Origin: Dyella subtropica
Lineage (GTDB): Bacteria > Pseudomonadota > Gammaproteobacteria > Xanthomonadales > Rhodanobacteraceae
Direction: 5' to 3'
NCBI RefSeq assembly: GCF_026283965.1
Contig: NZ_JAPDPD010000001.1
Coordinates: 124,001 to 188,000 of the forward strand
Length of the DNA: 64,000 nt
In this document: one piece after another, positions 1 to 64,000 of the stretch
How the letters are laid out: every line of letters starts with the position of its first letter
Position numbering within the stretch: the first letter of the stretch is position 1
Translations under genes and position numbers: made by a program
Notes under the pieces: generated by a model
What the model saw: the letters and a program-made list of their open reading frames with translations, nothing else
The model's database searches: none
What the model was told of the DNA's origin: nothing

Positions 1-425
1 GCGAGGCTCTGCTTTTGATCTTTGGGGGCCCCTGTGGAGCGGTGAGGGCTGGACGATAAGGCCCGCAGGGGGACCGCCATGGATGGCGGTTCCTTTTCGA
101 CACGACAGGGACGTCGTGTCCCGATGTCATCTAAGAGCGGGCCCGGCCAGACCTCACGAACCCGCAGGCGAAGCCCGTAGAGCGCGCAAGAGGGGTGGTC
201 TTTCTCTTGGTTACTTCTCTTGACTCCGGGCATCCATGCCCTCCGCCCTTCGGGCCAGCTGCGCTGTTCGCCATCGCTCCTGCTCAGGCGTGACCAAACA
301 AAGAGAAGTGACCCGGCCGCCGGCAGGCGGACGGAAGCCCGCCGCAGGCGAGCCAGGTCGCGATAACGCGAACACCGAGCGGCAACGCCACTAGATTCCA
401 GCCTACGCTGGAATGACGACGATGA
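1..425. repeat. Dispersed intergenic repeat, copy 1
   Basis: This non-coding stretch shares several blocks with 14690-15019, including CGACACGACAGGGACGTCGT, GGACGGAAGCCCGC and a GTGACCCGGCC segment, in the same order. Copy 1 carries roughly 80 extra bases between the TTCTCTT and AGAGAAGTGACC blocks. It ends in a short inverted repeat (ATTCCAGCCTACGCTGGAAT). The open frames across it are not conserved between the copies, so I call no gene here. The left edge may lie outside the window. Confidence 0.7.
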
Positions 426-457
426 GCGGTATCGCGAGCACCCACCCCTCACCCCAA

Positions 458-480
458 CCCTCTCCCCGGCGGGGAGAGGG
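458..480. repeat. Palindromic REP-like hairpin
   Basis: A perfect 11-bp inverted repeat (CCCTCTCCCCG, one central base, then its complement) follows a CCTCACCCCAA tract. The same style of C-rich/G-rich palindrome recurs near 5634. It could act as a terminator-like hairpin, but it has no T-run. Confidence 0.55.
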
Positions 481-547
481 AGCAGAAGCAGGCTCATGCA
501 CGCGTTGAGTTGTGCACAGGAGACAGGTGCGCGGTCCGGCGCCACGA

Positions 548-570
548 TCGCGCACAGGGTGCGCTCCTAC
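548..570. repeat. Single REP unit overlapping a stop codon
   Basis: This is one unit of the REP family whose core is TAGGAGCGCACCCTGTGCGC, here reading on the minus strand. The TAG at its edge is the stop codon of the CoA-transferase gene that ends at 567. Other units lie at 9826, 23108, 27294 and 58249. Confidence 0.8.
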
Positions 571-2522
571 CGGGATCGCCGCAGGGCTACTTGCACTAGA
601 CGACGCTGCAGTCGTTCGCTCAACGAGCCTTGTCCCACCAGACCCATGCGCACCAGCGCTTCCGCCTCGCCGTCCGCCGCCTCACCGCGCCGCATCAATG
701 CGCGTATCAGGGCAAACCGTCCCCGCCAGGAGGCGCTGGATGACTGCAACCAGTTCAGCGCAGGTAATAGGCGCTGTTCGACCTCGGTGAAATCGCTGCC
801 AAAAGGGAAACTGGGTAACAGGCCCTTGTGCTGCAGCGGCGCCAACGCTTCGCGCAAATGCTCCGGCCGATTGCGGCGCCATTTCTCCGGAATCTGGAAA
901 TCCGCAGCGAGCTTCCCTTCCGACTTGGCCTCGGCGCACAGCGCATCCAGAAAGCGTGCATCGCAGATCGCCAGCATCGCTTCGATACATTCGCTATCGG
1001 TTTTGCCGCGCAGATCGGCCACGCCGTATTCGGTGACGAACAAGTCGCACAGGTGACGCGGGATAGTGGTGTGGCCGTAGTTGAAGCGGATATTCGTCTC
1101 CACCGTGCCGCGCACCTTGCGCGTCGCGCGCAACAAGAGTGCGGAGCGGCCATCCGGCAACTCGTGCGCCATCGCCACAAAGTTGTACTGCCCGCCGACG
1201 CCGCTCACCACGTGCCCATCTTCCAGGCCATCGGATACGGCTGCGCCGAACAACGTGGCCATCATGCAGGTATTGAAGAAGCGCGCGCCGCGCCGCTGCA
1301 GGCTGGCCAGTGCCTGATGATCGCCATAGAGCTGGTTGACGTTGGAGACGCGGCACATGTCGATCGCATCCGGATCGGCCGCCTCGGTTTCGCGCAGCCA
1401 CTCATACAACTCGCGAGTGCCGAGGAAGAACGCGCCGCGCAGGTAATGGCCGCCCGGCGCCTGGCCCGTCAATCGACCCGCGGAGGCCGCACGTTCGAGC
1501 GCCAGATTGTCCCAGCTGCGCCGCTTGAGAATGCCGGCGCGCTGCAGATGCATGAAGCCATCCATGACCATTTCGCTTGCGCCATACAAGCCAGCCTGGA
1601 GTGGCGCGAGGCCACCCATACGGGCTGCCAGCGCGTGAGTGGCGCCACGCGAATCAATCGCCACCAGGGCGCACCGCCAGTTGACGTTGTCGCGCTGGCG
1701 CAGCAGCAAGGCATGCACCAGTGCGTCGGATAGGGCACCGATGCCGATCTGCAGGCAACCACCGTCCTTCACCAGTGCGCTGGCATGCAGACCCAGCGAG
1801 TACTCCGCCAGGTCGACCGGCTGCCTCGGCAACGCGAACAGCGGTGCGATAGCGTCGGGACGAAGTTCGATGTCGAAGAAATCCTCCGCCACCTCCGCGT
1901 GCCCGCTGAGGTAAGGAAGATCCGGATGCACCACCGCCACGCACAAGGGCCGTGGCTTGCCGGCCGCTTGCGCTTGATCGAGGAAATCCAGCGTCAGGTC
2001 GGGATTGCACGACAGGCTGTAGCGCACACCTTGTGGCGTCTCGCGCCGCGCCACCAGCTGCACCAGCAGGTTGATGTCCTGCACCACCAGGTCGCGCGCG
2101 ACGTGGGTGTAGTTCTGGCTGATGTAGTTGCGCTGCGCGCTGCCTGAGTTCAGCAACGCGCCGGACTGCATATAGAACTCGTGGACCGCGACATTGGGCG
2201 GCAAGGCTTGGCGTGCCTGGTCGATCGCGTAGTGCGGATCTTCCGCGTCCAGGCCGAAGTGCCGGTCCAGAAAGGGGCGCAGAAAACGCGTCTCCAGTCC
2301 GGGCTTCGGCCTCGGCCGGGTCAGCGACAACGCCGTATACAGCGTCATGGAGCGCGAGGTATCGGCCTTGGTCAGCCGGTACAAGGCATTGAGCAAACCG
2401 TGCGGCTTGCCCAACCCGAGCGGCGCGGCCATGCGCAGGTCCGGTCCCAGTCGTTCGGCGATGTGCTGGGCACAGGCCACGGTGTCGGTATGACGTTGGT
2501 CGGGCGACATGGCGCGGATCAT
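567..2522 (-). CDS. Acetyl-CoA hydrolase/CoA-transferase family protein
   Basis: The product (about 651 residues) belongs to the acetyl-CoA hydrolase / 4-hydroxybutyrate CoA-transferase family. These enzymes move or hydrolyse CoA on short acyl groups through a glutamyl-CoA intermediate. A likely catalytic Glu sits in the segment YGASEMVMDGF, and the C-terminal half contains GVGGQYNF and VTEYGVADLRGKTD, which are typical of the family. It is longer than the usual 430-550 residues because of extra N- and C-terminal sequence. The substrate cannot be read from the sequence. The start is uncertain: ATG at 2522 or 2510 fits, neither has a clear Shine-Dalgarno, and an upstream GTG at 2585 is less likely. 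The TAG stop lies inside a REP unit. Confidence 0.85.
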   Translation of the reverse strand: MIRAMSPDQRHTDTVACAQHIAERLGPDLRMAAPLGLGKPHGLLNALYRLTKADTSRSMTLYTALSLTRPRPKPGLETRFLRPFLDRHFGLDAEDPHYAIDQARQALPPNVAVHEFYMQSGALLNSGSAQRNYISQNYTHVARDLVVQDINLLVQLVARRETPQGVRYSLSCNPDLTLDFLDQAQAAGKPRPLCVAVVHPDLPYLSGHAEVAEDFFDIELRPDAIAPLFALPRQPVDLAEYSLGLHASALVKDGGCLQIGIGALSDALVHALLLRQRDNVNWRCALVAIDSRGATHALAARMGGLAPLQAGLYGASEMVMDGFMHLQRAGILKRRSWDNLALERAASAGRLTGQAPGGHYLRGAFFLGTRELYEWLRETEAADPDAIDMCRVSNVNQLYGDHQALASLQRRGARFFNTCMMATLFGAAVSDGLEDGHVVSGVGGQYNFVAMAHELPDGRSALLLRATRKVRGTVETNIRFNYGHTTIPRHLCDLFVTEYGVADLRGKTDSECIEAMLAICDARFLDALCAEAKSEGKLAADFQIPEKWRRNRPEHLREALAPLQHKGLLPSFPFGSDFTEVEQRLLPALNWLQSSSASWRGRFALIRALMRRGEAADGEAEALVRMGLVGQGSLSERLQRRLVQVALRRSR

Positions 2523-2713
2523 GACAGAAGGATGATTGGGAGTGCATGACTGAGACTTCAGGAAGTTGTCGCCTATGGAGCCCACCTACTTCGTCATTCC
2601 TCGCTCCTCCACGCGGGGGAGCACATGGCAGAGGAGTGGGTAGCTCTGAGGATTGCAAGGGGCTTACAAACGCTAAGGCGCTGGCCCCACACACCATCCC
2701 CTACACTCCCCCC

Positions 2714-4168
2714 ATGAACCGGACTTCATTCCCGCCCCCGCCAGGTCGGTTATTTGCGGAGCAGGCGTTGAGCCGCGCCGCTGGCGCACCGTTGCTTACG
2801 GGTAATCGCATCGAGCTTTTGATCGACGGCGCCGCGCATTACGAAGCCTGGCTGGCGGCGATCCGGGGGGCGCGCCATCGCGTGCTGCTGGAGAACTACA
2901 TCATCCGCGATGACGAGGTAGGCCGCGCATTCCGCGATGCCTTGGTCGAGCGCGCGAAGGAAGGTGTGTTCGTCGCCGTGGTCTACGACTGGATGGGTTG
3001 CCTCGGCCAATCCCGCTCCAGTTTCTGGGCACCTTTGCGGGCAGCAGGCGGGCATGTACGCGTATTCAACCCGCCGCAGCTGGGCCAGACGTTCGGCTGG
3101 ATCAGCCGCGACCATCGCAAGTTGCTGGTGGTGGATGGTCAGCAGGGCTTTCTCTCCGGGGTCTGCATCAGCGAGAAATGGCTGGGCGACGCCAAGCGCG
3201 GCATGGCTCCCTGGCGCGACACGGGCGTGGCCTTGCATGGCCCGGCCGTCGCGGAACTCGAACAGGCCTTTGCACAGAGCTGGTCCATCATCGGCCCCCC
3301 GCTGCCGTCGTTCGACCAAGATCCCAGTGCGGAAGCCGGCACGGTCGCGCTGCGCGTGATCGCCACCCAGCCATCCACGGCTGGCATGTACCGGCTGGAC
3401 CAGATGATCGCCGCCATGGCACGCAAGACGTTGTGGCTCACCGACGCCTACTTTGTCGGCGTCGCGCCTTACGTGCAGGCGCTGGCGTCCGCCGCGAAGG
3501 ATGGCGTGGATGTGCGCCTATTGGTGCCGGGCACCAGCGACATCCCGATTGTCGCTGGCCTGTCGCGTTCCGGTTATCGGCCGTTGCTCAAGGCCGGTAT
3601 CCGCGTGTTCGAGTGGAACGGCTCGATGCTGCACGCCAAGACGGCGGTGGCCGATGGGCAGTGGGCGCGCGTGGGTTCGTCCAACCTCAACATCGCCAGT
3701 TGGCTGGGCAATCGCGAAATCGATGTGGCGGTGGAAGACGAGGACTTCGCGCGCCGTCTGGTGACGCAGTATGAGAGCGACCTGGCGAACGCCACCGAGA
3801 TCATGTTGGCGCCGCGCCGCTATCGCCCTCACGCCGACAAGGTGCAAAGCGCCAAAGCGCACCCCTCGCGGACCGGGCGTATGAGCGGAAGCTCCAGCCG
3901 CGCGGCTGCCGGCGCGCTGCGTATCGCCAACACGGTGGGCGCGGCATTCACCGACCGCCGCGTACTGGGCGACACCGAAACCGGTCCGCTGGTCACCGGC
4001 ACCGTCACCCTGTTGGTACTGGCGGTTGTCGCCCTTCTGTGGCCCGCCGTGGTGGGCTGGCCACTGGCCGCGCTGGCGCTGTGGTTCGCGCTGAATTTCG
4101 GCATCCGTGCGTGGCGCGCGCGGCAGCGGCACCAGCGGCGAATCAAGGCCATCAACGAAGCGGAATAG
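2714..4168 (+). CDS. Cardiolipin synthase-like phospholipase D family protein
   Basis: This 484-residue protein carries two HKD motifs, HRKLLVVD near residue 134 and HAKTAVAD near residue 307, which mark the phospholipase D superfamily. The length and motif spacing match bacterial cardiolipin synthases of the ClsB type, which join phosphatidyl groups to make cardiolipin at the inner membrane. The N-terminus lacks the two membrane helices of ClsA. Instead, two hydrophobic segments lie near the C-terminus at about residues 428-466, followed by a basic tail. The ATG at 2714 is chosen because the protein similarity begins just after it; the open frame extends further upstream without family sequence. 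It is divergent from the CoA-transferase gene. Confidence 0.88.
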   Translation: MNRTSFPPPPGRLFAEQALSRAAGAPLLTGNRIELLIDGAAHYEAWLAAIRGARHRVLLENYIIRDDEVGRAFRDALVERAKEGVFVAVVYDWMGCLGQSRSSFWAPLRAAGGHVRVFNPPQLGQTFGWISRDHRKLLVVDGQQGFLSGVCISEKWLGDAKRGMAPWRDTGVALHGPAVAELEQAFAQSWSIIGPPLPSFDQDPSAEAGTVALRVIATQPSTAGMYRLDQMIAAMARKTLWLTDAYFVGVAPYVQALASAAKDGVDVRLLVPGTSDIPIVAGLSRSGYRPLLKAGIRVFEWNGSMLHAKTAVADGQWARVGSSNLNIASWLGNREIDVAVEDEDFARRLVTQYESDLANATEIMLAPRRYRPHADKVQSAKAHPSRTGRMSGSSSRAAAGALRIANTVGAAFTDRRVLGDTETGPLVTGTVTLLVLAVVALLWPAVVGWPLAALALWFALNFGIRAWRARQRHQRRIKAINEAE

Positions 4169-4268
4169 CTAAATAATCAGCCACTTGAGCTACTTGCCTC
4201 AGAAACCAGCTGCGTATGCCGCGGCAACCAGATGTAATCCCAATCGTTCGTGATAGTCTCGCGCTTTC

Positions 4269-5621
4269 ATGTACGCGCCTGACGACCCGACCACGCCCTC
4301 CCGGCACATCCTCACGCCCAGCACGCTGAACCGGCTGGTGCGCGACCTGCTGGAGGATGCGCTGCCGATGGTGTGGATCGAGGGCGAGCTGTCCAACGTG
4401 GCACGCCCTGCATCAGGCCACCTGTACTTCACCTTGAAAGACAGCGGCGCCCAGGTGCGCTGCGCCATGTTCCGGCCCAAGAGCGGCTATCTGAAATTTC
4501 GTCCGGTCGACGGCATGCAGGTGCTGGTGCGCGCCCGTGTGGGTTTGTACGAACCACGCGGCGAATTCCAGCTGGTCGCCGAACATATGGAACCGGCTGG
4601 CGAAGGCGCCCTGCAACGCGAGTTCGAACAACTCAAGGCGCGGCTCGATGCCGAGGGTCTGTTCGACCTGGGCCGCAAACGCACCTTGCCTGCTTTCGCG
4701 CGCCGCATCGGCGTGATCACCTCCGCCACCGGCGCCGCCGTGCGCGACGTGCTCAGCGTCATGTCACGCCGCTGGCCATTGGCCGAAGTGGACGTGTTGC
4801 CCGTGCCCGTGCAAGGCCGCGAAGCGCCACCGGCCATCGTCGCCATGCTGCGCAAAGCCTCCGCCAGCGGGCGCTACGACGTGTTGTTGCTCACGCGCGG
4901 CGGCGGCTCGCTGGAAGATCTGTGGGCGTTCAACGACGAACAGGTCGCGCGCGCCATCCACGCCAGCGCCGTGCCGGTGGTTTCGGCGGTCGGTCACGAG
5001 GTGGATTTCAGCATCGCCGATTTCGTCGCCGATCTGCGGGCGCCGACGCCATCGGCCGCCGCCGAATTGCTGGTACCCGATGCGCAAGCCATCGCACGGC
5101 ATCTGCGTCAGCTGCAGCAACGACTCGGCGCCTTGCATCAGCGTCGGCTGCAATCGCTGATCCAGCGCACCGATCACCTGCTTGCCCGTCTTCAGGCGCA
5201 ACGGCCGCAAGCGCGGCTGCAGCGCGACCGCGAACGACTGCTGCATCTGCGCCATCGCCTCGCCGCCCTGATGCGCGATCAGAGTCAGCGACGCCATGCA
5301 CGACTCGACCGCCAACATGCGCGACTGCTGGCCTGCCACCCACGGCTGCGCCTGCCACTGCTGCAACGCCGGCTGCAGGAACAGGAACGTCGCTTGCGCA
5401 GCAGCATCGAACACCGCCTGGAACGCGAGCAGCTGCACCTGAAACAGCTCGCTCGCGCCATGCACGCCGTCAGCCCGCTGGCGACGCTGGAACGCGGTTA
5501 CAGCATTCTGTTCGACGCCGAGGGGCGCGTGCTGCGCTCGGCGCTCGGCGTTGCAGCCGGCACATCGCTGCGTGCGCGGTTAGCCGATGGTGAGTTGCCG
5601 CTGCGGGTGTGTGAGGACTAA
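4269..5621 (+). CDS. xseA: Exodeoxyribonuclease VII large subunit
   Basis: The 450-residue product matches the large subunit of exonuclease VII, which degrades single-stranded DNA into oligonucleotides together with XseB. The N-terminal OB-fold (about residues 15-110) contains IEGELSN and [10 protein letters not shown]. The catalytic domain follows, with [30 protein letters not shown] and [10 protein letters not shown]. The long Arg/Gln/Leu-rich helical region (about 280-410) is the usual coiled-coil segment, and GYSI near the C-terminus is family typical. The small subunit gene is not adjacent. It reads in the same direction as the cardiolipin synthase, 100 bp downstream, and probably has its own promoter. 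Confidence 0.97.
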
Positions 5622-5633
5622 CAACGCATAGCT

Positions 5634-5657
5634 CCTCCCCCTGCTAGCAGGGGGAGG
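5634..5657. repeat. Perfect 12-bp palindrome in a REP-like intergenic region
   Basis: A hairpin with arms CCTCCCCCTGCT/AGCAGGGGGAGG follows the xseA stop. It is nested in a looser inverted repeat, GGCTGGAAGGGGGTGAA against TTCACCCCACCCCAGCC at about 5656-5728. The element may help stop xseA transcription, but there is no T-run. Nothing in 5622-5808 looks coding. Confidence 0.6.
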
Positions 5658-5808
5658 CTGGAAGGGGGTGAACACTTGCGACGGCGTTGCAAGATTGAGG
5701 GGCTTCACCCCACCCCAGCCCTCCCCTGCTGCACGCAAGGGAGGGAGCAGGTCGTTGCGAGCTCATGCCCCCCCTACTTGTGGGGAAGAGTCAATCGAAA
5801 TTCCACAC

Positions 5809-6591
5809 TCACACGTCACCAATAATCAACGACGTCATCGACAGCGCACTGATCACCTCGTCGTTGAACATTTGCACCGCCTCGCCATCCCGCTGCAGAG
5901 CCAGCGCATAAAGCAGCGGTAGATAATGTTCCGGCGTCGGAATCGCCAGCGCAGCGTCGGGACCCAGGTTTTCGTACTGGCACAACGCCCGGTGGTCGCG
6001 CTGCTCAATGCAGGCATTCACCTCCGTGCGAAAGCGCAAGGCCCAGGCTGGCTGCTCGTGGCTGTGGAAACGGAACAGGGCCAGGTTGTGGACGATGTTG
6101 CCGCTGGCCAGCACCAGGATGCCCTCATCGCGCAGCGGCGCCAGCGAGGCGGCCAACCGGTAATGCTCCGTACCACTACGGCGCACATCCAGGCTCAACT
6201 GCAGCACGGGGATATCGGCCTTGGGATACATCGCGCGCAGTACGCTCCATGCGCCATGATCCAGGCCGCGCCCGGCGTCCACATGCACATGCGCATCCTC
6301 GGCCAGGCTTGCGATTCGCCGAGCCAGCGCGGGATCACCGGGTGCCGGATAGCGAACCTGGAACAGTGCTGCGGGAAACCCGTAGAAATCATGGATGGTC
6401 TCCGGTGCCGACGTACCCGTCACATACACGCCACGGGTTTCCCAGTGTGCGGAAACGCACAGCACGGCACGAGGCCTGGGCAGACGCCGCCCAAGCTCGG
6501 CCCAGCTGCGATGAAAGGCGTTATCTTCGATAGCATTCATCGGCGAACCGTGGCCGACGAAAAGCGCGGGCATGACGGATGAGGAAGGCAT
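5809..6591 (-). CDS. ygiD: YgiD-type extradiol ring-cleavage dioxygenase family protein
   Basis: The 260-residue product belongs to the LigB/DODA family of non-heme iron extradiol dioxygenases; E. coli YgiD cleaves L-DOPA in vitro. Likely metal or substrate histidines appear in FVGHGSPMNA near the N-terminus, VSAHWETRG (about residue 45), GLDHGAWSVL (about 110) and SGNIVHNL (about 165). The ATG at 6591 is favoured over the one at 6573 because a GAGGTGAG Shine-Dalgarno lies just upstream. It converges on xseA and is divergent from the acetolactate-synthase-like gene, with 131 bp between starts. The physiological substrate is unknown. Confidence 0.9.
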   Translation of the reverse strand: MPSSSVMPALFVGHGSPMNAIEDNAFHRSWAELGRRLPRPRAVLCVSAHWETRGVYVTGTSAPETIHDFYGFPAALFQVRYPAPGDPALARRIASLAEDAHVHVDAGRGLDHGAWSVLRAMYPKADIPVLQLSLDVRRSGTEHYRLAASLAPLRDEGILVLASGNIVHNLALFRFHSHEQPAWALRFRTEVNACIEQRDHRALCQYENLGPDAALAIPTPEHYLPLLYALALQRDGEAVQMFNDEVISALSMTSLIIGDV

Positions 6592-6722
6592 GCAGACTCA
6601 CCTCGATCGCTTCGTGGCGTTACTCGTTATCGTTGCATAGGGCGGTCATCGATCTCACACGTTTTGAATGATCGGTGCATCATCCTGCGCGGCCATGTGT
6701 TCCATCATCGGAGAGTGAGTGC

Positions 6723-8366
6723 ATGAAGGCAGCGGCATTGTTCGTGAAAGCCCTGGAGGCCGAAGGCGTACACAGCATCTTCGGCGTACCGGGCGAGGAG
6801 AATCTTGATCTGGTTGAAGCTTTGCGGGATTCGCCGATCCGCCTGATCGTCACCCGCCACGAACAAGCCGCCGGTTTCATGGCCGCCACCTGGGGGCGGC
6901 TCACCGGCGAAGCAGGTGTGGCGCTGGCCACCCTTGGCCCCGGCGCCACCAACCTGGTTACCGCCGCGGCCTATGCCCAGCTCGGCGCCATGCCGATGCT
7001 GATGATCACCGGCCAGAAGCCCATTCGCACTCACAAGCAGGGCTTGTTCCAGCTGGTCGATGTCGTGGACATGATGAAGCCGCTGACCAAATACACCCGC
7101 CAGCTGGTCTCCGCGCCGACCATCCCGGCCCGCGTGCGCGAAGCGTTCCGACGCGCCGAGGAGGAACGGCCCGGCGCCGTGCATCTGGAACTGCCCGAGG
7201 ACATCGCCCGCGACGAAGTCGACGAAGTGATCCTGCTGCCTACCGAATACGCCCGCCGCCCCGCACCGGATGAGGGGGCCTTGGTCCAGGCCGCCGAGGC
7301 GATCAGCACCGCGCGCCATCCCGTCCTGATGATCGGCGCCGCGGCCAACCGTCAACGCACGGCCGTGGCGCTGCGCGCTTTTATCGACAAACTCGGCCTG
7401 CCCTTCTTCACTACCCAGATGGGCAAGGGCGTGGTGGATGAGGATCATCCGCTGTGGCTGGGTAACGCCGCCTTGTCCGATGGCGATTTCGTGCACCGCG
7501 CGATCGACGCCGCCGATGTCATCGTCAACGTCGGCCACGATGTGGTGGAGAAGCCGCCGTTCTTTATGCACAAGGGGCGGCGCACAGTCATCCATATCAA
7601 CTTCTCGTCGGCGGAAGTGGATACGGTGTATTTCCCGCAAATCGAGGTGGTGGGCGATATCGCGCACACGGTGGAGCGGCTCACCGATGCACTGGCGCCG
7701 CAGCCGCACTGGCATTTCCAGTTCTTCGACAAGGTGCGCACGGCCTTCACCCAGCAGCTCGACGAACACGCCAATGACCCGCGCTTCCCGATCCACCCGG
7801 TGCGGCTGGTCGCTGACACCCGACGCTATATGCCCGACGACGGTGTGCTGTGCCTGGACAACGGCATGTACAAGATCTGGTACGCGCGCTATTACCGCGC
7901 CCGCCAACCCAACACCGTACTGCTGGACAACGCTCTCGCCACCATGGGCGCGGGCCTGCCCTCGGCGATGGCCGCCAAGATGGTGTACCCGGATCGCAAG
8001 GTGCTGGCGATCTGCGGCGACGGCGGTTTCATGATGAATGCGCAGGAGCTGGAGACCGCAGTGCGGCTCAAGATGGATCTGGTGATTTTGCTGTTGCGCG
8101 ACGACGCCTACGGCATGATCCGCTGGAAGCAGGCCGAAATGGGTTATGCCGACTTCGGCATGCAATTCGGCAATCCGGATTTCGTCGCCTTTGCCGAAGC
8201 CCATGGCGCACACGGCCATCGCCCGGCCAGCGCAGCCGAGTTCCAGCCCACGCTCGAGCGCGCATTCGCGCAGGGCGGCGTGCATCTGATCGACTTGGCC
8301 ATCGACTACAGCGACAACCACCGCATACTCAACGAAGAAATCCGCCGCCTGAGCGCGGCCGTCTGA
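6723..8366 (+). CDS. Acetolactate synthase large subunit-like ThDP enzyme
   Basis: The 547-residue product is a thiamine diphosphate enzyme with the three-domain layout of acetolactate synthases and related decarboxylases. The N-terminal domain has FGVPGEEN and the ThDP-activating glutamate in TRHEQAAGFMA (about residue 50). The C-terminal domain has the metal motif beginning CGDGGFMMN and ending RDDAYGMI. The acidic metal ligand is kept, while the Asn usual just before it is Arg. It resembles catabolic (AlsS-like) enzymes, but there is no acetolactate decarboxylase or ilvH-like small subunit nearby. The ATG at 6723 has a GGAGAGTGAG Shine-Dalgarno. It lies 31 bp upstream of an aldehyde dehydrogenase and is probably cotranscribed with it. 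Confidence 0.85.
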   Translation: MKAAALFVKALEAEGVHSIFGVPGEENLDLVEALRDSPIRLIVTRHEQAAGFMAATWGRLTGEAGVALATLGPGATNLVTAAAYAQLGAMPMLMITGQKPIRTHKQGLFQLVDVVDMMKPLTKYTRQLVSAPTIPARVREAFRRAEEERPGAVHLELPEDIARDEVDEVILLPTEYARRPAPDEGALVQAAEAISTARHPVLMIGAAANRQRTAVALRAFIDKLGLPFFTTQMGKGVVDEDHPLWLGNAALSDGDFVHRAIDAADVIVNVGHDVVEKPPFFMHKGRRTVIHINFSSAEVDTVYFPQIEVVGDIAHTVERLTDALAPQPHWHFQFFDKVRTAFTQQLDEHANDPRFPIHPVRLVADTRRYMPDDGVLCLDNGMYKIWYARYYRARQPNTVLLDNALATMGAGLPSAMAAKMVYPDRKVLAICGDGGFMMNAQELETAVRLKMDLVILLLRDDAYGMIRWKQAEMGYADFGMQFGNPDFVAFAEAHGAHGHRPASAAEFQPTLERAFAQGGVHLIDLAIDYSDNHRILNEEIRRLSAAV

Positions 8367-8397
8367 TCGCACCCATCGACACCGGGAGCCGTTACCC

Positions 8398-9828
8398 ATG
8401 CTTGCCAAGAAATACCCGTACTACCTCGCCAACAAGGCGCAAACCTCGAAAGAGCAGATGGACGTGCTGGACAAGTACAGCGGCAAAGTGGCGACGCGCG
8501 TGGCCGTGCCCGATGCCAAGGCCGTCGAGCAAGCCATCGCCGCGGCGGTGAAAGCCACCGTGCCGATGCGCGAGTTCAAACCCTGGGCACGCCAGGCCGT
8601 ACTGCAGCATTGTGTCCAGCGCTTCATCGAACGCCGAGACGAACTGGCCTACGCACTCTGCGTGGAAGCCGGCAAACCGATCAAGGATTCCGCCGGCGAA
8701 GTCACTCGCCTCATCGAAACCTTCACCATCGCTGCCGAGGAATCGGTGCGCACCAACGGCGAAACCATCAACCTGGAAATCGCCAAGCGCCTCGACGGCT
8801 ATCACGGCTACACCAAGCGGGTCCCGTTGGGCCCGGTGTCCTTCATCACGCCCTTCAACTTTCCGCTCAATCTGGTGGCGCACAAGGTGGCGCCGGCCAT
8901 CGCCGCCGGCTGTCCGTTCGTGCTCAAGCCCGCTGAGCGCACGCCGATCGGTGCACTGATCATCGGCGAGATCCTGGCTGAGACCGACTTGCCCAAGGGT
9001 GCGTTCTCCATCCTCAACCTGGACGGCAAGCACGCCGGCCCGCTGGTGGAAGATCCGCGCTTCAAACTGTTGTCGTTCACCGGCAGCCAGATCGGCTGGG
9101 ATTTGAAGACACGGGCGGGCCATAAGAAGGTGACGCTGGAACTGGGCGGCAACGCGGCCGTGATCATCGATGCGGATCAAGGCCCGCACCTGGACCGCGT
9201 GATCGACCGCCTGATCTTCGGCGCGTTCTACCAATCCGGCCAGAGCTGCATCAGCGTGCAGCGCATCTATGCGCACGACGCGATCTACGACGAGCTGAAG
9301 AAGCGCCTGGTCGCTGCCGTGAAAAAGCTCAAGGCCGGCGACCCGAAGAAGAAAGACACTTTCCTCGGCCCCATGATCGACGAGGCTGCCGCCGAACGCC
9401 TGCAAGGCTGGATCGAAGAAGCGCGCAAAGCTGGCGGCAAGATACTGTGCGGCGGCAAGCGCAACGGCTCCATGCTGGAAGCCACGCTGATGGAGGACGT
9501 GCCGAGCGACACCAAGGCGAACCGCCTGGAAGCGTTCGGCCCGTTCGCCCTGCTCGCACGCTTCAAGGATTTCGACGACGCCGTCGCGATGGTCAACGAT
9601 TCCGACTACGGCTTGCAGGCCGGCATCTTCACCGACAGCCTCGCGCACGCCATGCGCGCATGGAACGAACTGGACCAGGGCGGCGTGATCGTCAACGACA
9701 TTCCCAGCTTCCGCGTGGACAACATGCCGTATGGCGGGGTGAAGCTATCGGGTGTGGGCCGCGAGGGTGTGCGGTATGCCATTGAGGATATGACTGAGCT
9801 GCGTTTGATGGTGATGCGCGAACTGTAG
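8398..9828 (+). CDS. NAD(P)-dependent aldehyde dehydrogenase
   Basis: This 476-residue protein is an ALDH-superfamily member that oxidises an aldehyde to the acid. The pieces are in order: TPFNFPLNLVAHK and LKPAERTP for cofactor binding, SFTGSQ, the general-base glutamate in LELGGNAAVI, the nucleophilic cysteine in QSGQSCISVQR, and EAFGPFALLARF near the C-terminus. It resembles lactaldehyde, phosphonoacetaldehyde and non-phosphorylating glyceraldehyde-3-phosphate dehydrogenase types, and I cannot choose among them. The pairing with the upstream ThDP enzyme suggests one route in which an aldehyde is made or consumed; this is inference. Its TAG stop is the first triplet of a REP element. Confidence 0.9.
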   Translation: MLAKKYPYYLANKAQTSKEQMDVLDKYSGKVATRVAVPDAKAVEQAIAAAVKATVPMREFKPWARQAVLQHCVQRFIERRDELAYALCVEAGKPIKDSAGEVTRLIETFTIAAEESVRTNGETINLEIAKRLDGYHGYTKRVPLGPVSFITPFNFPLNLVAHKVAPAIAAGCPFVLKPAERTPIGALIIGEILAETDLPKGAFSILNLDGKHAGPLVEDPRFKLLSFTGSQIGWDLKTRAGHKKVTLELGGNAAVIIDADQGPHLDRVIDRLIFGAFYQSGQSCISVQRIYAHDAIYDELKKRLVAAVKKLKAGDPKKKDTFLGPMIDEAAAERLQGWIEEARKAGGKILCGGKRNGSMLEATLMEDVPSDTKANRLEAFGPFALLARFKDFDDAVAMVNDSDYGLQAGIFTDSLAHAMRAWNELDQGGVIVNDIPSFRVDNMPYGGVKLSGVGREGVRYAIEDMTELRLMVMREL

Positions 9829-9996
9829 GAGCCCACCCTGTGGGCGAAAGCCCTGCATTAGCAGGGCTGCTGTCGAGCAGAGCGCGGCCCTGTCGGGCCG
9901 TTCCACTCGGGCCATCCCTGGCCCTCACCCTGCAGGCGGCTTGCGCCGCGCAAACCGGCAGTCCTGCCGGTTTGTCGCGCACAGGGTGCGCTCCTA
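9826..9996. repeat. REP pair (REPIN-like) with internal hairpins
   Basis: A variant unit TAGGAGCCCACCCTGTGGGCG starts at the stop codon of the aldehyde dehydrogenase. An inverted unit ends at 9996. Between them lie four small hairpins: GCCCTGC/GCAGGGC, GGCCC/GGGCC, GGGCCA/TGGCCC and ACCGGCAG/CTGCCGGT. The segment GGCCATCCCTGGCCCTCACCCT resembles one at about 63149-63170. No gene is visible here. Confidence 0.75.
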
Positions 9997-10016
9997 CAGC
10001 GGCAACCTGGCGTGGC

Positions 10017-10955
10017 CTATGCGACAGATTCCGCTTCTGTCAGCCGCAACCGACTCACATCCCGCAACGGTGGCGCACCGAAATGTCGACTGTATTCCCG
10101 GCTGAACTGCGACGGGCTCTCGTAACCCACGCGATGCGCCGCCGTCGCCACGTCGCAACGCTCCGCAATCAATAAACGGCGCGCCTCTTGCAGACGCAAT
10201 TGCTTCTGGTATTGCAAGGGGCTCATCGCCGTCATCGAGCGAAAGTGGTGATGCAATGAGGACGCACTCATATTCACCTGTGCTGCCAGCTCATCGATGC
10301 GCAGGGGCCGGTCGTAGCACTCGCGCAACCACTGAATGGCTCGCGACACCTGGTGTCCCTGGCTGCCGGAAGTGGCGATCTGGGCAAGGCGCGCGCCCTG
10401 CTCGCCGGTCAGCAAGCGGTACATCAGTTCGCGTTCGATCAGCGGGCCCAGCATGCGCAGGTCCTGCGGCGCATCCAGCAGGCGTGCCAGGCGCAATAGC
10501 GGATCGAGCAGATGGCCGTCCAACGGGCTCAACGCAAGTCCACAGAACGAGCCGACCGCCGCACGCACCGGCTTCACTTCCGGCAGCAGTTCGCGGATGT
10601 GCCGCAGGTCGAAGCGGAAGGTCAGGCACAGGCAGGGTTGTTCCGGCGTGGCGCGCAGCACTTGTGAGGACACTGGCACGTCGACCGAGGTCACCAGGTA
10701 CGAGGCCGGCTGGTGGACGAAGGTTTCCTGTCCCAGGTGGATCTGCTTGGCACCTTGCAAAGCCAGGCCCAGGCCCGGCTCGTACATCGCGCAGGTCGGT
10801 GCCCCGGCCGAGTCCGCACGGAAGAAGCTGAGCGGCTCCCAGGCCGTGGCATGCACGCCCACGGTCGGCGTGTATCGTTCAACGATGGCTGTCAATTCCT
10901 CGCAGTCCTGCTGCAGGCGCGAAGGGACATCGACGGGCAAGGTCTTGGGATTCAT
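10017..10955 (-). CDS. AraC family transcriptional regulator
   Basis: The 312-residue product has an N-terminal AraC-type cupin sensing domain (about residues 35-180, including YEPGLGLALQGAKQ) and a C-terminal double helix-turn-helix domain (about 210-300). The second half reads IDELAAQVNMSASSLHHHFR, then SPLQYQKQLRLQEARRLL and VGYESPSQFSREYSRHFG, matching the AraC signature. The ATG at 10955 is preferred because family sequence begins after it. It is divergent from the zinc alcohol dehydrogenase, and related regulators commonly control that adjacent gene. The inducer is unknown. Confidence in the family is high; confidence in the target is moderate. Confidence 0.93.
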   Translation of the reverse strand: MNPKTLPVDVPSRLQQDCEELTAIVERYTPTVGVHATAWEPLSFFRADSAGAPTCAMYEPGLGLALQGAKQIHLGQETFVHQPASYLVTSVDVPVSSQVLRATPEQPCLCLTFRFDLRHIRELLPEVKPVRAAVGSFCGLALSPLDGHLLDPLLRLARLLDAPQDLRMLGPLIERELMYRLLTGEQGARLAQIATSGSQGHQVSRAIQWLRECYDRPLRIDELAAQVNMSASSLHHHFRSMTAMSPLQYQKQLRLQEARRLLIAERCDVATAAHRVGYESPSQFSREYSRHFGAPPLRDVSRLRLTEAESVA

Positions 10956-11028
10956 GGCTTCGACCTGAAGGGCGATGGTGCAAGATTGCCTGTTCCTCTG
11001 AAGCAAGGCGAGCACCGGCCACCAGCTT

Positions 11029-11053
11029 TGCAGGATCGGGCAACGATCCCGCA
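11029..11053. promoter_or_regulatory. Candidate operator between AraC regulator and alcohol dehydrogenase
   Basis: TGCAGGATCG and CGATCCCGCA form a 9-of-10 inverted repeat with a 5-bp spacer in the 176-bp divergent intergenic region, about 80 bp from either start. It is the clearest dyad in that region. AraC proteins often bind direct repeats, so this may instead be a hairpin or the site of another factor. Confidence 0.3.
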
Positions 11054-11131
11054 GTATTCGGCTACCTGCGCCGTGTATCCCCCGCCCATACTTTTACCTT
11101 TGCCGCCCCTCTGAACCTGAAGGAGAAACGC

Positions 11132-12193
11132 ATGGCCCTGACCATTCATGGCTACGCCGCCCCATCGGCCACCACCCCGCTGGCCGCGCACCGCTTCGAG
11201 CGTCGCGACCCGCGCCCGGACGATGTGGTGATCGACATCCTCTACTGTGGCGTCTGCCACTCCGACATCCACCAGGCCCGCAACGAGTGGGGCGGCAGCA
11301 TCTACCCGATGGTGCCGGGCCACGAAATCATCGGCAAAGTCAGCGCGGTCGGCGCGCAGGTCGGCAAATTCAAGGTCGGCGACATGGTCGGCGTCGGCTG
11401 CATGGTCGATTCCTGCCAGCAGTGCGCTGCCTGCGGCGAGGGCCTGGAGCAGTACTGCGTCGAAGGCGCTACCTGGACCTATAACGACAAAGACCGTCGC
11501 GACAAACTGCCGACCTTCGGTGGCTACTCCGAACGCATTGTGGTGTCCGACAAGTTCGTGGTGAGCATCTCGGACAAGCTCGACCCGAAAGCGGCCGCAC
11601 CGCTGCTGTGCGCCGGCATCACCACCTGGTCGCCACTGCGCCATTGGAAGATCGGCAAGGGCAGCAAAGTGGCGGTGATCGGCCTGGGCGGCCTCGGCCA
11701 CATGGGCCTGAAGTTCGCCAAGGCGATGGGCGCGGACGTCACCCTGTTCACCCGCTCGCCGGGCAAGGAAACCGAAGCGCGTCGTTTGGGCGCGGATCAC
11801 GTGGTGCTCTCCACCGATCCGGCGCAGATGGCCGCGGTGACCCGCCAGTTCGATTTCATCCTGGACACCGTGCCCAGCCCGCACGACCTCAACCCCTACC
11901 TGCTGACTCTGAGCCTCAACGGCACCCTGGTGCTGGTCGGCCTGCTCGAACCGATCGAGCCGGCGGTGCAATCCGCAGCCGTGATCCTGGGACGCCGCTC
12001 CATCGCCGGCTCGGCCATCGGCGGCATCGCCGAAACGCAGGAGATGCTGGATTTTTGCGCCGAGCACGGCATCGCCAGCGACGTGGAGATGATCGACATC
12101 CAGAACATCAACCACGCCTACGAGCGCATGCTCAAGAGCGACGTGCGCTATCGCTTCGTGATCGACATCGCTTCGTTGAAAAAGGCTGCGTAA
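11132..12193 (+). CDS. Zinc-dependent NAD(P) alcohol dehydrogenase (YahK/cinnamyl-alcohol type)
   Basis: The 353-residue product is a medium-chain zinc alcohol dehydrogenase that would reduce aldehydes or oxidise alcohols in the cytoplasm. The catalytic zinc site is seen in CGVCHSDIHQARNEW and PGHEIIG. The structural zinc cysteines are in GCMVDSCQQCAACGEGLEQYC. The Rossmann motif is VIGLGGLGHMGLKFA (about residue 180). The length and motif variants match the YahK/cinnamyl alcohol dehydrogenase subgroup, which prefers NADPH. A strong GAAGGAGAAA Shine-Dalgarno precedes the ATG. It is divergent from an AraC regulator that probably controls it. Confidence 0.94.
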   Translation: MALTIHGYAAPSATTPLAAHRFERRDPRPDDVVIDILYCGVCHSDIHQARNEWGGSIYPMVPGHEIIGKVSAVGAQVGKFKVGDMVGVGCMVDSCQQCAACGEGLEQYCVEGATWTYNDKDRRDKLPTFGGYSERIVVSDKFVVSISDKLDPKAAAPLLCAGITTWSPLRHWKIGKGSKVAVIGLGGLGHMGLKFAKAMGADVTLFTRSPGKETEARRLGADHVVLSTDPAQMAAVTRQFDFILDTVPSPHDLNPYLLTLSLNGTLVLVGLLEPIEPAVQSAAVILGRRSIAGSAIGGIAETQEMLDFCAEHGIASDVEMIDIQNINHAYERMLKSDVRYRFVIDIASLKKAA

Positions 12194-12200
12194 GGGTAAC

Positions 12201-12225
12201 GGGCCACTTCATCGTGAAGTGGCCC
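12201..12225 (+). terminator. Rho-independent terminator after alcohol dehydrogenase
   Basis: An 11-bp perfect stem (GGGCCACTTCA, loop TCG, then the complement) is followed by TTCTCG. It lies 7 bp after the dehydrogenase stop and just before the convergent YdcF-family gene. The T-run is weak. Confidence 0.65.
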
Positions 12226-12236
12226 TTCTCGTCGGA

Positions 12237-13004
12237 TCACGGCTGACCAGCAGCCGCACTCGCCTTCGGCGCATTCCACCCTATCGCGTTGTACACGTGG
12301 TAACGCGCAATACCGACGTACTCATGCAAGGCCGCATCGGCCACGGTGAAGTTCCACGCCACCGGATAGAACGACCACATCGGCGTGACGTAATCGCCGC
12401 GCACCGGCACCGGGTGCAGGCCGAAATGGGCGAAGTACAGCAGGCTACGCCGCAGATGCGTACCAGAGGTCACCAGCAACACGCGCTGCGCAGCGTCCGC
12501 CTCCAGCAAGGGCTTGCTGAACTGGGCGTTCTGCCAGGTGCTGAGGCTGCGTGATTCGACGATCAAGTCCGTAGCCGGAATATCGGCGCGCAGCAACGCG
12601 TCGCGATACACCTCGGCCTCCGGCGCGCCGTGATCCTGGGCGTCGCCTCCGCTGACCAGCACTTTGCAATCGCCACCCGCCGCGCGGCATTCGCGATAGA
12701 GCATCACGGCGGTGAGGATGCGCCCGTTAGCGAAGTAGCTCGGCTCCAGGCGGCCATGCGCCTCGTCACGAAACGTACCGGCACCCAACAATACGATCGC
12801 GCTGCGCGCAGGCCAGTTTGCTGGTGCCGCGCTGGCGTAGTCGCCTTGCAGATCCCGTGACATCCACGACGGCACCGCGCCGCAACCCACACCCCAAAAA
12901 AACAGCAGTGCCAGCGCGTAACAGACACGGCCCAAGCCGCGGCGTTTCAGACGTCCAAGCGCAAACCCCAGCAGCCCCAGCAACACGAACACCAGCAAAG
13001 TCAT
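12237..13004 (-). CDS. YdcF/SanA-family (DUF218) membrane protein
   Basis: This 255-residue protein has two N-terminal hydrophobic segments (about residues 2-17 and 27-46) followed by a DUF218 domain. Typical features are AIVLLGAGTFRDEAHG, an SGGDAQDHGAPEAEVYRD stretch, ESRSLSTWQNAQFS, and VTSGTHLRRSLLYF. Family members such as ElyC and SanA act in the envelope and affect peptidoglycan precursor metabolism; the reaction of most is unknown. The domain would face the periplasm. A GAACGAGG Shine-Dalgarno precedes the start. It is convergent with the alcohol dehydrogenase and stands alone. Confidence 0.88.
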   Translation of the reverse strand: MTLLVFVLLGLLGFALGRLKRRGLGRVCYALALLFFWGVGCGAVPSWMSRDLQGDYASAAPANWPARSAIVLLGAGTFRDEAHGRLEPSYFANGRILTAVMLYRECRAAGGDCKVLVSGGDAQDHGAPEAEVYRDALLRADIPATDLIVESRSLSTWQNAQFSKPLLEADAAQRVLLVTSGTHLRRSLLYFAHFGLHPVPVRGDYVTPMWSFYPVAWNFTVADAALHEYVGIARYHVYNAIGWNAPKASAAAGQP

Positions 13005-13202
13005 AACCGCCTCGTTCCGTCAGACGAAGCGCGCAGCTTAAACCGGAACACACGCGAGCAAGCGCCGCACCTCCTCACTACTGGCGCCATGGATTGCTGC
13101 GAAGCACCATCCGCTGCATACGTATTCATGCACTCCACTGCCGCGCGCAGCGCAGAATCGGCCGCACTTTTTATTCATACGCGGGATGCCGGGGAGAGCA
13201 CG

Positions 13203-14631
13203 ATGAGCGCAGTGGATGTCACCCAGGGGTTGGAGCAACGCGCCACAACGCGGGTGGTGCTGATTGCAGCCGCCGCGGCCATCGGCGGGTTTCTTTTCGG
13301 CTTCGATACCGCGGTGATCAACGGCGCAGTGGATGCCGTGCGTGGCAGCTTCGGCCTTGGCGCCGGCCGGATCGGTTTCGCCGTGTCCTGTGTCCTGCGC
13401 CCTGCTCGGCTCCGCGCTAGGCGCCTGGTATGCCGGCCCGCTGGCCGACCGCTGGGGCCGCGTGCGCACGATGCAGGTCGCTGCGGTGTTGCTGGCGTTG
13501 AGTGCGCTGGGTTCCGGACTGGTGTCTGGCGTGTGGGACTTGATCTTATGGCGCGTAGTTGGCGGCATCGGTGTCGGCATGGCTTCGGTGATCGCACCGA
13601 CCTACATCGCCGAAGTATCGCCAGCGCAGGTGCGCGGCCGTCTCGGCTCACTGCAGCAACTGGCCATCGTGCTCGGCATCTTCGCCGCCCTGCTCAGCGA
13701 CGCTTGGCTGGCGAGCACCGCGGGTGGCGCGTCGCAGCCGCTGTGGTTCGGCCTGGCCGCGTGGCGCTGGATGTTTCTGGTCGCCGTGGTCCCTGCCCTG
13801 ATCTATGGCTCCCTGGTGCTGGGCGTGCCGGAGTCGCCGCGCCATCTGGTAGCCAAGGGCCGCTTGGCTGAAGCGAAGGACGTGCTGCGTCAGGTGCTGG
13901 ACCTGCGCGATGAACGCGCACTCGATCACAAACTGGTCGATATCGAGCAGAGCCTGCGCTCCGAATACCGCCCTCGCCTGCGCGATCTGCGCGGCCCGCA
14001 CGCCGGCCTGCTACCCGTGGTGTGGATCGGCATCCTGCTGTCGGTGTTCCAGCAGTTCGTCGGCATCAACGTGATCTTCTACTACTCGTCCACGCTGTGG
14101 CACTCCGTGGGCTTCAGCGAGGCCGATGCGTTCTCGATCACCGTCGCCACCTCGGTCGTGAACGTGCTGGTGACCCTGGTAGCGATTGCACTGGTGGACC
14201 GCATCGGCCGCAAGCCGCTGCTCGTCATCGGCTCGGCCGGCATGGCGATCACTCTGGGCTTGATGGCCTGGTGTTTCTCGCAAGCCACCGGCAACGGCGC
14301 GACGCTTAGCCTGCCGGCACCGTGGGGCATCTTGGCGTTGATCGCGGCGAATGCCTACGTGGTGTTTTTCGGTTTGAGCTGGGGACCGATGGTGTGGGTG
14401 CTGCTGGGGGAGATGTTCCCCAATCGTATTCGCGCGATTGCGCTGGCGGTGGCGGCTTCGGCGCAGTGGCTGGCGAATTTTGCGATCACCAGCAGTTTTC
14501 CGTCGCTGGCGGAGATGGGGTTGAGCTTCGCTTACGGGTTGTATGCGCTGTTTGCGGTGGTGTCGTTGGTGTTTGTGCTTGTCTCTGTGCGCGAGACAAA
14601 GGGCATGGAATTGGAGGATATGAAGGAGTGA
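13203..14631 (+). pseudogene. MFS sugar porter, frameshifted by a 7-bp tandem duplication
   Basis: The frame from ATG 13203 (good GGGGAG Shine-Dalgarno) encodes a sugar-porter N-terminus with GGFLFGFDTAVINGA. The rest of the protein, including LADRWGRVRTM, PESPRHLVAKGR and the sugar-porter C-terminal half, is in another frame. The break falls at a perfect tandem duplication of GTGTCCT (13383-13389 and 13390-13396). Removing one copy restores GFAVSCALLGSALGAW and a continuous protein of about 473 residues. As written, translation leaves the family sequence after residue 64. The product would be a proton-coupled hexose or pentose symporter with 12 membrane helices. No sugar kinase gene is adjacent. 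Confidence 0.9.
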
Positions 14632-14648
14632 TGCCAACCAAAGTTGGC

Positions 14649-14676
14649 AGAGCGGCACGCAACAGCGTGCCGCTCT
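14649..14676 (+). terminator. Terminator-like hairpin after the sugar porter
   Basis: A perfect 12-bp stem (AGAGCGGCACGC, loop AACA, complement) lies 17 bp after the porter stop and is followed by CGCTCTTG. The T-run is poor. Confidence 0.6.
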
Positions 14677-14689
14677 CGCTCTTGATGTT

Positions 14690-15019
14690 GCTCTTGATCT
14701 CCAAGTCCCCTGTGCAGCGGTGAGGGTTGGACGATCAGGCCCCGAAGGGGGGCATCGACAGGACGTCGATGCCTTTTCGACACGACAGGGACGTCGTGTC
14801 GAAAAGCCCGGCCAGCCCTCACGAGCCCGCAGGCGAAGCCGGAGGGCGCGGAACCGGGGTGCCCTTCTCTTTGGTTACTTTCTCTTGGGCAAGCAAGAGA
14901 AAGTGACCCGGCCTCCGGCAGGAGGACGGAAGCCCGCGGCAGGCGAGCCCGGTCGCGACTACGCAAACATCGAGCGACGACGCCACTGGACCCCGGCCTA
15001 CGCCGGGGTGACGAAGTAG
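14690..15019. repeat. Dispersed intergenic repeat, copy 2
   Basis: This is the more compact copy of the repeat at 1-425. It contains an internal inverted repeat around CTTTCTCTTG/CAAGAGAAAG at about 14878-14911 and ends with CCCCGGCCTACGCCGGGG. The open frames across it on both strands follow the repeat rather than gene-like sequence, so I call none. A fragment of its left edge (TTGCTCTTGATCTTGGGG-like) reappears at about 27162-27179. The remainder of 14632-15084 shows no gene. Confidence 0.75.
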
Positions 15020-15084
15020 AAACGTCATCTCTCCCTGACATCACAACAATCAGAGATACTCAACGCCCCACACGGAACCGAACC

Positions 15085-16521
15085 ATGACCACATTGGTTT
15101 TCGTCCACGGCTGGAGCGTTACCAACACTTCAACCTACGGCGCCCTGCCCCAGCGTCTCCAGCAACAGGCCGTCGCTAGCGGTATGGTGCTTGACGTGGC
15201 CGATCTGTGGCTTTCGGAATACGTCAGTTTCGACGATGCCGTGACGATGGGCGATCTGGTGCGCGCTTTCGATCATGCGCTGCGCGATCTGCACCTGATC
15301 GATGCCAGTTTCGCCTGCGTTACGCATTCCACCGGCGGGCCGGTGGTACGCGAATGGTTACGTGCGCAACGCGAGAAGCCTGGGGCATACAGCACGATCC
15401 GCCTCAGCCATCTGGTGATGCTGGCACCAGCCAATTTCGGCTCAGCGCTCGCCCAGATCGGCAAGAGCGTGCTGGGGCGTATGCGCTCCTGGTGGAATGG
15501 GGTGGAACCGGGTCAGCGGATTCTCGACTGGTTGGCGTTGGGTAGCGCGGCGTCGCTGTCGCTCAATATCGATCACATCCACGGTGGGGATCCCGCGGAT
15601 AAGGGGCAGTTCCTGTTCGTGCTTACCGGCGATCGACCCGATCGCTCGATGTACGACCACATCAACAGCTACACCGGCGAGGACGGTTCGGATGGTGTGG
15701 TGCGCATCGCCGCGGCCAACCTCAATGCTTGCCACGCAGTGTTCACGCGCAAGGCATTCACCGCGAATGGTGACACGCTGTCGCTCAATCTCACGCGTGC
15801 ACCGCGTAGCGCGTTCAAGCTGATTCCCGGCGCGTCACACTCGGGAGATGCGCAAGGCATCATGGCCGCCGCGCCCGCTACTACGGTGGATGCGGTGCTG
15901 CGCTGCCTGCGCGTAGTCGATAGCGCCAGCTACGCGCAGCTGTGTGACGCCTTCGAGGCGGAGAACGCGCAACGCGATGCGGACAAGGTCGAGCTGGAAC
16001 CGGTCGGCCCATTCTCGCCGCGCGTGCATATTCACGATCCGCGCAGCCTGCTGATCGTGCGCCTCACCGACGAAGCTGGCGAAACGTTGCAGGACAGCCG
16101 CTTTCTGCTTTCCGCCGGCACACCGCCGAATCCAGACTGGATGCCGCAAGGCTTCATGCTGGACCGGCAGGCCAACAGCCGTACACCCAACGTGATCTCG
16201 TTCTTCCTCAACCATGCCCTGCTCGCCGGTGACCATCGCGTGGCCGATCCGACCAACAGCCGCAAGACGCTGCGTGCGGCGATCAGCGGCCACCGCCCCT
16301 ACACCGCCAGCGTGCAACCGCTCGACCTGGATGGACTGGTCCATCACGCGTTGGCATCGATGGATACCGGCGACGATCTGTTCACCGCCTGGGGGCCGCA
16401 TCAAACCACCGTGCTCGACGTGGTGCTGCCACGCAAGGTGCACGAGGGTGTATTCCGGTTGACGCAGAAGCTGGCGCCGGAGGATTTCAGCAACCCGGTG
16501 CCCGGGGCAGTCATCGGCTAG
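15085..16521 (+). CDS. Lipase-like alpha/beta-hydrolase of unknown substrate
   Basis: The 478-residue product begins with a hydrolase strand and oxyanion segment, LVFVHGWSV. The likely nucleophile is the Ser in VTHSTGGPVV (about residue 90). A candidate acid lies in EDGSDGVVRIA (about 198) and a candidate His in PGASHSGDAQ (about 252). The HSTGG form and length recall triacylglycerol lipases and PGAP1-like phospholipases. The C-terminal 170 residues look beta-rich and have no motif I recognise. No signal peptide is evident, so it is probably cytoplasmic or exported by a non-classical route. It is a single gene that converges on the EmrB-like gene. Confidence 0.7.
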   Translation: MTTLVFVHGWSVTNTSTYGALPQRLQQQAVASGMVLDVADLWLSEYVSFDDAVTMGDLVRAFDHALRDLHLIDASFACVTHSTGGPVVREWLRAQREKPGAYSTIRLSHLVMLAPANFGSALAQIGKSVLGRMRSWWNGVEPGQRILDWLALGSAASLSLNIDHIHGGDPADKGQFLFVLTGDRPDRSMYDHINSYTGEDGSDGVVRIAAANLNACHAVFTRKAFTANGDTLSLNLTRAPRSAFKLIPGASHSGDAQGIMAAAPATTVDAVLRCLRVVDSASYAQLCDAFEAENAQRDADKVELEPVGPFSPRVHIHDPRSLLIVRLTDEAGETLQDSRFLLSAGTPPNPDWMPQGFMLDRQANSRTPNVISFFLNHALLAGDHRVADPTNSRKTLRAAISGHRPYTASVQPLDLDGLVHHALASMDTGDDLFTAWGPHQTTVLDVVLPRKVHEGVFRLTQKLAPEDFSNPVPGAVIG

Positions 16522-16566
16522 AGGTGTCTTTGTCGGTGCCAGCCAGACAGAGGATTGGCTACGTCT

Positions 16567-18153
16567 CTAGTGAGCATCGGGTGGTGGCGCAGCAGGCGGC
16601 GCGGCAGGCATTCGGCAGAACGGCACCATCACCAGCGCGGTAAGAAACATCCAGGCCATGAGGCGGAAGACATCATCAAAAGCCAGGGTCAATGCGTTGC
16701 GTGAGGCGAGCCGACCCAACTCGGCCTGTGCCATGAGCCACGCATGCGCAATATCCGGAGTGACCTGGTTGATTCGGTTGGCCAGTTCAGCGATCACATC
16801 GGGGGCATGCCGCCCTGCCTCGCCGAGACTTTCGCCCATACGTGCGACGTGAATGCGGGTTTGATCCTGCAACCATGTATTGACCACAGCGATGCCGATG
16901 GCGCCGCCGAGATTGCGCATCAAATTGAACAAACCCGACGCGTAACGAAGCTCGGCCATAGCGAAGCCAGACAGAGCCATGTTCACGCTGGGAACAATGC
17001 ACAGCATGATGGCGAAACCGCGCAGGGCCTGCGGCCAGAACAGCGCGGCGAAGCCCCATTCGGACGTCATGTCCGAGAACAACCATAGGCTGCCGGCGAA
17101 CAGGAGCAGGCCGATGCTGATCATCCAGCGCGCGTCGATTCGCTGCGACAGCCGCGCGGCCACTACGGTGCTCAATATCTGTGCGATGCCGGTGATGAAG
17201 ACGGTGGTGCCGATCTGCAGGCTGTTGTAATCCCGCACGCGGCCGAGAAACACCGGGATCAGATAGGTAGCCGAGTACAGTCCAAAGCCAATGACCAGAC
17301 TGAAGAGGCAGGCAAACACAAAGGTGGGTTTGCGAAACGGCGACAGTTTGACGATCGGCCCGGCGGATCGGAACGAGCGCTCCAGAAAAAGCAGAAAACC
17401 AACGAACGACAACCATGCCGCTGTGGCGATGGCGGGATCCCCCAGCCATTCGTGGCGAGGCCCTTCCTCCAGTACGTACTCGAGGCCGCCGAGGAACACG
17501 GCCATGGCGATCAAGTGCACATAATCGATGCGCTTGAGCATGGCCAGATTGGAGCGATCCACTTTGACGACCAGCACCGACAGCACGGTCACCAGGATGC
17601 CGGGCACGATGTTGACGTAGAAGATCGAACGCCAGCCGATGGTGTCCGTCAGCCACCCGCCCACGGTCGGGCCAAGCGTGGGGGCCAGTACCGAGACCAT
17701 ACCGAGGATGGCCGGGATCATCGCCCGCTGCTTGCCGCTGAACAGCGCGAAGCCGGTGGCGAACACCGTGGGCACCATGGCGCCGCCGACAAAACCCTGG
17801 ATCACGCGAAACACAGTCATCGACTGGATATCCCAAGCCATGCCGCACAGTGCGCTGGCAAGGGTGAACAGCCCCGCGGAGAGAGCGAACAGCCAGCGCG
17901 TCGACAACGCCTGCGCAAGAAACGCGGCGAACGGAATCATCACCAGCTCGGCCATCAGATAACCGGTCTGCACCCAGTTGATTTCGTCCGGCCCGGCGGA
18001 TAGGCCGGCCTGCACTTCATTGAGCGATGCGGCGACGATCTGGATGTCGATCAAGGCCATGAACTGGCCGAACGCCATGATCCCGAAGATCAGGTATTTG
18101 CGTGCCAGTGGCAGATCCGCAGGCGCGACAAAGGTAGGGCTACGCAGGGTCAT
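16567..18153 (-). CDS. DHA2-family MFS drug efflux permease (EmrB-like)
   Basis: The 528-residue product is a 14-helix drug:proton antiporter of the DHA2 family. It shows the early segment FMALIDIQIVAASLNEVQAGL, the helix 4-5 region FRVIQGFVGGAMVP, and PTVGGWLTDTIGWRSIFYVN, which is characteristic of EmrB-type pumps. In Gram-negative cells EmrB works with a periplasmic adaptor of the EmrA type, and one is encoded at 18842 on the opposite strand. The ATG at 18153 is chosen over an upstream one because homology starts there. It is divergent from the TetR gene, with a 98-bp shared control region. The substrate is unknown. Confidence 0.92.
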   Translation of the reverse strand: MTLRSPTFVAPADLPLARKYLIFGIMAFGQFMALIDIQIVAASLNEVQAGLSAGPDEINWVQTGYLMAELVMIPFAAFLAQALSTRWLFALSAGLFTLASALCGMAWDIQSMTVFRVIQGFVGGAMVPTVFATGFALFSGKQRAMIPAILGMVSVLAPTLGPTVGGWLTDTIGWRSIFYVNIVPGILVTVLSVLVVKVDRSNLAMLKRIDYVHLIAMAVFLGGLEYVLEEGPRHEWLGDPAIATAAWLSFVGFLLFLERSFRSAGPIVKLSPFRKPTFVFACLFSLVIGFGLYSATYLIPVFLGRVRDYNSLQIGTTVFITGIAQILSTVVAARLSQRIDARWMISIGLLLFAGSLWLFSDMTSEWGFAALFWPQALRGFAIMLCIVPSVNMALSGFAMAELRYASGLFNLMRNLGGAIGIAVVNTWLQDQTRIHVARMGESLGEAGRHAPDVIAELANRINQVTPDIAHAWLMAQAELGRLASRNALTLAFDDVFRLMAWMFLTALVMVPFCRMPAAPPAAPPPDAH

Positions 18154-18213
18154 GCCGGTGTTCTCGATAGCTTGGTGCGGGTCACAGGCGCCTCTTGCGT
18201 CGCCCGGCGACAA

Positions 18214-18235
18214 TAGTATGATGCACGTCATGCTA
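18214..18235. promoter_or_regulatory. Candidate TetR operator in the divergent efflux promoter
   Basis: TAGTATGATG-CA-CGTCATGCTA is an inverted repeat with 8 of 10 positions matched and a 2-bp spacer. It lies midway between the emrB-like start (18153) and the tetR start (18252). Its length and symmetry fit a TetR dimer site that would repress both directions. Confidence 0.55.
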
Positions 18236-18251
18236 CAAGAGTGACCCGCCG

Positions 18252-18845
18252 ATGCGTTACGCCGCCGAACACAAACAGAACACTCGCACCAAGGTGCTAC
18301 AGGTTGCCGCCAAGGCCATTCGTGCCGATGGCCCGGATCGCATCGGCGTGGCTGCCGTGATGGCGGAAGCCGGGCTGACGCATGGCGGTTTCTATGCCCA
18401 TTTCCGCTCGAAAGATGAGCTGGTCACCGCGGCTATCGAGCAGATGTTCCATGAGGCCCGTGCGCGCCTCCAACATGAGACAAAGGGACGCGGACCGGCC
18501 GAAGGGCTGGCGGCCTATGTCGATTTCTATCTGTCGAAAAAGCATCGTGACGCGCGTGCCTCCGGCTGCCCGATGGCGGCGATGGCTTCGGATCTGCCGC
18601 GATTGTCCGAGGCGTCGCGCAGTCAGTTTGCCGACGGCACGCGGAGTCTCGTGACGGCATTGGGCGACATGCTGACTGCACTTGGTCATGGCGATGCGAT
18701 CGCGGAAGTCCGCTCGATGATGGCGGAGCTGGTTGGCGCACTCTCGCTGGCACGCATCGAGCCCGATGCCAAGCGCTCCAACGCCATCCTCGCCGATTCG
18801 CGTCGGCTGATTAAGCAGCGTCTAGGTTTAGAGACAAGCGCATGA
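18252..18845 (+). CDS. TetR/AcrR family transcriptional regulator
   Basis: The 197-residue product has an N-terminal TetR helix-turn-helix (about residues 10-56), seen in RTKVLQVAAKAIRADG and VAAVMAEAGLTHGGFYAHF. The ligand domain follows and contains the SGCPMAAMASDL stretch found in a common TetR_C subgroup. It probably represses the efflux module it sits in, with release by the pumped compound. Its last codons overlap the EmrA-like gene by 4 bp (ATGA), showing translational coupling, and it is divergent from the EmrB-like gene. Confidence 0.93.
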   Translation: MRYAAEHKQNTRTKVLQVAAKAIRADGPDRIGVAAVMAEAGLTHGGFYAHFRSKDELVTAAIEQMFHEARARLQHETKGRGPAEGLAAYVDFYLSKKHRDARASGCPMAAMASDLPRLSEASRSQFADGTRSLVTALGDMLTALGHGDAIAEVRSMMAELVGALSLARIEPDAKRSNAILADSRRLIKQRLGLETSA

Positions 18846-20014
18846 GTACGTCGACGACACCAGAAGCAGCGAATCAAACCAGCATGCCTGACGCACCACG
18901 CAGAGAACGCACGCCCTTGACGCGCAAGCCGCTCTTTGTCGCCATGACCGCCCTCGTCGTCGCCCTCGGTGGCGTTCTGTACATTGCGACACCGAAAGCC
19001 ACCGTCTCCACTGACAATGCCTACTTGCAGGCCGATAGCTCCGTGGTGGCGCCCAAGGTGCGAGGCCTGGTCGCCGAGGTGCTGGTGCAGCACGATCAGC
19101 CCGTCAAGCGTGGCGATCCGCTGCTGCGGATTGACCCGGAAGAATTCGATGCGCGAGTCGCTACGGCCATCGCCACCGTGCAGAACTCACAAGCCACAGT
19201 CGCCGCAGCCCAAGCGGCGCTGATCGCATTGAATGCGGAGGAGCAACTCGCTTCTTCGAGCGTGCGTGCCGCGCAAACCTCCATCCGCTCCTCAGAGGCG
19301 CAGCGGACGCTGGCCATCGCCGATCAGCAACGTTATGACAACCTGATCGCCAGCGGCGCCGTAGCACGGCGCGATGCCGACCAGTTCCGCACGGCGGCAG
19401 TGACGGCGCAGGCCAACGCCGAACGCAGCCGCGCCGAGCTATCGGTCAGTCGCGACCAGGCGGCGGTGACTCACGCCAAGCGACTCACGCTGGAAGCCAA
19501 CCTGGCCCAGGCCGAAGCCGCCGTGGCCAGCGCGCAGGCCGCGTTGAACCTGGCCCGGCAAGATCAGACCAACACCTTGATCCGCGCCCCCATCGACGGC
19601 GTCGTCGGCGACCGCCAAGTCGAGCCGGGCGATTATGTGCAGCCAGGGACTCGTTTGTTCACGGTGGTGCCGCTGCGCCAGCTGTACGTCATCGCCAACT
19701 TCAAGGAAACCCAGACAGCGCACATGACGGCAGGCCAGCCCGCGCGCGTCGAAGTCGATGCGTTGCCAGGCGTCACGCTGACCGGACACGTGGAAAGCTT
19801 TGCCCCCGGCTCCGGCTCGCAGTTCTCCTTGCTGCCGTTCGAACCCGGCACGGGCAATTTCACCAAGATCGTCCAGCGCGTACCCGTGCGCATTCGTTTC
19901 GACCCGGATCAGGCGTCGCTAGCCCGATTGCGTCCTGGCTTGTCGAGCACGGTGACCGTGCAGCTGAAATCACACCCAACACAGTCGGCGCCGAAGATCG
20001 CATCCATCAAGTAG
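18842..20014 (+). CDS. HlyD/EmrA-family membrane fusion protein
   Basis: The 390-residue product has a short cytoplasmic N-terminus, one membrane helix (about residues 36-55) and a periplasmic adaptor domain. DNAYLQADSSVVAPKVRGLV is the lipoyl/barrel entry typical of EmrA-like proteins. A long Ala/Gln-rich coiled hairpin (about 95-235) follows, then APIDGVVGDRQVEPGDYVQPG, which is the second lipoyl half. It would link the EmrB-like permease to an outer membrane channel such as TolC, which is not encoded nearby. It is coupled to the tetR gene by a 4-bp overlap. Splitting pump and adaptor across divergent units is unusual, but this is clearly one module. Confidence 0.93.
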   Translation: MSTSTTPEAANQTSMPDAPRRERTPLTRKPLFVAMTALVVALGGVLYIATPKATVSTDNAYLQADSSVVAPKVRGLVAEVLVQHDQPVKRGDPLLRIDPEEFDARVATAIATVQNSQATVAAAQAALIALNAEEQLASSSVRAAQTSIRSSEAQRTLAIADQQRYDNLIASGAVARRDADQFRTAAVTAQANAERSRAELSVSRDQAAVTHAKRLTLEANLAQAEAAVASAQAALNLARQDQTNTLIRAPIDGVVGDRQVEPGDYVQPGTRLFTVVPLRQLYVIANFKETQTAHMTAGQPARVEVDALPGVTLTGHVESFAPGSGSQFSLLPFEPGTGNFTKIVQRVPVRIRFDPDQASLARLRPGLSSTVTVQLKSHPTQSAPKIASIK

Positions 20015-20081
20015 GCACGTCTCCTCATGGCGGTGACGCCAGTGGATGTAAGAAAACTTCACAGTTCGCCTGGAGGTACTC

Positions 20082-20888
20082 ATGGAATCCCCCTCTTCCA
20101 ACTCTTCGGTGAATATCGATGAGCTGGCGACGATGTTCCTTACGCCCAAGCGCGTAGCGGCGCGCGATGACGAAAACGCCATGCTTGCCACAGGAACGCC
20201 AAGCGAGGTCATGCACGCGGACCACCCTATCCATCTCTGGTCATGGGGCACCGGACCGCGAGTGTTGCTCTGTCATGGCTGGGATAGTCGCGGCTCGCAC
20301 CTTGGCGCCTTTCTGCAGCCACTACTGGCAGCGAACCTCGCTGTCACGCTCTACGACGCACCAGCACATGGCGATTCTCCCGGGCACCGATCGAACGTCG
20401 TCGATCTCGGGCGCGCCTTGCTGACTGTCGCCGACGCCGTGGGCCCGATCGCCGGATTGATCAGCCATTCGGCGGGTTCACCGGCCAGCCTTTGGGCGTT
20501 CGGGAAAGGCCTGGACGTGCAGGCCAGCGTGCATATCGCCGGCCCTGCTTCGTTGAACAACATACTGCGGGGCTACGCCTATGCACTGGGTCTGCCACGA
20601 GATGCGATGCCCGCGTTCAAGCAACGCGTGGAATCCGCCATAGGATGTCCCGTGGCCGATCTCGATGCGGAAGCGCTCTCGCATCACCTCAACCATCCGG
20701 CGCTTTTCATCCATGACCAGGATGACCGCGAGATACCCGTATCCGAGTCGCAGCGTTTGCATCAAGCGTCACCCGGGTCCCTGTTGGAGGTGACCGCCGG
20801 GCTTGGCCATCGCCGTGTCGTGGGCGATCCAGGGGTCGTTGCTCGCGCCGTTCAATTTCTGTCCGAACGTATTGTTAGGGCCGCGTAA
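20082..20888 (+). CDS. Alpha/beta-hydrolase
   Basis: This 268-residue protein has an alpha/beta-hydrolase core: VLLCHGWDSRGSHL for the oxyanion strand, the nucleophile in LISHSAGSPAS (about residue 130), the acid in FIHDQDDREIPV (about 212) and the histidine in AGLGHRRVVGD (about 245). The nucleophile elbow is S-H-S-A-G. The first 40 residues are variable. It follows the EmrA-like gene by 67 bp on the same strand with a good TGGAGG Shine-Dalgarno, so it may be cotranscribed and act on the exported compound; this is inference. The substrate is unknown. Confidence 0.85.
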   Translation: MESPSSNSSVNIDELATMFLTPKRVAARDDENAMLATGTPSEVMHADHPIHLWSWGTGPRVLLCHGWDSRGSHLGAFLQPLLAANLAVTLYDAPAHGDSPGHRSNVVDLGRALLTVADAVGPIAGLISHSAGSPASLWAFGKGLDVQASVHIAGPASLNNILRGYAYALGLPRDAMPAFKQRVESAIGCPVADLDAEALSHHLNHPALFIHDQDDREIPVSESQRLHQASPGSLLEVTAGLGHRRVVGDPGVVARAVQFLSERIVRAA

Positions 20889-21094
20889 TACAGAGATGGC
20901 AGGCATGCCCAGGTGGCGCTGCTTCGCCTGCCAGCTGTTCGCCTTGCTCTTCCCAACGATCGGCTTAAACCCGATCGCCCTAACCCCATCCGGCGTCTCA
21001 GCGCGTTTCATCCGTAGAGATGAACGCACTCGGCCCACCCGACACCTCCCCACCGGCTTACTCCCATCGGCGATTTCGCTTACCCTCGCCGCCC

Positions 21095-21649
21095 ATGGAT
21101 GCCACGGTGGATGAGGACGCGACGCTGATGCTGGCCTATGCGCAGGGCGACCTGAGCGCATTCGAGGCCCTGTACGCGCGCCACCGCGGCACGCTGTACC
21201 GGTTTCTGCTGCGTACTTGTCGTGACCAGGCGCTGGCGGACGAGTTGTTCCAGGACACCTGGAGCCGGGTGATCGCGGCGCGTACGCGCTATCAGCCGCA
21301 GGCCAAGTTCACTACGTGGCTGCTGCAGATCGCGCATAACCTGCTGATCGACAGCCATCGCCGCAAGCGGCCGATGGTGGAAGGCGAAGCGGCCGAGCTG
21401 GCGCTGGCCAACGTGGAGATTCCGCAGCATGAGCAGCCGGAGCATGCTCTGTCTGAGTTTGAACGCCGGCGCCTGCTGCAACGGGCCATTGAGCAGTTGC
21501 CGGACGAACAGCGTACCGTGGTGCTGCTGCGCCTGGAGCAGGATCTGAGCCTGGAGGACATCGCCGAAGTCACCGGCGTCGGCCGCGAAACCGTGAAGTC
21601 GCGCCTGCGCTATGCCATGAACAAACTGCGCGAGCAGCTGGCCGAATGA
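21095..21649 (+). CDS. ECF-family RNA polymerase sigma factor
   Basis: The 184-residue product is a group 4 (ECF) sigma factor. Region 2 is seen in AYAQGDLSAFEALYARHRGTLYRF and ADELFQDTWSRVIAARTRY. Region 4 reads LPDEQRTVVLLRLEQDLSLEDIAEVTGVGRETVKSRLRYAM in two stretches. The ATG at 21095 puts region 2 at the usual place; an in-frame ATG at 21020 would add 25 unlikely residues. No convincing Shine-Dalgarno is seen. Its end overlaps the next gene by 4 bp, and that gene looks like its membrane anti-sigma partner. The 206 bp upstream holds a 7-bp hairpin (CGATCGG/CCGATCG) and no clear autoregulated promoter. Confidence 0.92.
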   Translation: MDATVDEDATLMLAYAQGDLSAFEALYARHRGTLYRFLLRTCRDQALADELFQDTWSRVIAARTRYQPQAKFTTWLLQIAHNLLIDSHRRKRPMVEGEAAELALANVEIPQHEQPEHALSEFERRRLLQRAIEQLPDEQRTVVLLRLEQDLSLEDIAEVTGVGRETVKSRLRYAMNKLREQLAE

Positions 21650-22509
21650 ATACGCATCATCCCGACGACGAACGTTTGCCCGGCGAGGACAAGCTGGCGG
21701 CGCTGTATCGCAAGCTGCCGAAGAAAGAGCCCGGCCCGGCGCTCGATGCGGCCGTGCTGCGTGCCGCGGCACAGGCGGTGCAGCCTGCGGCGCACCGGCG
21801 CACCCGTTGGCCCATCGCGCTGGGCAGCGCGGCCGTCCTCGTGCTGGCCGCCGGCCTGGGCTGGCGCATGCGTGACATGCCCCTGACGCAAACACCGCCC
21901 TCGCCCGGTGCGACCACGATAGAAGCGGAACGTACTTCAGCGGAGCCCGCTTCGGCGGATCGTGCTTCGCCAGTGCAGGCGGCGGCGAACGTGCGCGAGG
22001 CCGCGGCACCCGTTGCCGATCAACCCGTTGCCGCCGCGGCCCCCGCACCATCGCCCACGACACCGCATTTGCGTGCTGGGCAGGCCACCGTGACCGCCAT
22101 GAAAGTCCAGCGCTACGCACCTGCAGCGCCGTCCCAGATCGCACCGGTCGCTGAGGCGCTGCAAGCGCCCGTGCCCGCCCCACCCGCTGCGGAGCAAGCC
22201 GCCACCTACGCCAGCCCTATGCCCTTGGCATCCGGCGATGCAGCGAAAGCGGAGTCGATGGCGCCACAGAGCCGCATGATGGCAGCGCCTCGCGCTATGG
22301 ATCAGGCCACACCGGCACCCGCGCCAACCATGGACAACGACACGGCGCGTGATCCCAACGACACGCCAGCCCAGGAGCTGGACAAGATTCGCCATCTGTT
22401 CTCGTCCACTCATCGCAACGAAGCACGGCAGCGACTGGCGGACTTCCATCGCGACCACCCCGACTACCCGCTACCCGACGATCTGCGTACGCAGCTGCTC
22501 ACACCATGA
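21646..22509 (+). CDS. Probable transmembrane anti-sigma factor, Ala/Pro-rich
   Basis: This 287-residue protein has a cytoplasmic N-terminus of about 50 residues, one membrane helix (about residues 55-72, IALGSAAVLVLAAGLGW), and a long Ala/Pro/Met-rich periplasmic part. A short C-terminal block (about 240-287) looks folded: ELDKIRHLFSSTHRNEARQRLADFHRDHP. The N-terminal segment lacks the HxxxCxxC zinc motif of ZAS anti-sigma factors. The anti-sigma call rests on topology and its ATGA overlap with the ECF sigma gene. It also overlaps yigZ downstream by 4 bp. It could instead be another regulator of that sigma factor. Confidence 0.65.
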   Translation: MNTHHPDDERLPGEDKLAALYRKLPKKEPGPALDAAVLRAAAQAVQPAAHRRTRWPIALGSAAVLVLAAGLGWRMRDMPLTQTPPSPGATTIEAERTSAEPASADRASPVQAAANVREAAAPVADQPVAAAAPAPSPTTPHLRAGQATVTAMKVQRYAPAAPSQIAPVAEALQAPVPAPPAAEQAATYASPMPLASGDAAKAESMAPQSRMMAAPRAMDQATPAPAPTMDNDTARDPNDTPAQELDKIRHLFSSTHRNEARQRLADFHRDHPDYPLPDDLRTQLLTP

Positions 22510-23102
22510 GCGCAACGGCTCATACCCTTGCGGGGCCGTGCCAACATGCCGAGGACATCAAGAAGAGCCGCTTCCTCGCCCAGGCCGCACCGGTAGATAC
22601 GCCAGAACAAGCACTGGCCTTCGTGCGGCAGGTGAGTGATACGGCCGCCACGCACAATTGCTGGGCCTATCGCATCGGCCAGGACTATCGCTTCAACGAT
22701 GACGGCGAGCCCGGCGGCACCGCGGGCCGCCCTATCCTGCAAGCCATCGAAGGCCAGGGCATCGACCGTGCCGTAGTGGTGGTTACGCGCTGGTTCGGTG
22801 GCGTGAAGCTGGGGGCCGGTGGATTGGTGCGCGCTTACGGCGGCACCGCGGCGGAATGTCTGCGCTTGGCGGAGCGATTACCCATCATTGCGATGGCACG
22901 GCTGGGCTTGCATTGCGAGTTCGCGGAGCTCGCCTTGCTCAGGGCACGACTGAAAGAGCTCGGCGTGCACGTTGAGCAAGAAGATTTCGACGCAACCGGC
23001 GTGACCTTGCAACTGTGTCTGCCGGAAAGTCTGGTAGCCGATGCGCAGGCACGAATCACCGATATCAGCCGGGGACGGATCGAGGCGCGGCGGCTGGATT
23101 GA
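22506..23102 (+). CDS. yigZ: YigZ/IMPACT family protein
   Basis: The 198-residue product matches the YigZ/UPF0029 family. The N-terminal domain contains KKSRFLAQAAPVDT, THNCWAYRIG, DDGEPGGTAGRPILQ and VVTRWFGGVKLGAGGLVRAY, all family hallmarks. A C-terminal ferredoxin-like domain follows. The eukaryotic relative IMPACT modulates Gcn2; the bacterial role is unclear but may involve translation or nucleic acid binding. Overlap with the preceding anti-sigma-like gene (4 bp) places it in the ECF operon, an uncommon context for this family. A REP element begins 5 bp after its stop. Confidence 0.95.
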   Translation: MSATAHTLAGPCQHAEDIKKSRFLAQAAPVDTPEQALAFVRQVSDTAATHNCWAYRIGQDYRFNDDGEPGGTAGRPILQAIEGQGIDRAVVVVTRWFGGVKLGAGGLVRAYGGTAAECLRLAERLPIIAMARLGLHCEFAELALLRARLKELGVHVEQEDFDATGVTLQLCLPESLVADAQARITDISRGRIEARRLD

Positions 23103-23107
23103 CCCCC

Positions 23108-23187
23108 TGTAGGAGCGCACCCTGTGCGCGATGCTCTTCACGCGGTGCCATTCCAAGCACCCATCGCGCACAGGGTGCGCTCCTACA
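23108..23187. repeat. REPIN: two inverted REP units, 26-bp perfect arms
   Basis: Two units of the TAGGAGCGCACCCTGTGCGC family face each other with 26-bp perfect arms and a 28-bp centre. A near-identical element lies at 27294-27372 in the same orientation. The rest of 23103-23327 holds nothing gene-like. Confidence 0.9.
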
Positions 23188-23327
23188 GATACGCAGCCTT
23201 ATCCGTTGCCACCAAAAAGTCATCACGCTGCCTTGTCGCTAACCCGGTGCAAATGCAAACTCTCGCGCTCGGTCAGCGCTGCAACGGCTACTGGCTCGCC
23301 TATGGAACCCAGGGGAAAAGGAACACC

Positions 23328-24440
23328 ATGCACCGCCTGCCCGGCCTCGATCTGCTGCGCGCCATCGCCATTGCGTGGGTGATGCTTTTCCACTCCTACA
23401 TCGTAGGTGGGCTGGGCGAACCCTTCGGTAGCTTGCAGTCGAGTGGCTGGATGGGTGTGGATCTGTTCTTTGTATTGAGCGGCTACCTGATCGGCTCACA
23501 GCTGCTGAAGCCGCTAAGCCAGGGCAAGCCACTGGCATTCGGGCGCTTCTATGTGCGGCGCACCTTTCGGGTGGTGCCGGCGTATCTGGTGGTACTCGCC
23601 ATTTATTTCTCCCTGCCCTGGGCTCGCGAGGCGGATGGCATCCAGCCGCTGTGGCAGTTCCTCACCTATACCGTCAATTTTTTGATCGACTACGAGCACA
23701 ACCAGGCCTTCTCGCATGTCTGGTCGTTGTGTGTGGAAGAACATTTCTATCTGCTGTTCCCGCTGCTGGCCTGGTGGTTGGCGCGGAATCCTTCCGTCGG
23801 CAAGTTCGTCGCGGTCTGCGTGGCGATAATCATCGGCGGCATGGTGATGCGCGGCTATCTCTGGCATCACATGGATGACCGTTTCGTCGAAGTCATCTAT
23901 TACCCCACCTACAACCGCATCGACGGCCTGCTGGCGGGTGTCGTGCTTGCGACCATCCAGGCCTATCGACCTGCCATGTGGCAGCGGATGCAGGAACGGG
24001 CCAACCTCTGGCTGCTGGCGGGATGCGTCGTTTTGGCGCTCGCTATCGGGTTGTTCCAGGACCGCACCGGCCTGCTCTCTACGGTCATCGGCTATCCGTT
24101 GCTGTCGTGGGGTTTCGCGCTGGTGGTGGCGGCAGGCACGAGCCCGGCAAGCTGGCTGGGAAGGTGGCGAGTGCCCGCCGTGGGTTGGATCGCACTGGTT
24201 TCCTACAGCCTCTATCTGAGCCACAAGATCGTGTTCCATCTGGTGCAGGCCATGCTGGCGGAGCACCCGCAGGTGCATGGGCTGGCGGCATTCTCCGTCT
24301 ACGCCGTGGCTACGTTCGCCGGAGGCGCGCTGCTTTATTACGCTGTGGAGCGTCCGTTCCTGCGCTTGCGTGATCGCCTGCGGCACCCGGAGCGTGAGAC
24401 TGCGCGCCCCGCCTTCGCTCCGAGATCAGCCGGGGCGTAA
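23328..24440 (+). CDS. Acyltransferase 3 family membrane protein (OafA/YrhL-like)
   Basis: The 370-residue product is an integral membrane acyltransferase of the acyltransferase-3 family, which moves acetyl or other acyl groups to cell-surface sugars. Typical features are GLDLLRAIAIAWVMLFHS at the N-terminus, the likely catalytic His in that HS, GWMGVDLFFVLSGYLIG, and FYVRRTFRVVPAY. About ten hydrophobic helices follow, and YSLYLSHKIV lies near the end. The ATG at 23328 sits at the family start with an AGGGGAAAAGG Shine-Dalgarno; the frame extends upstream into a REP element and should not be used. The acceptor is unknown, and no polysaccharide cluster is adjacent. Confidence 0.92.
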   Translation: MHRLPGLDLLRAIAIAWVMLFHSYIVGGLGEPFGSLQSSGWMGVDLFFVLSGYLIGSQLLKPLSQGKPLAFGRFYVRRTFRVVPAYLVVLAIYFSLPWAREADGIQPLWQFLTYTVNFLIDYEHNQAFSHVWSLCVEEHFYLLFPLLAWWLARNPSVGKFVAVCVAIIIGGMVMRGYLWHHMDDRFVEVIYYPTYNRIDGLLAGVVLATIQAYRPAMWQRMQERANLWLLAGCVVLALAIGLFQDRTGLLSTVIGYPLLSWGFALVVAAGTSPASWLGRWRVPAVGWIALVSYSLYLSHKIVFHLVQAMLAEHPQVHGLAAFSVYAVATFAGGALLYYAVERPFLRLRDRLRHPERETARPAFAPRSAGA

Positions 24441-24517
24441 CCTCGGCAGCGGAAGCTGTGATTGAATCGCCCAACTAAGGTCCCCATTAGGGACAGATCC
24501 AGCATGCGGCGAATTTC

Positions 24518-26290
24518 ATGAGCGTACCTCCGGCGACCAACACTTCACCCACGCGCCGCATTGGCGCATTGCGCCAGCTCTGGCCGTTCATGAGGCCGCA
24601 TCGATCACTGGCCATCGGCTGGCTGGTGTTCCTCGGCATTTCCTCGGCTTCGACCCTGGTGCTGCCGATGGCGGTGCGCCACATGATCGACCAGGGCTTC
24701 GGCGCCGCTAGCGCCGCCACCATCAATGCCACCTTCCTCGGCCTGTTCGGTGTGGCGCTGGTGTTGGCCGCCTCTACCGCCGCCCGCTATTTCTGCATCA
24801 CCTTGCTGGGCGAGCGCGCGCTGGCGTCGATGCGTTCCAAGCTCTACACGCATGTGATCCGGCTTGATGTGGGCTTCTTCGAACGCAGTCGCGTGGGCGA
24901 GCTGATCTCGCGCCTGGGCACGGATACCGAAGTGGTGCAGGCGCTGATCGGCTCCGGCATTTCGGTAGCGCTGCGCAGCACGGTGACGCTGATCGGCGCC
25001 GTAGTGGCGATGGTGTGGACCATCCCGCGACTGGCCGGATTCACCGCGCTGGTGATCCCGGCCATGATGCTGCCGATCCTGATATTCGGCCGCCGCGTGC
25101 GCAAACTATCGCGAGCCAGCCAGGACCGGCTGGCCGATGCCGCCGCCATCGCCAACGAAACGCTCAACGCCGCCCCAGCGGTGAAAGCCTATGCGCGCGA
25201 GGACATCGAAAGCACACGCTATGGCAGCGCCATCACCCGCGCCCTGGCCACCGCGCGCAAGCGCATCGGCACGCGTTCACTGCTGACCGCCACCGTGATC
25301 GTGCTGATGTTCGGCGCGATCACCCTGGTGCTGTGGATCGGTGCACGCGACGTGCTGGCCGGCAACCTCACGGCGGGCCTGCTCAGCCAGTTCGTGTTGT
25401 ACGCGATCTTTGCCGCCGGCTCGGTGGCGGGACTCTCCGAAGTCTGGGGCGACGTATTGCGCGCGGCAGGCGCCATGGAGCGCATCGGCGAACTGTTCAA
25501 CGAACACGCCGATATCACCAGCCCGGCCACGCCGACGCCTTTGCACAAGCCGATCAGCGGCGCGCTGCGCTTCGAGCAGGTGAACTTCCACTACCCCACC
25601 CGCCCGGACACCGCGGCGCTATACGACTTCGATCTGCAGATCCGGCCCGGCGAAACAGTGGCGCTGGTGGGCCCCTCCGGTGCCGGCAAGAGCACGGTGT
25701 TCTCGCTGCTGCTGCGCTTCTACGACCCGCAACGCGGGCGCATCAGCGTGGATGGTGTCGACCTGCGCGCGCTCACCCTGCCCGACCTGCGCGGTGCGAT
25801 CGCATTGGTGCCGCAGGAAACCGTGATCTTCGGCGGCAGCGCGGCCGACAACATCCGCTTTGGCCGGCAGGACGCCAGCGACGATGAAGTGCGGGACGCC
25901 GCCCACGCCGCCGAAGCGCACGATTTCATCAGCGCCCTCGGTAACGGCTACGACGCTGAACTAGGCGAGCGCGGCGTACGCCTTTCCGGCGGCCAGCGCC
26001 AACGCATCGCCATCGCCCGCGCCATCCTGCGCGACGCGCCGCTGCTCTTGCTCGACGAAGCCACCTCAGCGCTCGATGCCCAATCCGAAGCCGCCATCCA
26101 ACAGGCGCTGGAACGGTTGGAGAAGGGCCGCACCACCCTGGTCATTGCACATCGCCTCGCCACCGTGCAGCGCGCAGATCGCATCGTGGTGATGGATGGC
26201 GGCCGTATCGTGGCCCAGGGCACGCACGAGAGCCTGCTGGCCGAGGGCGGGCTGTATGCGGAACTGGCGAGGCTGCAGTTCGTGGCGTGA
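24518..26290 (+). CDS. ABC exporter, fused permease and ATPase (MsbA-like half transporter)
   Basis: The 590-residue product has a six-helix exporter domain (about residues 1-330) and an ATPase domain (about 345-590). The ATPase shows Walker A GPSGAGKST, Q-loop VPQETVIFGGS, signature VRLSGGQRQR, Walker B LLLLDEATSALD and switch HRLATV. It would dimerise and export a lipid, peptide or drug across the inner membrane. Similarity is to the multidrug/lipid A flippase class in general; I cannot assign a substrate. The start ATG at 24518 has only a weak Shine-Dalgarno. It follows the acyltransferase by 77 bp on the same strand. Confidence 0.92.
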   Translation: MSVPPATNTSPTRRIGALRQLWPFMRPHRSLAIGWLVFLGISSASTLVLPMAVRHMIDQGFGAASAATINATFLGLFGVALVLAASTAARYFCITLLGERALASMRSKLYTHVIRLDVGFFERSRVGELISRLGTDTEVVQALIGSGISVALRSTVTLIGAVVAMVWTIPRLAGFTALVIPAMMLPILIFGRRVRKLSRASQDRLADAAAIANETLNAAPAVKAYAREDIESTRYGSAITRALATARKRIGTRSLLTATVIVLMFGAITLVLWIGARDVLAGNLTAGLLSQFVLYAIFAAGSVAGLSEVWGDVLRAAGAMERIGELFNEHADITSPATPTPLHKPISGALRFEQVNFHYPTRPDTAALYDFDLQIRPGETVALVGPSGAGKSTVFSLLLRFYDPQRGRISVDGVDLRALTLPDLRGAIALVPQETVIFGGSAADNIRFGRQDASDDEVRDAAHAAEAHDFISALGNGYDAELGERGVRLSGGQRQRIAIARAILRDAPLLLLDEATSALDAQSEAAIQQALERLEKGRTTLVIAHRLATVQRADRIVVMDGGRIVAQGTHESLLAEGGLYAELARLQFVA

Positions 26291-26742
26291 GGATTGGAGC
26301 GCCCTCCGTCCGGGGCAGGCTCTGTGCGCGATGGCTTTTGTAGCGATACCGCGAACCATGCGGCAGCCGTGCCAGGGGCTTGGCCATCGGGTGTGGCGAG
26401 GAGGCGGCTGCGTCCAAATGTGACGTAGAGCGCATTCGCATATCACCCATACTCGGGGCGTAGCGTGACCCCATTCAAAATTTCTGCACGCTACAGCGCT
26501 ATGGCATCAGACGTGATCCAAGTCGCATTTCGTGGTCGCATTTGTTTAGCGAAATCCGTGAGCTCACACAAAGCATCGATGCGCAAGGAGGCCATCGCTT
26601 TCAAGCGTGATGCAAATCGCGCTTTTGAAAAACGCGCATCACATTTTGAAGACATACGCGAGCGTGTCATTAAAGACCCCTAGAAGTGATCCACAGAGCC
26701 CGAAGACATCCATCTATTTGCGTGGATGTGTGAGGAGGCGAT
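26291..26742. other. Lower-GC intergenic region, no supported gene
   Basis: A degenerate REP-like fragment (CTGTGCGCGATGG) lies near 26324. From about 26460 the DNA is visibly richer in A and T than its neighbours. It contains a hairpin with GTGATGC (26607) against GCATCAC (26642). A 72-codon frame at 26465-26683 starts with GTG and has no Shine-Dalgarno or recognisable sequence, so I do not call it. The region may be the untranslated leader of the fimbrillin-like gene. Confidence 0.5.
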
Positions 26743-27090
26743 ATGTGGCACTTCAATCGCAAGGCTCTGGCAGGTTGTGCATTAACCATCGCGGCGTTTG
26801 CCGCACATGCCGATGGCGGCACGGTGATGTTCTCCGGTGCAATCGTGGAGCCCACCTGCTCGGTCGGGCTGCAGCGCATCCAGACTACTGAAGCCGGTAC
26901 GCCTCGCCGATACAACTGTACCGAACAGGCCACGGCCAGCCCGGGGCATGCCGCGCAGGCTTATGCGCTGTCCGTGGTGAGCCTGGCCGAAACACCGCTG
27001 GCTTCGGATCGATTGGTCGCCTACTTCGCCCAATACTTGAGCGCGCAATCGGCTGCACCACCCAAGTTGGTGACGCAGACCTATGAATAG
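26743..27090 (+). CDS. Small exported fimbrillin-like protein, orphan
   Basis: The 115-residue product has a signal peptide (about residues 1-23, cleaved after FAAHA). The mature start GGTVMFSGAIVEPTCSV is the typical first strand of type 1 pilin subunits. Two cysteines, in PTCSV and YNCTE, are placed as in the pilin disulfide. It is much shorter than a normal pilin (about 160-180 residues), and the C-terminal beta-zipper strand is not obvious. A strong GTGAGGAGGCG Shine-Dalgarno precedes it. No chaperone or usher gene is nearby, and the upstream DNA is lower in GC. It may be a remnant, a minor subunit, or a protein with another secreted role. Confidence 0.6.
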   Translation: MWHFNRKALAGCALTIAAFAAHADGGTVMFSGAIVEPTCSVGLQRIQTTEAGTPRRYNCTEQATASPGHAAQAYALSVVSLAETPLASDRLVAYFAQYLSAQSAAPPKLVTQTYE

Positions 27091-27184
27091 GAACTGGGAG
27101 CACGATGGGCGGCACATTGGGGAGTTGCCGGCGCATCTCATCCCAATCTACGACGCGGCGTTGCTCTTGATCTTGGGGCCTACT

Positions 27185-27243
27185 ACCTCAGGGATGGAGG
27201 TCGTTGAGCAGAGTTCGAGTTCAACTCCCTCCGCCCCTGAGGT
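27185..27243. other. Structured intergenic hairpin
   Basis: ACCTCAGG and CCTGAGGT (27236-27243) close an imperfect stem-loop that continues inward as GGATGGAGG against CTCCCTCC, with GAGTTCGAGTTCAACTC near the apex. It lies between the fimbrillin-like gene and a REPIN. Its role is unknown; it could terminate transcription or be a small repeat. No gene is visible in 27091-27367. Confidence 0.4.
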
Positions 27244-27293
27244 TTCGCGAAGCCACCCGCGCGGCCGAGCTGTAGTTCACAGCGCGAGGGTTT

Positions 27294-27372
27294 TGTAGGA
27301 GCGCACCCTGTGCGCGATGCTCTTCGCGCGGCGCCTTCCAAGCACCCATCGCGCACAGGGTGCGCTCCTACA
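27294..27372. repeat. REPIN near-identical to the one at 23108
   Basis: It has the same 26-bp arms and an almost identical centre (one base shorter, with a few changes) as 23108-23187, in the same orientation, 4.2 kb away. The right edge overlaps the end of cutC, whose TAG stop belongs to the element. Confidence 0.9.
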
Positions 27373-28102
27373 GGCGGTGGAGTTCGGCGACCAGCTCGCG
27401 CACCTGCTGCACATCGCTGCGCAGTTCGCCGCCTTCCATGTCATGCAGTACCGGCCGACGATGGCGCATGCCGGAAGGTAATAGCAGCTTGGCCGAAGCG
27501 TGAAACTCGTGCGCGCCGGTGGCTGCCGCGAGTGCGGCGATGTTCTTGGCTGTGACACCCGCACCTGGCATGACAGCGATGCGCCCATCAGCCCGCGCCA
27601 CCAGCTTGCGGATCAGTGACGCACCTTCTATCGCGCTGGCTTGCGCTCCCGAAGTGAGTACGCGCTCGCAACCGAGCGTGATGATGTCTTCCAGCGACTG
27701 TTCCGGATCCTGGGTCAGGTCGAAGGCACGATGGAAGGTGATGCCCATATCGCCGGCAGCATGCATCAGTGTTTTGCAGCGCGCCTGATCCACGCGACCA
27801 TCGGCATCGAGTACGCCCAGCACTACGCCGTCGCAGCCGAGCGCGGCGCAGGTTTCGATGTCTCGCTGCATCAACTCGCATTCGAGATCGTTGTAGAGGA
27901 AGTCGCCAGCGCGCGGCCGGATCAGCACATAAAACGGTATGCGCAACTGCTCGCGCACCATGGCGATCAGGGCGGCGGATGGGGTGAGGCCACCGAGTTC
28001 GAGCGCGGTGCACAGCTCAACTCTTCCGGCGCCGCCGTCCTGCGCGGCGACGGCGGAAGCGACTGAGTTGGCCGCCACCTCCAGCATGAATCCATCGGCC
28101 AT
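27368..28102 (-). CDS. cutC: Copper homeostasis protein CutC family
   Basis: The 244-residue product is a TIM-barrel CutC-family protein. Motifs include LEVAANSVASAVAAQDGGAGRVELC at the N-terminus (in parts), FYVLIRPRAGDF, GVVLGVLDADGRVD, ITFHRAFD, RVLTSGAQ and VMPGAGVTAKN. CutC has been linked to copper tolerance in E. coli, although its direct role is disputed. The ATG at 28102 is 1 bp after the TGA of the asparaginase gene, so the two are almost certainly cotranscribed. The stop codon TAG is contributed by a REPIN. Confidence 0.93.
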   Translation of the reverse strand: MADGFMLEVAANSVASAVAAQDGGAGRVELCTALELGGLTPSAALIAMVREQLRIPFYVLIRPRAGDFLYNDLECELMQRDIETCAALGCDGVVLGVLDADGRVDQARCKTLMHAAGDMGITFHRAFDLTQDPEQSLEDIITLGCERVLTSGAQASAIEGASLIRKLVARADGRIAVMPGAGVTAKNIAALAAATGAHEFHASAKLLLPSGMRHRRPVLHDMEGGELRSDVQQVRELVAELHRL

Positions 28103-28103
28103 G

Positions 28104-29162
28104 TCAGTAGACACTCCTGGCCGGCACCAGGCCGTCCTGCTTGGCGGCATCGCAGACTGCGTAGGAGAAGCCCGGCTGGATCGCCCAGGCGCCGATCTCG
28201 CCTTCGCGGTTCATGGCCAGGAAACCGACTTGCAAGTCTTTGGACGCATGCGGGCGGCGCTTGACGATGCGCATCACGGCTTCGCGGCACGCTTCCTGCG
28301 GCGAGCGTCCCTGGCGCATCAACTCCACCACCAGGAAACTGCCGGCATTGCGGATCACTTCTTCGCCGACACCGGTCGAAGTGGCTGCGCCGACGTCGCC
28401 GTCGACATACAAGCCGGCGCCGATGATCGGGCTGTCGCCGACACGGCCGTGCAGCTTCCACGCCATGCCGCTGGTGGTGCAGGCGCCAGCGAGGCGTCCC
28501 TGCGCATCGATGGCGAGCATGCCGATGGTGTCGTGGTTGTCTTTGCCGCCCGGCAGGCTGCCTTTGCCCTGGTCGCGCCTGCCGTAATCAAGTATTTCGC
28601 TGTTGGCGCTGGGCTGGTAATGCGCGGTCTTCAACCACTCGTGCCAGGCCTGTTCGGATTCCGGCGTCAGCAGCTCTTCTTTCTTGAAGCCCTGCTCCTG
28701 CGCGAATTGCAAGGCGCCGTCACCGACCAGCAACACATGGGGTGTGCGTTCCATGACACGGCGCGCCACCTGGATGGGATGTGCGATGTGTTCCAACGCA
28801 GCGACCGCGCCGCAGTTACCGTCGGCATCCATGATGCTGGCGTCGAGAGTGACCCGGCCGTCGCGATCGGGATAGCCGGCGCGGCCAACGCTGTGGTTCT
28901 TCAGGTCCGCCTCGGGTACCTGCACGCCGGTTTCCACGGCATCCAGTGCGTGGCCGTTCTTGCTGAGCACAGCCCACGCGGCCTGGTTGGCCGCGATGCC
29001 GAAATCCCAGGTGGAAATCACCCTGGGCTTCATGGCGCCGCCCGCCTGCTTCGTCTTCGCGCTAGTACTCGCCATCGTTTGACCGGCCATCGCTTGACCG
29101 GCCCATGCCATGGCCGATGCGCCGAGTAGCGATGCCTTGAGGAAATCTCTCCGATCCGCCAT
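28104..29162 (-). CDS. Tat-exported glycosylasparaginase/isoaspartyl peptidase family enzyme
   Basis: The 352-residue product is an N-terminal-nucleophile hydrolase of the glycosylasparaginase family, which cleaves beta-aspartyl-linked groups such as GlcNAc-Asn. The autocleavage site is HDTIGMLAIDAQG (about residue 200), with Thr as the nucleophile. GDSPIIGAGLYVDGDVGAATSTGVGEE, seen in parts, follows as the substrate loop. The N-terminus carries a Tat signal, RRDFLKASLLGASAMA, so the enzyme is probably exported folded to the periplasm. It lies upstream of cutC with 1 bp between them. The link between the two functions is not obvious. The physiological substrate is unproven. Confidence 0.92.
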   Translation of the reverse strand: MADRRDFLKASLLGASAMAWAGQAMAGQTMASTSAKTKQAGGAMKPRVISTWDFGIAANQAAWAVLSKNGHALDAVETGVQVPEADLKNHSVGRAGYPDRDGRVTLDASIMDADGNCGAVAALEHIAHPIQVARRVMERTPHVLLVGDGALQFAQEQGFKKEELLTPESEQAWHEWLKTAHYQPSANSEILDYGRRDQGKGSLPGGKDNHDTIGMLAIDAQGRLAGACTTSGMAWKLHGRVGDSPIIGAGLYVDGDVGAATSTGVGEEVIRNAGSFLVVELMRQGRSPQEACREAVMRIVKRRPHASKDLQVGFLAMNREGEIGAWAIQPGFSYAVCDAAKQDGLVPARSVY

Positions 29163-29175
29163 GTATCTTCTCCAG

Positions 29176-29212
29176 AAAAATAAAAAGCTCCGCGCCTTGC
29201 AGCGCGGAGCTT
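29176..29212 (-). terminator. Rho-independent terminator of the cold shock gene
   Basis: On the minus strand, an 11-bp GC-rich stem (AAGCTCCGCGC with its complement, 6-nt loop) is followed by TTTTTATTTTT. It lies 45 bp after the csp stop and separates csp from the asparaginase gene. Confidence 0.88.
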
Positions 29213-29256
29213 CGTATTACATCGATGGCCGACGCAACGTCGGCTCGCCGAATCAA

Positions 29257-29460
29257 TTACGCGATTTCGACGCCCGAAGCCTGGGCACCTTTCGGGCCCG
29301 AGGTCACTTCGAACTTCACGCGCTGGCCTTCCTGCAGACTACGAAAGCCTTTGGAATTGATCGCCGAAAAGTGGACGAACACGTCCTCCCCACCGTCCTC
29401 AGGTGCGATGAAGCCGAAACCCTTGGCGTCGTTAAACCACTTGACCGTACCGAAACGCAT
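29257..29460 (-). CDS. Cold shock protein, CspA family
   Basis: The 67-residue product is a single cold shock domain that binds single-stranded nucleic acid. RNP1 is KGFGFIAP and RNP2 is VFVHFSAI. The protein begins [11 protein letters not shown] at the ATG 29460, which fits the family exactly. It may act as an RNA chaperone or transcription antiterminator in the cold or in stationary phase. A 160-bp gap upstream separates it from the thioinosine phosphorylase gene; it should contain a promoter and possibly the long leader common in csp genes, which I cannot define here. A strong terminator follows. Confidence 0.96.
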
Positions 29461-29620
29461 TGCGTGAACCTCTGAATCATGGATTGGATGCGCCATGGTT
29501 TCGCATAGAACCACCACAACCCCTTGGTCCGCCGCCCCTGGCACAGCGAAGTATCAACATGTTTCATAGCAAAGTGCAATATCCAAGAGTCTATTGCCAT
29601 GACAGGGTAGGCAACTCTGC

Positions 29621-30364
29621 TTAGCTTTTAAGCAACGCGGCAAGAATATGCGGCACTTCGGCGGTAGCTGCAATAAGGTGCGTGAAGATTTCGTCAATGC
29701 TGATTTCGGCTTCGTCGCCGCAACCAGCAGCGAAATTTGCGACCAGTGCAAGACAGGCGTAAGCAAGATCCAACTCGCGTGCAAGCACGGCCTCCGGCAT
29801 GCCTGTCATGCCGACGAGATCGCAACCGTCGCGCTTCATGCGAGCAATCTCGGCACGTGTTTCCAAGCGAGGCCCTTGTGTCGCGCCGTAACAGCCGCCA
29901 TCGATCACGGCGATGCCCGCCTGGGACGCCGCGTTGATCAGGTTGCGACGCAGCGACTCGGTGTACGGCTCGCTGAAATCGATGTGCTTCACCTCCGCGC
30001 CTTCCACATCGCAGAAGCTGGTGTAGCGGCCGTGGGTGTAGTCGATAACTTGATCGGGCACCACGATCACGCGCGGACCCATGTCGGCACGGATGCCGCC
30101 GACCGCATTAACGCCGATCACTGTGCGAGCGCCGAGCGAGTGCAGCGCCCACAGGTTGGCGCGGTAATTCACGCGATGCGGCGGCACGGTGTGGCTTTCG
30201 CCGTGGCGCGCCATGAAGGCCACGCGCTTGCCGGCGAAGTCGCCGATCACGACGTCGCCCGAAGCCGGGCCGAACGGCGTATCCACGCTGTGTCTAGTGG
30301 CGTTCTCAAGGCCGGGGAAGCTGTACAAGCCGCTGCCGCCGATGACGGCTAGGTCGATATTCAC
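29621..30364 (-). CDS. S-methyl-5'-thioinosine phosphorylase (PNP/MTAP family)
   Basis: The 247-residue product is a purine nucleoside phosphorylase family 2 enzyme. Phosphate and ribose motifs include IGGSGLYSFPG, RHGESHTVPPHRVNYRAN and GCYGATQGPRLET. In the base pocket it has MTGMPEA and VANFAAG. Where human MTAP has Asp residues that hold adenine, this protein has Asn, as in the P. aeruginosa enzyme that splits methylthioinosine into hypoxanthine and methylthioribose-1-phosphate. It sits 46 bp downstream of an FMN reductase and two genes from hpt, which would salvage the hypoxanthine. Specificity for inosine rather than adenosine is inference from the pocket and the context. Confidence 0.87.
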   Translation of the reverse strand: MNIDLAVIGGSGLYSFPGLENATRHSVDTPFGPASGDVVIGDFAGKRVAFMARHGESHTVPPHRVNYRANLWALHSLGARTVIGVNAVGGIRADMGPRVIVVPDQVIDYTHGRYTSFCDVEGAEVKHIDFSEPYTESLRRNLINAASQAGIAVIDGGCYGATQGPRLETRAEIARMKRDGCDLVGMTGMPEAVLARELDLAYACLALVANFAAGCGDEAEISIDEIFTHLIAATAEVPHILAALLKS

Positions 30365-30410
30365 GGGTCAATCCTGCTGTTCAATGGGACGGTGTTCGAT
30401 GGGGCGAAAC

Positions 30411-30965
30411 TCAGCTACGCAAGGCAGCGAGACGAGTGGCATAGCTTTGCAGATGCCGGGACAGAGCATCGCGGGTGCGCTCGTCGGTCAAACGGCCCTC
30501 GACAATCTTGGTGTGCGCCTGGAAGACCAGCACTTCACCCTGCGGCTCGGTCTGTGCACCGGCGCGACGCAGCACCAGGCGCAGCGCGTCCTGCGCGCGT
30601 ACGGTGCCGGTGATGCCGGGGCTGGCGCCCATGATGCAAACGATCTTGCCGGTCAGTGCTGGCGTCTTGCGGTCGCGACCCGTACGCGAGGCCCAGTCGA
30701 TGGCGTTCTTGAGCACGCCGCTGATGCCGCCGTTGTATTCCGGGCAGGCCAGCAGTAGACCGTCAGCGGCATCGATCGCTTGCTTCAGCGCCGTGACCGG
30801 CGCCGGGTCGCCCTGCTCTTCCACATCCTGATTGAACAGCGGCAGGTCGTGCAGTCGATGGATGTCGATGTTCATGCTGGCGGGCGCCAACTCCTGCGCC
30901 GCATGCAGCAGCGCCGTATTGAACGAGGCAGCCCGCAGGCTGCCTGAGATACCGAGGATATTCAT
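30411..30965 (-). CDS. NADPH-dependent FMN reductase family protein
   Basis: This 184-residue flavodoxin-fold protein starts MNILGISGSLRAASFNTALL, the FMN phosphate loop of the SsuE/ChrR/azoreductase class. It continues with LLACPEYNGGISGVLKNAIDW, the second flavin motif, and MGASPGITGTVRAQDALR. It would reduce FMN, quinones, chromate or azo compounds using NADPH; the physiological substrate is unknown. It lies between hpt (33 bp upstream) and the thioinosine phosphorylase (46 bp downstream) on the same strand, so it is likely in that operon, although I see no metabolic link. Confidence 0.9.
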   Translation of the reverse strand: MNILGISGSLRAASFNTALLHAAQELAPASMNIDIHRLHDLPLFNQDVEEQGDPAPVTALKQAIDAADGLLLACPEYNGGISGVLKNAIDWASRTGRDRKTPALTGKIVCIMGASPGITGTVRAQDALRLVLRRAGAQTEPQGEVLVFQAHTKIVEGRLTDERTRDALSRHLQSYATRLAALRS

Positions 30966-30998
30966 GGGGACTCCGGTTCCCTGCGCGAGAAGAACGGC

Positions 30999-31556
30999 CT
31001 ACTTGAGTGCGTAGATGCCCGGCAGATTGCGACCCTGCTCGTGATAGTCCATGCCGAAGCCGAACACGTAGCGATCAGGCAGCTCCACGCCATTGAAGTC
31101 GGCAGCGATACCGTCGACCAGGCGGTCGTGCTGCTTGGTGCACAAGCTCACGATCAGTACGCGGTGTGCGCCACGGCGCAGGCAGTCATCGCGTACCGCC
31201 TTGAGGGTGTGGCCTTCGTCGAGGATGTCGTCCACCAGCAGCACGGTGCGCCCTTCCAGCGACACCAGCGGCTCGCGCAACCAATGCAGTTCACTGCCCG
31301 AGGTCTCGCCGCGGTAACGGGTGGCGTGCACGTAGTCGAATTCCAAGTCCGTGCGGATCGCCAGCGCGAGATGGCCGGCAAAGATCAACGCGCCATTCAT
31401 CACGGTGAGGAACACGGCGCGTTCGCCATCCAGCGCGGCGTCGATGCGGCGACCCAGGTCGGCGATCACACCTTCCAGCGTGGCGCGATCCACCAGCAGA
31501 TCGGCAGAGGCCAGCGCGGCGCTGAGCGAGGGAACGGGAGTGGTCGGTGTCGTCAT
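30999..31556 (-). CDS. hpt: Hypoxanthine-guanine phosphoribosyltransferase
   Basis: The 185-residue product is a purine phosphoribosyltransferase that makes IMP or GMP from free base and PRPP. The PRPP loop is VLLVDDILDEGHTL (about residue 107), preceded by FLTVMNGALIFAGHL and the flexible loop region YRGETSGSELHW. KQHDRLVDGIAADFNG and PDRYVFGFGMDYHE lie in the base-binding C-terminal part. Its start overlaps the nagZ stop by 4 bp (ATGA), so the two are translationally coupled. It would use hypoxanthine released by the phosphorylase two genes downstream. Confidence 0.93.
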   Translation of the reverse strand: MTTPTTPVPSLSAALASADLLVDRATLEGVIADLGRRIDAALDGERAVFLTVMNGALIFAGHLALAIRTDLEFDYVHATRYRGETSGSELHWLREPLVSLEGRTVLLVDDILDEGHTLKAVRDDCLRRGAHRVLIVSLCTKQHDRLVDGIAADFNGVELPDRYVFGFGMDYHEQGRNLPGIYALK

Positions 31557-32569
31557 GCCTTGTCTTCCTGGGCGTCCAGCGCCGTGATGCGCGCGATGAA
31601 GCGATCGCGCTGCGGGTTATCGGTAAGCCCTTCCCATGTGGCGCCCAACGCACCTCGCAGTGCGGCCAGGCGTTCGGGCGCGCTGGCGGCACGGCCCTGC
31701 ACGGCGGCGATGGCTTCTTCCACCACCTGGGGGAAGCAGGCCAGTACCAGGTCGCAACCGGCGTCGAGGTGCGCATGCACGCGAGCGGCAACGCCTCCCG
31801 CCGCACCGGCCGCGGCCATGCTGATGTCGTCGCTGATCACCGCGCCCTTGAAGCCCAGCTCGTTGCGCAGGATCTGCTGGATCCACACCTTGGAGAAACC
31901 GGCAGGCTGCGTGTCCACCGCGGGATAGATCACGTGCGCCATCATCACCGCCTCGACGCGCGCTTCGATGCATTCGGCGAACGGATGCAGGTCGTTGCGG
32001 CGGATCGTGTCCAGGCTGCGCGGATCGATCGCCTCGGCTTGGTGCGTGTCCACCGCCACCGAGCCATGACCGGGGAAATGTTTGAGCACGGCGGCCATGC
32101 CACCGAGATGCATACCGCGCACATAGGCCGAGCCCAGCTCGGCCGCCGCGGTGGGATCGGCATGGAAGGCACGCAGGCCGATGGCTGCGTTGCCGCGTGC
32201 CAGATCGACCACCGGCGCAAAGCTGAAATCGACGCCGATGGCGCGCATCTCGCTCGCCATCACCCAGGCGTGTTCCTCGGCCAGGCGCACGGCTTCTGCA
32301 GGATGGCGATCGTAGATGTCGCCAACGCTGGCCAGCGCCGGCAAGCGTGTGAAGCCGGCGCGGAAACGCTGTACCGGGCCACCTTCCTGATCGACGGCGA
32401 CCAGGAAGTCCTCACCGGCCACCTCGCGAATCGATTCGATCAGGGTCGTAACCTGCTCGCGCGAAGCGAAGTTGCGAGCGAACAACAGCACCCCGGAGAC
32501 GCCCGGCGAAGTCAGCCATGTGCGCTCCGCATCGGACAATGCCAATCCGGCCAAACCGATCATCAGCAT
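31553..32569 (-). CDS. nagZ: Beta-N-acetylhexosaminidase NagZ
   Basis: The 338-residue product is a family 3 glycoside hydrolase that removes GlcNAc from anhydro-muropeptides during peptidoglycan recycling in the cytoplasm. Hallmarks are VSGVLLFARNF, AVDQEGGPVQRFR, LKHFPGHGSVAVDTHQ (catalytic His and substrate loop) and the nucleophile Asp in AVISDDISMAAA. The ATG at 32569 starts MLMIGLAG, as in related proteins. It overlaps the CYTH gene by 7 bp upstream and hpt by 4 bp downstream. NagZ products can induce AmpC-type lactamases in other species; no ampG or ampD is nearby. Confidence 0.95.
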   Translation of the reverse strand: MLMIGLAGLALSDAERTWLTSPGVSGVLLFARNFASREQVTTLIESIREVAGEDFLVAVDQEGGPVQRFRAGFTRLPALASVGDIYDRHPAEAVRLAEEHAWVMASEMRAIGVDFSFAPVVDLARGNAAIGLRAFHADPTAAAELGSAYVRGMHLGGMAAVLKHFPGHGSVAVDTHQAEAIDPRSLDTIRRNDLHPFAECIEARVEAVMMAHVIYPAVDTQPAGFSKVWIQQILRNELGFKGAVISDDISMAAAGAAGGVAARVHAHLDAGCDLVLACFPQVVEEAIAAVQGRAASAPERLAALRGALGATWEGLTDNPQRDRFIARITALDAQEDKA

Positions 32570-33105
32570 GCGGCGTGCTCTCCCGGGTTCGGTGCATCGT
32601 CGGCATCCCGCTCCGCCTGCGTCCAGTGCGAGTAGGGATAGTCGATCAGACCGACGTTGTAGTAACGCGCCAGATCGCTGACTTCGCGCCCCAGCCAATC
32701 GGGACGCGGATAAGCGGCATCCGGTGCATCGAGTTCCACTTCGGCCACCACCAGCCCGGCGTTGTTGCCGAGGAACTCATCGATCTCGAACACTACGCCT
32801 TCGATGGTGACGATGTGGCGAAACTTTTCCAGCACGCCATCGCACAGGCTGGCCAACATCGCATCGGCATCGGCCGGCGGCACGGGATATTCGAACTCTG
32901 CCCGCTGGATGCCGAGATGGGCGGACTTGATATTGAGCCAGGCGTGCTCGCCGGCCCGGCGTACGCGTACCGAGGCACGCGCATGACCGGCGCGAAACGC
33001 TTGCGCGCCCACCAGATAGCCTTGCGCAATGCGCTCGCTACGTTCGACCGACGGACGCCAGGCATCGCTGCGCAGGAGGAATTTGCGTTCGATCTCGATA
33101 CCCAT
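32563..33105 (-). CDS. CYTH-domain protein (inorganic triphosphatase-like)
   Basis: The 180-residue product is a CYTH-domain protein. It begins MGIEIERKFLL, the ExExK signature, with further charged strands RASVRVRR, WLNIKSA, FEIDEFLG and VAEVELD that line the tunnel fold. Family members include class IV adenylate cyclase and the triphosphatase YgiF; single-domain forms of this size in bacteria usually hydrolyse tripolyphosphate. Which activity applies here is not clear. It lies 6 bp after rlmD and overlaps nagZ, so it is inside one operon. Confidence 0.9.
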   Translation of the reverse strand: MGIEIERKFLLRSDAWRPSVERSERIAQGYLVGAQAFRAGHARASVRVRRAGEHAWLNIKSAHLGIQRAEFEYPVPPADADAMLASLCDGVLEKFRHIVTIEGVVFEIDEFLGNNAGLVVAEVELDAPDAAYPRPDWLGREVSDLARYYNVGLIDYPYSHWTQAERDADDAPNPGEHAAC

Positions 33106-33111
33106 CGCCGC

Positions 33112-34428
33112 TCAGTCCCGCTCGAACAGCGCGATCGATTCGACGTGCGCGGTGTGCGGGAACATATCCATCACACCCGCCGCGCTGAGGCGGAAGCCAT
33201 GCTTCTGCACCAGGATGCCCGCATCGCGCGCCAACGAGCCCGGGTGGCAGGACACGTAGACGATGCGACGCGTCTCGCGATGCGGCAGGTACTCCAGCAC
33301 CTTGTCGGCACCGGCGCGTGGCGGGTCGAGCAACAGCTTGTCCCAGGACTGCTTGGCCCACGCGGCGTTGCGCTGGTCCTCGAACAGGTTGGCGACTTCA
33401 AAGCGGGCGTTGTTGATGCCGTTGCGCATCGCGTTCGCGGCGGCGCGCTCCACCAGGCCATGTTCGCCCTCCACCCCCATCACGTCGGCCACGCGACGGG
33501 CGATCGGCAGGGTGAAGTTGCCAAGGCCGCAGAACAGATCCAATACGCTGTCGGTCGGCTGTGGATCGAGTAGCTCCATGGCACGCGCCATCATGCGCTG
33601 GTTCATGCCGGCGTTGACCTGCACGAAGTCGAGCGGGCGGAACTCCAGTTCCACATCCTGCACATCATCGCGACCGCTGGCGATACGGAAGGCGAGGCGC
33701 GGATGCTCCGGCCACAGCGGATGCACGCTGCTGATGCCGCCGGGTTGCAGGTAGATCGCAAAGTCGTGCTGTTGAGCGAAGGCGGTGAGTGCGGCGAGAT
33801 CGCGTTCGCTCAGCGGCTTCAGGTGACGGAACACCAAAGCCACGGTGTCATCACCGGCGGCGAATTCGATCTGCGCGATATCGGCCGCCGCATCCATCGC
33901 ACTGACCAGTTCGGCCAGCAGACCGATCTTCGGACCCAGCGCCGGGTGCGCTACTTCGCATTGTTCGATATCGGCCACGAAGCGCGGGTTGTCCTCTTCG
34001 CGGAAACCGACCAGCACGCGGCCTTTCTTCACCACATTGCGCACGGATAGACGGCCCTTGCGGCGATAGCCCCAGGGCTGGTCGGTCAGTGGCGGCAGCC
34101 ACGAAGCGGGCACCACCTTGCCGATGCGCTCGAAGTTTTCGGCCAGCACGCGCTGCTTGGCTACGATCTGCGATTCGGCATCCAGATGCTGCAGCGAGCA
34201 ACCGCTGCACTGGCCGTAATGGCGACACAGCGGTTCGACGCGATGCGGCGAACGGGTGCGGAGTTCGACCACTTCGGCTTCGTCGAAATGGCGGTGACGC
34301 TTGCGGATGCGCAGCAGCACATCTTCGCCGGGCAGTACGCCGGACACGAACACGGCCTTGCCGTCGATGTGGGTGACACCGCGGCCGTCGTGGCTGAGGT
34401 CGGTAATGGTGGCTTCGAATTCTTTCAT
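33112..34428 (-). CDS. rlmD: 23S rRNA (uracil-1939-C5)-methyltransferase RlmD
   Basis: The 438-residue product has an N-terminal TRAM domain (about residues 1-60). The iron-sulfur cysteines follow in CRHYGQCSGCSLQH (about 78-91), with a further Cys in DIEQCEVAHP. The SAM-binding domain has LDLFCGLGNFTLPIAR (about 290). The catalytic cysteine lies in YVSCHPGSLARD (about 385). This is the full RlmD arrangement; the enzyme methylates U1939 of 23S rRNA. It is the first gene of the minus-strand run that continues through the CYTH gene and nagZ to hpt. Confidence 0.96.
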   Translation of the reverse strand: MKEFEATITDLSHDGRGVTHIDGKAVFVSGVLPGEDVLLRIRKRHRHFDEAEVVELRTRSPHRVEPLCRHYGQCSGCSLQHLDAESQIVAKQRVLAENFERIGKVVPASWLPPLTDQPWGYRRKGRLSVRNVVKKGRVLVGFREEDNPRFVADIEQCEVAHPALGPKIGLLAELVSAMDAAADIAQIEFAAGDDTVALVFRHLKPLSERDLAALTAFAQQHDFAIYLQPGGISSVHPLWPEHPRLAFRIASGRDDVQDVELEFRPLDFVQVNAGMNQRMMARAMELLDPQPTDSVLDLFCGLGNFTLPIARRVADVMGVEGEHGLVERAAANAMRNGINNARFEVANLFEDQRNAAWAKQSWDKLLLDPPRAGADKVLEYLPHRETRRIVYVSCHPGSLARDAGILVQKHGFRLSAAGVMDMFPHTAHVESIALFERD

Positions 34429-34505
34429 CGCAACTTACAAAAGACGCGCGCCCGAACTAGCAAGGTCCGGGCGACAGAAAAGTGAGAGAGAGGCGCGGCA
34501 GCGGT

Positions 34506-35114
34506 TTACTTCTGCTTCCACGCGCCCGAGGCGTCCTGATAATACCAGCCGGCGCGAGCTCGCTCGATCCAGCCCTTGGCGAAGGTCGCGCGAATTTGCG
34601 ACTCCCATTCCGGATGGTTGTTGGCGTTCGCCACTTCGCGATACAGCGCGCTGCGATCGCGGTTCTCGTCGGCAACCGTGGCACTGACCTCGGCACGCTG
34701 GTTCAACGGGACCTTGGAGGCATCGCGCACGGCGATCAGGCCGTCCTTGGTGAAACCCACCGCACCGCTATCGAACAACGCGCCAAGACCGCCCTGGAAG
34801 CGTTCCTGCATGCGCGCGCGGATTGCTTCGGTGGTGCTGGTCTGGATACGGATGTCCGGCGTCTCGGCCGCATAGGCGGCTGGAATCAGCAGATCCAGCA
34901 ACATCGCCGAGGGCTGCTTGCCGGGTTTGGCCGGCGCGGGCTTGGCGTCCTGGTCCGCGGGTTTGGCTGCGGGCTTGGTGTTGTCCAGCACGGTGCCGAT
35001 GAATTGATCCGCGGCCTTTTGCGCCGCCGCCTCGGGGAAATACACGTTGATCGTGACGCAACCCACCAGGGCGACGAACAGCGAGGTCAGCAACAGATAG
35101 ACGAGCTTGCGCAT
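34506..35114 (-). CDS. ydbL: YdbL-like DUF1318 lipoprotein
   Basis: The 202-residue product has a lipoprotein signal ending in the lipobox LVGC (cysteine at residue 19), then INVYFPEAAAQKAADQFIG. A Pro/Ala/Lys-rich linker follows (about 50-75). The C-terminal DUF1318 region includes IRIQTSTTEAIRARMQERF, NQRAEVSATVADENRDRS and GWYYQDASGAWK. In E. coli, YdbL is encoded with YdbH and YnbE, which help carry phospholipids to the outer membrane. The ATG at 35114 has a TAGGAG Shine-Dalgarno, which lies 1 bp from the edge of a nested inverted-repeat element. An upstream TTG at 35120 is less likely. The lipobox on this protein is notable. Confidence 0.85.
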   Translation of the reverse strand: MRKLVYLLLTSLFVALVGCVTINVYFPEAAAQKAADQFIGTVLDNTKPAAKPADQDAKPAPAKPGKQPSAMLLDLLIPAAYAAETPDIRIQTSTTEAIRARMQERFQGGLGALFDSGAVGFTKDGLIAVRDASKVPLNQRAEVSATVADENRDRSALYREVANANNHPEWESQIRATFAKGWIERARAGWYYQDASGAWKQK

Positions 35115-35126
35115 GATCAACTCCTA

Positions 35127-35417
35127 AGGGGTGCTCTGAACCAGTCTACGCGGCCATCATGATGTGTGGGAGGCACACAGGGTGTGGCGCGTGGCGACGG
35201 CAAGGCTGGCTGCCTTGCCTAGACGTGGGCCGCAGGCTGCGGGCCTCCCACACATCACCCTGTCATTCCAATTCAACATGTGAGGGCCGGCTCTGTCTGC
35301 CCACAGCTCCGTGGCGCGCCGGCTTGACAGACGGCCAGTCTGCCTGCGCCAACGCACCACGCATCTGCGCGCAGACAGAGCCGGTGATGGCTGCGTAGAC
35401 TGGTTCAGAGCACCCCT
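35127..35417. repeat. 291-bp nested inverted-repeat element between ydbH and ydbL
   Basis: The outer arms (35127-35159 and 35385-35417) match at 32 of 33 positions and begin AGGGGTGCTCTGAACC. Inside are two further perfect 14-bp stems: GATGTGTGGGAGGC (35161) with 35243-35256, and CCGGCTCTGTCTGC (35287) with 35371-35384. The first encloses a smaller hairpin, GGCAAGGC/GCCTTGCC, at 35199-35219. The whole folds as a three-way junction. It fills the gap exactly, from 4 bp after the ydbH stop to 1 bp before the ydbL Shine-Dalgarno. It contains no gene. It resembles a MITE-like element or a large mRNA structure. Confidence 0.85.
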
Positions 35418-35421
35418 GCAC

Positions 35422-37443
35422 TCAATGAATTTCGGGTCCGCCGCCCTCGCTGGCGGCTTTCAGACGGCGCACCAGGGTCGGCCAATCGACCTGCGTCTGA
35501 TGACCCACCACCTGCAGGCGAGGCAGACCGCTGCCCTCGACGATAGTGTAGCCGTCCGCGTCGCCGTCCAAGCCGCCCATACGGCAGACCGTGCCCTGCA
35601 AGACGCAGTTGAGGCCGATGCGTTTGTAGCCGAAGGTCTTGAACAGCCTGAGCACCGCGCCCTGCAGACCAGCCGCGATACCGCCCCCGCCCACCGAGAC
35701 GATGCTGTTCACCGCGCGCTGGCTGATGCGTCCGCCGCTGCCGGCGAGCAATTGCGCCTTGAACGCCACCGGATTCCAGTTGACCAGGCGCAGGTTCTCG
35801 ACCGAGCCGTCCATGCGGCCGGTGATGCTGCCGATGTCGAACACGCTGGTCATGGCCCCCAGATCAAGCTGGCGCAGGCTGATATCGCCGGCCAGCACCG
35901 GACTGGTGCCGAATGGTTCCTGCAGCGACAGCCGGGTGACATCGACGAAACCGTCGAACACGTTGACTGACAGGCCACCTTCCAGCTCGAAACGGTCGTC
36001 CACCCAGCGCAACGCGGGAATGGCGCCGCCGAGCGTGCCGGGGAACTCCGGCCAGCCCATGGCACGACTGAAGGCCGCCATATCGACACCGGTCAGCGCC
36101 AACGACGTGGACAGGCGACGCCCCTTGGCTGCCGCCGGCTTCCAGTCCAGATCGCCGACGCGAAGATGGCCGTTCAACAACGGGACGTCGACCGGCTTCT
36201 GCAAACCGAGGCTACCCTCTCGACTTTGCCAGCTCGTCTGGGCGGCGCCGTTGGCCAAGCGGTAGATCTGCACGGCACGCCAGCTCATGGTGGTGGCTGG
36301 TCGCGTGCCGTGGAGGGCCCAATCCATGCCGCCGCGCAAACCGCTCACCGCCAGGCGCCCGTCACCATCGGCGAAGTCGATGCCGCCGGTGTCGAAGGAG
36401 AAGCTGTGCAGGCCATCGCTGCCGAGATCAAGCGTGGCGCCCACTTGTCCGGACACGCGCATGTTGCGCATGCCGAGTGTCGCCAGCCACGCCTGTCCAT
36501 AGCGCTGGTACGCTGCGGGGAAACTTGCCTGGAATTTGTCGAGCTTGAGCTTCTGCAGCTCGCCCTTGGCATCGAACGCGAGCGAGCCTTCCAACTGCAT
36601 GGCATCGGCATCGCCCACTCGCAACCGCCCCAGTTCCAGGGCTCCGTTATGCGCACTGGCATCCAGGGCCAGCTGCACGGGGTGATCGGGCAATTTGGCG
36701 TAGATCGGACCGAGCAACAGCTCGCCGCCGCGAAGGCTGGCGTCCAGCCCGATCCGGGCCGGGCCGTTGGTGGTATCCACATGGAGCCGGCCACTGCCGT
36801 TCACACGCTGACCTGCAAGCGTGCCGGAAGGCGTATCGAAGCCTACGTCGCTCAGTCCGAACTGTCCCGAGGTCTGAATGCCGTTCTTTTGCACATCGAG
36901 CGCCAGGTCGGCATCGACGCGTCCGGCCGTGGTCCGGCCGGACCACATCGTGCCAAGCAGGCCTTGCAGCCACCCGGCGGGCAGATCCTTCAGGCTGATC
37001 TGGGCATGGGTGGGCTGGTCCAGCGGCAGCGCGGTACTCGCCTGCGCCCGCCCCTGGCTCAGGTCGATCTGCAGCGTGTTGGCGGCATCGTCCAGCACCA
37101 TGCTGAGCTTGGCGTCACTGAGCGCATTGCCGGGCGCCCCAGCCAGCTGCACGCCGCCATCGAACAACCAACGCAGATGTGGGTCGCGCAATAGGGAGCC
37201 CTGCGCATTGAGGCCGATACGCCGCCAACCCAGCGCCGGCACCTCGGCCTTGGCGGCCTGCAAGGTAAGCCGAAGACCACCCTGCCCGTCTTCGCCCATC
37301 CGCACTTGCAGGTCCTGCAGCTTCACGCCTGGCATGTTGACCCGCTTGGCGTCCAACACGATATCCGCCCGCGCCGGCATCGCCAGCCCGAAACCGAACA
37401 GGGTGCACAAATAGAACAAAAGATGGCTTGATGTCGGACGCAT
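35422..37443 (-). CDS. ydbH: YdbH family envelope protein (AsmA-like lipid transport)
   Basis: The 673-residue product has an N-terminal signal or anchor (about residues 8-26, HLLFYLCTLFGFGLAMPARA). A long beta-rich body of repeated amphipathic strands follows, ending with DUF2950/YdbH-type sequence such as GRISQRAVNSIVSVGGGGIAAGLQG and RIGLNCVLQGTVCRM. YdbH, TamB and YhdP form the AsmA-like set that moves phospholipid between the membranes of E. coli. The protein is shorter than E. coli YdbH (about 880 residues). ydbL follows after the nested repeat element, and ynbE is not seen. It is divergent from a receiver-domain protein, with 44 bp between starts. Confidence 0.87.
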   Translation of the reverse strand: MRPTSSHLLFYLCTLFGFGLAMPARADIVLDAKRVNMPGVKLQDLQVRMGEDGQGGLRLTLQAAKAEVPALGWRRIGLNAQGSLLRDPHLRWLFDGGVQLAGAPGNALSDAKLSMVLDDAANTLQIDLSQGRAQASTALPLDQPTHAQISLKDLPAGWLQGLLGTMWSGRTTAGRVDADLALDVQKNGIQTSGQFGLSDVGFDTPSGTLAGQRVNGSGRLHVDTTNGPARIGLDASLRGGELLLGPIYAKLPDHPVQLALDASAHNGALELGRLRVGDADAMQLEGSLAFDAKGELQKLKLDKFQASFPAAYQRYGQAWLATLGMRNMRVSGQVGATLDLGSDGLHSFSFDTGGIDFADGDGRLAVSGLRGGMDWALHGTRPATTMSWRAVQIYRLANGAAQTSWQSREGSLGLQKPVDVPLLNGHLRVGDLDWKPAAAKGRRLSTSLALTGVDMAAFSRAMGWPEFPGTLGGAIPALRWVDDRFELEGGLSVNVFDGFVDVTRLSLQEPFGTSPVLAGDISLRQLDLGAMTSVFDIGSITGRMDGSVENLRLVNWNPVAFKAQLLAGSGGRISQRAVNSIVSVGGGGIAAGLQGAVLRLFKTFGYKRIGLNCVLQGTVCRMGGLDGDADGYTIVEGSGLPRLQVVGHQTQVDWPTLVRRLKAASEGGGPEIH

Positions 37444-37487
37444 GTCGCGCCATTCTGCCAAAATCAGCTGAACGACATGGACTCGTC

Positions 37488-38246
37488 ATGTTCAACACCT
37501 TTACCAACGGCTCGCCTGCCGCTCCTTCCGGCCATCCCATGCTGCGTGTTCTGGTCGCCGATGACGACCCCGCCAGCCGTCTATTCCTTGTGGAAGCGAT
37601 GCGCACCCTCGGGCTGGATGCCGAAGCCTGCCACGATGGCACCGCCGCCATCGCCCGTGGCCGCGAGCGAGCCTACGACCTGTTGCTGCTGGATTGCCGC
37701 ATGCCCGGTGCCGGTGCCCAGGAAGTGCTGAGCGAGCTACGCGGCGACCCGGAAGCACCTTCGGCGGACAGCACAGCCGTCGCCACCAGCGCAGAGATGG
37801 ATGCGGGCGAGCGCCAGCGCCTGCTTTCAGCCGGTTTCAGCGAGGTGCTGCAAAAGCCTTGCGACCTGGCCGACCTGCGCCGCATCGTGGCGTTGATCCG
37901 GCCGGACGCCTCGACACTGCCTTTGCTCGACGACACGCAGGGCCTGGCCAGCACCGGCAGCCCCCAGATCATGCAAGCCATGCGCGACCTGCTGCGAGAT
38001 GAGTTGGTGGGCATCTATCAGGATCTGGACGCCTCCATGGCAGACAACGACGGCTTTGCGGATCGCCTGCATCGCCTGCGCTCCTCCTGCGGCTTCTGCG
38101 GCGCCACGGCACTCGCCGCGCGCGTGGTGCAGATGCAGGACCATCTCAAGCTCGGGCACGTGGTGACACCGGCACTGCGAGAGCGCTTCCGTACCACCTT
38201 GCTTGAAACCATCGAGGCGCTGGGCCCCAGCACCGCTTCCGCCTGA
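37488..38246 (+). CDS. Receiver domain plus Hpt-like phosphotransfer protein
   Basis: The 252-residue product starts with a short tail. A receiver domain follows (about residues 18-135) with the acidic pocket VADDDPAS (D25-D27), phosphoacceptor D69 in LLLLDCRMPG and the conserved Lys in VLQKPC. A C-terminal four-helix segment (about 160-245) contains LHRLRSSCGFCGATAL, which fits an Hpt domain with H195 as phosphohistidine. No DNA-binding or enzymatic output is present, and no kinase gene is adjacent, so it is probably a phosphorelay intermediate for a distant kinase. Starts at 37488 or 37539 are both possible. It converges on recO, with 7 bp between the stops. Confidence 0.83.
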   Translation: MFNTFTNGSPAAPSGHPMLRVLVADDDPASRLFLVEAMRTLGLDAEACHDGTAAIARGRERAYDLLLLDCRMPGAGAQEVLSELRGDPEAPSADSTAVATSAEMDAGERQRLLSAGFSEVLQKPCDLADLRRIVALIRPDASTLPLLDDTQGLASTGSPQIMQAMRDLLRDELVGIYQDLDASMADNDGFADRLHRLRSSCGFCGATALAARVVQMQDHLKLGHVVTPALRERFRTTLLETIEALGPSTASA

Positions 38247-38253
38247 ACAGAGA

Positions 38254-39009
38254 TCAGCGACGCGACATCGCCGACGCCAGCACGCGCCAGGCACGCAATT
38301 CGGTGCCGCCGAGATGAAAACGGATGACCTCACGCATCATCGCGCGCAGGGCCGACAGGCCCGCTGGGTCGGGCATGGTGTCCTGCATCAGCGCCAGCAG
38401 ATCGCTGCCGCGCAAGGCATGAGGCAGATCAGGCCGGCATGCGGTGGGGCCGAGTTCCATCTGATAGCGATAGTGCTGTTCGGGAGTGATGTGTTCACCC
38501 GAGTCGCCATCGAACTCAAGTTGCAGGGCATAGCCGATCGCTTCCAGTAGATCGCGTTCGAAACGCCTCAACGTCCATGCCAAAGGTTCTCCACTGGCGA
38601 GTCGCGCCAGGGTTTGCGCATAGGCGTGGAACAGTTCGGGTTGCGGATCCTGCCGCCCCGTGAGCCGCACCACTAGTTCGTTGAGATAGAGGCCGGCCAG
38701 ACCGGCATCGCCCACCAGGCGCTGGGGCGCGCCCACACCCTCGGCCCCTTGCAGCGTGGCCAGTTCGCCACGCAGCAACAGATCCAGCGCCAGTGGCTGG
38801 AAAGGCTCCAGCTGCGCTCGCTGCACACGCGCCCGCTCGCGCCGCACGCCCCGCGCGACCACACCAAGGCGGCCGTGGTCGCGGGTCAGGCATTCCAGCA
38901 ACAGCGACGTCTCCCGATAGGGCCTCGCATGGAGCACGTAAGCGGGTTGCTGTTCGAGGTGCATGCGATGGAGGGCGAAGGCGGAAGCGGCTGAGGTCAG
39001 TACAGCCAC
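38254..39009 (-). CDS. recO: DNA repair protein RecO
   Basis: The 251-residue product matches RecO, which with RecR loads RecA onto SSB-coated single-stranded DNA. The N-terminal OB-fold reads AYVLHARPYRETSLLLECLTRDHGRLGVVARG. The helical part contains GLYLNELVVRL and WTLRRFERDLLEAIGYALQLEFD. The GTG at 39009 has a GGGAAAAG Shine-Dalgarno 19 bp after era; an internal ATG at 38964 would give a more standard 236-residue protein. It is the last gene of the lepA-lepB-rnc-era-recO block. The usual pdxJ is not downstream. Confidence 0.94.
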   Translation of the reverse strand: MAVLTSAASAFALHRMHLEQQPAYVLHARPYRETSLLLECLTRDHGRLGVVARGVRRERARVQRAQLEPFQPLALDLLLRGELATLQGAEGVGAPQRLVGDAGLAGLYLNELVVRLTGRQDPQPELFHAYAQTLARLASGEPLAWTLRRFERDLLEAIGYALQLEFDGDSGEHITPEQHYRYQMELGPTACRPDLPHALRGSDLLALMQDTMPDPAGLSALRAMMREVIRFHLGGTELRAWRVLASAMSRR

Positions 39010-39028
39010 CTTTTCCCGCCGATGGCGA

Positions 39029-39970
39029 TCAGTCGGTGTAGCCGAACTTCTTCAACATGGACTCGTCATCGACCCAGCCCTCGCGCACCTTCACCCACAG
39101 GCGCAGGAACACCTTGCGTTCGAACATGTGCTCCATCTTGCGACGGGCAGAGGTGCCGATGGCCTTGAGTTGAGCGCCGCCGGCGCCGATCACGATGGCC
39201 TTCTGACTATCGCGCTCGACCCAGATCACGGCATGGATCTCGGCCACACCATCCTCGCGGTCCTTGAACTGCTCGATCTCCACCGTGGTGGCGTATGGCA
39301 GCTCCTGATCCAGCCGCAGCATCAGCTGCTCGCGCACCATCTCGGCTGCCAGGAAGCGCTCGCTGCGGTCGGTGATTTCGTCTTCACCGTAGATCGGCGG
39401 CCGCACCGGCAGACGCTTGAGGATGCCCTGCTCCAGCTCCTTCAATCCCTTTTGCTTGAGGGCGCTGACGTAATAGACCTCGTCGAAGCTGTGCTGCTCC
39501 ATCAAGCCGGCGACGAACGGCAGCATGGCCGACTTGTCCTTGGCCAGGTCGACCTTGTTGATCACCAGCAGGCGCGGCACCTTCTGCTCGACCAGCGCTT
39601 CGTACAGCGCCTGGTCTTCGTCGGTCCAGCGGCCGGACTCGATGACCTGTACGGCCAGATCGACCTCGCTGATCGCCGAACGCGCGGCGCGGTTGAGGCT
39701 GCGGTTCATGGCGCGCTTGGCGCCGCGATGCAGGCCTGGCGTATCCACGTACAGGATCTGCCCCGCCTCGCTGGTGGCGATGCCGAGGATGCGATGACGT
39801 GTGGTCTGCGGACGCGGGCTGACGATGGAAAGGCGGAAGCCGATCAGCGCGTTGAGCAAGGTGGACTTGCCCACGTTGGGTCGTCCCAACAGCGCTACCG
39901 GGCCGCAGCGGAAGTCGTCGTGCGGCAGTTCGGCCGGTGCGCCAAGGTCAATGGTGTTGTCGTGATTCAT
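39029..39970 (-). CDS. era: GTPase Era
   Basis: The 313-residue product is the ribosome-assembly GTPase Era, which binds the 3' end of 16S rRNA. The G-motifs are [14 protein letters not shown] (about residue 28), the switch region [19 protein letters not shown] and [10 protein letters not shown]. The C-terminal KH domain includes [28 protein letters not shown]. Its start overlaps the rnc stop by 4 bp, so rnc and era are translationally coupled, as in E. coli. Confidence 0.98.
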
Positions 39971-40623
39971 GATTTGGATTCCTGCAATTGGCGCAGAACG
40001 GCTTCAGCCGCATCTTGCTCGGCCGCGCGGCGACTGCCGCCGCGGCCCTCGGCACTGATCGGCGCGGGTTCGACGATCGCGCAAGAGACGTCAAACGTCT
40101 TCGCGTGATCCTCGCCGTGGCTGTCCTTCAGCTCGTAAAGCGGTAGCGGCCAGCCGTGCGCCTGCAACCATTCCTGCAACCGCGTCTTGGCGTCTTTGGA
40201 GGAACGCGGAATCGCCGCCACCCGTTCGGCGAACAGCTCGCGCACCGCCGCTTTGCAGGTAGCGAAATCGCTGTCCAGATAGATCGCCGCCACCAGGGCC
40301 TCGAAAGCGTCCGCCAGGATCGACTCGCGGCGGAAGCCGCCACTTTTCAGCTCGCCGGAACCCAGTTTCAGCCCGTCACCCAACTCCAGCTCACGGGCTA
40401 TCACGGCCAGTGCCTGGCCATTCACCAGCTGTGCGCGCAAGCGCGAAAGCTCGCCTTCGCTGGCATTGGGGTGTGCTTCGTAAAGCAGCTCGGCGACTAC
40501 TACACCCAGTAGTGCGTCGCCGAGGAATTCCAGCCGCTCGTTGTTCGGCTTGCCGGCGCTGCGGTGAGTCAGTGCCAGTTGCGCCAGTGCCGGATCACGG
40601 AAACGGTATGTCAGTTTGGTCAA
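39967..40623 (-). CDS. rnc: Ribonuclease III
   Basis: The 218-residue product is RNase III, which cuts double-stranded RNA in rRNA and mRNA processing. The catalytic signature is [21 protein letters not shown] (about residue 27), and the later acidic motif is [16 protein letters not shown]. The C-terminal double-stranded RNA-binding domain begins about residue 150 and ends [19 protein letters not shown]. It overlaps era by 4 bp and lies 7 bp after the DUF4845 gene. Confidence 0.98.
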
Positions 40624-40630
40624 AAAAACC

Positions 40631-41011
40631 TCAGTAGCCCACGTTGCCCTGCAACGTCACGCTCTTCTCGAAATGCAGCAGGAAATCGATGTTGTAGATG
40701 AACGGCACGCGCTTGTCGTAGGAGACACGCAACTGCGCAGCGTTGTTCTTGCGATCGATCGTGATGTCCTTGGGCTTGATGGTGGCATCGTCCACGTACT
40801 GGAAGCCCATCTTGAACATCAGATCGCGGCGGATGTCGTCCAGCGTCTTGCCTTCCACACCGCCGCTGGCGACTTGGTTCATCGCCTTGCTCACGCCCAT
40901 GAACTCGGTGTATGGCGGCACCAGCTTCATCGCCATGTAGCCGAAGAAGGCCGCCACGACCAGCACCATCAAGAACCCGATCAGGGTGATACCCGACTGC
41001 TTCGATTTCAT
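40631..41011 (-). CDS. DUF4845 single-pass membrane protein
   Basis: The 126-residue product has a short basic N-terminus and a membrane helix (about residues 8-27, ITLIGFLMVLVVAAFFGYMA). A small periplasmic domain follows, with TLDDIRRDLMFKMGFQYVDDATIK. This protein is regularly found between lepB and rnc in gammaproteobacteria, and its function is unknown. The ATG at 41011 is chosen because the helix and family sequence begin there. The N-terminal GITLIGF stretch recalls type IV pilin-like starts, but no cleavage motif is clear. It is 7 bp from rnc. Confidence 0.9.
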   Translation of the reverse strand: MKSKQSGITLIGFLMVLVVAAFFGYMAMKLVPPYTEFMGVSKAMNQVASGGVEGKTLDDIRRDLMFKMGFQYVDDATIKPKDITIDRKNNAAQLRVSYDKRVPFIYNIDFLLHFEKSVTLQGNVGY

Positions 41012-41162
41012 AGTCCCCTCGCTATGCCGCACCGGCGGCGGTCCCGCCACTTGTTGTGGAATGGTGTCACGTTGCCGCGAACCCGGCATTACGCCGGGTC
41101 GATTCTCGCGCCAAGGCGGGTCGCCGTCACGCTTGCCTTGGCCGACCGCCGTCACGCTTTGC

Positions 41163-42074
41163 TCAATGGATGACTCGCCCGATGCGTGAAAAGTCCACCC
41201 AGCCTGCGTCCACGCCCTTCCAGCTGAGCCAGATCAGGAACGCCTTGCCGGCCAGATTCTGCTCCGGCATGCAGCCCCACCAACGGCTGTCGGTGCTGTT
41301 GTAGCGGTTGTCGCCCATCACCAGATAGCAGCCCTGCGGCACCACCGAAGGCACGCGGTCATTGGGGATCGGCGGCGGCCTGTTGTAAGCCGGCATACGC
41401 GCCGTGAGGTGGTTCACCGGCACGCCCTGTTCGGTGCGCAGGTGCTCGGTCCACACCGTGGCGCCCATTTCCAGCATCAGGCGAGACTCGTCACGCTTCG
41501 GGTTGCCCGTATAAGGGCCCACTTCGTCCGCGGTTACCGGCTCGCCGTTGATCAGCAATCGATCGCCATGCATCTCGATGCGGTCGCCCGGCAGGCCAAT
41601 CACGCGTTTGATCCAGTTCTGCGCCTGCACCGGCGCCTGCGGATCGGCGCAGCTCTGGTCGCCGCTGCGCACCAGCTTGCCGCCCAGCTCGCACAGATAA
41701 CCAGGAAAGCGGAACACCACCACGTCGCCGCGCTTCGGCTCGCCGAGGCTCACGAACTTGTTGTTGAAGGCCGGCATGCGCAGGCCGTAAGCAAACTTGT
41801 TAACCAGGATGAAATCACCCACATCGAGCGTCGGCATCATCGAGCCGGACGGAATGCGGAACGGCTCAGCCACGAACGAGCGCAGCAACAGCACCACCAA
41901 CACGACAGGGAACAACGAACGCGCCCAGTCGACCGGCACCGGATCCTGCAGGTCCTGCCCGGCAGCTTCGGCTTTGGCCTTGCGCTTTTTGTAGAAGAAC
42001 AGGCGATCAAGCCCCCAGACCACGCCAAACAGCACGGTAAGGCCGAGCAGAATCGCCGAAAAATCGAAATCCAT
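41163..42074 (-). CDS. lepB: Signal peptidase I
   Basis: The 303-residue product is the main type I leader peptidase. It has two N-terminal hydrophobic segments (about residues 5-23 and 55-72). The catalytic Ser lies in PFRIPSGSMMPTLDVGD (about 78), the general-base Lys in QNWIKRVIGLPGDRI (about 160), and the late motif GDNRYNSTDSRWWG follows. The 151-bp gap to the DUF4845 gene and the 123-bp gap to lepA mean each may have its own ribosome site within one transcript. A second, shorter signal peptidase is encoded at 62413. Confidence 0.97.
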   Translation of the reverse strand: MDFDFSAILLGLTVLFGVVWGLDRLFFYKKRKAKAEAAGQDLQDPVPVDWARSLFPVVLVVLLLRSFVAEPFRIPSGSMMPTLDVGDFILVNKFAYGLRMPAFNNKFVSLGEPKRGDVVVFRFPGYLCELGGKLVRSGDQSCADPQAPVQAQNWIKRVIGLPGDRIEMHGDRLLINGEPVTADEVGPYTGNPKRDESRLMLEMGATVWTEHLRTEQGVPVNHLTARMPAYNRPPPIPNDRVPSVVPQGCYLVMGDNRYNSTDSRWWGCMPEQNLAGKAFLIWLSWKGVDAGWVDFSRIGRVIH

Positions 42075-42091
42075 GCCTTGCTCCTATGAGT

Positions 42092-42185
42092 ACGGGGAAC
42101 GGGGAATAGGAAACGGGGAGCGGATCGATACAAGCCGTCGAGACCTGCCTAGCCGTTCCCCCATTCCCTGCCCCCTGCTCCCCAT
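42092..42185. repeat. G-rich/C-rich imperfect inverted repeat
   Basis: ACGGGGAACGGGGAATAGG and nearby G-blocks on the left face CCGTTCCCCCATTCCCTG and further C-blocks on the right. The arms pair imperfectly across the lepA-lepB gap. It resembles the GGGAATGGGGAA-type repeats common in this order of bacteria. It could form an mRNA hairpin between the two genes. Confidence 0.5.
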
Positions 42186-42197
42186 CTCGCTATATAT

Positions 42198-43988
42198 CTA
42201 CTTATCCACTTTCAGTACGGCAAGGAAGGCTTCTTGTGGAATCTCCACTCGGCCGACCTGCTTCATACGCTTCTTGCCTTCTTTCTGTTTCTCAAGCAGC
42301 TTCTTCTTACGGCTGACGTCGCCGCCGTAGCACTTGGCCAGCACGTTCTTGCGCAGGGCTTTCACCGTCGAGCGGGCAATGACTTGCGCACCGATGGCGG
42401 CCTGGATCGCCACATCGAACTGCTGGCGGGGGATCAGTTCCTTCATACGCTCCACCAGATCGCGACCACGACGGTCAGCGTGACTGCGATGGACGATCAG
42501 CGAGAGCGCATCGACGCGGTCACCGTTGATCAGAATGTCCACGCGCACGAACGGGCCCGCATCGAAACGCTCGAAATGGTAGTCCATCGAGGCGTAGCCA
42601 CGTGAGACGGACTTCAAGCGATCGAAGAAATCCAGAACGACTTCGGCCAGCGGCATTTCGTAACTGATCTGAACCTGGGTGGCGAGGTACTGGATGGAAC
42701 GCTGCACGCCGCGCTTTTCTTCACACAGGGTGATGATGTTGCCGATGTAGTCCGGCGGCGTAAGGATGTTGGCGACGATGATCGGCTCGCGAATTTCCTC
42801 GATCTGCGGCAACGCCGGCAACTTGGCCGGGTTGTCCAGCTTCATCAGCGAGCCATCGCTCTTGAGCACCTCGTAGACCACCGTCGGCGCAGTGCCGATC
42901 AGATCCAGGTCGTATTCGCGCTCCAGGCGCTCCTGCACGATCTCCATGTGCAGCATGCCGAGGAAGCCGCAGCGGAAACCGAAGCCCATCGCCTCGGAGC
43001 TCTCCGGCTCGAAGAACAGCGCGGCATCGTTGAGGCGCAGCTTGTCCAGCGCTTCGCGCAGTGCGGGATAGTCGTCGGCCGACACCGGAAACAGACCGGC
43101 GAACACGCGCGGCTGCATGGTCTGGAAACCGGGCAGCGGATGCGCCGCCGGCTTGCCGGCTTGGGTCAGCGTGTCGCCCACAGGTGCGCCGTGAACATCC
43201 TTGATCGATGCATTGATCCAGCCCACTTCGCCAGCCGAAAGCTTGTCGAGCTTCTTGCGCTTGGGCGTGAAGACGCCAACTTCGCTGACGTCGTGGGCGC
43301 GGCCGGTGGACATCACCAACAGCTTGTCGCCCGGCTTGATTTCGCCTTGCATGACACGCACCAGCGACACCACGCCGAGATAGTTGTCGAACCAGGAGTC
43401 GATAATCAGTGCTTGCAGGCGGTCCGTGTCGCGCGGCTTCGGCGGCGGGATGCGCGCCACGATGGCTTCCAGCACCTCGATCACGTTCTGACCGGTTTTG
43501 GCGCTCACCGACACGGCATCATCGGCGTGGATGCCGATCACCGCCTCGATCTCGCCTTTCACCTTTTCCGGGTCGGCGGTGGGCAAATCGATCTTGTTGA
43601 GTACCGGCACGACTTCCAGGCCCATCTCCACCGCCGTGTAGCAGTTGGCGACGGACTGCGCCTCCACACCTTGCGCGGCATCCACTACCAGCAGCGCGCC
43701 TTCGCAGGCGGCCAGTGAGCGGCTCACCTCATAGGAGAAGTCGACGTGGCCTGGCGTATCGATAAAATTGAGCTGGTAGGTTTTGCCGTCACGCGCCTTA
43801 TACGGCAGCGACACCGACTGGGCCTTGATGGTGATGCCGCGCTCGCGCTCGATCGGATTGCTGTCGAGCACCTGCGCCTCCATCTCGCGCTCGGCCAGGC
43901 CGCCACAGATCTGGATGATGCGATCGGCGAGTGTCGACTTACCGTGGTCGATGTGGGCAATGATGGAGAAGTTGCGGATCAGGTCCAT
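42198..43988 (-). CDS. lepA: Elongation factor 4 (LepA)
   Basis: The 596-residue product is the ribosomal GTPase EF4. The G-motifs are [13 protein letters not shown], the switch [18 protein letters not shown] and LNKIDLP. The distinctive C-terminal domain ends with [28 protein letters not shown], which separates LepA from EF-G. It is thought to act in translation initiation or stalled-ribosome remobilisation. It is followed by lepB, the arrangement that gave both genes their names. Confidence 0.98.
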
Positions 43989-44173
43989 GGAACACGCTGG
44001 CTGCGTTCACCGCCGTGCGCGGTGCGCAGGCAGCGTATCGCCGGGATGGCAATACGAACCCAGCATTATCGCATGGAATGTGAAGGCGCCGGATGTTCGG
44101 CTGACTGAACCGCCAGGATTGGCTCACCCCCAACGGAAGCGGGACGGCCCGATGGGCCGCCCCAACCCTATGC

Positions 44174-45673
44174 TTACTCGTCGCCGCCGTCTTTGCCGGA
44201 AGGCACCGTCAACCCGACGAAGCCAGCCTGATCCCCATGCCGCACGAGCAACAGCACGGTTTCGCCAGGCTTGGCGCTCTTGGTTGCCTCGCGAAAAGCG
44301 ACAGCACTGCCCACGCGTTGCTGATTGACCATCAGGATCACGTCGCCCGGTTGCAGGCCAGCACGCGCCGCAACCGGACCAGTGACCTGACTGATCACCA
44401 CGCCTTCGCCGGATTTCAGCCCCAACTGCTGGCGTGTCTCGCTGTCGGCATCTTCCACCGCCAGGCCCAGTGCGCTGGAGCCGCCTCGTGCCGCTGGCAT
44501 ATCGCCACCTTCACCGGAGGCCGGGACGGCCTTGCCGTCGCGCTTCATCTCACTGATGGTAACGGTAACGTCCTGCTTCTTGCCGTCCCGCAGAATTTGC
44601 AGGGTGGACTTGGTATCTGGAGGTGTGATGCCGACCAAAGGCGGCAAGTCAGCAACCTGGCTGATGGCCTGCCCGTTGTAAGCGAGGATGATGTCGCCCG
44701 GTTTCAGGCCGGCCTTCTCCGCACCGCTGCCGGGAGATACCTGCACCACCGCGGCGCCGGAATTGCTGCCGAGCTTGAAGGCCTTGACCATGTCATCGGT
44801 AATCGGCGCCATCATCACGCCGAGTTGGCCTCGCGTGACGAAACCCTTTTCCTTGATTTGCTTGACCACGTTCATGGCCACGTCGATCGGAATGGAGAAC
44901 GCCACGCCCAGATAGCCACCCGTGTTGGAGTAGATCTGCGAATTGACGCCGACCACCCGGCCTTGCAGGTCGAACAGCGGGCCGCCGGAATTGCCGCGGT
45001 TGATCGGCACGTCGGTCTGGATAAAGGAGGTGTAGGGCTGGTCCTGGCTGCCCAAGTTGCGCCCCACTGCACTCACGATACCCTGGGTCACGGTGTAGTC
45101 GAAACCAAACGGCGAACCGATCGCCAGCACCCATTGGCCCGGTTTCAGGGTGCGCGAATCGCCGATGCTGACCGCAGGCAAGCTGCCACCTGCATCCACC
45201 TTGAGCAGGGCAATGTCGTATTGCGGATCGCTGCCGACCACCTTGGCGGTCAAGGTGCGGCGATCTTGCAGACGCACGGTCACGGTGTCCGCATCGTCCA
45301 CGACGTGAGCATTGGTGAGGATGTAACCGTCGCTGGAGATGATGAAGCCCGAGCCGAGCGAGGTACGCTTCTGTTCTTCGGGCGACGGCATCATCGGCAT
45401 ACCGAAGAAGCGGCGGAACATCTCCATCTGCGGGTCATCGGGCATGGCACGCCCCTGCATTTGGGCTGTGCGTCCTTTGCGAGCACTCTTGCCGGTGTAC
45501 TTGGCTTCGACATGCACCACCGCGGGTGCGTTCTTCTGCACGATGCCGGTGAAATCGGGAAGACTGGCCGCAGGAGCGGGCGCCGCACCAGGCGTCTGCG
45601 CCTGCGCGCCCCCCGCCACCGCAAGACTTACCAGCGCGCAGCACACCGCGCGACGCAGGTTCATTCGACTCAT
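44174..45673 (-). CDS. mucD: Periplasmic serine protease, DegP/MucD (HtrA) family
   Basis: The 499-residue product has a signal peptide (about residues 1-26, cleaved after GGAQA). The trypsin-like domain follows, with the catalytic triad in ILTNAHVVDD (His), YDIALLKVD (Asp) and NRGNSGGPLFD (Ser). Two PDZ domains come next (about 285-375 and 400-490). It degrades or refolds misfolded envelope proteins. A strong AAGGAGGAA Shine-Dalgarno precedes the ATG. It lies after rseA, giving the rpoE-rseA-mucD order known in Xanthomonas, and is likely induced by sigma-E. Confidence 0.96.
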   Translation of the reverse strand: MSRMNLRRAVCCALVSLAVAGGAQAQTPGAAPAPAASLPDFTGIVQKNAPAVVHVEAKYTGKSARKGRTAQMQGRAMPDDPQMEMFRRFFGMPMMPSPEEQKRTSLGSGFIISSDGYILTNAHVVDDADTVTVRLQDRRTLTAKVVGSDPQYDIALLKVDAGGSLPAVSIGDSRTLKPGQWVLAIGSPFGFDYTVTQGIVSAVGRNLGSQDQPYTSFIQTDVPINRGNSGGPLFDLQGRVVGVNSQIYSNTGGYLGVAFSIPIDVAMNVVKQIKEKGFVTRGQLGVMMAPITDDMVKAFKLGSNSGAAVVQVSPGSGAEKAGLKPGDIILAYNGQAISQVADLPPLVGITPPDTKSTLQILRDGKKQDVTVTISEMKRDGKAVPASGEGGDMPAARGGSSALGLAVEDADSETRQQLGLKSGEGVVISQVTGPVAARAGLQPGDVILMVNQQRVGSAVAFREATKSAKPGETVLLLVRHGDQAGFVGLTVPSGKDGGDE

Positions 45674-45725
45674 GATTTCCTCCTTGGGTCTCTCGGGTAC
45701 GAAATGAAATGATCCCGGGTACGCA

Positions 45726-45754
45726 CCAGCCAGCCCGTCAAGCGGGCTGGCTGG
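45726..45754. other. Strong hairpin in the rseA-mucD gap
   Basis: A perfect 12-bp stem (CCAGCCAGCCCG, 5-nt loop, complement) lies between the rseA stop and the mucD start. It has no T-run on either strand, so it may be an mRNA stabiliser, attenuator or processing site rather than a terminator. Confidence 0.6.
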
Positions 45755-45806
45755 AACAAGCGGGATTCGGGCGAAGCGTGGGCAGGCAACAGCGCATGCC
45801 GTTTCG

Positions 45807-46469
45807 TCACTGCGCGGCAGGAGCCTGCTGCGGCACGGCTTGCGGCACCTTCTGCGCAGGCGGAATCAGCAGCAGGTAGCTGCCGTCACCGTTGTTGATC
45901 GCGCGATAGCGCTCCACCTGATAGGGATTCAGTCGGCTACGGGAATACAGCAAAGTGCTTTCGCCACCATCGAGCGTCGCCGAGGCCTGCTGGGTCAGCT
46001 CGGAAGGCAGGCTGGCATAATTGTTCAACCACGCCGGAGCAGCAGCCGGCGTCTCCGCATGGACCGGGGCCGTTCCGGCCCGCACCACATCTCGCGCGTG
46101 GTTCGCGGCAGCCACCCGGGGCGCCGAACCATCACTGCCCGGGCCTACCGGCTGCGCCACCATGAGGGCCGCTACGGCCACGCTGGCAGCAATGGCACCA
46201 CCGGCCGACCATCGGAGCCAATGCCGGCGCCGGCCGCCTTCGACAACCATGGCCTCCTGTTCAATCGCCTGCATCACACGAGCAGAGAACCTAGGCGAGG
46301 CGAGCGGCGGCAGTGTGTGCCGAAGGCCGTCACGCGCAACGTGATAACGAGCCCATGCATGCTGCAGGGTCGCGTCATGGTCAAGTCGACGCAGGAGAAA
46401 ACGCAGTTCCTCCTGGGTCAGCTCGCCATCCATGCCAGCGGAAAGATTTTCGCGATGAGTATCAGTCAT
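45807..46469 (-). CDS. rseA: Sigma-E anti-sigma factor RseA/MucA-like
   Basis: The 220-residue product has an N-terminal cytoplasmic sigma-binding domain (about residues 1-80, with LSAGMDGELTQEELRFLLRRL). One membrane helix follows (about 86-106) and then a periplasmic domain. This is the RseA/MucA layout, in which regulated proteolysis of the membrane protein frees sigma-E. The C-terminal tail is Pro/Gln/Ala-rich. It overlaps rpoE by 4 bp. There is no rseB/mucB gene between it and mucD, so envelope stress sensing may lack that brake here. Confidence 0.93.
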   Translation of the reverse strand: MTDTHRENLSAGMDGELTQEELRFLLRRLDHDATLQHAWARYHVARDGLRHTLPPLASPRFSARVMQAIEQEAMVVEGGRRRHWLRWSAGGAIAASVAVAALMVAQPVGPGSDGSAPRVAAANHARDVVRAGTAPVHAETPAAAPAWLNNYASLPSELTQQASATLDGGESTLLYSRSRLNPYQVERYRAINNGDGSYLLLIPPAQKVPQAVPQQAPAAQ

Positions 46470-47062
46470 GGAGTCAGGTCCTCGCGGTCCGAAAGCAGCG
46501 GCCGCAATTTCTCGTCGATTGCCTCTCGTGCCCGAAAGATACGCGAACGCACCGTACCGATCGGACAGCCCATCGCCTCGGCGATTTCTTCGTAGCTGAG
46601 GCCGTCCACTTCACGCAGTGTAATGGCCGTCCGCAGCTCCTCAGGCAGCGCTTGGACAGTGGAAAAAACGGTTTGTTCAATCTCCTGCCGCATCAATTCG
46701 CGCTCGGGCGTGGCGGTCTCTTGCATGCGGTCCGCGCCCGGCACATAGACAGCGTCTTCGATCGCGATGTCGTCGGTGGGTGGGCGCCGCCCCATGGCCA
46801 CCAAGTGGTTCTTGGCGGTATTGACCGCAATTTTGTACATCCAGGTATAGAACGCGCTTTCGCCACGGAACGAGCCGATCGCACGCCATGCGCGCACGAA
46901 GGCCTCCTGGGCGATGTCCTCGCATTCGGCATAGTTGTTCACGTAGCGGGAAATCAGCCCGATGACCTTGTGCTGATACTTGCGCACCAGCAAGTCGAAC
47001 GCCCGCTTGTCCCCTTTTTGGACTCGCTCGACCAGTGCGCCGTCCAGTTCGTTTTCGCCCAT
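46466..47062 (-). CDS. rpoE: RNA polymerase sigma-E factor
   Basis: The 198-residue product is the envelope-stress sigma factor. It starts MGENELDGALVERVQKGDKRAF, closely parallel to E. coli RpoE, and continues through region 2 (YQHKVIGLISRYV, DIAQEAFVRAWRAIGSF) and region 4 (LPEELRTAITLREVDGLSYEEIAEAMGCP and the recognition helix GTVRSRIFRAR). The ATG at 47062 is preferred over one 10 codons upstream. It overlaps rseA by 4 bp, and a sigma-E type promoter lies 66 bp upstream of this start, implying autoregulation. Confidence 0.97.
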   Translation of the reverse strand: MGENELDGALVERVQKGDKRAFDLLVRKYQHKVIGLISRYVNNYAECEDIAQEAFVRAWRAIGSFRGESAFYTWMYKIAVNTAKNHLVAMGRRPPTDDIAIEDAVYVPGADRMQETATPERELMRQEIEQTVFSTVQALPEELRTAITLREVDGLSYEEIAEAMGCPIGTVRSRIFRAREAIDEKLRPLLSDREDLTP

Positions 47063-47127
47063 CCGGGCCGTCTCCTTCGTCACTGCTGTCACACGCTTCG
47101 GGATTCCGCTGGCTGGGGACGATCCGC

Positions 47128-47155
47128 TAAGACAAGGATCGCACCATCAAGTTCA
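47128..47155 (-). promoter_or_regulatory. Sigma-E type promoter upstream of rpoE
   Basis: On the minus strand, TGAACTT (47155-47149) is followed 15 bp later by GTCTTA (47133-47128). This closely resembles the RpoE consensus GGAACTT-N15/16-GTCTAA. It lies 66 bp upstream of the rpoE ATG and would autoregulate rpoE-rseA-mucD. The remaining gap up to the GGDEF/EAL gene shows no other clear signal. Confidence 0.75.
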
Positions 47156-47310
47156 GCATGCTGACATGGATGCAACCCGCCCAGTGCTGAATGGCATTCA
47201 CCTTCGATCAGGTCACCGGTGCATCGTACCCAACGCACCAGCAGGCCATCGGCCTACGGTCCCTTGAGAGATATGGGGCCGCGGCCGGGGCACGCAAGCC
47301 GCGAGCGGAC

Positions 47311-49869
47311 TCAAGCCTCGCCAGTCTCGGCGGTCAGCAGGCGCTGGCGTTCGAGCAGCAGCTTCTCGAAGGTGGGGGTGGGCAGCGGGCGACAGAACAA
47401 ATAGCCCTGCAATTCGTCGCAACGGTTCGCCCGCAGGAACTGCAGATGCTGCTCGATCTCGACGCCTTCGGCGACAACCCCGCGCTTGAGACGATGGGCC
47501 ATTTCAATAGTGGCAAGCACGATAGCCTCGTCGTCCGGATCGACGCCGATGTTGCGCACGAAACTCTGGTCGATCTTGATACGATCGGCGGGCAGCTTGC
47601 GCAGATAGTCCAGCGAAGCGGCGCCCGTGCCGAAATCGTCGATGGCGATGCGGCAACCCAGGCGATGCAGCCCGTGCAGGTTCTCTACCAAATTCGGCGC
47701 CGCCTTGATGCTGATGCTTTCGGTGACCTCCATCTCGAGCAAGTTCGCATCGAGACCGCTGTCGTCTAAAGCCGAGGACACGATGTCGAGCAAGTTCGGC
47801 TGCATCAGCTGCACGGCGGACAGATTGACACCGAGCCGCAGACGCAGACCAAACTTGCGCTCCCACTCCTGCGCCTGATGGCAGGCCGTGCGCAGCACCC
47901 ATTCGCCGATCGAGATGATCAGCCCGGTTTCCTCGGCCAACGGAATGAAGAAGCCAGGGCCGATGAAACCAAGCTCCGGATGCTCCCAGCGCACCAGCGC
48001 TTCCATGCCGACGATGTCTTCGCTGATCGCATCCACCTGCGGCTGATAGAACACGCGCAGCTCGCCATTGTGCTCCGCGTGGCGCAGGCCGGACTTGAGC
48101 GCCATGTTCTGCTGCTGCGCCTGCTCGGCGCTGACTTCGTAGATCTGGTAGTTGTTGCGCCCCAGGCTCTTGGCTGCATACATCGCCTCGTCGGCGTGCT
48201 TGAGCAGGGTTTCCGCGTCAGGCGCATCGTCGGGAAAAAAGCTGACACCGATGGAGGTCGTGACCTGGAGTTCGGTGCCGTCGTCGATGCGCAGCGGCGA
48301 TTCCATCACCTGCACGATCTTCTCGGCGACGCGCAACGCGTCCTCACTCTTGACGATATGGCGCAAGACCACCACGAACTCGTCGCCGGCGTAGCGTGCC
48401 ACCGTATCAGACGCACGCACGCTGCTGCGCAGGCGCTGGGTGGTGGTGACCAGCACCTGGTCGCCCACGGCGTGACCCAGCGTGTCGTTGATGGTCTTGA
48501 AGCGATCCAGGTCGACGAACAACATCGCGAAACATTCGCCGGTGCGATTGGCCTCGCGGATGATGGTGTCCAGGCGATCGTTGAACAACAAACGGTTGGG
48601 CAGACCGGTGAGCGCGTCGAGCAAACCCTCGGCTCGCCCTTGTTCGCGCGTGCGCCGGAGCTCCAGTGCATGGGCGAAGCGTGCGGCGGCACAGCGAAGC
48701 ACCGGCTCGATGATGGCGAGCTCGCCGAACGGTTGCCGCGTGCCTGCCAGCAAGGCACCCAGCACGCTGTTGCGCTCGTCCAGCAAAGGAAGTCCGGCGA
48801 ACCCGCTCAGGCCAAGTTGCTCCAACAAAGGGTCCACCGCTGCCAGCCGCCGGGCATCTCCGGGGTGCAGCATGGCCTGGCCGGCCAGCACCAGACGCAA
48901 CGAACTTTGCAATTGAGGGCTCGGCCAGAGCTGCTCCTCGCCTCGCCAGCATTGGGCGAGTTGCGTGGGCGCCCCACCCTCCTCCGGGCGCGCCGACCAC
49001 ACAGCGAGGTAGTCCAGGCCAATCTCTTCATAAAGCAGGTCGGCTGCCTCGGCCAGCCTGTCGTCAGCGCTACCGGAGCCGAACAACCTAGCCAGAAGGG
49101 AAAGCGCCACCTCAGCGCGCACGCCGGCTCGGTCGCTACGAAATACCAGCGCCACGGCGTCGCGCCCAGCGTGGCGCACCTGGCGCGCACTTGCCTCGCC
49201 GCTGTCGAAGCCCTGCTGGGAGCGTCGCTGGCAGGCGTGCCAACGGCGCGAATCATCGGCCATGACCTCTTCGACAGGCGCCCCCTGGAAAGCAAGCAGT
49301 TCGGTCAATGGCAGACCAAGCAGACGGTCACCCGGCAGGCCGCTGCGCCGAACCAGGGCTGGACTCAGCTCAAGAATCCGCCCCCGCGCCGCATCAACGA
49401 TCAGCCACTCGCTCTCCATTTCGTCGAAAGCAAAACGGTAATCGCCGACCTCGTTCGTCACCGCCGCGGCAGACAGCGGCCCTGTCGGCGCCCCCATCCG
49501 CTGCAAGCGATGCCAGCGCGCGATCAATTCGCTCTCGATCTGCGACGCGTACAGCCAATCCGAGACACCCGCGGGAAGCTGTGCCGGCCTCAACGAAGCG
49601 TCCCCGGACAACACCGCGATCAGTGGCGCCTCGGCACACGCAGGCAGGCGTCGCAGCTGCTCCACCAAAGCCTGCGCGTCACGCGCATCGCCTTCCAGCA
49701 CGACAACCACCAAGGCCAGCGCCGGTCGCCCTTCCAGCAAAATTCCCGCGTGAGTCGTGTCCCGCGCGGAATAGACGGACACATGGCCGTCCTTATCCAG
49801 TGCGTCGAAAACGGCACGCCGCATGTCGCGCTGCGCCGCTACCACCATGATGCCTGCTTGCATGGGCAT
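47311..49869 (-). CDS. GGDEF/EAL c-di-GMP protein with degenerate receiver and sensory domains
   Basis: The 852-residue product starts with a receiver-like fold (about residues 5-120) that lacks the usual phosphoacceptor Asp (the strand reads LVVVVLEGD). A PAS-like segment (about 140-260) and a GAF-like segment (about 265-410) follow. The GGDEF domain (about 425-585) has the variant signature AGDEF with an upstream RASD inhibitory-type site. The EAL domain (about 600-845) keeps EALVRW, NLSAVQ, MEVTES, IDDFGTG and VVAEGVE, so phosphodiesterase activity is plausible. Cyclase activity is uncertain. It lies 6 bp after a small uncharacterised gene, probably in one operon, and upstream of the rpoE promoter. 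Confidence 0.92.
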   Translation of the reverse strand: MPMQAGIMVVAAQRDMRRAVFDALDKDGHVSVYSARDTTHAGILLEGRPALALVVVVLEGDARDAQALVEQLRRLPACAEAPLIAVLSGDASLRPAQLPAGVSDWLYASQIESELIARWHRLQRMGAPTGPLSAAAVTNEVGDYRFAFDEMESEWLIVDAARGRILELSPALVRRSGLPGDRLLGLPLTELLAFQGAPVEEVMADDSRRWHACQRRSQQGFDSGEASARQVRHAGRDAVALVFRSDRAGVRAEVALSLLARLFGSGSADDRLAEAADLLYEEIGLDYLAVWSARPEEGGAPTQLAQCWRGEEQLWPSPQLQSSLRLVLAGQAMLHPGDARRLAAVDPLLEQLGLSGFAGLPLLDERNSVLGALLAGTRQPFGELAIIEPVLRCAAARFAHALELRRTREQGRAEGLLDALTGLPNRLLFNDRLDTIIREANRTGECFAMLFVDLDRFKTINDTLGHAVGDQVLVTTTQRLRSSVRASDTVARYAGDEFVVVLRHIVKSEDALRVAEKIVQVMESPLRIDDGTELQVTTSIGVSFFPDDAPDAETLLKHADEAMYAAKSLGRNNYQIYEVSAEQAQQQNMALKSGLRHAEHNGELRVFYQPQVDAISEDIVGMEALVRWEHPELGFIGPGFFIPLAEETGLIISIGEWVLRTACHQAQEWERKFGLRLRLGVNLSAVQLMQPNLLDIVSSALDDSGLDANLLEMEVTESISIKAAPNLVENLHGLHRLGCRIAIDDFGTGAASLDYLRKLPADRIKIDQSFVRNIGVDPDDEAIVLATIEMAHRLKRGVVAEGVEIEQHLQFLRANRCDELQGYLFCRPLPTPTFEKLLLERQRLLTAETGEA

Positions 49870-49875
49870 AGCCGT

Positions 49876-50370
49876 TCAGAGCACCCAACGGCCATCGCGC
49901 AGGCGCGGCCGTTGCGCCGGCTTGACCAGGCAGCTCATGCGCACGATGACATCGCCAAGACCATCGATCAGCGTCTGGGGTGCGTCGAGCAGGACGACCC
50001 TGCGCACATGCCCTGTCGGTGTCCGCGCCAACTGGCGCAACAGGGCGACGTCTGGTGCAGCCAAAGGCTGCGGCAACCTTCGCAGCATATACACGCCGAA
50101 ATGATTGCTCTGCTGAATAAAACGAAGAACGTTGCCGAGCCGCTGGCTACCCATCGTGTCGGCGTGTTCCTCTCTCAAGTTGCCAAGCCCTTCCTCAGGA
50201 CTCCACAGATACACCGTCTGCCCGGTACGCCTGACCAGCGCCCGGAACTGGCTGATCAATGCGTCGCCGTCAGCATCCTCCAGGGAGACCAGGCAGCTGC
50301 GCGCGCCCAGGATGCGCTCGAGGGTCTCGGCGCCTGGCTGGACGGGGGTGGCGACAATGGAGTTGTTCAT
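49876..50370 (-). CDS. Uncharacterised protein in operon with GGDEF/EAL gene
   Basis: The 164-residue product has no motif I can assign firmly. It starts MNNSIVATPVQPG and shows strands and helices with CLVSLEDADGDALISQFRALVRRTGQTVYLWSPEEGL in two adjoining parts. That pattern resembles the domain that precedes the ATPase in Ycf46-like AAA proteins, but no Walker motifs are present. Later it has NHFGVYMLRRLP and RRVVLLDAPQTLIDGLGDV, again like the strand-loop order of a P-loop fold without its loop. It is soluble by appearance. It sits 6 bp upstream of the c-di-GMP gene, which suggests that it senses or modulates that output; this is inference. Confidence 0.7.
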   Translation of the reverse strand: MNNSIVATPVQPGAETLERILGARSCLVSLEDADGDALISQFRALVRRTGQTVYLWSPEEGLGNLREEHADTMGSQRLGNVLRFIQQSNHFGVYMLRRLPQPLAAPDVALLRQLARTPTGHVRRVVLLDAPQTLIDGLGDVIVRMSCLVKPAQRPRLRDGRWVL

Positions 50371-50560
50371 TTCGAGCTTAAATTACGCGCTCCCGCGACG
50401 TTCGCCTAGCGCTTTGCACAGGGTCGGCGGAATCCCTTGCCTATTTCTTGCGTCAGCGCACAAGCCGCCGTTTCACAGGATTTTATGGGGCTCCAACCGT
50501 CTCGCAATCATCGCTACGGGAGGGTATGGTGCGAGGCTTTCCAAGCTGGACCAGACCACC

Positions 50561-52618
50561 ATGTTCGAAGGATTGCGCTTCAACCATTGGAAGACGAACC
50601 TGGACGACAGCGGCATCGTCACCCTGTCGCTCGACCGGGCCAACAGCAGCGTCAACGCACTCTCCCGCGAAGTGTTGGACGAACTGGGTCAGATCGTGGA
50701 GCGACTGGCGATCGAAAAGCCGGCCGGCGTGCTGATCCACTCCGCCAAACCCGGCGGTTTAGCGGTTGGCGCCGACATCAAGGAATTCGTGGAGTACGCC
50801 AAGCAAGGCACGGTGCTGGAGAACATCGAAAACGGCCAGCGCGTATTCGAATCCCTGGCCCGCCTGCCGTGCCCGACCGTGGCTGCCGTGCATGGCGCCT
50901 GCATGGGCGGCGGCACCGAGCTGATCCTGGCCTGCCGCCAGCGCATCGCCGCGGATGACGACAAGACCAAGATTGGCCTGCCCGAAGTGATGCTCGGCAT
51001 CCACCCCGGCTGGGGCGGCACCGCCCGCCTGCCGCGCCTGATCGGTGCGCCGGAGGCTTTGCCCGTGATGCTCACCGGCAAGGCTCTGTCGGCCAAACGG
51101 GCACTGGGACTGGGCGTGGTCGACCGCCTGGCGCCGCCCGACGAATTGCTGGCCGAGGCGCGCGCCTTGCTGCGCCGCCCCCATGCGCGCCCGTTCGCCC
51201 AGCGCGCCCGCGCCTGGGCCACCAACACCTGGCTGGCACGCCAGATCCTGGCACCGATGGTAATCAAGCAAACCGCTGCCAAGGTACGCAAAGAGCACTA
51301 CCCCGCACCGTTCGCCCTCATCAATGTATGGCAGCGTGGCGGCTCCAGCATCCAGCAGCGCCTGAAGCTGGAAGCCCGCTCGGTGGCGAAGCTGGCCGAG
51401 ACCAGCACGGCGCACAACCTGATCCGCATCTTCCTTTTACAGGAGCGCCTCAAAGGGCAAGGCAGCGGTGCGGAACACGGCATCGAGCACGTCCATGTTG
51501 TCGGTGCTGGCGTCATGGGTGGCGATATCGCCGCCTGGGCCGCTTTCAAGGGCTTCCAGGTGACCTTGCAGGATCGCGAGATGAAGTTCATCCAGCCGGC
51601 ACTGGATCGTGCGCGCCAGCTCTATGAAAAGAAACTCAAGACGCCGGAAAAAGCCGAGGCAGTGATGCGTCGCCTGCGCGCCGACGTCGAAGGCAAGGGT
51701 GTGGCTTCCGCCGACCTTGCGATCGAGGCGATCTTCGAGAACGCCGAGGCGAAAAGGTCGCTGTATGCCAGCATCGAGCCCCAATTCCAGGCTGACGAAC
51801 TGCTGGCCACCAATACCTCGAGCATTCCGCTCGATGAATTGCGGCAGGGCTTGAAGGCTCCGCAGCGCTTCCTGGGCCTGCACTTCTTCAACCCTGTAGC
51901 GCAGATGCCGCTAGTGGAAGTGGTTCGCCATGATGGGCTAGACCCAGCCGCGGAGAAGCGCGCGCTGGCGTTCTGCAAGGCCCTCGGCAAGCTGCCAGTG
52001 GCGGTGAAAGGCACGCCGGGCTTCCTGGTCAACCGCATCCTGATGCCTTACTTGCTTGAGGCCATGCGTCTTTACAGCGAGGGCGTTCCGGGTCCGGTGC
52101 TGGACAAGGAAGCGAAGAAGTTCGGCATGCCGATGGGACCGATCGAACTGGCCGACACCGTCGGCCTTGATGTCTGCGCCTCCGTCGGCAAGGAGCTGGC
52201 TCCCTTCCTCGGCCTGGAATTGCCGCCAGGCCTGGACGACAAACTCACCGCCGGCAAGCGCGGCAAGAAGGATGGCCAGGGCCTCTATGTATGGCAGGAA
52301 GGCAAGCCGCAGAAACCGGAAGTGGATCCGGACTATGTGGTGCCCGCCGACCTGCAGGACCGCATGATCCTTCCGATGGTCAACGAGGCGGTCGCTTGTC
52401 TCGCCGATGGTGTGGTGGACGATGCCGACCTGCTCGATGCCGGCGTGATCTTCGGCACGGGTTTCGCGCCTTTCCGCGGCGGTCCGATCCAATACCTGCG
52501 CAGTGAAGGCGCAGGCGTGATCAAGGGCAAGCTTGAGCGGCTGGCCCAGCGCTACGGCGAGCGCTTCGCGCCAAAGAACGGCTGGGATCTTCCGGACCTC
52601 AGTCAGCCCGATGCCTAA
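50561..52618 (+). CDS. Bifunctional enoyl-CoA hydratase/3-hydroxyacyl-CoA dehydrogenase (FadJ/FadB-like)
   Basis: The 685-residue product fuses an N-terminal enoyl-CoA hydratase (about residues 1-190) to a 3-hydroxyacyl-CoA dehydrogenase (about 310-680). The hydratase glutamates lie in GACMGGGTELILAC and GLPEVMLGIHPGWGG. The NAD-binding motif is VHVVGAGVMGGDIAAW, and the dehydrogenase signature is FLGLHFFNPVAQMPLVEVV. It would carry out two steps of fatty acid beta-oxidation. The thiolase partner is not adjacent, which fits FadJ-like or stand-alone forms. The ATG at 50561 begins the family sequence; the open frame runs much further upstream but without similarity. Confidence 0.93.
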   Translation: MFEGLRFNHWKTNLDDSGIVTLSLDRANSSVNALSREVLDELGQIVERLAIEKPAGVLIHSAKPGGLAVGADIKEFVEYAKQGTVLENIENGQRVFESLARLPCPTVAAVHGACMGGGTELILACRQRIAADDDKTKIGLPEVMLGIHPGWGGTARLPRLIGAPEALPVMLTGKALSAKRALGLGVVDRLAPPDELLAEARALLRRPHARPFAQRARAWATNTWLARQILAPMVIKQTAAKVRKEHYPAPFALINVWQRGGSSIQQRLKLEARSVAKLAETSTAHNLIRIFLLQERLKGQGSGAEHGIEHVHVVGAGVMGGDIAAWAAFKGFQVTLQDREMKFIQPALDRARQLYEKKLKTPEKAEAVMRRLRADVEGKGVASADLAIEAIFENAEAKRSLYASIEPQFQADELLATNTSSIPLDELRQGLKAPQRFLGLHFFNPVAQMPLVEVVRHDGLDPAAEKRALAFCKALGKLPVAVKGTPGFLVNRILMPYLLEAMRLYSEGVPGPVLDKEAKKFGMPMGPIELADTVGLDVCASVGKELAPFLGLELPPGLDDKLTAGKRGKKDGQGLYVWQEGKPQKPEVDPDYVVPADLQDRMILPMVNEAVACLADGVVDDADLLDAGVIFGTGFAPFRGGPIQYLRSEGAGVIKGKLERLAQRYGERFAPKNGWDLPDLSQPDA

Positions 52619-52623
52619 ACAAA

Positions 52624-52655
52624 CAGAGGGCGGCGCCTACTGGCGTCGCCCTCTG
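52624..52655. terminator. Bidirectional terminator between fadJ-like gene and DUF2058 gene
   Basis: A 14-bp stem (CAGAGGGCGGCGCC, loop TACT, near-perfect complement) lies 5 bp after the plus-strand stop and 38 bp from the convergent minus-strand stop. T-runs are short on both sides. Confidence 0.7.
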
Positions 52656-52693
52656 AGATAAACCGTTCCGGCATGTCGTGGTGACGACGCTGA

Positions 52694-53278
52694 TTACCAC
52701 ATCAGGTCATCAGGCACGCCGTCTTCTCCTACGCCACCGTCATTCGGATCGGCCAGCAACGCGAGCTGATGGGCATCAATGTCCCGCACCTGCTCGGCGA
52801 GTGCGCGAGTGACGACGAGGTAGCGTCCGCCCTGCTGCACCACACCCAGATCGCCGGCGTTGAGCGCGGCCAACTGAGTATCGTCCACGTGCACGCGACG
52901 AATCTTGCCGCCGTACTCGAAGTGCCGCACCTGCTCCGCATCGGCCTTGTTCAAGGCCTGCCCTTGTAGCAGTTGCTGAATCTTCTGCTTCTGCTCGCGC
53001 TTGATACGCGCCTGCTCGGCGGCCGCCTGCTCGGCACGCTTGCGTTCGTTGGCTTCGGTTTGCGCGCGGATGGCATAGGCTTTGGCGAGATCGATTTCGC
53101 CACTGCTCTTGCCTTGCTGCGGGTTGCGCTGCCCCTGCGGCTTGTTGTTGCCATGCCGCGGCGCACCGCTATTTTTGTTCGCCGGCTTGCCGCTTTGCGG
53201 CGGCGCCTGGCGCTTTTCTTCGCGAACCTGTTTGACAATGCCACTCTTGAGCAGCTGATCGCGCAGGGAATCGGCCAT
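52694..53278 (-). CDS. YaiL-like DUF2058 protein
   Basis: The 194-residue product starts MADSLRDQLLKSGIVKQVREEKR. A basic, Gln/Asn/Lys-rich linker (about residues 25-60) and a helical KQKIQQLL segment follow, then a small C-terminal domain with FEYGGKIRRVHVDDTQLAALNAGDLGVV in parts. This is the DUF2058 (YaiL) layout. The basic linker suggests binding to nucleic acid or ribosome-associated material, but the function is unknown. The start is the second Met of the open frame. It is 30 bp after slyX on the same strand and probably cotranscribed with slyX and ugd. Confidence 0.88.
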   Translation of the reverse strand: MADSLRDQLLKSGIVKQVREEKRQAPPQSGKPANKNSGAPRHGNNKPQGQRNPQQGKSSGEIDLAKAYAIRAQTEANERKRAEQAAAEQARIKREQKQKIQQLLQGQALNKADAEQVRHFEYGGKIRRVHVDDTQLAALNAGDLGVVQQGGRYLVVTRALAEQVRDIDAHQLALLADPNDGGVGEDGVPDDLMW

Positions 53279-53308
53279 ATTCAAAAACCTGTCGTACGGT
53301 GGTGTGAA

Positions 53309-53527
53309 TCAATAATGCGGCGGCGGCGGTTCGCTGTGCGGGTCGTGCGACTGCCCGCCCCGTAGCGATGCCAGTTCCTGGCGCAGATCGCGGACCATCT
53401 GCTCTAGCGCCAGGATACGCTGCGCTTGTTCGGTCTCAGTGGTAGCCAGCCCGTTCACCGTATCGTCGATGAAGGTGAGCTTGACTTCCAGCTCGGCGAG
53501 ACGTTGCTCTAACGACGAAGCGGACAC
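53309..53527 (-). CDS. slyX: SlyX family protein
   Basis: This 72-residue protein is a coiled coil over most of its length, with heptads in LEQRLAELEVKLTFIDDTVNGL and ALEQMVRDLRQELA, ending in a His/Pro-rich tail (DPHSEPPPPHY). That is the complete SlyX form; its function is unknown. It starts 1 bp after the ugd stop region and precedes the YaiL-like gene. Confidence 0.93.
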   Translation of the reverse strand: MSASSLEQRLAELEVKLTFIDDTVNGLATTETEQAQRILALEQMVRDLRQELASLRGGQSHDPHSEPPPPHY

Positions 53528-53528
53528 G

Positions 53529-54866
53529 TTACTGCCTCAGACTGCGGCCACGGCCAACGCCGTAGTACGCCAGACCCGCTTCTTCGACCGCAACGGGATC
53601 ATAAAGGTTACGGCCATCGAAGATTGCCGGGCTGGTCAGCGCGCCGCGGATACGCGCGAAATCGGGGCTTCGAAACGCCTTCCACTCGGTCACGATCGCC
53701 AACACATCTGCACCTTCAAGCGCACGGTAAGCGCCTTCGCAGAGCGCGAGGTCCGCACGCTCGCCATAGAGGCGATGCGTCTCTTCACGCGCTTCCGGAT
53801 CGTACGCACGCACCGATGCACCCGCCTCCCACAGCGCCTCCATCAGACGTCGACTGGAAGCCTCGCGCATATCGTCAGTATTCGGCTTGAAGGCCAGACC
53901 CCACAAGGCAATGGTCTTGCCCTTGAGCTGGCCATCGAAATGGCGCGAAATCAACTCGAACAGCTTGGTCTTTTGGTCATGGTTGACCGCCTCGACGGCG
54001 CCCAGCAGACGCGCTTCGTAGCCCACGCCACGCGCCGTGCGCTCCAACGCCTGCACATCCTTCGGGAAACATGAGCCGCCATAGCCAGCGCCCGGATAGA
54101 TGAAGTGGTAGCCAATGCGCGGATCCGAACCGATGCCCTGGCGCACCAACTCCACGTCGGCGCCGACGCGCTCAGCGATGTTGGCGATCTCGTTCATGAA
54201 GCTGATCTTCGTCGCCAGCATCGCGTTGGCCGCGTACTTGGTCAGCTCGGCGGAGCGTTCGTCCATCACGACGGTGCGGTCATGATTGCGATTGAACGGT
54301 GCATACAGCTTGCGCAGCACATTCACCGCACGCTCGCTGGAGCTGCCGATGACAATGCGATCGGGGCGCAGACAGTCTTCCACCGCATCGCCTTCTTTCA
54401 GGAATTCGGGGTTCGACACCACATCGAACTCCACACTTGCACCCCGCACCGCCAGCTCGGCAGCGATCGCTTGGCGTACCCGATCTGCCGTGCCCACCGG
54501 CACGGTGGATTTGTTCACCACCACGGCATAGCGGTCCAGATGCTGGCCGATCGTACGGGCCACATTCAATACGTATTTCAAATCGGCACTGCCGTCCTCA
54601 TCCGGAGGCGTGCCGACGGCGATGAAAATCACTTGCCCGTGCGCGATTGCCGGCGCCGCGTCCGTCGTGAAATCCAACTGGCCGCAGGCGTGGTTGCGCT
54701 TGACGATGGGCTCCAGACCCGGCTCGTAGATCGGAATCTCACCGCGTGTCAGGCGATCGACCTTGGCCTCGTCGATATCGACGCAGACCACGTGGTTGCC
54801 CATCTCGGCCAGACAGGCGCCGGTGACCAAACCCACATAGCCGGTGCCGAATAGGGTGACTTTCAT
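53529..54866 (-). CDS. ugd: UDP-glucose 6-dehydrogenase family protein
   Basis: The 445-residue product oxidises UDP-glucose to UDP-glucuronate with NAD, or acts on a related nucleotide sugar. It starts [23 protein letters not shown], the NAD-binding fold. The nucleophilic cysteine lies in [14 protein letters not shown] (about residue 262). Catalytic or binding residues are in [27 protein letters not shown] and [18 protein letters not shown]-glucuronate feeds surface polysaccharide or lipid A modification pathways; no such genes adjoin it. The ATG at 54866 fits the family start exactly. slyX and the YaiL-like gene follow closely. Confidence 0.95.
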
Positions 54867-54963
54867 TGTCGCGGAGATTCCGGGGGAGCAGAGGCCGGTG
54901 ATTCTAACAGGCAAGGTCTAGCAGGCCAGCCCGCGCCACCCGAGATATGAGGCCTCCAAAAGC

Positions 54964-54993
54964 AACGGGGCGCGAATCGCTTCGCGCCCCGTT
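54964..54993 (-). terminator. Rho-independent terminator of the FKBP gene
   Basis: A perfect 13-bp stem (AACGGGGCGCGAA, 4-nt loop, complement) lies 26 bp after the FKBP stop on the minus strand. It is followed by GCTTTTGG and lies ahead of ugd. Confidence 0.8.
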
Positions 54994-55018
54994 GTTGTTT
55001 CCATGAAACGACTGATGC

Positions 55019-55789
55019 TTACTTCGCGCCGCCGCCCTGCTCGCCAGCCGGCGTCGGGCCGGTCTTGACCAGGGTCACGTCGAAGATGATCGTGGCATTC
55101 GGCGGGAAGCCGTTCTGCGGCTGCGCGCCGTAGGCGATGTTCGACGGGATGAACAGCTTGTAGTGGCCACCCACCTGCATCAGCTGCAGACCCTCGCGGA
55201 AGCCCGGGATCACGCCGCTGAGCGGAATCGTTGCCGGACCCGGGTTGCCCTCATGCTTGGACGAATCGTCGAACACTTCGCCACTGACGAAGGAACCGAC
55301 GTAGTTGACCTGCACGGTGTCGTTCGGACCCGGACGAGCACCCGTACCCTGGCTGATCACCTGGTACTGCAGACCCGAGGCCGTAGCCTTCACGCCCGGA
55401 GCGGTCTTGTTCTTGGCGATGAAAGCGTCGCCCTCGGTCTTGTTCTTGCCAGCGACCTTCTCGTACTCGGCCTTGGCCTTGGTCTGCAGATTGGCGACGA
55501 AGGCGTCACGCACCTGCTTGGCTTCGGCTTCGCTCATGGTCGGCTTCTGACCGGACAGTGCGGACTGGACAGCACGACCTACCGTGGCCGGGTCCACTTC
55601 CTCGCGCACGAGCGGGGGCAGCTGGCTGGCCAGGTCCCAACCCACCACGTAGCTGGCCTTGGTCTTATCGACCGCGCCGGCAGCGGGGGCGGCGGCAGGC
55701 TTGGCAGCCTGGGCATGCACGCCGGCGGTGAGGCCCAGCGCAACCGCCAGAGCGGCAGCCGTCAGCGTGGGACGCGAAAATTGCTTCAT
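55019..55789 (-). CDS. FKBP-type peptidyl-prolyl isomerase, exported (FkpA/Mip-like)
   Basis: The 256-residue product has a signal peptide (about residues 1-26, cleaved after GVHAQA). An N-terminal helical dimerisation domain (about 40-140) follows, and then a C-terminal FKBP domain (about 145-245). FKBP residues are seen in VQVNYVGSFVSGEVFDDS, IPLSGVIPGFREGLQLM and FIPSNIAYGAQ. It would speed proline isomerisation during folding of envelope proteins, like FkpA or Mip. A Pro/Gly-rich tail ends the protein. It is transcribed alone, with its own terminator. Confidence 0.96.
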   Translation of the reverse strand: MKQFSRPTLTAAALAVALGLTAGVHAQAAKPAAAPAAGAVDKTKASYVVGWDLASQLPPLVREEVDPATVGRAVQSALSGQKPTMSEAEAKQVRDAFVANLQTKAKAEYEKVAGKNKTEGDAFIAKNKTAPGVKATASGLQYQVISQGTGARPGPNDTVQVNYVGSFVSGEVFDDSSKHEGNPGPATIPLSGVIPGFREGLQLMQVGGHYKLFIPSNIAYGAQPQNGFPPNATIIFDVTLVKTGPTPAGEQGGGAK

Positions 55790-55964
55790 TGTGAAACTCC
55801 CTCGTGTTTGGATGTCTCGGTGCTCACCGGACGGGCCTCCCCGATGGAGGCAGTCCCCGCATTGTGCGGCGCCTTCCCGGTCTTAGCAACGAGCGGGGGC
55901 TATGACCATCAGTCCGGATAAAGGTTCACGTCGCAAAATGAAGTCGTGGCATTTTGCGAAATAC

Positions 55965-57734
55965 CTAAAAATGCCCCCCACCGGGGCGCCCATCCCTTTC
56001 GAGCGTGTCTTTCAGGGCTGCCTGCAATCGGGCATGGACCTGCACCAGCACACGCCACAACAGCCAAGTCAGCAGTACCCCTACCAGCAGCAAAACCAGT
56101 GCCACCTCACGTGGCGGCAGGATGGTGGAGGCCAGGGCGGCCACCAACAAGCCGAGCACCCACATCGTCGCCAGCGGGATGATGCGCGCCAGCACGGCCC
56201 GGATCCTCACGTTATGGGCCCCACCTACCCGCTCCGGAATACTCAACTCGGCCAGCAGCATGCCTAGCGCGGACGCCTTGCGGTAGGCCGCCACGATCAT
56301 CGGCAGCGACAGCAATGCCGCGACGGACCAGGCCAGGGTGCGCGCCACCTGCGGGTGATCAGCGAACCTATCCCAGTGGAAGAAGCCACGGCGGTACAGG
56401 TAGGCCATGACCAGGAACACCGCCACGACCAGCATCATGTTGATGATCACGTGCCAGACCAGCCGCCGGATCATCTTCATCACCATCGCCCCCTGCCCGC
56501 CCAGGCTGAGGTTGCCCATCCAATCGGTATAGGCCGTGAACATGCCGGTGATGCCGGTGGGCAATCGCCGTGCCAACACACCCGCCAGCGGGTCGGCGCC
56601 GCGGATGAGGTAAGGCGTAAGAAACGTTGTGATCGCCGACACTGCCACCGCCACCGGATACAGGAAGCTGCTGGTCACCTTCAGACTCAGCCCCAGCGAA
56701 GCGATCACGAAGGAGAACTCGCCGATCTGCGCCAGACCCATGCCGACTTGCAGCGATGTGCGCCCATCATTGCCAGCCACGAACGTGCCGAAGCTGCAGG
56801 TAATCACCTTGCCCAGCACCACCACAATGGTCACCACGGTGATCGGCAAGGCGTACTGCGTCAGCAGCGCGGGATCGATCAGCATGCCGATCGCCACGAA
56901 GAACACCGCGCTGAACATGTCGCGCACTGGCCCGATGATGCGCTCGACCCGAGCGACACTGTCGGATTCGCCCACGATCGCGCCGATCAGGAACGCACCC
57001 AATGCGATGCTGTACCCCATCTCGGTTACCAACAGGCAGAAGCCAAAACACAGGCCCAGCACCGCGACTAGCAACACATCGTCGCGACTGACCCGTGCGA
57101 TGTAGTCGACCACACGCGGTATCAGCAGCAGCCCCACCACCAACGACACCGCCAAGAACAATGTCAGCCGGCCGATCGCCTCCATCGCCTGCCCTGCCGC
57201 GAGATCGCCCGTGCTGGCAATACCTGTGAGCAAGGCCATCAACACAATGGCCAGCACGTCCTCGATGATCAGGATGCCGAACATCAGCTGGGCGAAACGT
57301 TCGCGCTTGAGGCTTAGATCATCCAGCGCCTTCATGATGATCGTGGTCGAGGACATCGACAGCATCGCGCCAAGGAACAGCGCATCCATCGAACTCCACC
57401 CGAAAAAGCGTCCGATTTCGTAGCCGATCCACAGCATCAGCACGATTTCGCACAAGGCCGCCACCAGCGCCGCGCCTCCCACTTCGCGCAGCTTTTTCAG
57501 GCTGAATTCCAGGCCGAGGGCAAACAGCAGCAGGATCATTCCCAGCTCGGAAAGCGTGCGAATCGTACCTTCATCGTGGATGAACACCACGGGAAACGTA
57601 TAGGGCCCCACCAGCACGCCGGCGATGATGTAACCCAGCACCACCGGCTGCCGAAGCCGCTGAAATATCACCGTCGTCAGGCCTGCGACCAGCATGACCG
57701 CGGCGAGGTCCTGGATGAACTGCAAAGCGTGCAT
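55965..57734 (-). CDS. CPA2 family cation:proton antiporter (YbaL/KefB-like)
   Basis: The 589-residue product has about 12 membrane helices of the CPA2 exchanger fold (about residues 1-385). Typical segments are VVLGYIIAGVLVGPYTF, LGMILLLFALGLEFSLKKLRE, LFLGAMLSMSSTTIIMKAL and the core ALGAFLIGAIVGES. KefB and YbaL normally continue into a soluble TrkA-N/RCK domain. Here the C-terminus instead has two to four further hydrophobic segments (about 430-560) and no nucleotide-binding GxGxxG motif, so regulation may differ. The ATG at 57734 begins the membrane domain. It stands alone, between the FKBP gene and the tRNA operon. Confidence 0.88.
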   Translation of the reverse strand: MHALQFIQDLAAVMLVAGLTTVIFQRLRQPVVLGYIIAGVLVGPYTFPVVFIHDEGTIRTLSELGMILLLFALGLEFSLKKLREVGGAALVAALCEIVLMLWIGYEIGRFFGWSSMDALFLGAMLSMSSTTIIMKALDDLSLKRERFAQLMFGILIIEDVLAIVLMALLTGIASTGDLAAGQAMEAIGRLTLFLAVSLVVGLLLIPRVVDYIARVSRDDVLLVAVLGLCFGFCLLVTEMGYSIALGAFLIGAIVGESDSVARVERIIGPVRDMFSAVFFVAIGMLIDPALLTQYALPITVVTIVVVLGKVITCSFGTFVAGNDGRTSLQVGMGLAQIGEFSFVIASLGLSLKVTSSFLYPVAVAVSAITTFLTPYLIRGADPLAGVLARRLPTGITGMFTAYTDWMGNLSLGGQGAMVMKMIRRLVWHVIINMMLVVAVFLVMAYLYRRGFFHWDRFADHPQVARTLAWSVAALLSLPMIVAAYRKASALGMLLAELSIPERVGGAHNVRIRAVLARIIPLATMWVLGLLVAALASTILPPREVALVLLLVGVLLTWLLWRVLVQVHARLQAALKDTLERDGRPGGGHF

Positions 57735-57854
57735 GAAGGCTTCCGTTGCGGCCCCATGCAAGACTAGCAGCCGCCCGCCCATGCCGAAGTCGCGACTGCA
57801 GCCCTTATTTCGTCATCGGACGTAAACTTTTTTTGAAAAATTTTTCTCGGACGC

Positions 57855-57883
57855 TTGACGAAATCCCGGACGCTATTTATTCT
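57855..57883 (+). promoter_or_regulatory. Sigma-70 promoter of the tRNA operon
   Basis: TTGACG and TATTCT are spaced by 17 bp. They are preceded by an A/T-rich tract (57825-57845) that could serve as an UP element and followed by a GC-rich TTCGGGC discriminator suited to stringent control. It lies 27 bp before tRNA-Ala. Confidence 0.75.
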
Positions 57884-57909
57884 TTCGGGCTCCACAGCAG
57901 TACAGCAGT

Positions 57910-57985
57910 GGGGCCATAGCTCAGCTGGGAGAGCGCCTGCATGGCATGCAGGAGGTCGGCGGTTCGATCCCGCCTGGCTCCACCA
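57910..57985 (+). tRNA. tRNA-Ala (GGC)
   Basis: This is a 76-nt cloverleaf with encoded CCA. The acceptor is GGGGCCA/TGGCTCC, the anticodon loop ATGGCAT gives GGC, and the T-arm is GCGGTTCGATCCCGC. It is the first of three tandem tRNAs sharing one promoter. Confidence 0.97.
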
Positions 57986-57994
57986 AACTTAAAT

Positions 57995-58070
57995 GTCCCC
58001 ATCGTCTAGAGGCCTAGGACATCACCCTTTCACGGTGGCGACCGGGGTTCGAATCCCCGTGGGGACGCCA
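57995..58070 (+). tRNA. tRNA-Glu (TTC)
   Basis: This is a 76-nt tRNA with acceptor GTCCCCA/TGGGGAC and encoded CCA. The anticodon loop CTTTCAC gives TTC, and the T-loop is GGTTCGAATCC. It lies 9 bp after tRNA-Ala. Confidence 0.97.
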
Positions 58071-58107
58071 AGTTTAGTCGCTTGGCAGCTGTTGGAGTAC
58101 AAAACGC

Positions 58108-58184
58108 GGAGCGGTAGTTCAGTCGGTTAGAATGCTGGCCTGTCACGCCGGAGGTCGCGGGTTCGAGTCCCGTCCGCTCCGCCA
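58108..58184 (+). tRNA. tRNA-Asp (GTC)
   Basis: This is a 77-nt tRNA with acceptor GGAGCGG/CCGCTCC and encoded CCA. The anticodon loop CTGTCAC gives GTC (58142-58144). It is the third gene of the tRNA operon. Confidence 0.97.
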
Positions 58185-58195
58185 TTAATACGAGA

Positions 58196-58218
58196 AGCCC
58201 GCCTAGCGCGGGTTTTTT
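58196..58218 (+). terminator. Terminator of the tRNA operon
   Basis: The stem CCCGC/GCGGG with a 5-nt loop is followed by TTTTTT, 12 bp after tRNA-Asp. It is a textbook rho-independent terminator. Confidence 0.9.
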
Positions 58219-58248
58219 GTTGCCCATGATTTGACGCGTGCACTTCGC

Positions 58249-58324
58249 TGTAGAAACGCACCCTGTGCGCGAACACGCCCCAATGTAAATCTCTGAGCCT
58301 TCGCCCACAGGATGGGCTCCTACA
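58249..58324. repeat. Diverged REP pair
   Basis: The left unit is TAGAAACGCACCCTGTGCGC, and the inverted right unit is a variant that ends GGGCTCCTACA. The TAG at 58320-58322 on the minus strand is both the REP edge and the stop codon of the DUF1249 gene. Confidence 0.75.
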
Positions 58325-58820
58325 GCGACTCACCGTTATGCAGCGATGCCGAGGAGTGCTTCGATGCTGGCTCCAGCGTCCCGATGGAATGCCCCTGCTC
58401 CGCCAGATACTCCAGCCATCGCGATAGAAACCCATTCATGCGCAACCGATGCTGCAACACCGTGTTCGCTGGCGGAAATGGCCCCAGCACCTGCCACAGA
58501 TGTCGGCCCGGATGGCAATGCAGCGCCTCGGCCACGTGGGCGTCGGTGTACATGCGCAGCTGCGCCGAGGGCGACGGATGCCCGGTATGCGCATCCACGA
58601 AATCGTAGGTGAGCTCCAGCTCCAACGTGTACGGATGACGCTCCTGCACCTGCAATCGCACATCCAGCCCATCGTCCACGCTCGAAACATAGAACCCCGG
58701 CGCCAGTTGCTGTGGTGCGAACAGGCGCACCAACCGGTGGTAGTTCTCCGCATACAACCCCATCAGGAAGCCGAAGCGGCCTGGCAGCAATGCGTTGCGA
58801 CTGTCCAGCACGGCACTCAT
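58320..58820 (-). CDS. DUF1249 (YqiB-like) protein
   Basis: The 166-residue product contains FGFLMGLYAENYHRLVRLF near the N-terminus, with ELTYDFVDAHTGHP, LRMYTDAHVAEAL and FLSRWLEYLAEQGH downstream, all features of the DUF1249/YqiB family. The family is widespread in gammaproteobacteria and has no established function. The start at 58820 is where the conserved region begins; the frame extends upstream over the ppsR stop without similarity. It is 25 bp after ppsR on the same strand. Its stop codon is supplied by a REP element. Confidence 0.9.
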   Translation of the reverse strand: MSAVLDSRNALLPGRFGFLMGLYAENYHRLVRLFAPQQLAPGFYVSSVDDGLDVRLQVQERHPYTLELELTYDFVDAHTGHPSPSAQLRMYTDAHVAEALHCHPGRHLWQVLGPFPPANTVLQHRLRMNGFLSRWLEYLAEQGHSIGTLEPASKHSSASLHNGESL

Positions 58821-58845
58821 TAGTGGCGGAAACTCCTCTGGCGAC

Positions 58846-59661
58846 TCAGAACATGGTCCGCTCGATACCGAAGCGGTCGAATATCTTGCTGGCGATTTCC
58901 TCGATCGACACGTGCGTGGTGTTGAGGTTGGGTATGCCCTCACGACGCATCAGCTTGTCGGCCTGCGCCAGCTCCCACCGGCACTGCTGCAACGTGGCAT
59001 AGCGACTGCCGGCCCGCCGCTGCTCACGAATCTGCGCCAACCGCTGCGGGTCGATGGTGAGACCGAACAGGCGGTCGCGATAGGGCCGCAGGCGCGCCGG
59101 CAGCTCCAGCTTGTCGAGGTCGTCGTCGGTCAGGGGGTAATTGGCGGCGCTAACACCGTAATGCAAGGCCATGTAAAGGCAAGTTGGCGTCTTGCCCGAG
59201 CGCGATACGCCAACCAGGATCAGATCGGCCTGGGCGTAGTCCACGTCGATGCCGTCGTCATGCGACAACGCATAGTTGGTCGCATTGATGCGCGCCTCGT
59301 ACTTATCGAAATCGACCAGGCCGTGCGAACGATTCACCGCACCGGACCGCTTGGCCCCCAACTCATCTTCCAGTGGCCCGATGAACGGCGCGAACACATC
59401 CAACATCAGCGCCCCGCTCGCGGCCACGATCTCGCACAAATCCCGCGAGGCCATGGTGTTGACCACGATCGGTCGCTCACCGCTCTGTGCATAGCGGGTC
59501 TTGATGCGCAGCGCTGCCGCCTCGGCCTTGTGGGCGTCGTCGATGAAAGGGAGGCGGTGTTTGTCGAACTGGACGCCTTCGAACTGGGCGAGGATGCTGT
59601 TGCCGATCGTTTCCGCGGTAATACCAGTGGAGTCGGAGATGTAGAAAACGGTTCGCCGCAT
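58846..59661 (-). CDS. ppsR: PEP synthetase regulatory kinase/pyrophosphorylase
   Basis: The 271-residue product belongs to the DUF299 family, which inactivates PEP synthase by ADP-dependent phosphorylation and reactivates it by phosphate-dependent removal. It starts VFYISDSTGITAETIGNSIL. The P-loop is VGVSRSGKTPTCLYMA (about residue 155). Other blocks include NVNTMAS-like VNTMASRDLCEIV and the C-terminal IPNLNTTHVSIEEIASKI. It is divergent from ppsA, its target, with a 231-bp intergenic region. This pairing is the standard arrangement. Confidence 0.96.
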   Translation of the reverse strand: MRRTVFYISDSTGITAETIGNSILAQFEGVQFDKHRLPFIDDAHKAEAAALRIKTRYAQSGERPIVVNTMASRDLCEIVAASGALMLDVFAPFIGPLEDELGAKRSGAVNRSHGLVDFDKYEARINATNYALSHDDGIDVDYAQADLILVGVSRSGKTPTCLYMALHYGVSAANYPLTDDDLDKLELPARLRPYRDRLFGLTIDPQRLAQIREQRRAGSRYATLQQCRWELAQADKLMRREGIPNLNTTHVSIEEIASKIFDRFGIERTMF

Positions 59662-59892
59662 ACCTGTTCCAGATGCCCTGATGAATACCGGGCCTCACCT
59701 TAGCGCATGCATGAAGGCCTGTCTTTGCCTGCCCCTAACCTAACTGGTAGGCAATTGGCGCGCGATTGGGAGCCAATGGTCTTCTTGTGCTGCGCACCAT
59801 CGGCATCGGACAATACCAGTTCTTTGCGGCCGGCTTTTGACAAGCCAGCCCCTCCTACCGCATCACCCTTTAGAGCTCTTGAGGAGACTCCC

Positions 59893-62265
59893 TTGAACGA
59901 TCTGGTGCTTTGGCTCGACTCGCTGCGCATGACTGACCTGGGCAAGGTCGGCGGCAAGAATGCGTCGCTTGGCGAGATGATCGGCAACCTGGCCAAGCTC
60001 GGAGTCTCCGTGCCCGGCGGCTTCGCCACCACCGCCGACGCGTTCCAGCAGTATCTGGACAAGAGCGGCGTCGCCCAGCGCATCCAGGCGCGCCTGGCTG
60101 ATTTGAATGTGGATGATGTGGACGCGCTGACCACCGCCGGCAAGGAAATCCGCGAGTGGGTCACCGAGACCCCGCTGCCGACCGAGCTGGACCAGGCCAT
60201 CCGCGACGCCTACATCAAACTATGCAAAGACGCCGGGGCCGAGAACATCGCCGTCGCCGTACGCTCCTCCGCCACTGCCGAGGACCTGCCGGACGCTTCG
60301 TTCGCCGGCCAGCAGGAAACCTTCCTCAACGTGGTTGGCATCGACGACGTGCTGCACAAGGTGAAGGAAGTCTTCGCTTCGCTGTACAACGACCGCGCCA
60401 TTGCCTATCGCGTGCACCAGGGCTTCAAGCACGAGGATGTGTTCCTGTCCGCCGGCGTACAGCTGATGGTGCGTTCGGACGTGGGCGCCTCCGGCGTGCT
60501 GTTCACGCTCGACACCGAATCCGGCTTCCGCGATGTGGTGTTCGTCACCGGTTCCTACGGCCTCGGCGAGATGGTCGTGCAGGGTGCGGTGAATCCCGAT
60601 GAGTTCTACGTGTTCAAGCCCACGCTCAAGCAGGGCAAGCCGGCGGTGCTCCGCCGCAATCTGGGCGCCAAGCAGTTGCGCATGGTTTATTCCAGCACCC
60701 CCGGCGAGCGCGTAAAAACCGAGGACACCCCGGCTGAACTGCGCAACCGTTTCTGCATCAACGATGCCGATGTGGAAGAACTGTCCCGTCAGGCGCTGAT
60801 CATCGAGCAGCACTACGGTCGCCCGATGGACGTCGAGTGGGCGAAGGACGGCAACACCGGCAAGCTCTACATCGTGCAAGCACGCCCCGAGACGGTGAAG
60901 TCGCGCGCCCACGCCACCCAGCTGGAGCGCTTCCACCTCAACGAGAAGGGTCCGGTGCTGGCCGAAGGCCGCGCCATCGGCCAGAAGATCGGCGCCGGCA
61001 AGGCGCGCGTGATCCGCTCGCTGGCCGACATGAACAAGGTGCAGCCCGGCGACGTGCTGATCGCCGACATGACCGATCCCGACTGGGAGCCGGTGATGAA
61101 GCGCGCCTCGGCGATCGTCACCAATCGCGGTGGCCGCACCTGCCACGCCGCGATCATCGCGCGTGAGCTGGGCGTGCCCGCCGTGGTGGGCACCGGCAAC
61201 GCGCTGGACAAAATTCCGGACGGCACCGACGTCACCGTGTCCTGCGCGGAAGGTGACACCGGCACCATCTACCAGGGCGTGCTGAAGTTCGACCGCGTCA
61301 CCGCGGATCTGGGCGACATGCCCGAAGCGCCGCTGAAGATCATGATGAATGTAGCCAACCCCGAGCGCGCGTTCGATTTCGGCATGCTGCCGAATGCCGG
61401 CATCGGCCTTGCTCGCCTGGAAATGATCATCGCCAGCCACATCGGCGTGCATCCCAAGGCACTGCTGGAATACAGCAAGCAAGACGCCGAGACCAAGGCC
61501 AAGATCGACGAGCGCATTGCCGGCTACGCCGACCCGGTGAGCTTCTATGTCGATCGCCTGGCCGAAGGCATCGCCACCATCGCCGCCTCGGTGTATCCGA
61601 AGCCCGTCATCGTGCGCCTGTCCGACTTCAAGTCGAACGAGTACGCCAACCTGCTTGGCGGCTCGCGCTACGAGCCGCATGAAGAGAACCCGATGATCGG
61701 CTATCGCGGCGCCAGCCGTTATGTCGACGCCGGCTTCGCCGAGTCGTTCGCGCTGGAGTGCCGGGCCGTCAAGCACGTGCGCGAAGTGATGGGCCTCAGC
61801 AACGTGTGGGTGATGATTCCGTTCGTGCGCACCCTGGATGAAGGCCGCAAGGTCATTGAAGTGCTGGGCAAGAACGGCCTCAAGCAGCGCGAGCACGATC
61901 TCAAGGTCATCATGATGTGCGAGGTGCCTTCCAACGCCTTGCTCGCCGCCGAATTCCTGGACATCTTCGACGGCTTCTCCATCGGCTCCAACGACCTCAC
62001 CCAGCTCACCCTGGGCCTGGACCGCGACTCCAGCATCGTCGCCAACTTGTTCGACGAGCGCGACCCGGCGGTGAAGAAGCTGCTGGCCATGGCCATCCAG
62101 ACCGCCCGTGAGAAGGGCAAGTACATCGGCATCTGCGGTCAGGGCCCATCCGACCACCCGGATCTGGCCGAGTGGCTGATGGACCAGGGCATCGAGTCGG
62201 TGTCGCTGAACCCGGATACCGTGGTCGATACCTGGCTGCGTCTGGCGAAGAAGAAAGCGGCCTAA
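59893..62265 (+). CDS. ppsA: Phosphoenolpyruvate synthase
   Basis: The 790-residue product converts pyruvate and ATP to PEP, AMP and phosphate in gluconeogenesis. It has the N-terminal ATP-binding domain (about residues 15-340, [11 protein letters not shown] and [21 protein letters not shown]), the phosphohistidine domain with [15 protein letters not shown] (about 418), and the PEP/pyruvate domain ending [12 protein letters not shown]. The start is a TTG at 59893 with a GAGGAG Shine-Dalgarno 6 bp upstream. It gives [17 protein letters not shown] and the usual length (792 in E. coli). It is divergent from ppsR, which regulates it. Confidence 0.96.
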
Positions 62266-62287
62266 GCCATCCGAGAGAGCACAACGA

Positions 62288-62315
62288 AGGGCGGTGGCAA
62301 CACCGCCCTTTTTCT
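62288..62315 (+). terminator. Rho-independent terminator of ppsA
   Basis: A 9-bp perfect stem (AGGGCGGTG, loop GCAA, complement) is followed by TTTTCTTT, 22 bp after the ppsA stop. Confidence 0.92.
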
Positions 62316-62412
62316 TTGCCCCACCCACAGTGGAACTTGCCTCGACCGGCAAAGTCCGTAGTGATCGAGCCGGGCATGGATCTCCCTGCCCGCCGTGCCG
62401 AGGGTAAGGGCG

Positions 62413-63087
62413 ATGCGCGCATTTCAGAGCTCCCTGTTGAGGAACAAAGGTTTCATCACCTTCATGCTCTGCATGCTGGTGTTCCGCAGTGCCGTCGCGG
62501 ACTGGAATGTGGTGCCTACAGGTTCGATGCAGCCGACTATCCGCATAGGTGATCGCATCGTGGTGGACAAGGTGGCTTATGACGTGCGGCTACCTTCTAC
62601 CCATGTCTCACTGATGCATCTGGCTGACCCGCAACGCGGGGACATCGTGGTGCTTGATTCGCAGGCAGCGGATGAGCGACTGGTCAAGCGCGTCATTGGT
62701 GTGCCCGGCGATATCGTGGCTCTGCGCAACAACCGGCTCTCCGTGAACGGACGGGATGCCAACTATCGGCCGACCAGCGTGAGCGGCATTCGCGACGATG
62801 TGGCCGACCCAGCCGACTATGCGGTGGAGAGTTATGACGGCATGCGTCATTTGATTCGGCTGTCGGAGTTTCGGCCCAGTGCAGGGCGTGACTTTGGGCC
62901 GGTGGTGGTTCCTGCAGGGAAATACTTGTTGCTGGGTGATAACCGGGATAACAGTGCGGATTCACGGTATTTCGGGTTCTTTCCGAGGAACGAAATCACC
63001 GGGAGGGCGACGCGAGTGGCGGTGTCGTTGGATCCGGGGGATCACTATTTACCTAGGGCTGGGCGGTATGGGGTGAGGTTGGATTGA
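62413..63087 (+). CDS. Second signal peptidase I (S26 family)
   Basis: The 224-residue product is a shorter S26 signal peptidase. One N-terminal hydrophobic segment (about residues 12-27) is followed by the catalytic Ser in VVPTGSMQPTIRIGD (about 38), the general-base Lys in ERLVKRVIGVPGDIV (about 98) and the late motif LLGDNRDNSADSRYFG. It has fewer insertions than the 303-residue LepB at 41163. Short paralogues may process special exported proteins. The ATG at 62413 has a GGGTAAGGG Shine-Dalgarno; a GTG at 62395 is possible. It stands 147 bp after ppsA beyond a terminator, so it has its own promoter. Confidence 0.92.
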   Translation: MRAFQSSLLRNKGFITFMLCMLVFRSAVADWNVVPTGSMQPTIRIGDRIVVDKVAYDVRLPSTHVSLMHLADPQRGDIVVLDSQAADERLVKRVIGVPGDIVALRNNRLSVNGRDANYRPTSVSGIRDDVADPADYAVESYDGMRHLIRLSEFRPSAGRDFGPVVVPAGKYLLLGDNRDNSADSRYFGFFPRNEITGRATRVAVSLDPGDHYLPRAGRYGVRLD

Positions 63088-63254
63088 GGGCCAGGCGGGC
63101 CCCACGCCTTCGATGGAAGCGCGTGTTACGTGAAGGGTGGGATTGTTCGGCCCATCCCTGGGCCTCACCCTTCCGCGCGGCGCGCTCCAGGGCCAGCCTG
63201 CGGCTGTCCTTGTCGCTCCCGGCGAATTTGTCGAACCTAGTGGGTTCGTCCACA
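63088..63254. other. Intergenic region with REP-like remnant
   Basis: The segment GGCCCATCCCTGGGCCTCACCCT (in parts) at about 63149-63171 is shared with the REP cluster at 9826-9996. It is followed by GCGCGGCGCGC-like inverted sequence. Nothing here looks coding. Confidence 0.5.
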
Positions 63255-63398
<144 letters not shown>

Positions 63399-63511
63399 AA
63401 AGGGGTCACACGGTGGTCCGCGCGAGCCGGCAATCATACGCGGGGTGGTTCGTCGTGACAACTCCCTGGACATGGGGCATGCTGGGCTTACACGTTTCTC
63501 TCAGCAGCTCA

Positions 63512-64000
63512 TGATCGAATTCGGACACGGTACCCACGTCGGCCTGCGCCGTACGCGCAATGAAGACACCTATTACGCCGACGCGGGGCTGGGCCTGTTC
63601 CTGGTCGCCGACGGCATGGGCGGGCACCAGCATGGCGAGGTGGCCTCGGCCTTGGTCCGTGACGCGGTGGCGGATTTGGTGACGCGCGGGCATAGCCTGA
63701 TTGATGCGGTGCGCGGTGCGGATGAGCGGCTGATGGCACAGGCCAAGGGCTGCCAGGATGCCTTGCCTATGGGCACGACGATCGCGGCGCTGCGGCTGAG
63801 TACGAATAGCTATGAGGTGGCCTGGGTTGGCGATAGTCGCATCTACCTGTGGCAGAACGGGCTGAAGCAAATCAGCCACGATCACTCGTTGGTGCAGGAG
63901 CTGGTTGCGGCGGGCGCGCTGGATCCGGCGCGGGCTGCACGCCATCCGCAGCGCAATGTGATTACCCAGGCGCTGGGCATTACCGCCCTCGACCAATTGC
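63512..64000 (+). CDS. PP2C-family serine/threonine phosphatase, partial
   Basis: The first 163 codons are present and the gene runs off the window. Motifs of the PPM/PP2C family are in order: GLRRTRNEDTYYAD (metal and Arg/Asp residues), LFLVADGMGGHQHGEVAS, MGTTIAALRL, VAWVGDSRIYLW and ISHDHSLVQELV. It starts MIEFGHGTHVG at ATG 63512. Such enzymes (Stp, PppA) dephosphorylate targets of Hanks-type kinases, often in signalling or type VI secretion clusters; the partner gene would be downstream, outside the window. It is divergent from tRNA-Ser. Confidence 0.9.

Follow-up and report, generated by a model that had tools for sequence, protein, structure and literature searches.

The window analysed here, a stretch of 64,000 nucleotides of the Dyella subtropica genome, carries a sugar porter gene whose coding sequence is divided between two reading frames at a short perfect tandem repeat. 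The features at and around the locus are as follows.

12237..13004, minus strand: DUF218/ElyC-like neighbour gene
13203..13388, plus strand: 5' piece of the porter gene (frame 0; 62 codons), holding the N-terminus and first membrane span
13383..13397, plus strand: perfect tandem tract of period 7, GTGTCCT twice plus one base, 15 bp; site of the frame change and of a private gain of 7 bases
13389..13871, plus strand: frame 0 past the repeat, about 159 residues with no likeness to the family, closed by a stop ending at 13871
13396..14631, plus strand: 3' piece of the porter gene (frame +1; 411 codons plus stop), holding the remaining transporter
15085-16521, downstream of the porter: lipase-like protein with a sub-threshold DUF7379 match

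The porter has its start codon at 13203, and the family sequence in frame +1 is free of stops until 14631. The exact 14-mer formed by the doubled unit, GTGTCCTGTGTCCT, occurs once in the window and was present in none of 100 shuffles. Because the period of the tract runs on for one base (13397), it is ambiguous which of the two copies, left or right, is the added one. A sequence-only reading of this DNA had placed a GTGTCCT tandem precisely where the MFS protein switches frame, and the coordinates bear this out, with frame 0 giving way to frame +1 at 13383-13396. The single open frame across all membrane spans that is expected of a TIGR00879 sugar porter is lacking here, since the frame changes at 13383-13397. 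Judging from XylE topology, the break presumably lies in the first membrane span or immediately behind it, so that neither piece should give a working porter.

The 3' piece scored 321.8 bits against TIGR00879 (cut-off 237.8) and 328.4 bits against PF00083 (cut-off 22.3). By these scores it resembles the sugar porter (SP) family of the MFS, from which it differs in a frame that breaks about 62 codons in; on TIGR00879, L003, an intact relative, reaches 360.2 bits. The 5' piece alone scored no Pfam family, and its matches to XylE and sugar porter models (E 2.9e-7 and 2.4e-5) were both below the cut-offs. The nearest solved structures for the 3' piece are XylE-type D-xylose-proton symporters of E. 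coli (E 8.7e-69). Glucose or xylose had been suggested as the substrate, a proposal that the scores of the intact relatives L003 and L016 do not establish: both pass the sugar-porter cut-off but remain far under the equivalog cut-offs of XylE (NF007484; 359.4 and 364.5 bits against 608) and GlcP (NF052357; 258.1 and 262.5 bits against 750).

The flanks pin down no sugar pathway, and the gene neighbourhood was set aside as a guide to the substrate. In the short flanks compared, the DUF218/ElyC-like gene adjoins the porter in five of five genus mates, an alcohol dehydrogenase gene is likewise common to five of five, a relative of the lipase-like protein lies near the porter in three of five, and an AraC gene in two of five. 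None of these neighbours was shared by the short flanks of 21 named loci outside this set, one of which has a 30% ALDH match, and L016 and L020 differ in their porter neighbours. The genome holds one further sugar porter above the TIGR00879 cut-off, L096 on contig C23, which is intact (444.9 bits) and comes after a gene read as SMP-30/gluconolactonase-like. With this second sugar porter gene intact, the phenotype of the break is not predictable.

Relatives at the join

A family-wide search of 117 genomes found some match to the porter in 110. Loci matching the 3' piece at 50% or more numbered 88, three of which are the window's own locus; in all of the remaining 85 the N-terminal part shares its frame with the C-terminal part. 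Among the matches listed, the 46 that reach 71% identity and are not the window's own all have open frames of 477 aa or more, compared with 437 aa in the window. The nearest named relatives of the porter belong to Dyella, Rhodanobacter, Frateuria and Lysobacter.

The 26 nearest loci (L003-L007 and L016-L036; five genus mates and 21 named contigs) are 75-93% identical to the window in the 3' piece. When aligned to the unchanged window sequence, every one of them shows a run of seven gap bases at the repeat. The net length difference is 7 in 25 of these loci and 6 in L033, where BLAST puts one further base elsewhere. Identity to the nearest relative, L003, is 88.7% in the 5' piece and 93.2% in the 3' piece. 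The earlier suggestion that the extra copy is what separates this gene from intact family members is supported by the 7-base gaps, and the lesion is private to one lineage while the relatives are intact, as in a recent pseudogene.

Two loci from these comparisons deserve mention in their own right. L034, labelled Tolypothrix campylonemoides, a cyanobacterium, has a porter 77% identical to that of the window and groups among Lysobacterales sequences; it is probably a contaminant contig in the Tolypothrix campylonemoides assembly. In genus mate G003 the orthologous porter (L156; G003:C1 near 2162666) carries a private extra 9-bp unit, CTGCGCGAC, relative to three other genomes, and this expansion is in frame and leaves the open frame intact. 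Taken with the duplication in the window porter, it points to tandem copying in the same gene in two lineages.

Selection on the two pieces

The 5' and 3' pieces were kept separate and compared codon by codon with seven relatives. Against L003, the 60 codons compared in the 5' piece gave a dN/dS of 0.101 and the 411 codons of the 3' piece one of 0.063; values against the remaining six relatives ranged from 0.049 to 0.170. Changes were also divided between the window lineage and the L003 lineage with four outgroups, giving nonsynonymous to synonymous counts of 9.5:69.5 and 10:56, respectively, with L004, 7:47 and 8.5:68.5 with L016, 11:62 and 6.5:57.5 with L017, and 12:66 and 8.5:57.5 with L006. 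With two of the four outgroups, L017 and L006, the nonsynonymous share is slightly greater in the window lineage than in the L003 lineage, a difference too small for calling relaxation. Across the dN/dS values and the four outgroups there is no clear sign of relaxed selection on the porter pieces.

As the two pieces still show signs of selection at the protein level, the lesion would be recent. On these codon comparisons the porter appears to have been under selection until very recently, or else would still be selected, with the assembly wrong. Of the possibilities raised in the sequence-only reading, recent inactivation is supported by these values and by the whole frames of the relatives.

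Short tandems and the assembly

The draft genome totals 4.95 Mb in 46 contigs, with a completeness of 99.96% and a contamination of 0.02%; the window is part of its contig C11, which is 581,938 bases long. A count over 448 kb of C11 gave 29 perfect 7-bp tandems, 7 of them inside the window, where a 5th-order Markov model predicts 44.8 for the same 448 kb (mean of five simulations); genus mate G004 has 26 in 400 kb. A 7-bp tandem is by itself unremarkable, and the one in the porter is notable only as absent in close relatives and coincident with the break.

Perfect tandems were compared reciprocally among four genomes. The 848 kb covered in the window's genome held 1569 perfect tandems, 823 of which were alignable to genus mates, with four private length changes. 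Private exact tandems of all units amount to 4 of 823 here and 9 of 2827 in three genus mates (p 0.51); for units of at least 7 bp the counts are 3 of 62 and 1 of 198 (p 0.043, or 0.14 without the porter tandem). The porter tandem is the sole one of the four seen to break a gene, with the tandem on contig C33 judged by unit length only. That tandem, the fourth, is a 6-bp pair whose unit keeps the frame.

The other two private tandems are both exact 8-bp duplications. At 57894-57909 ACAGCAGT occurs twice, abutting tRNA-Ala (57910-57985) on its upstream side; the unit is single in the two genus mates that could be aligned there, and the tandem may affect the leader or promoter spacing of tRNA-Ala. 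Outside the window, at G000:C11:395922-395938 (in L143), GTTTTTAA occurs twice immediately upstream of a gene start, presumably that of rpsO, and the second unit is missing from two genus mates. The presence of three private 7-8 bp tandems within one contig raised the idea of a duplication-prone genome, which was rejected given that, with more sequence, there is no excess over all units and that the one for units of at least 7 is marginal. The window's genome is not clearly set apart by its private tandems.

Genes of three genus mates were placed on 448 kb of the contig, with 48 testable from G004, 128 from G003 and 109 from G001; a single own gene could be tested by several genus-mate genes. 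This gave 12 split candidates (two from G004, six from G003 and four from G001), two of which are the porter. Seven others, followed frame by frame, read as neighbouring genes or a leader before a normal gene start and not as broken genes. One candidate of the 12, at 10958-10973 in the window, extends by its coordinates into the alcohol dehydrogenase gene on the opposite strand. A separate candidate at 38970-39032, additional to the 12, lies antisense to genes that look recO- and era-like. The last two of the 12 have antisense overlaps of 98% and 71%. Setting aside this strongly antisense pair, the candidates inspected in the 448 kb yielded no further clean split inside a gene. In the reverse comparisons, split candidates were listed in the genus mates too. 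Generally poor assembly was rejected as the cause, as the candidates inspected read as neighbouring genes, normal starts or antisense overlaps, with the porter the one gene seen to be broken.

The main rival to a true lesion is a local assembly or consensus error, with one unit in the strain and two written in the assembly. The genome is a draft, such an error would likewise leave selection on both pieces undisturbed, and private tandems with units of at least 7 are somewhat commoner here than in the genus mates at the p values given above. Against it, the tract lies deep in a long contig of a genome with high completeness and little contamination, no further clean gene split was found among the tested contig genes, and private exact tandems over all units are not in excess. 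To our knowledge, 7-bp copies are not the usual kind of consensus error. We regard an error of this kind as unlikely, though a good deal more plausible than the switch or the still-working gene considered below, and infer that the lesion is carried by the strain itself.

Probable loss of function and alternative readings

A doubled unit coincides with the frame change, is absent in close relatives, and lies in a coding sequence that is otherwise open and constrained. We consider this quite probably a recent loss of function, caused in this one genome by a frame-breaking 7-bp tandem duplication. Seven bases close to the beginning of the porter would have been copied twice as the DNA was replicated, a short tandem duplication of the putative slipped-strand type. 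Since seven is not a multiple of three, the family frame would be lost in translation, which would exit it inside the first membrane span or shortly past it and stop about 159 residues on, at 13871. A complete porter would not be obtainable from such reading, and a working product is not expected. A gene intact in relatives and broken here is a known kind of event, and the porter looks like an ordinary recent pseudogene. It shares with pseudogenes made by short frame-shifting tandem duplication the private exact duplication, the intact relatives and the unharmed remainder of the gene, and shows no marked difference from them; it would be very young, with neither a second lesion nor relaxed selection. 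We recognised no published description of the porter lesion in the literature, a negative of little weight.

An on/off switch had also been proposed, in which loss and gain of the 7-bp unit would turn the porter on and off across the population. The tandem is perfect, its unit length is no multiple of three and it lies near the 5' end of the gene, which speaks for such a switch. Sugar porters are not known as typical phase-variable surface genes. Work on repeat switches names as the critical step a repeat number unexpected from composition alone (PMC11868660); here there are two units only, and 7-bp tandems, common in this genome, number fewer than composition predicts. Nor did the unit number vary among the 26 nearest loci, all without the extra unit, these being relatives and not isolates of the same species, and all 85 relatives read through the join unbroken. 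With close relatives lacking the unit and 7-bp tandems of two units being common, phase variation was rejected as the leading reading, and we think a switch very improbable.

One parallel is icaC of S. aureus, where a short tandem unit shifts the frame of a coding gene reversibly and the change does not need RecA (PMC4117637). The icaC variants described there have four to six tetranucleotide units and differ among isolates (PMC4117637), whereas the porter has two units and no variation was seen among its relatives. Reversion of icaC is put at about once per 45,000 cell divisions in the same source (PMC4117637), and silenced S. aureus resistance genes are reported to regain resistance at 1e-4 to 1e-10 (PMC6819657). 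Tandem duplications of 26-116 bp are reported among spontaneous mutations of Xenorhabdus lrp, in a paper that has a section headed as not reversible (PMC6786866). These figures come from other tracts, and no rate is therefore claimed for the GTGTCCT tract. Equally improbable is a mixed strain population that would use the two-unit repeat, too short for repeat scanners, as a low-rate switch for metabolic bet-hedging.

Least likely of all is a gene that still works, by frameshift re-phasing or by internal restart at the ATG at 13333, which is in the downstream frame and precedes the 3' piece: no relative needs either device (85 of 85 in one frame), the 432-residue restart product would be without the conserved first span, and by eye no frameshift signal was seen near the repeat.

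With recent loss of function as the preferred explanation, the porter would be annotated as one disrupted gene in the Dyella subtropica genome rather than as two genes. A frame change that coincides with a perfect short tandem does not by itself indicate a switch; relatives have to be compared, and the tandems of the genome concerned counted, before one is judged. Should reads over the tract prove mixed, the porter would become a small case of metabolic phase variation.
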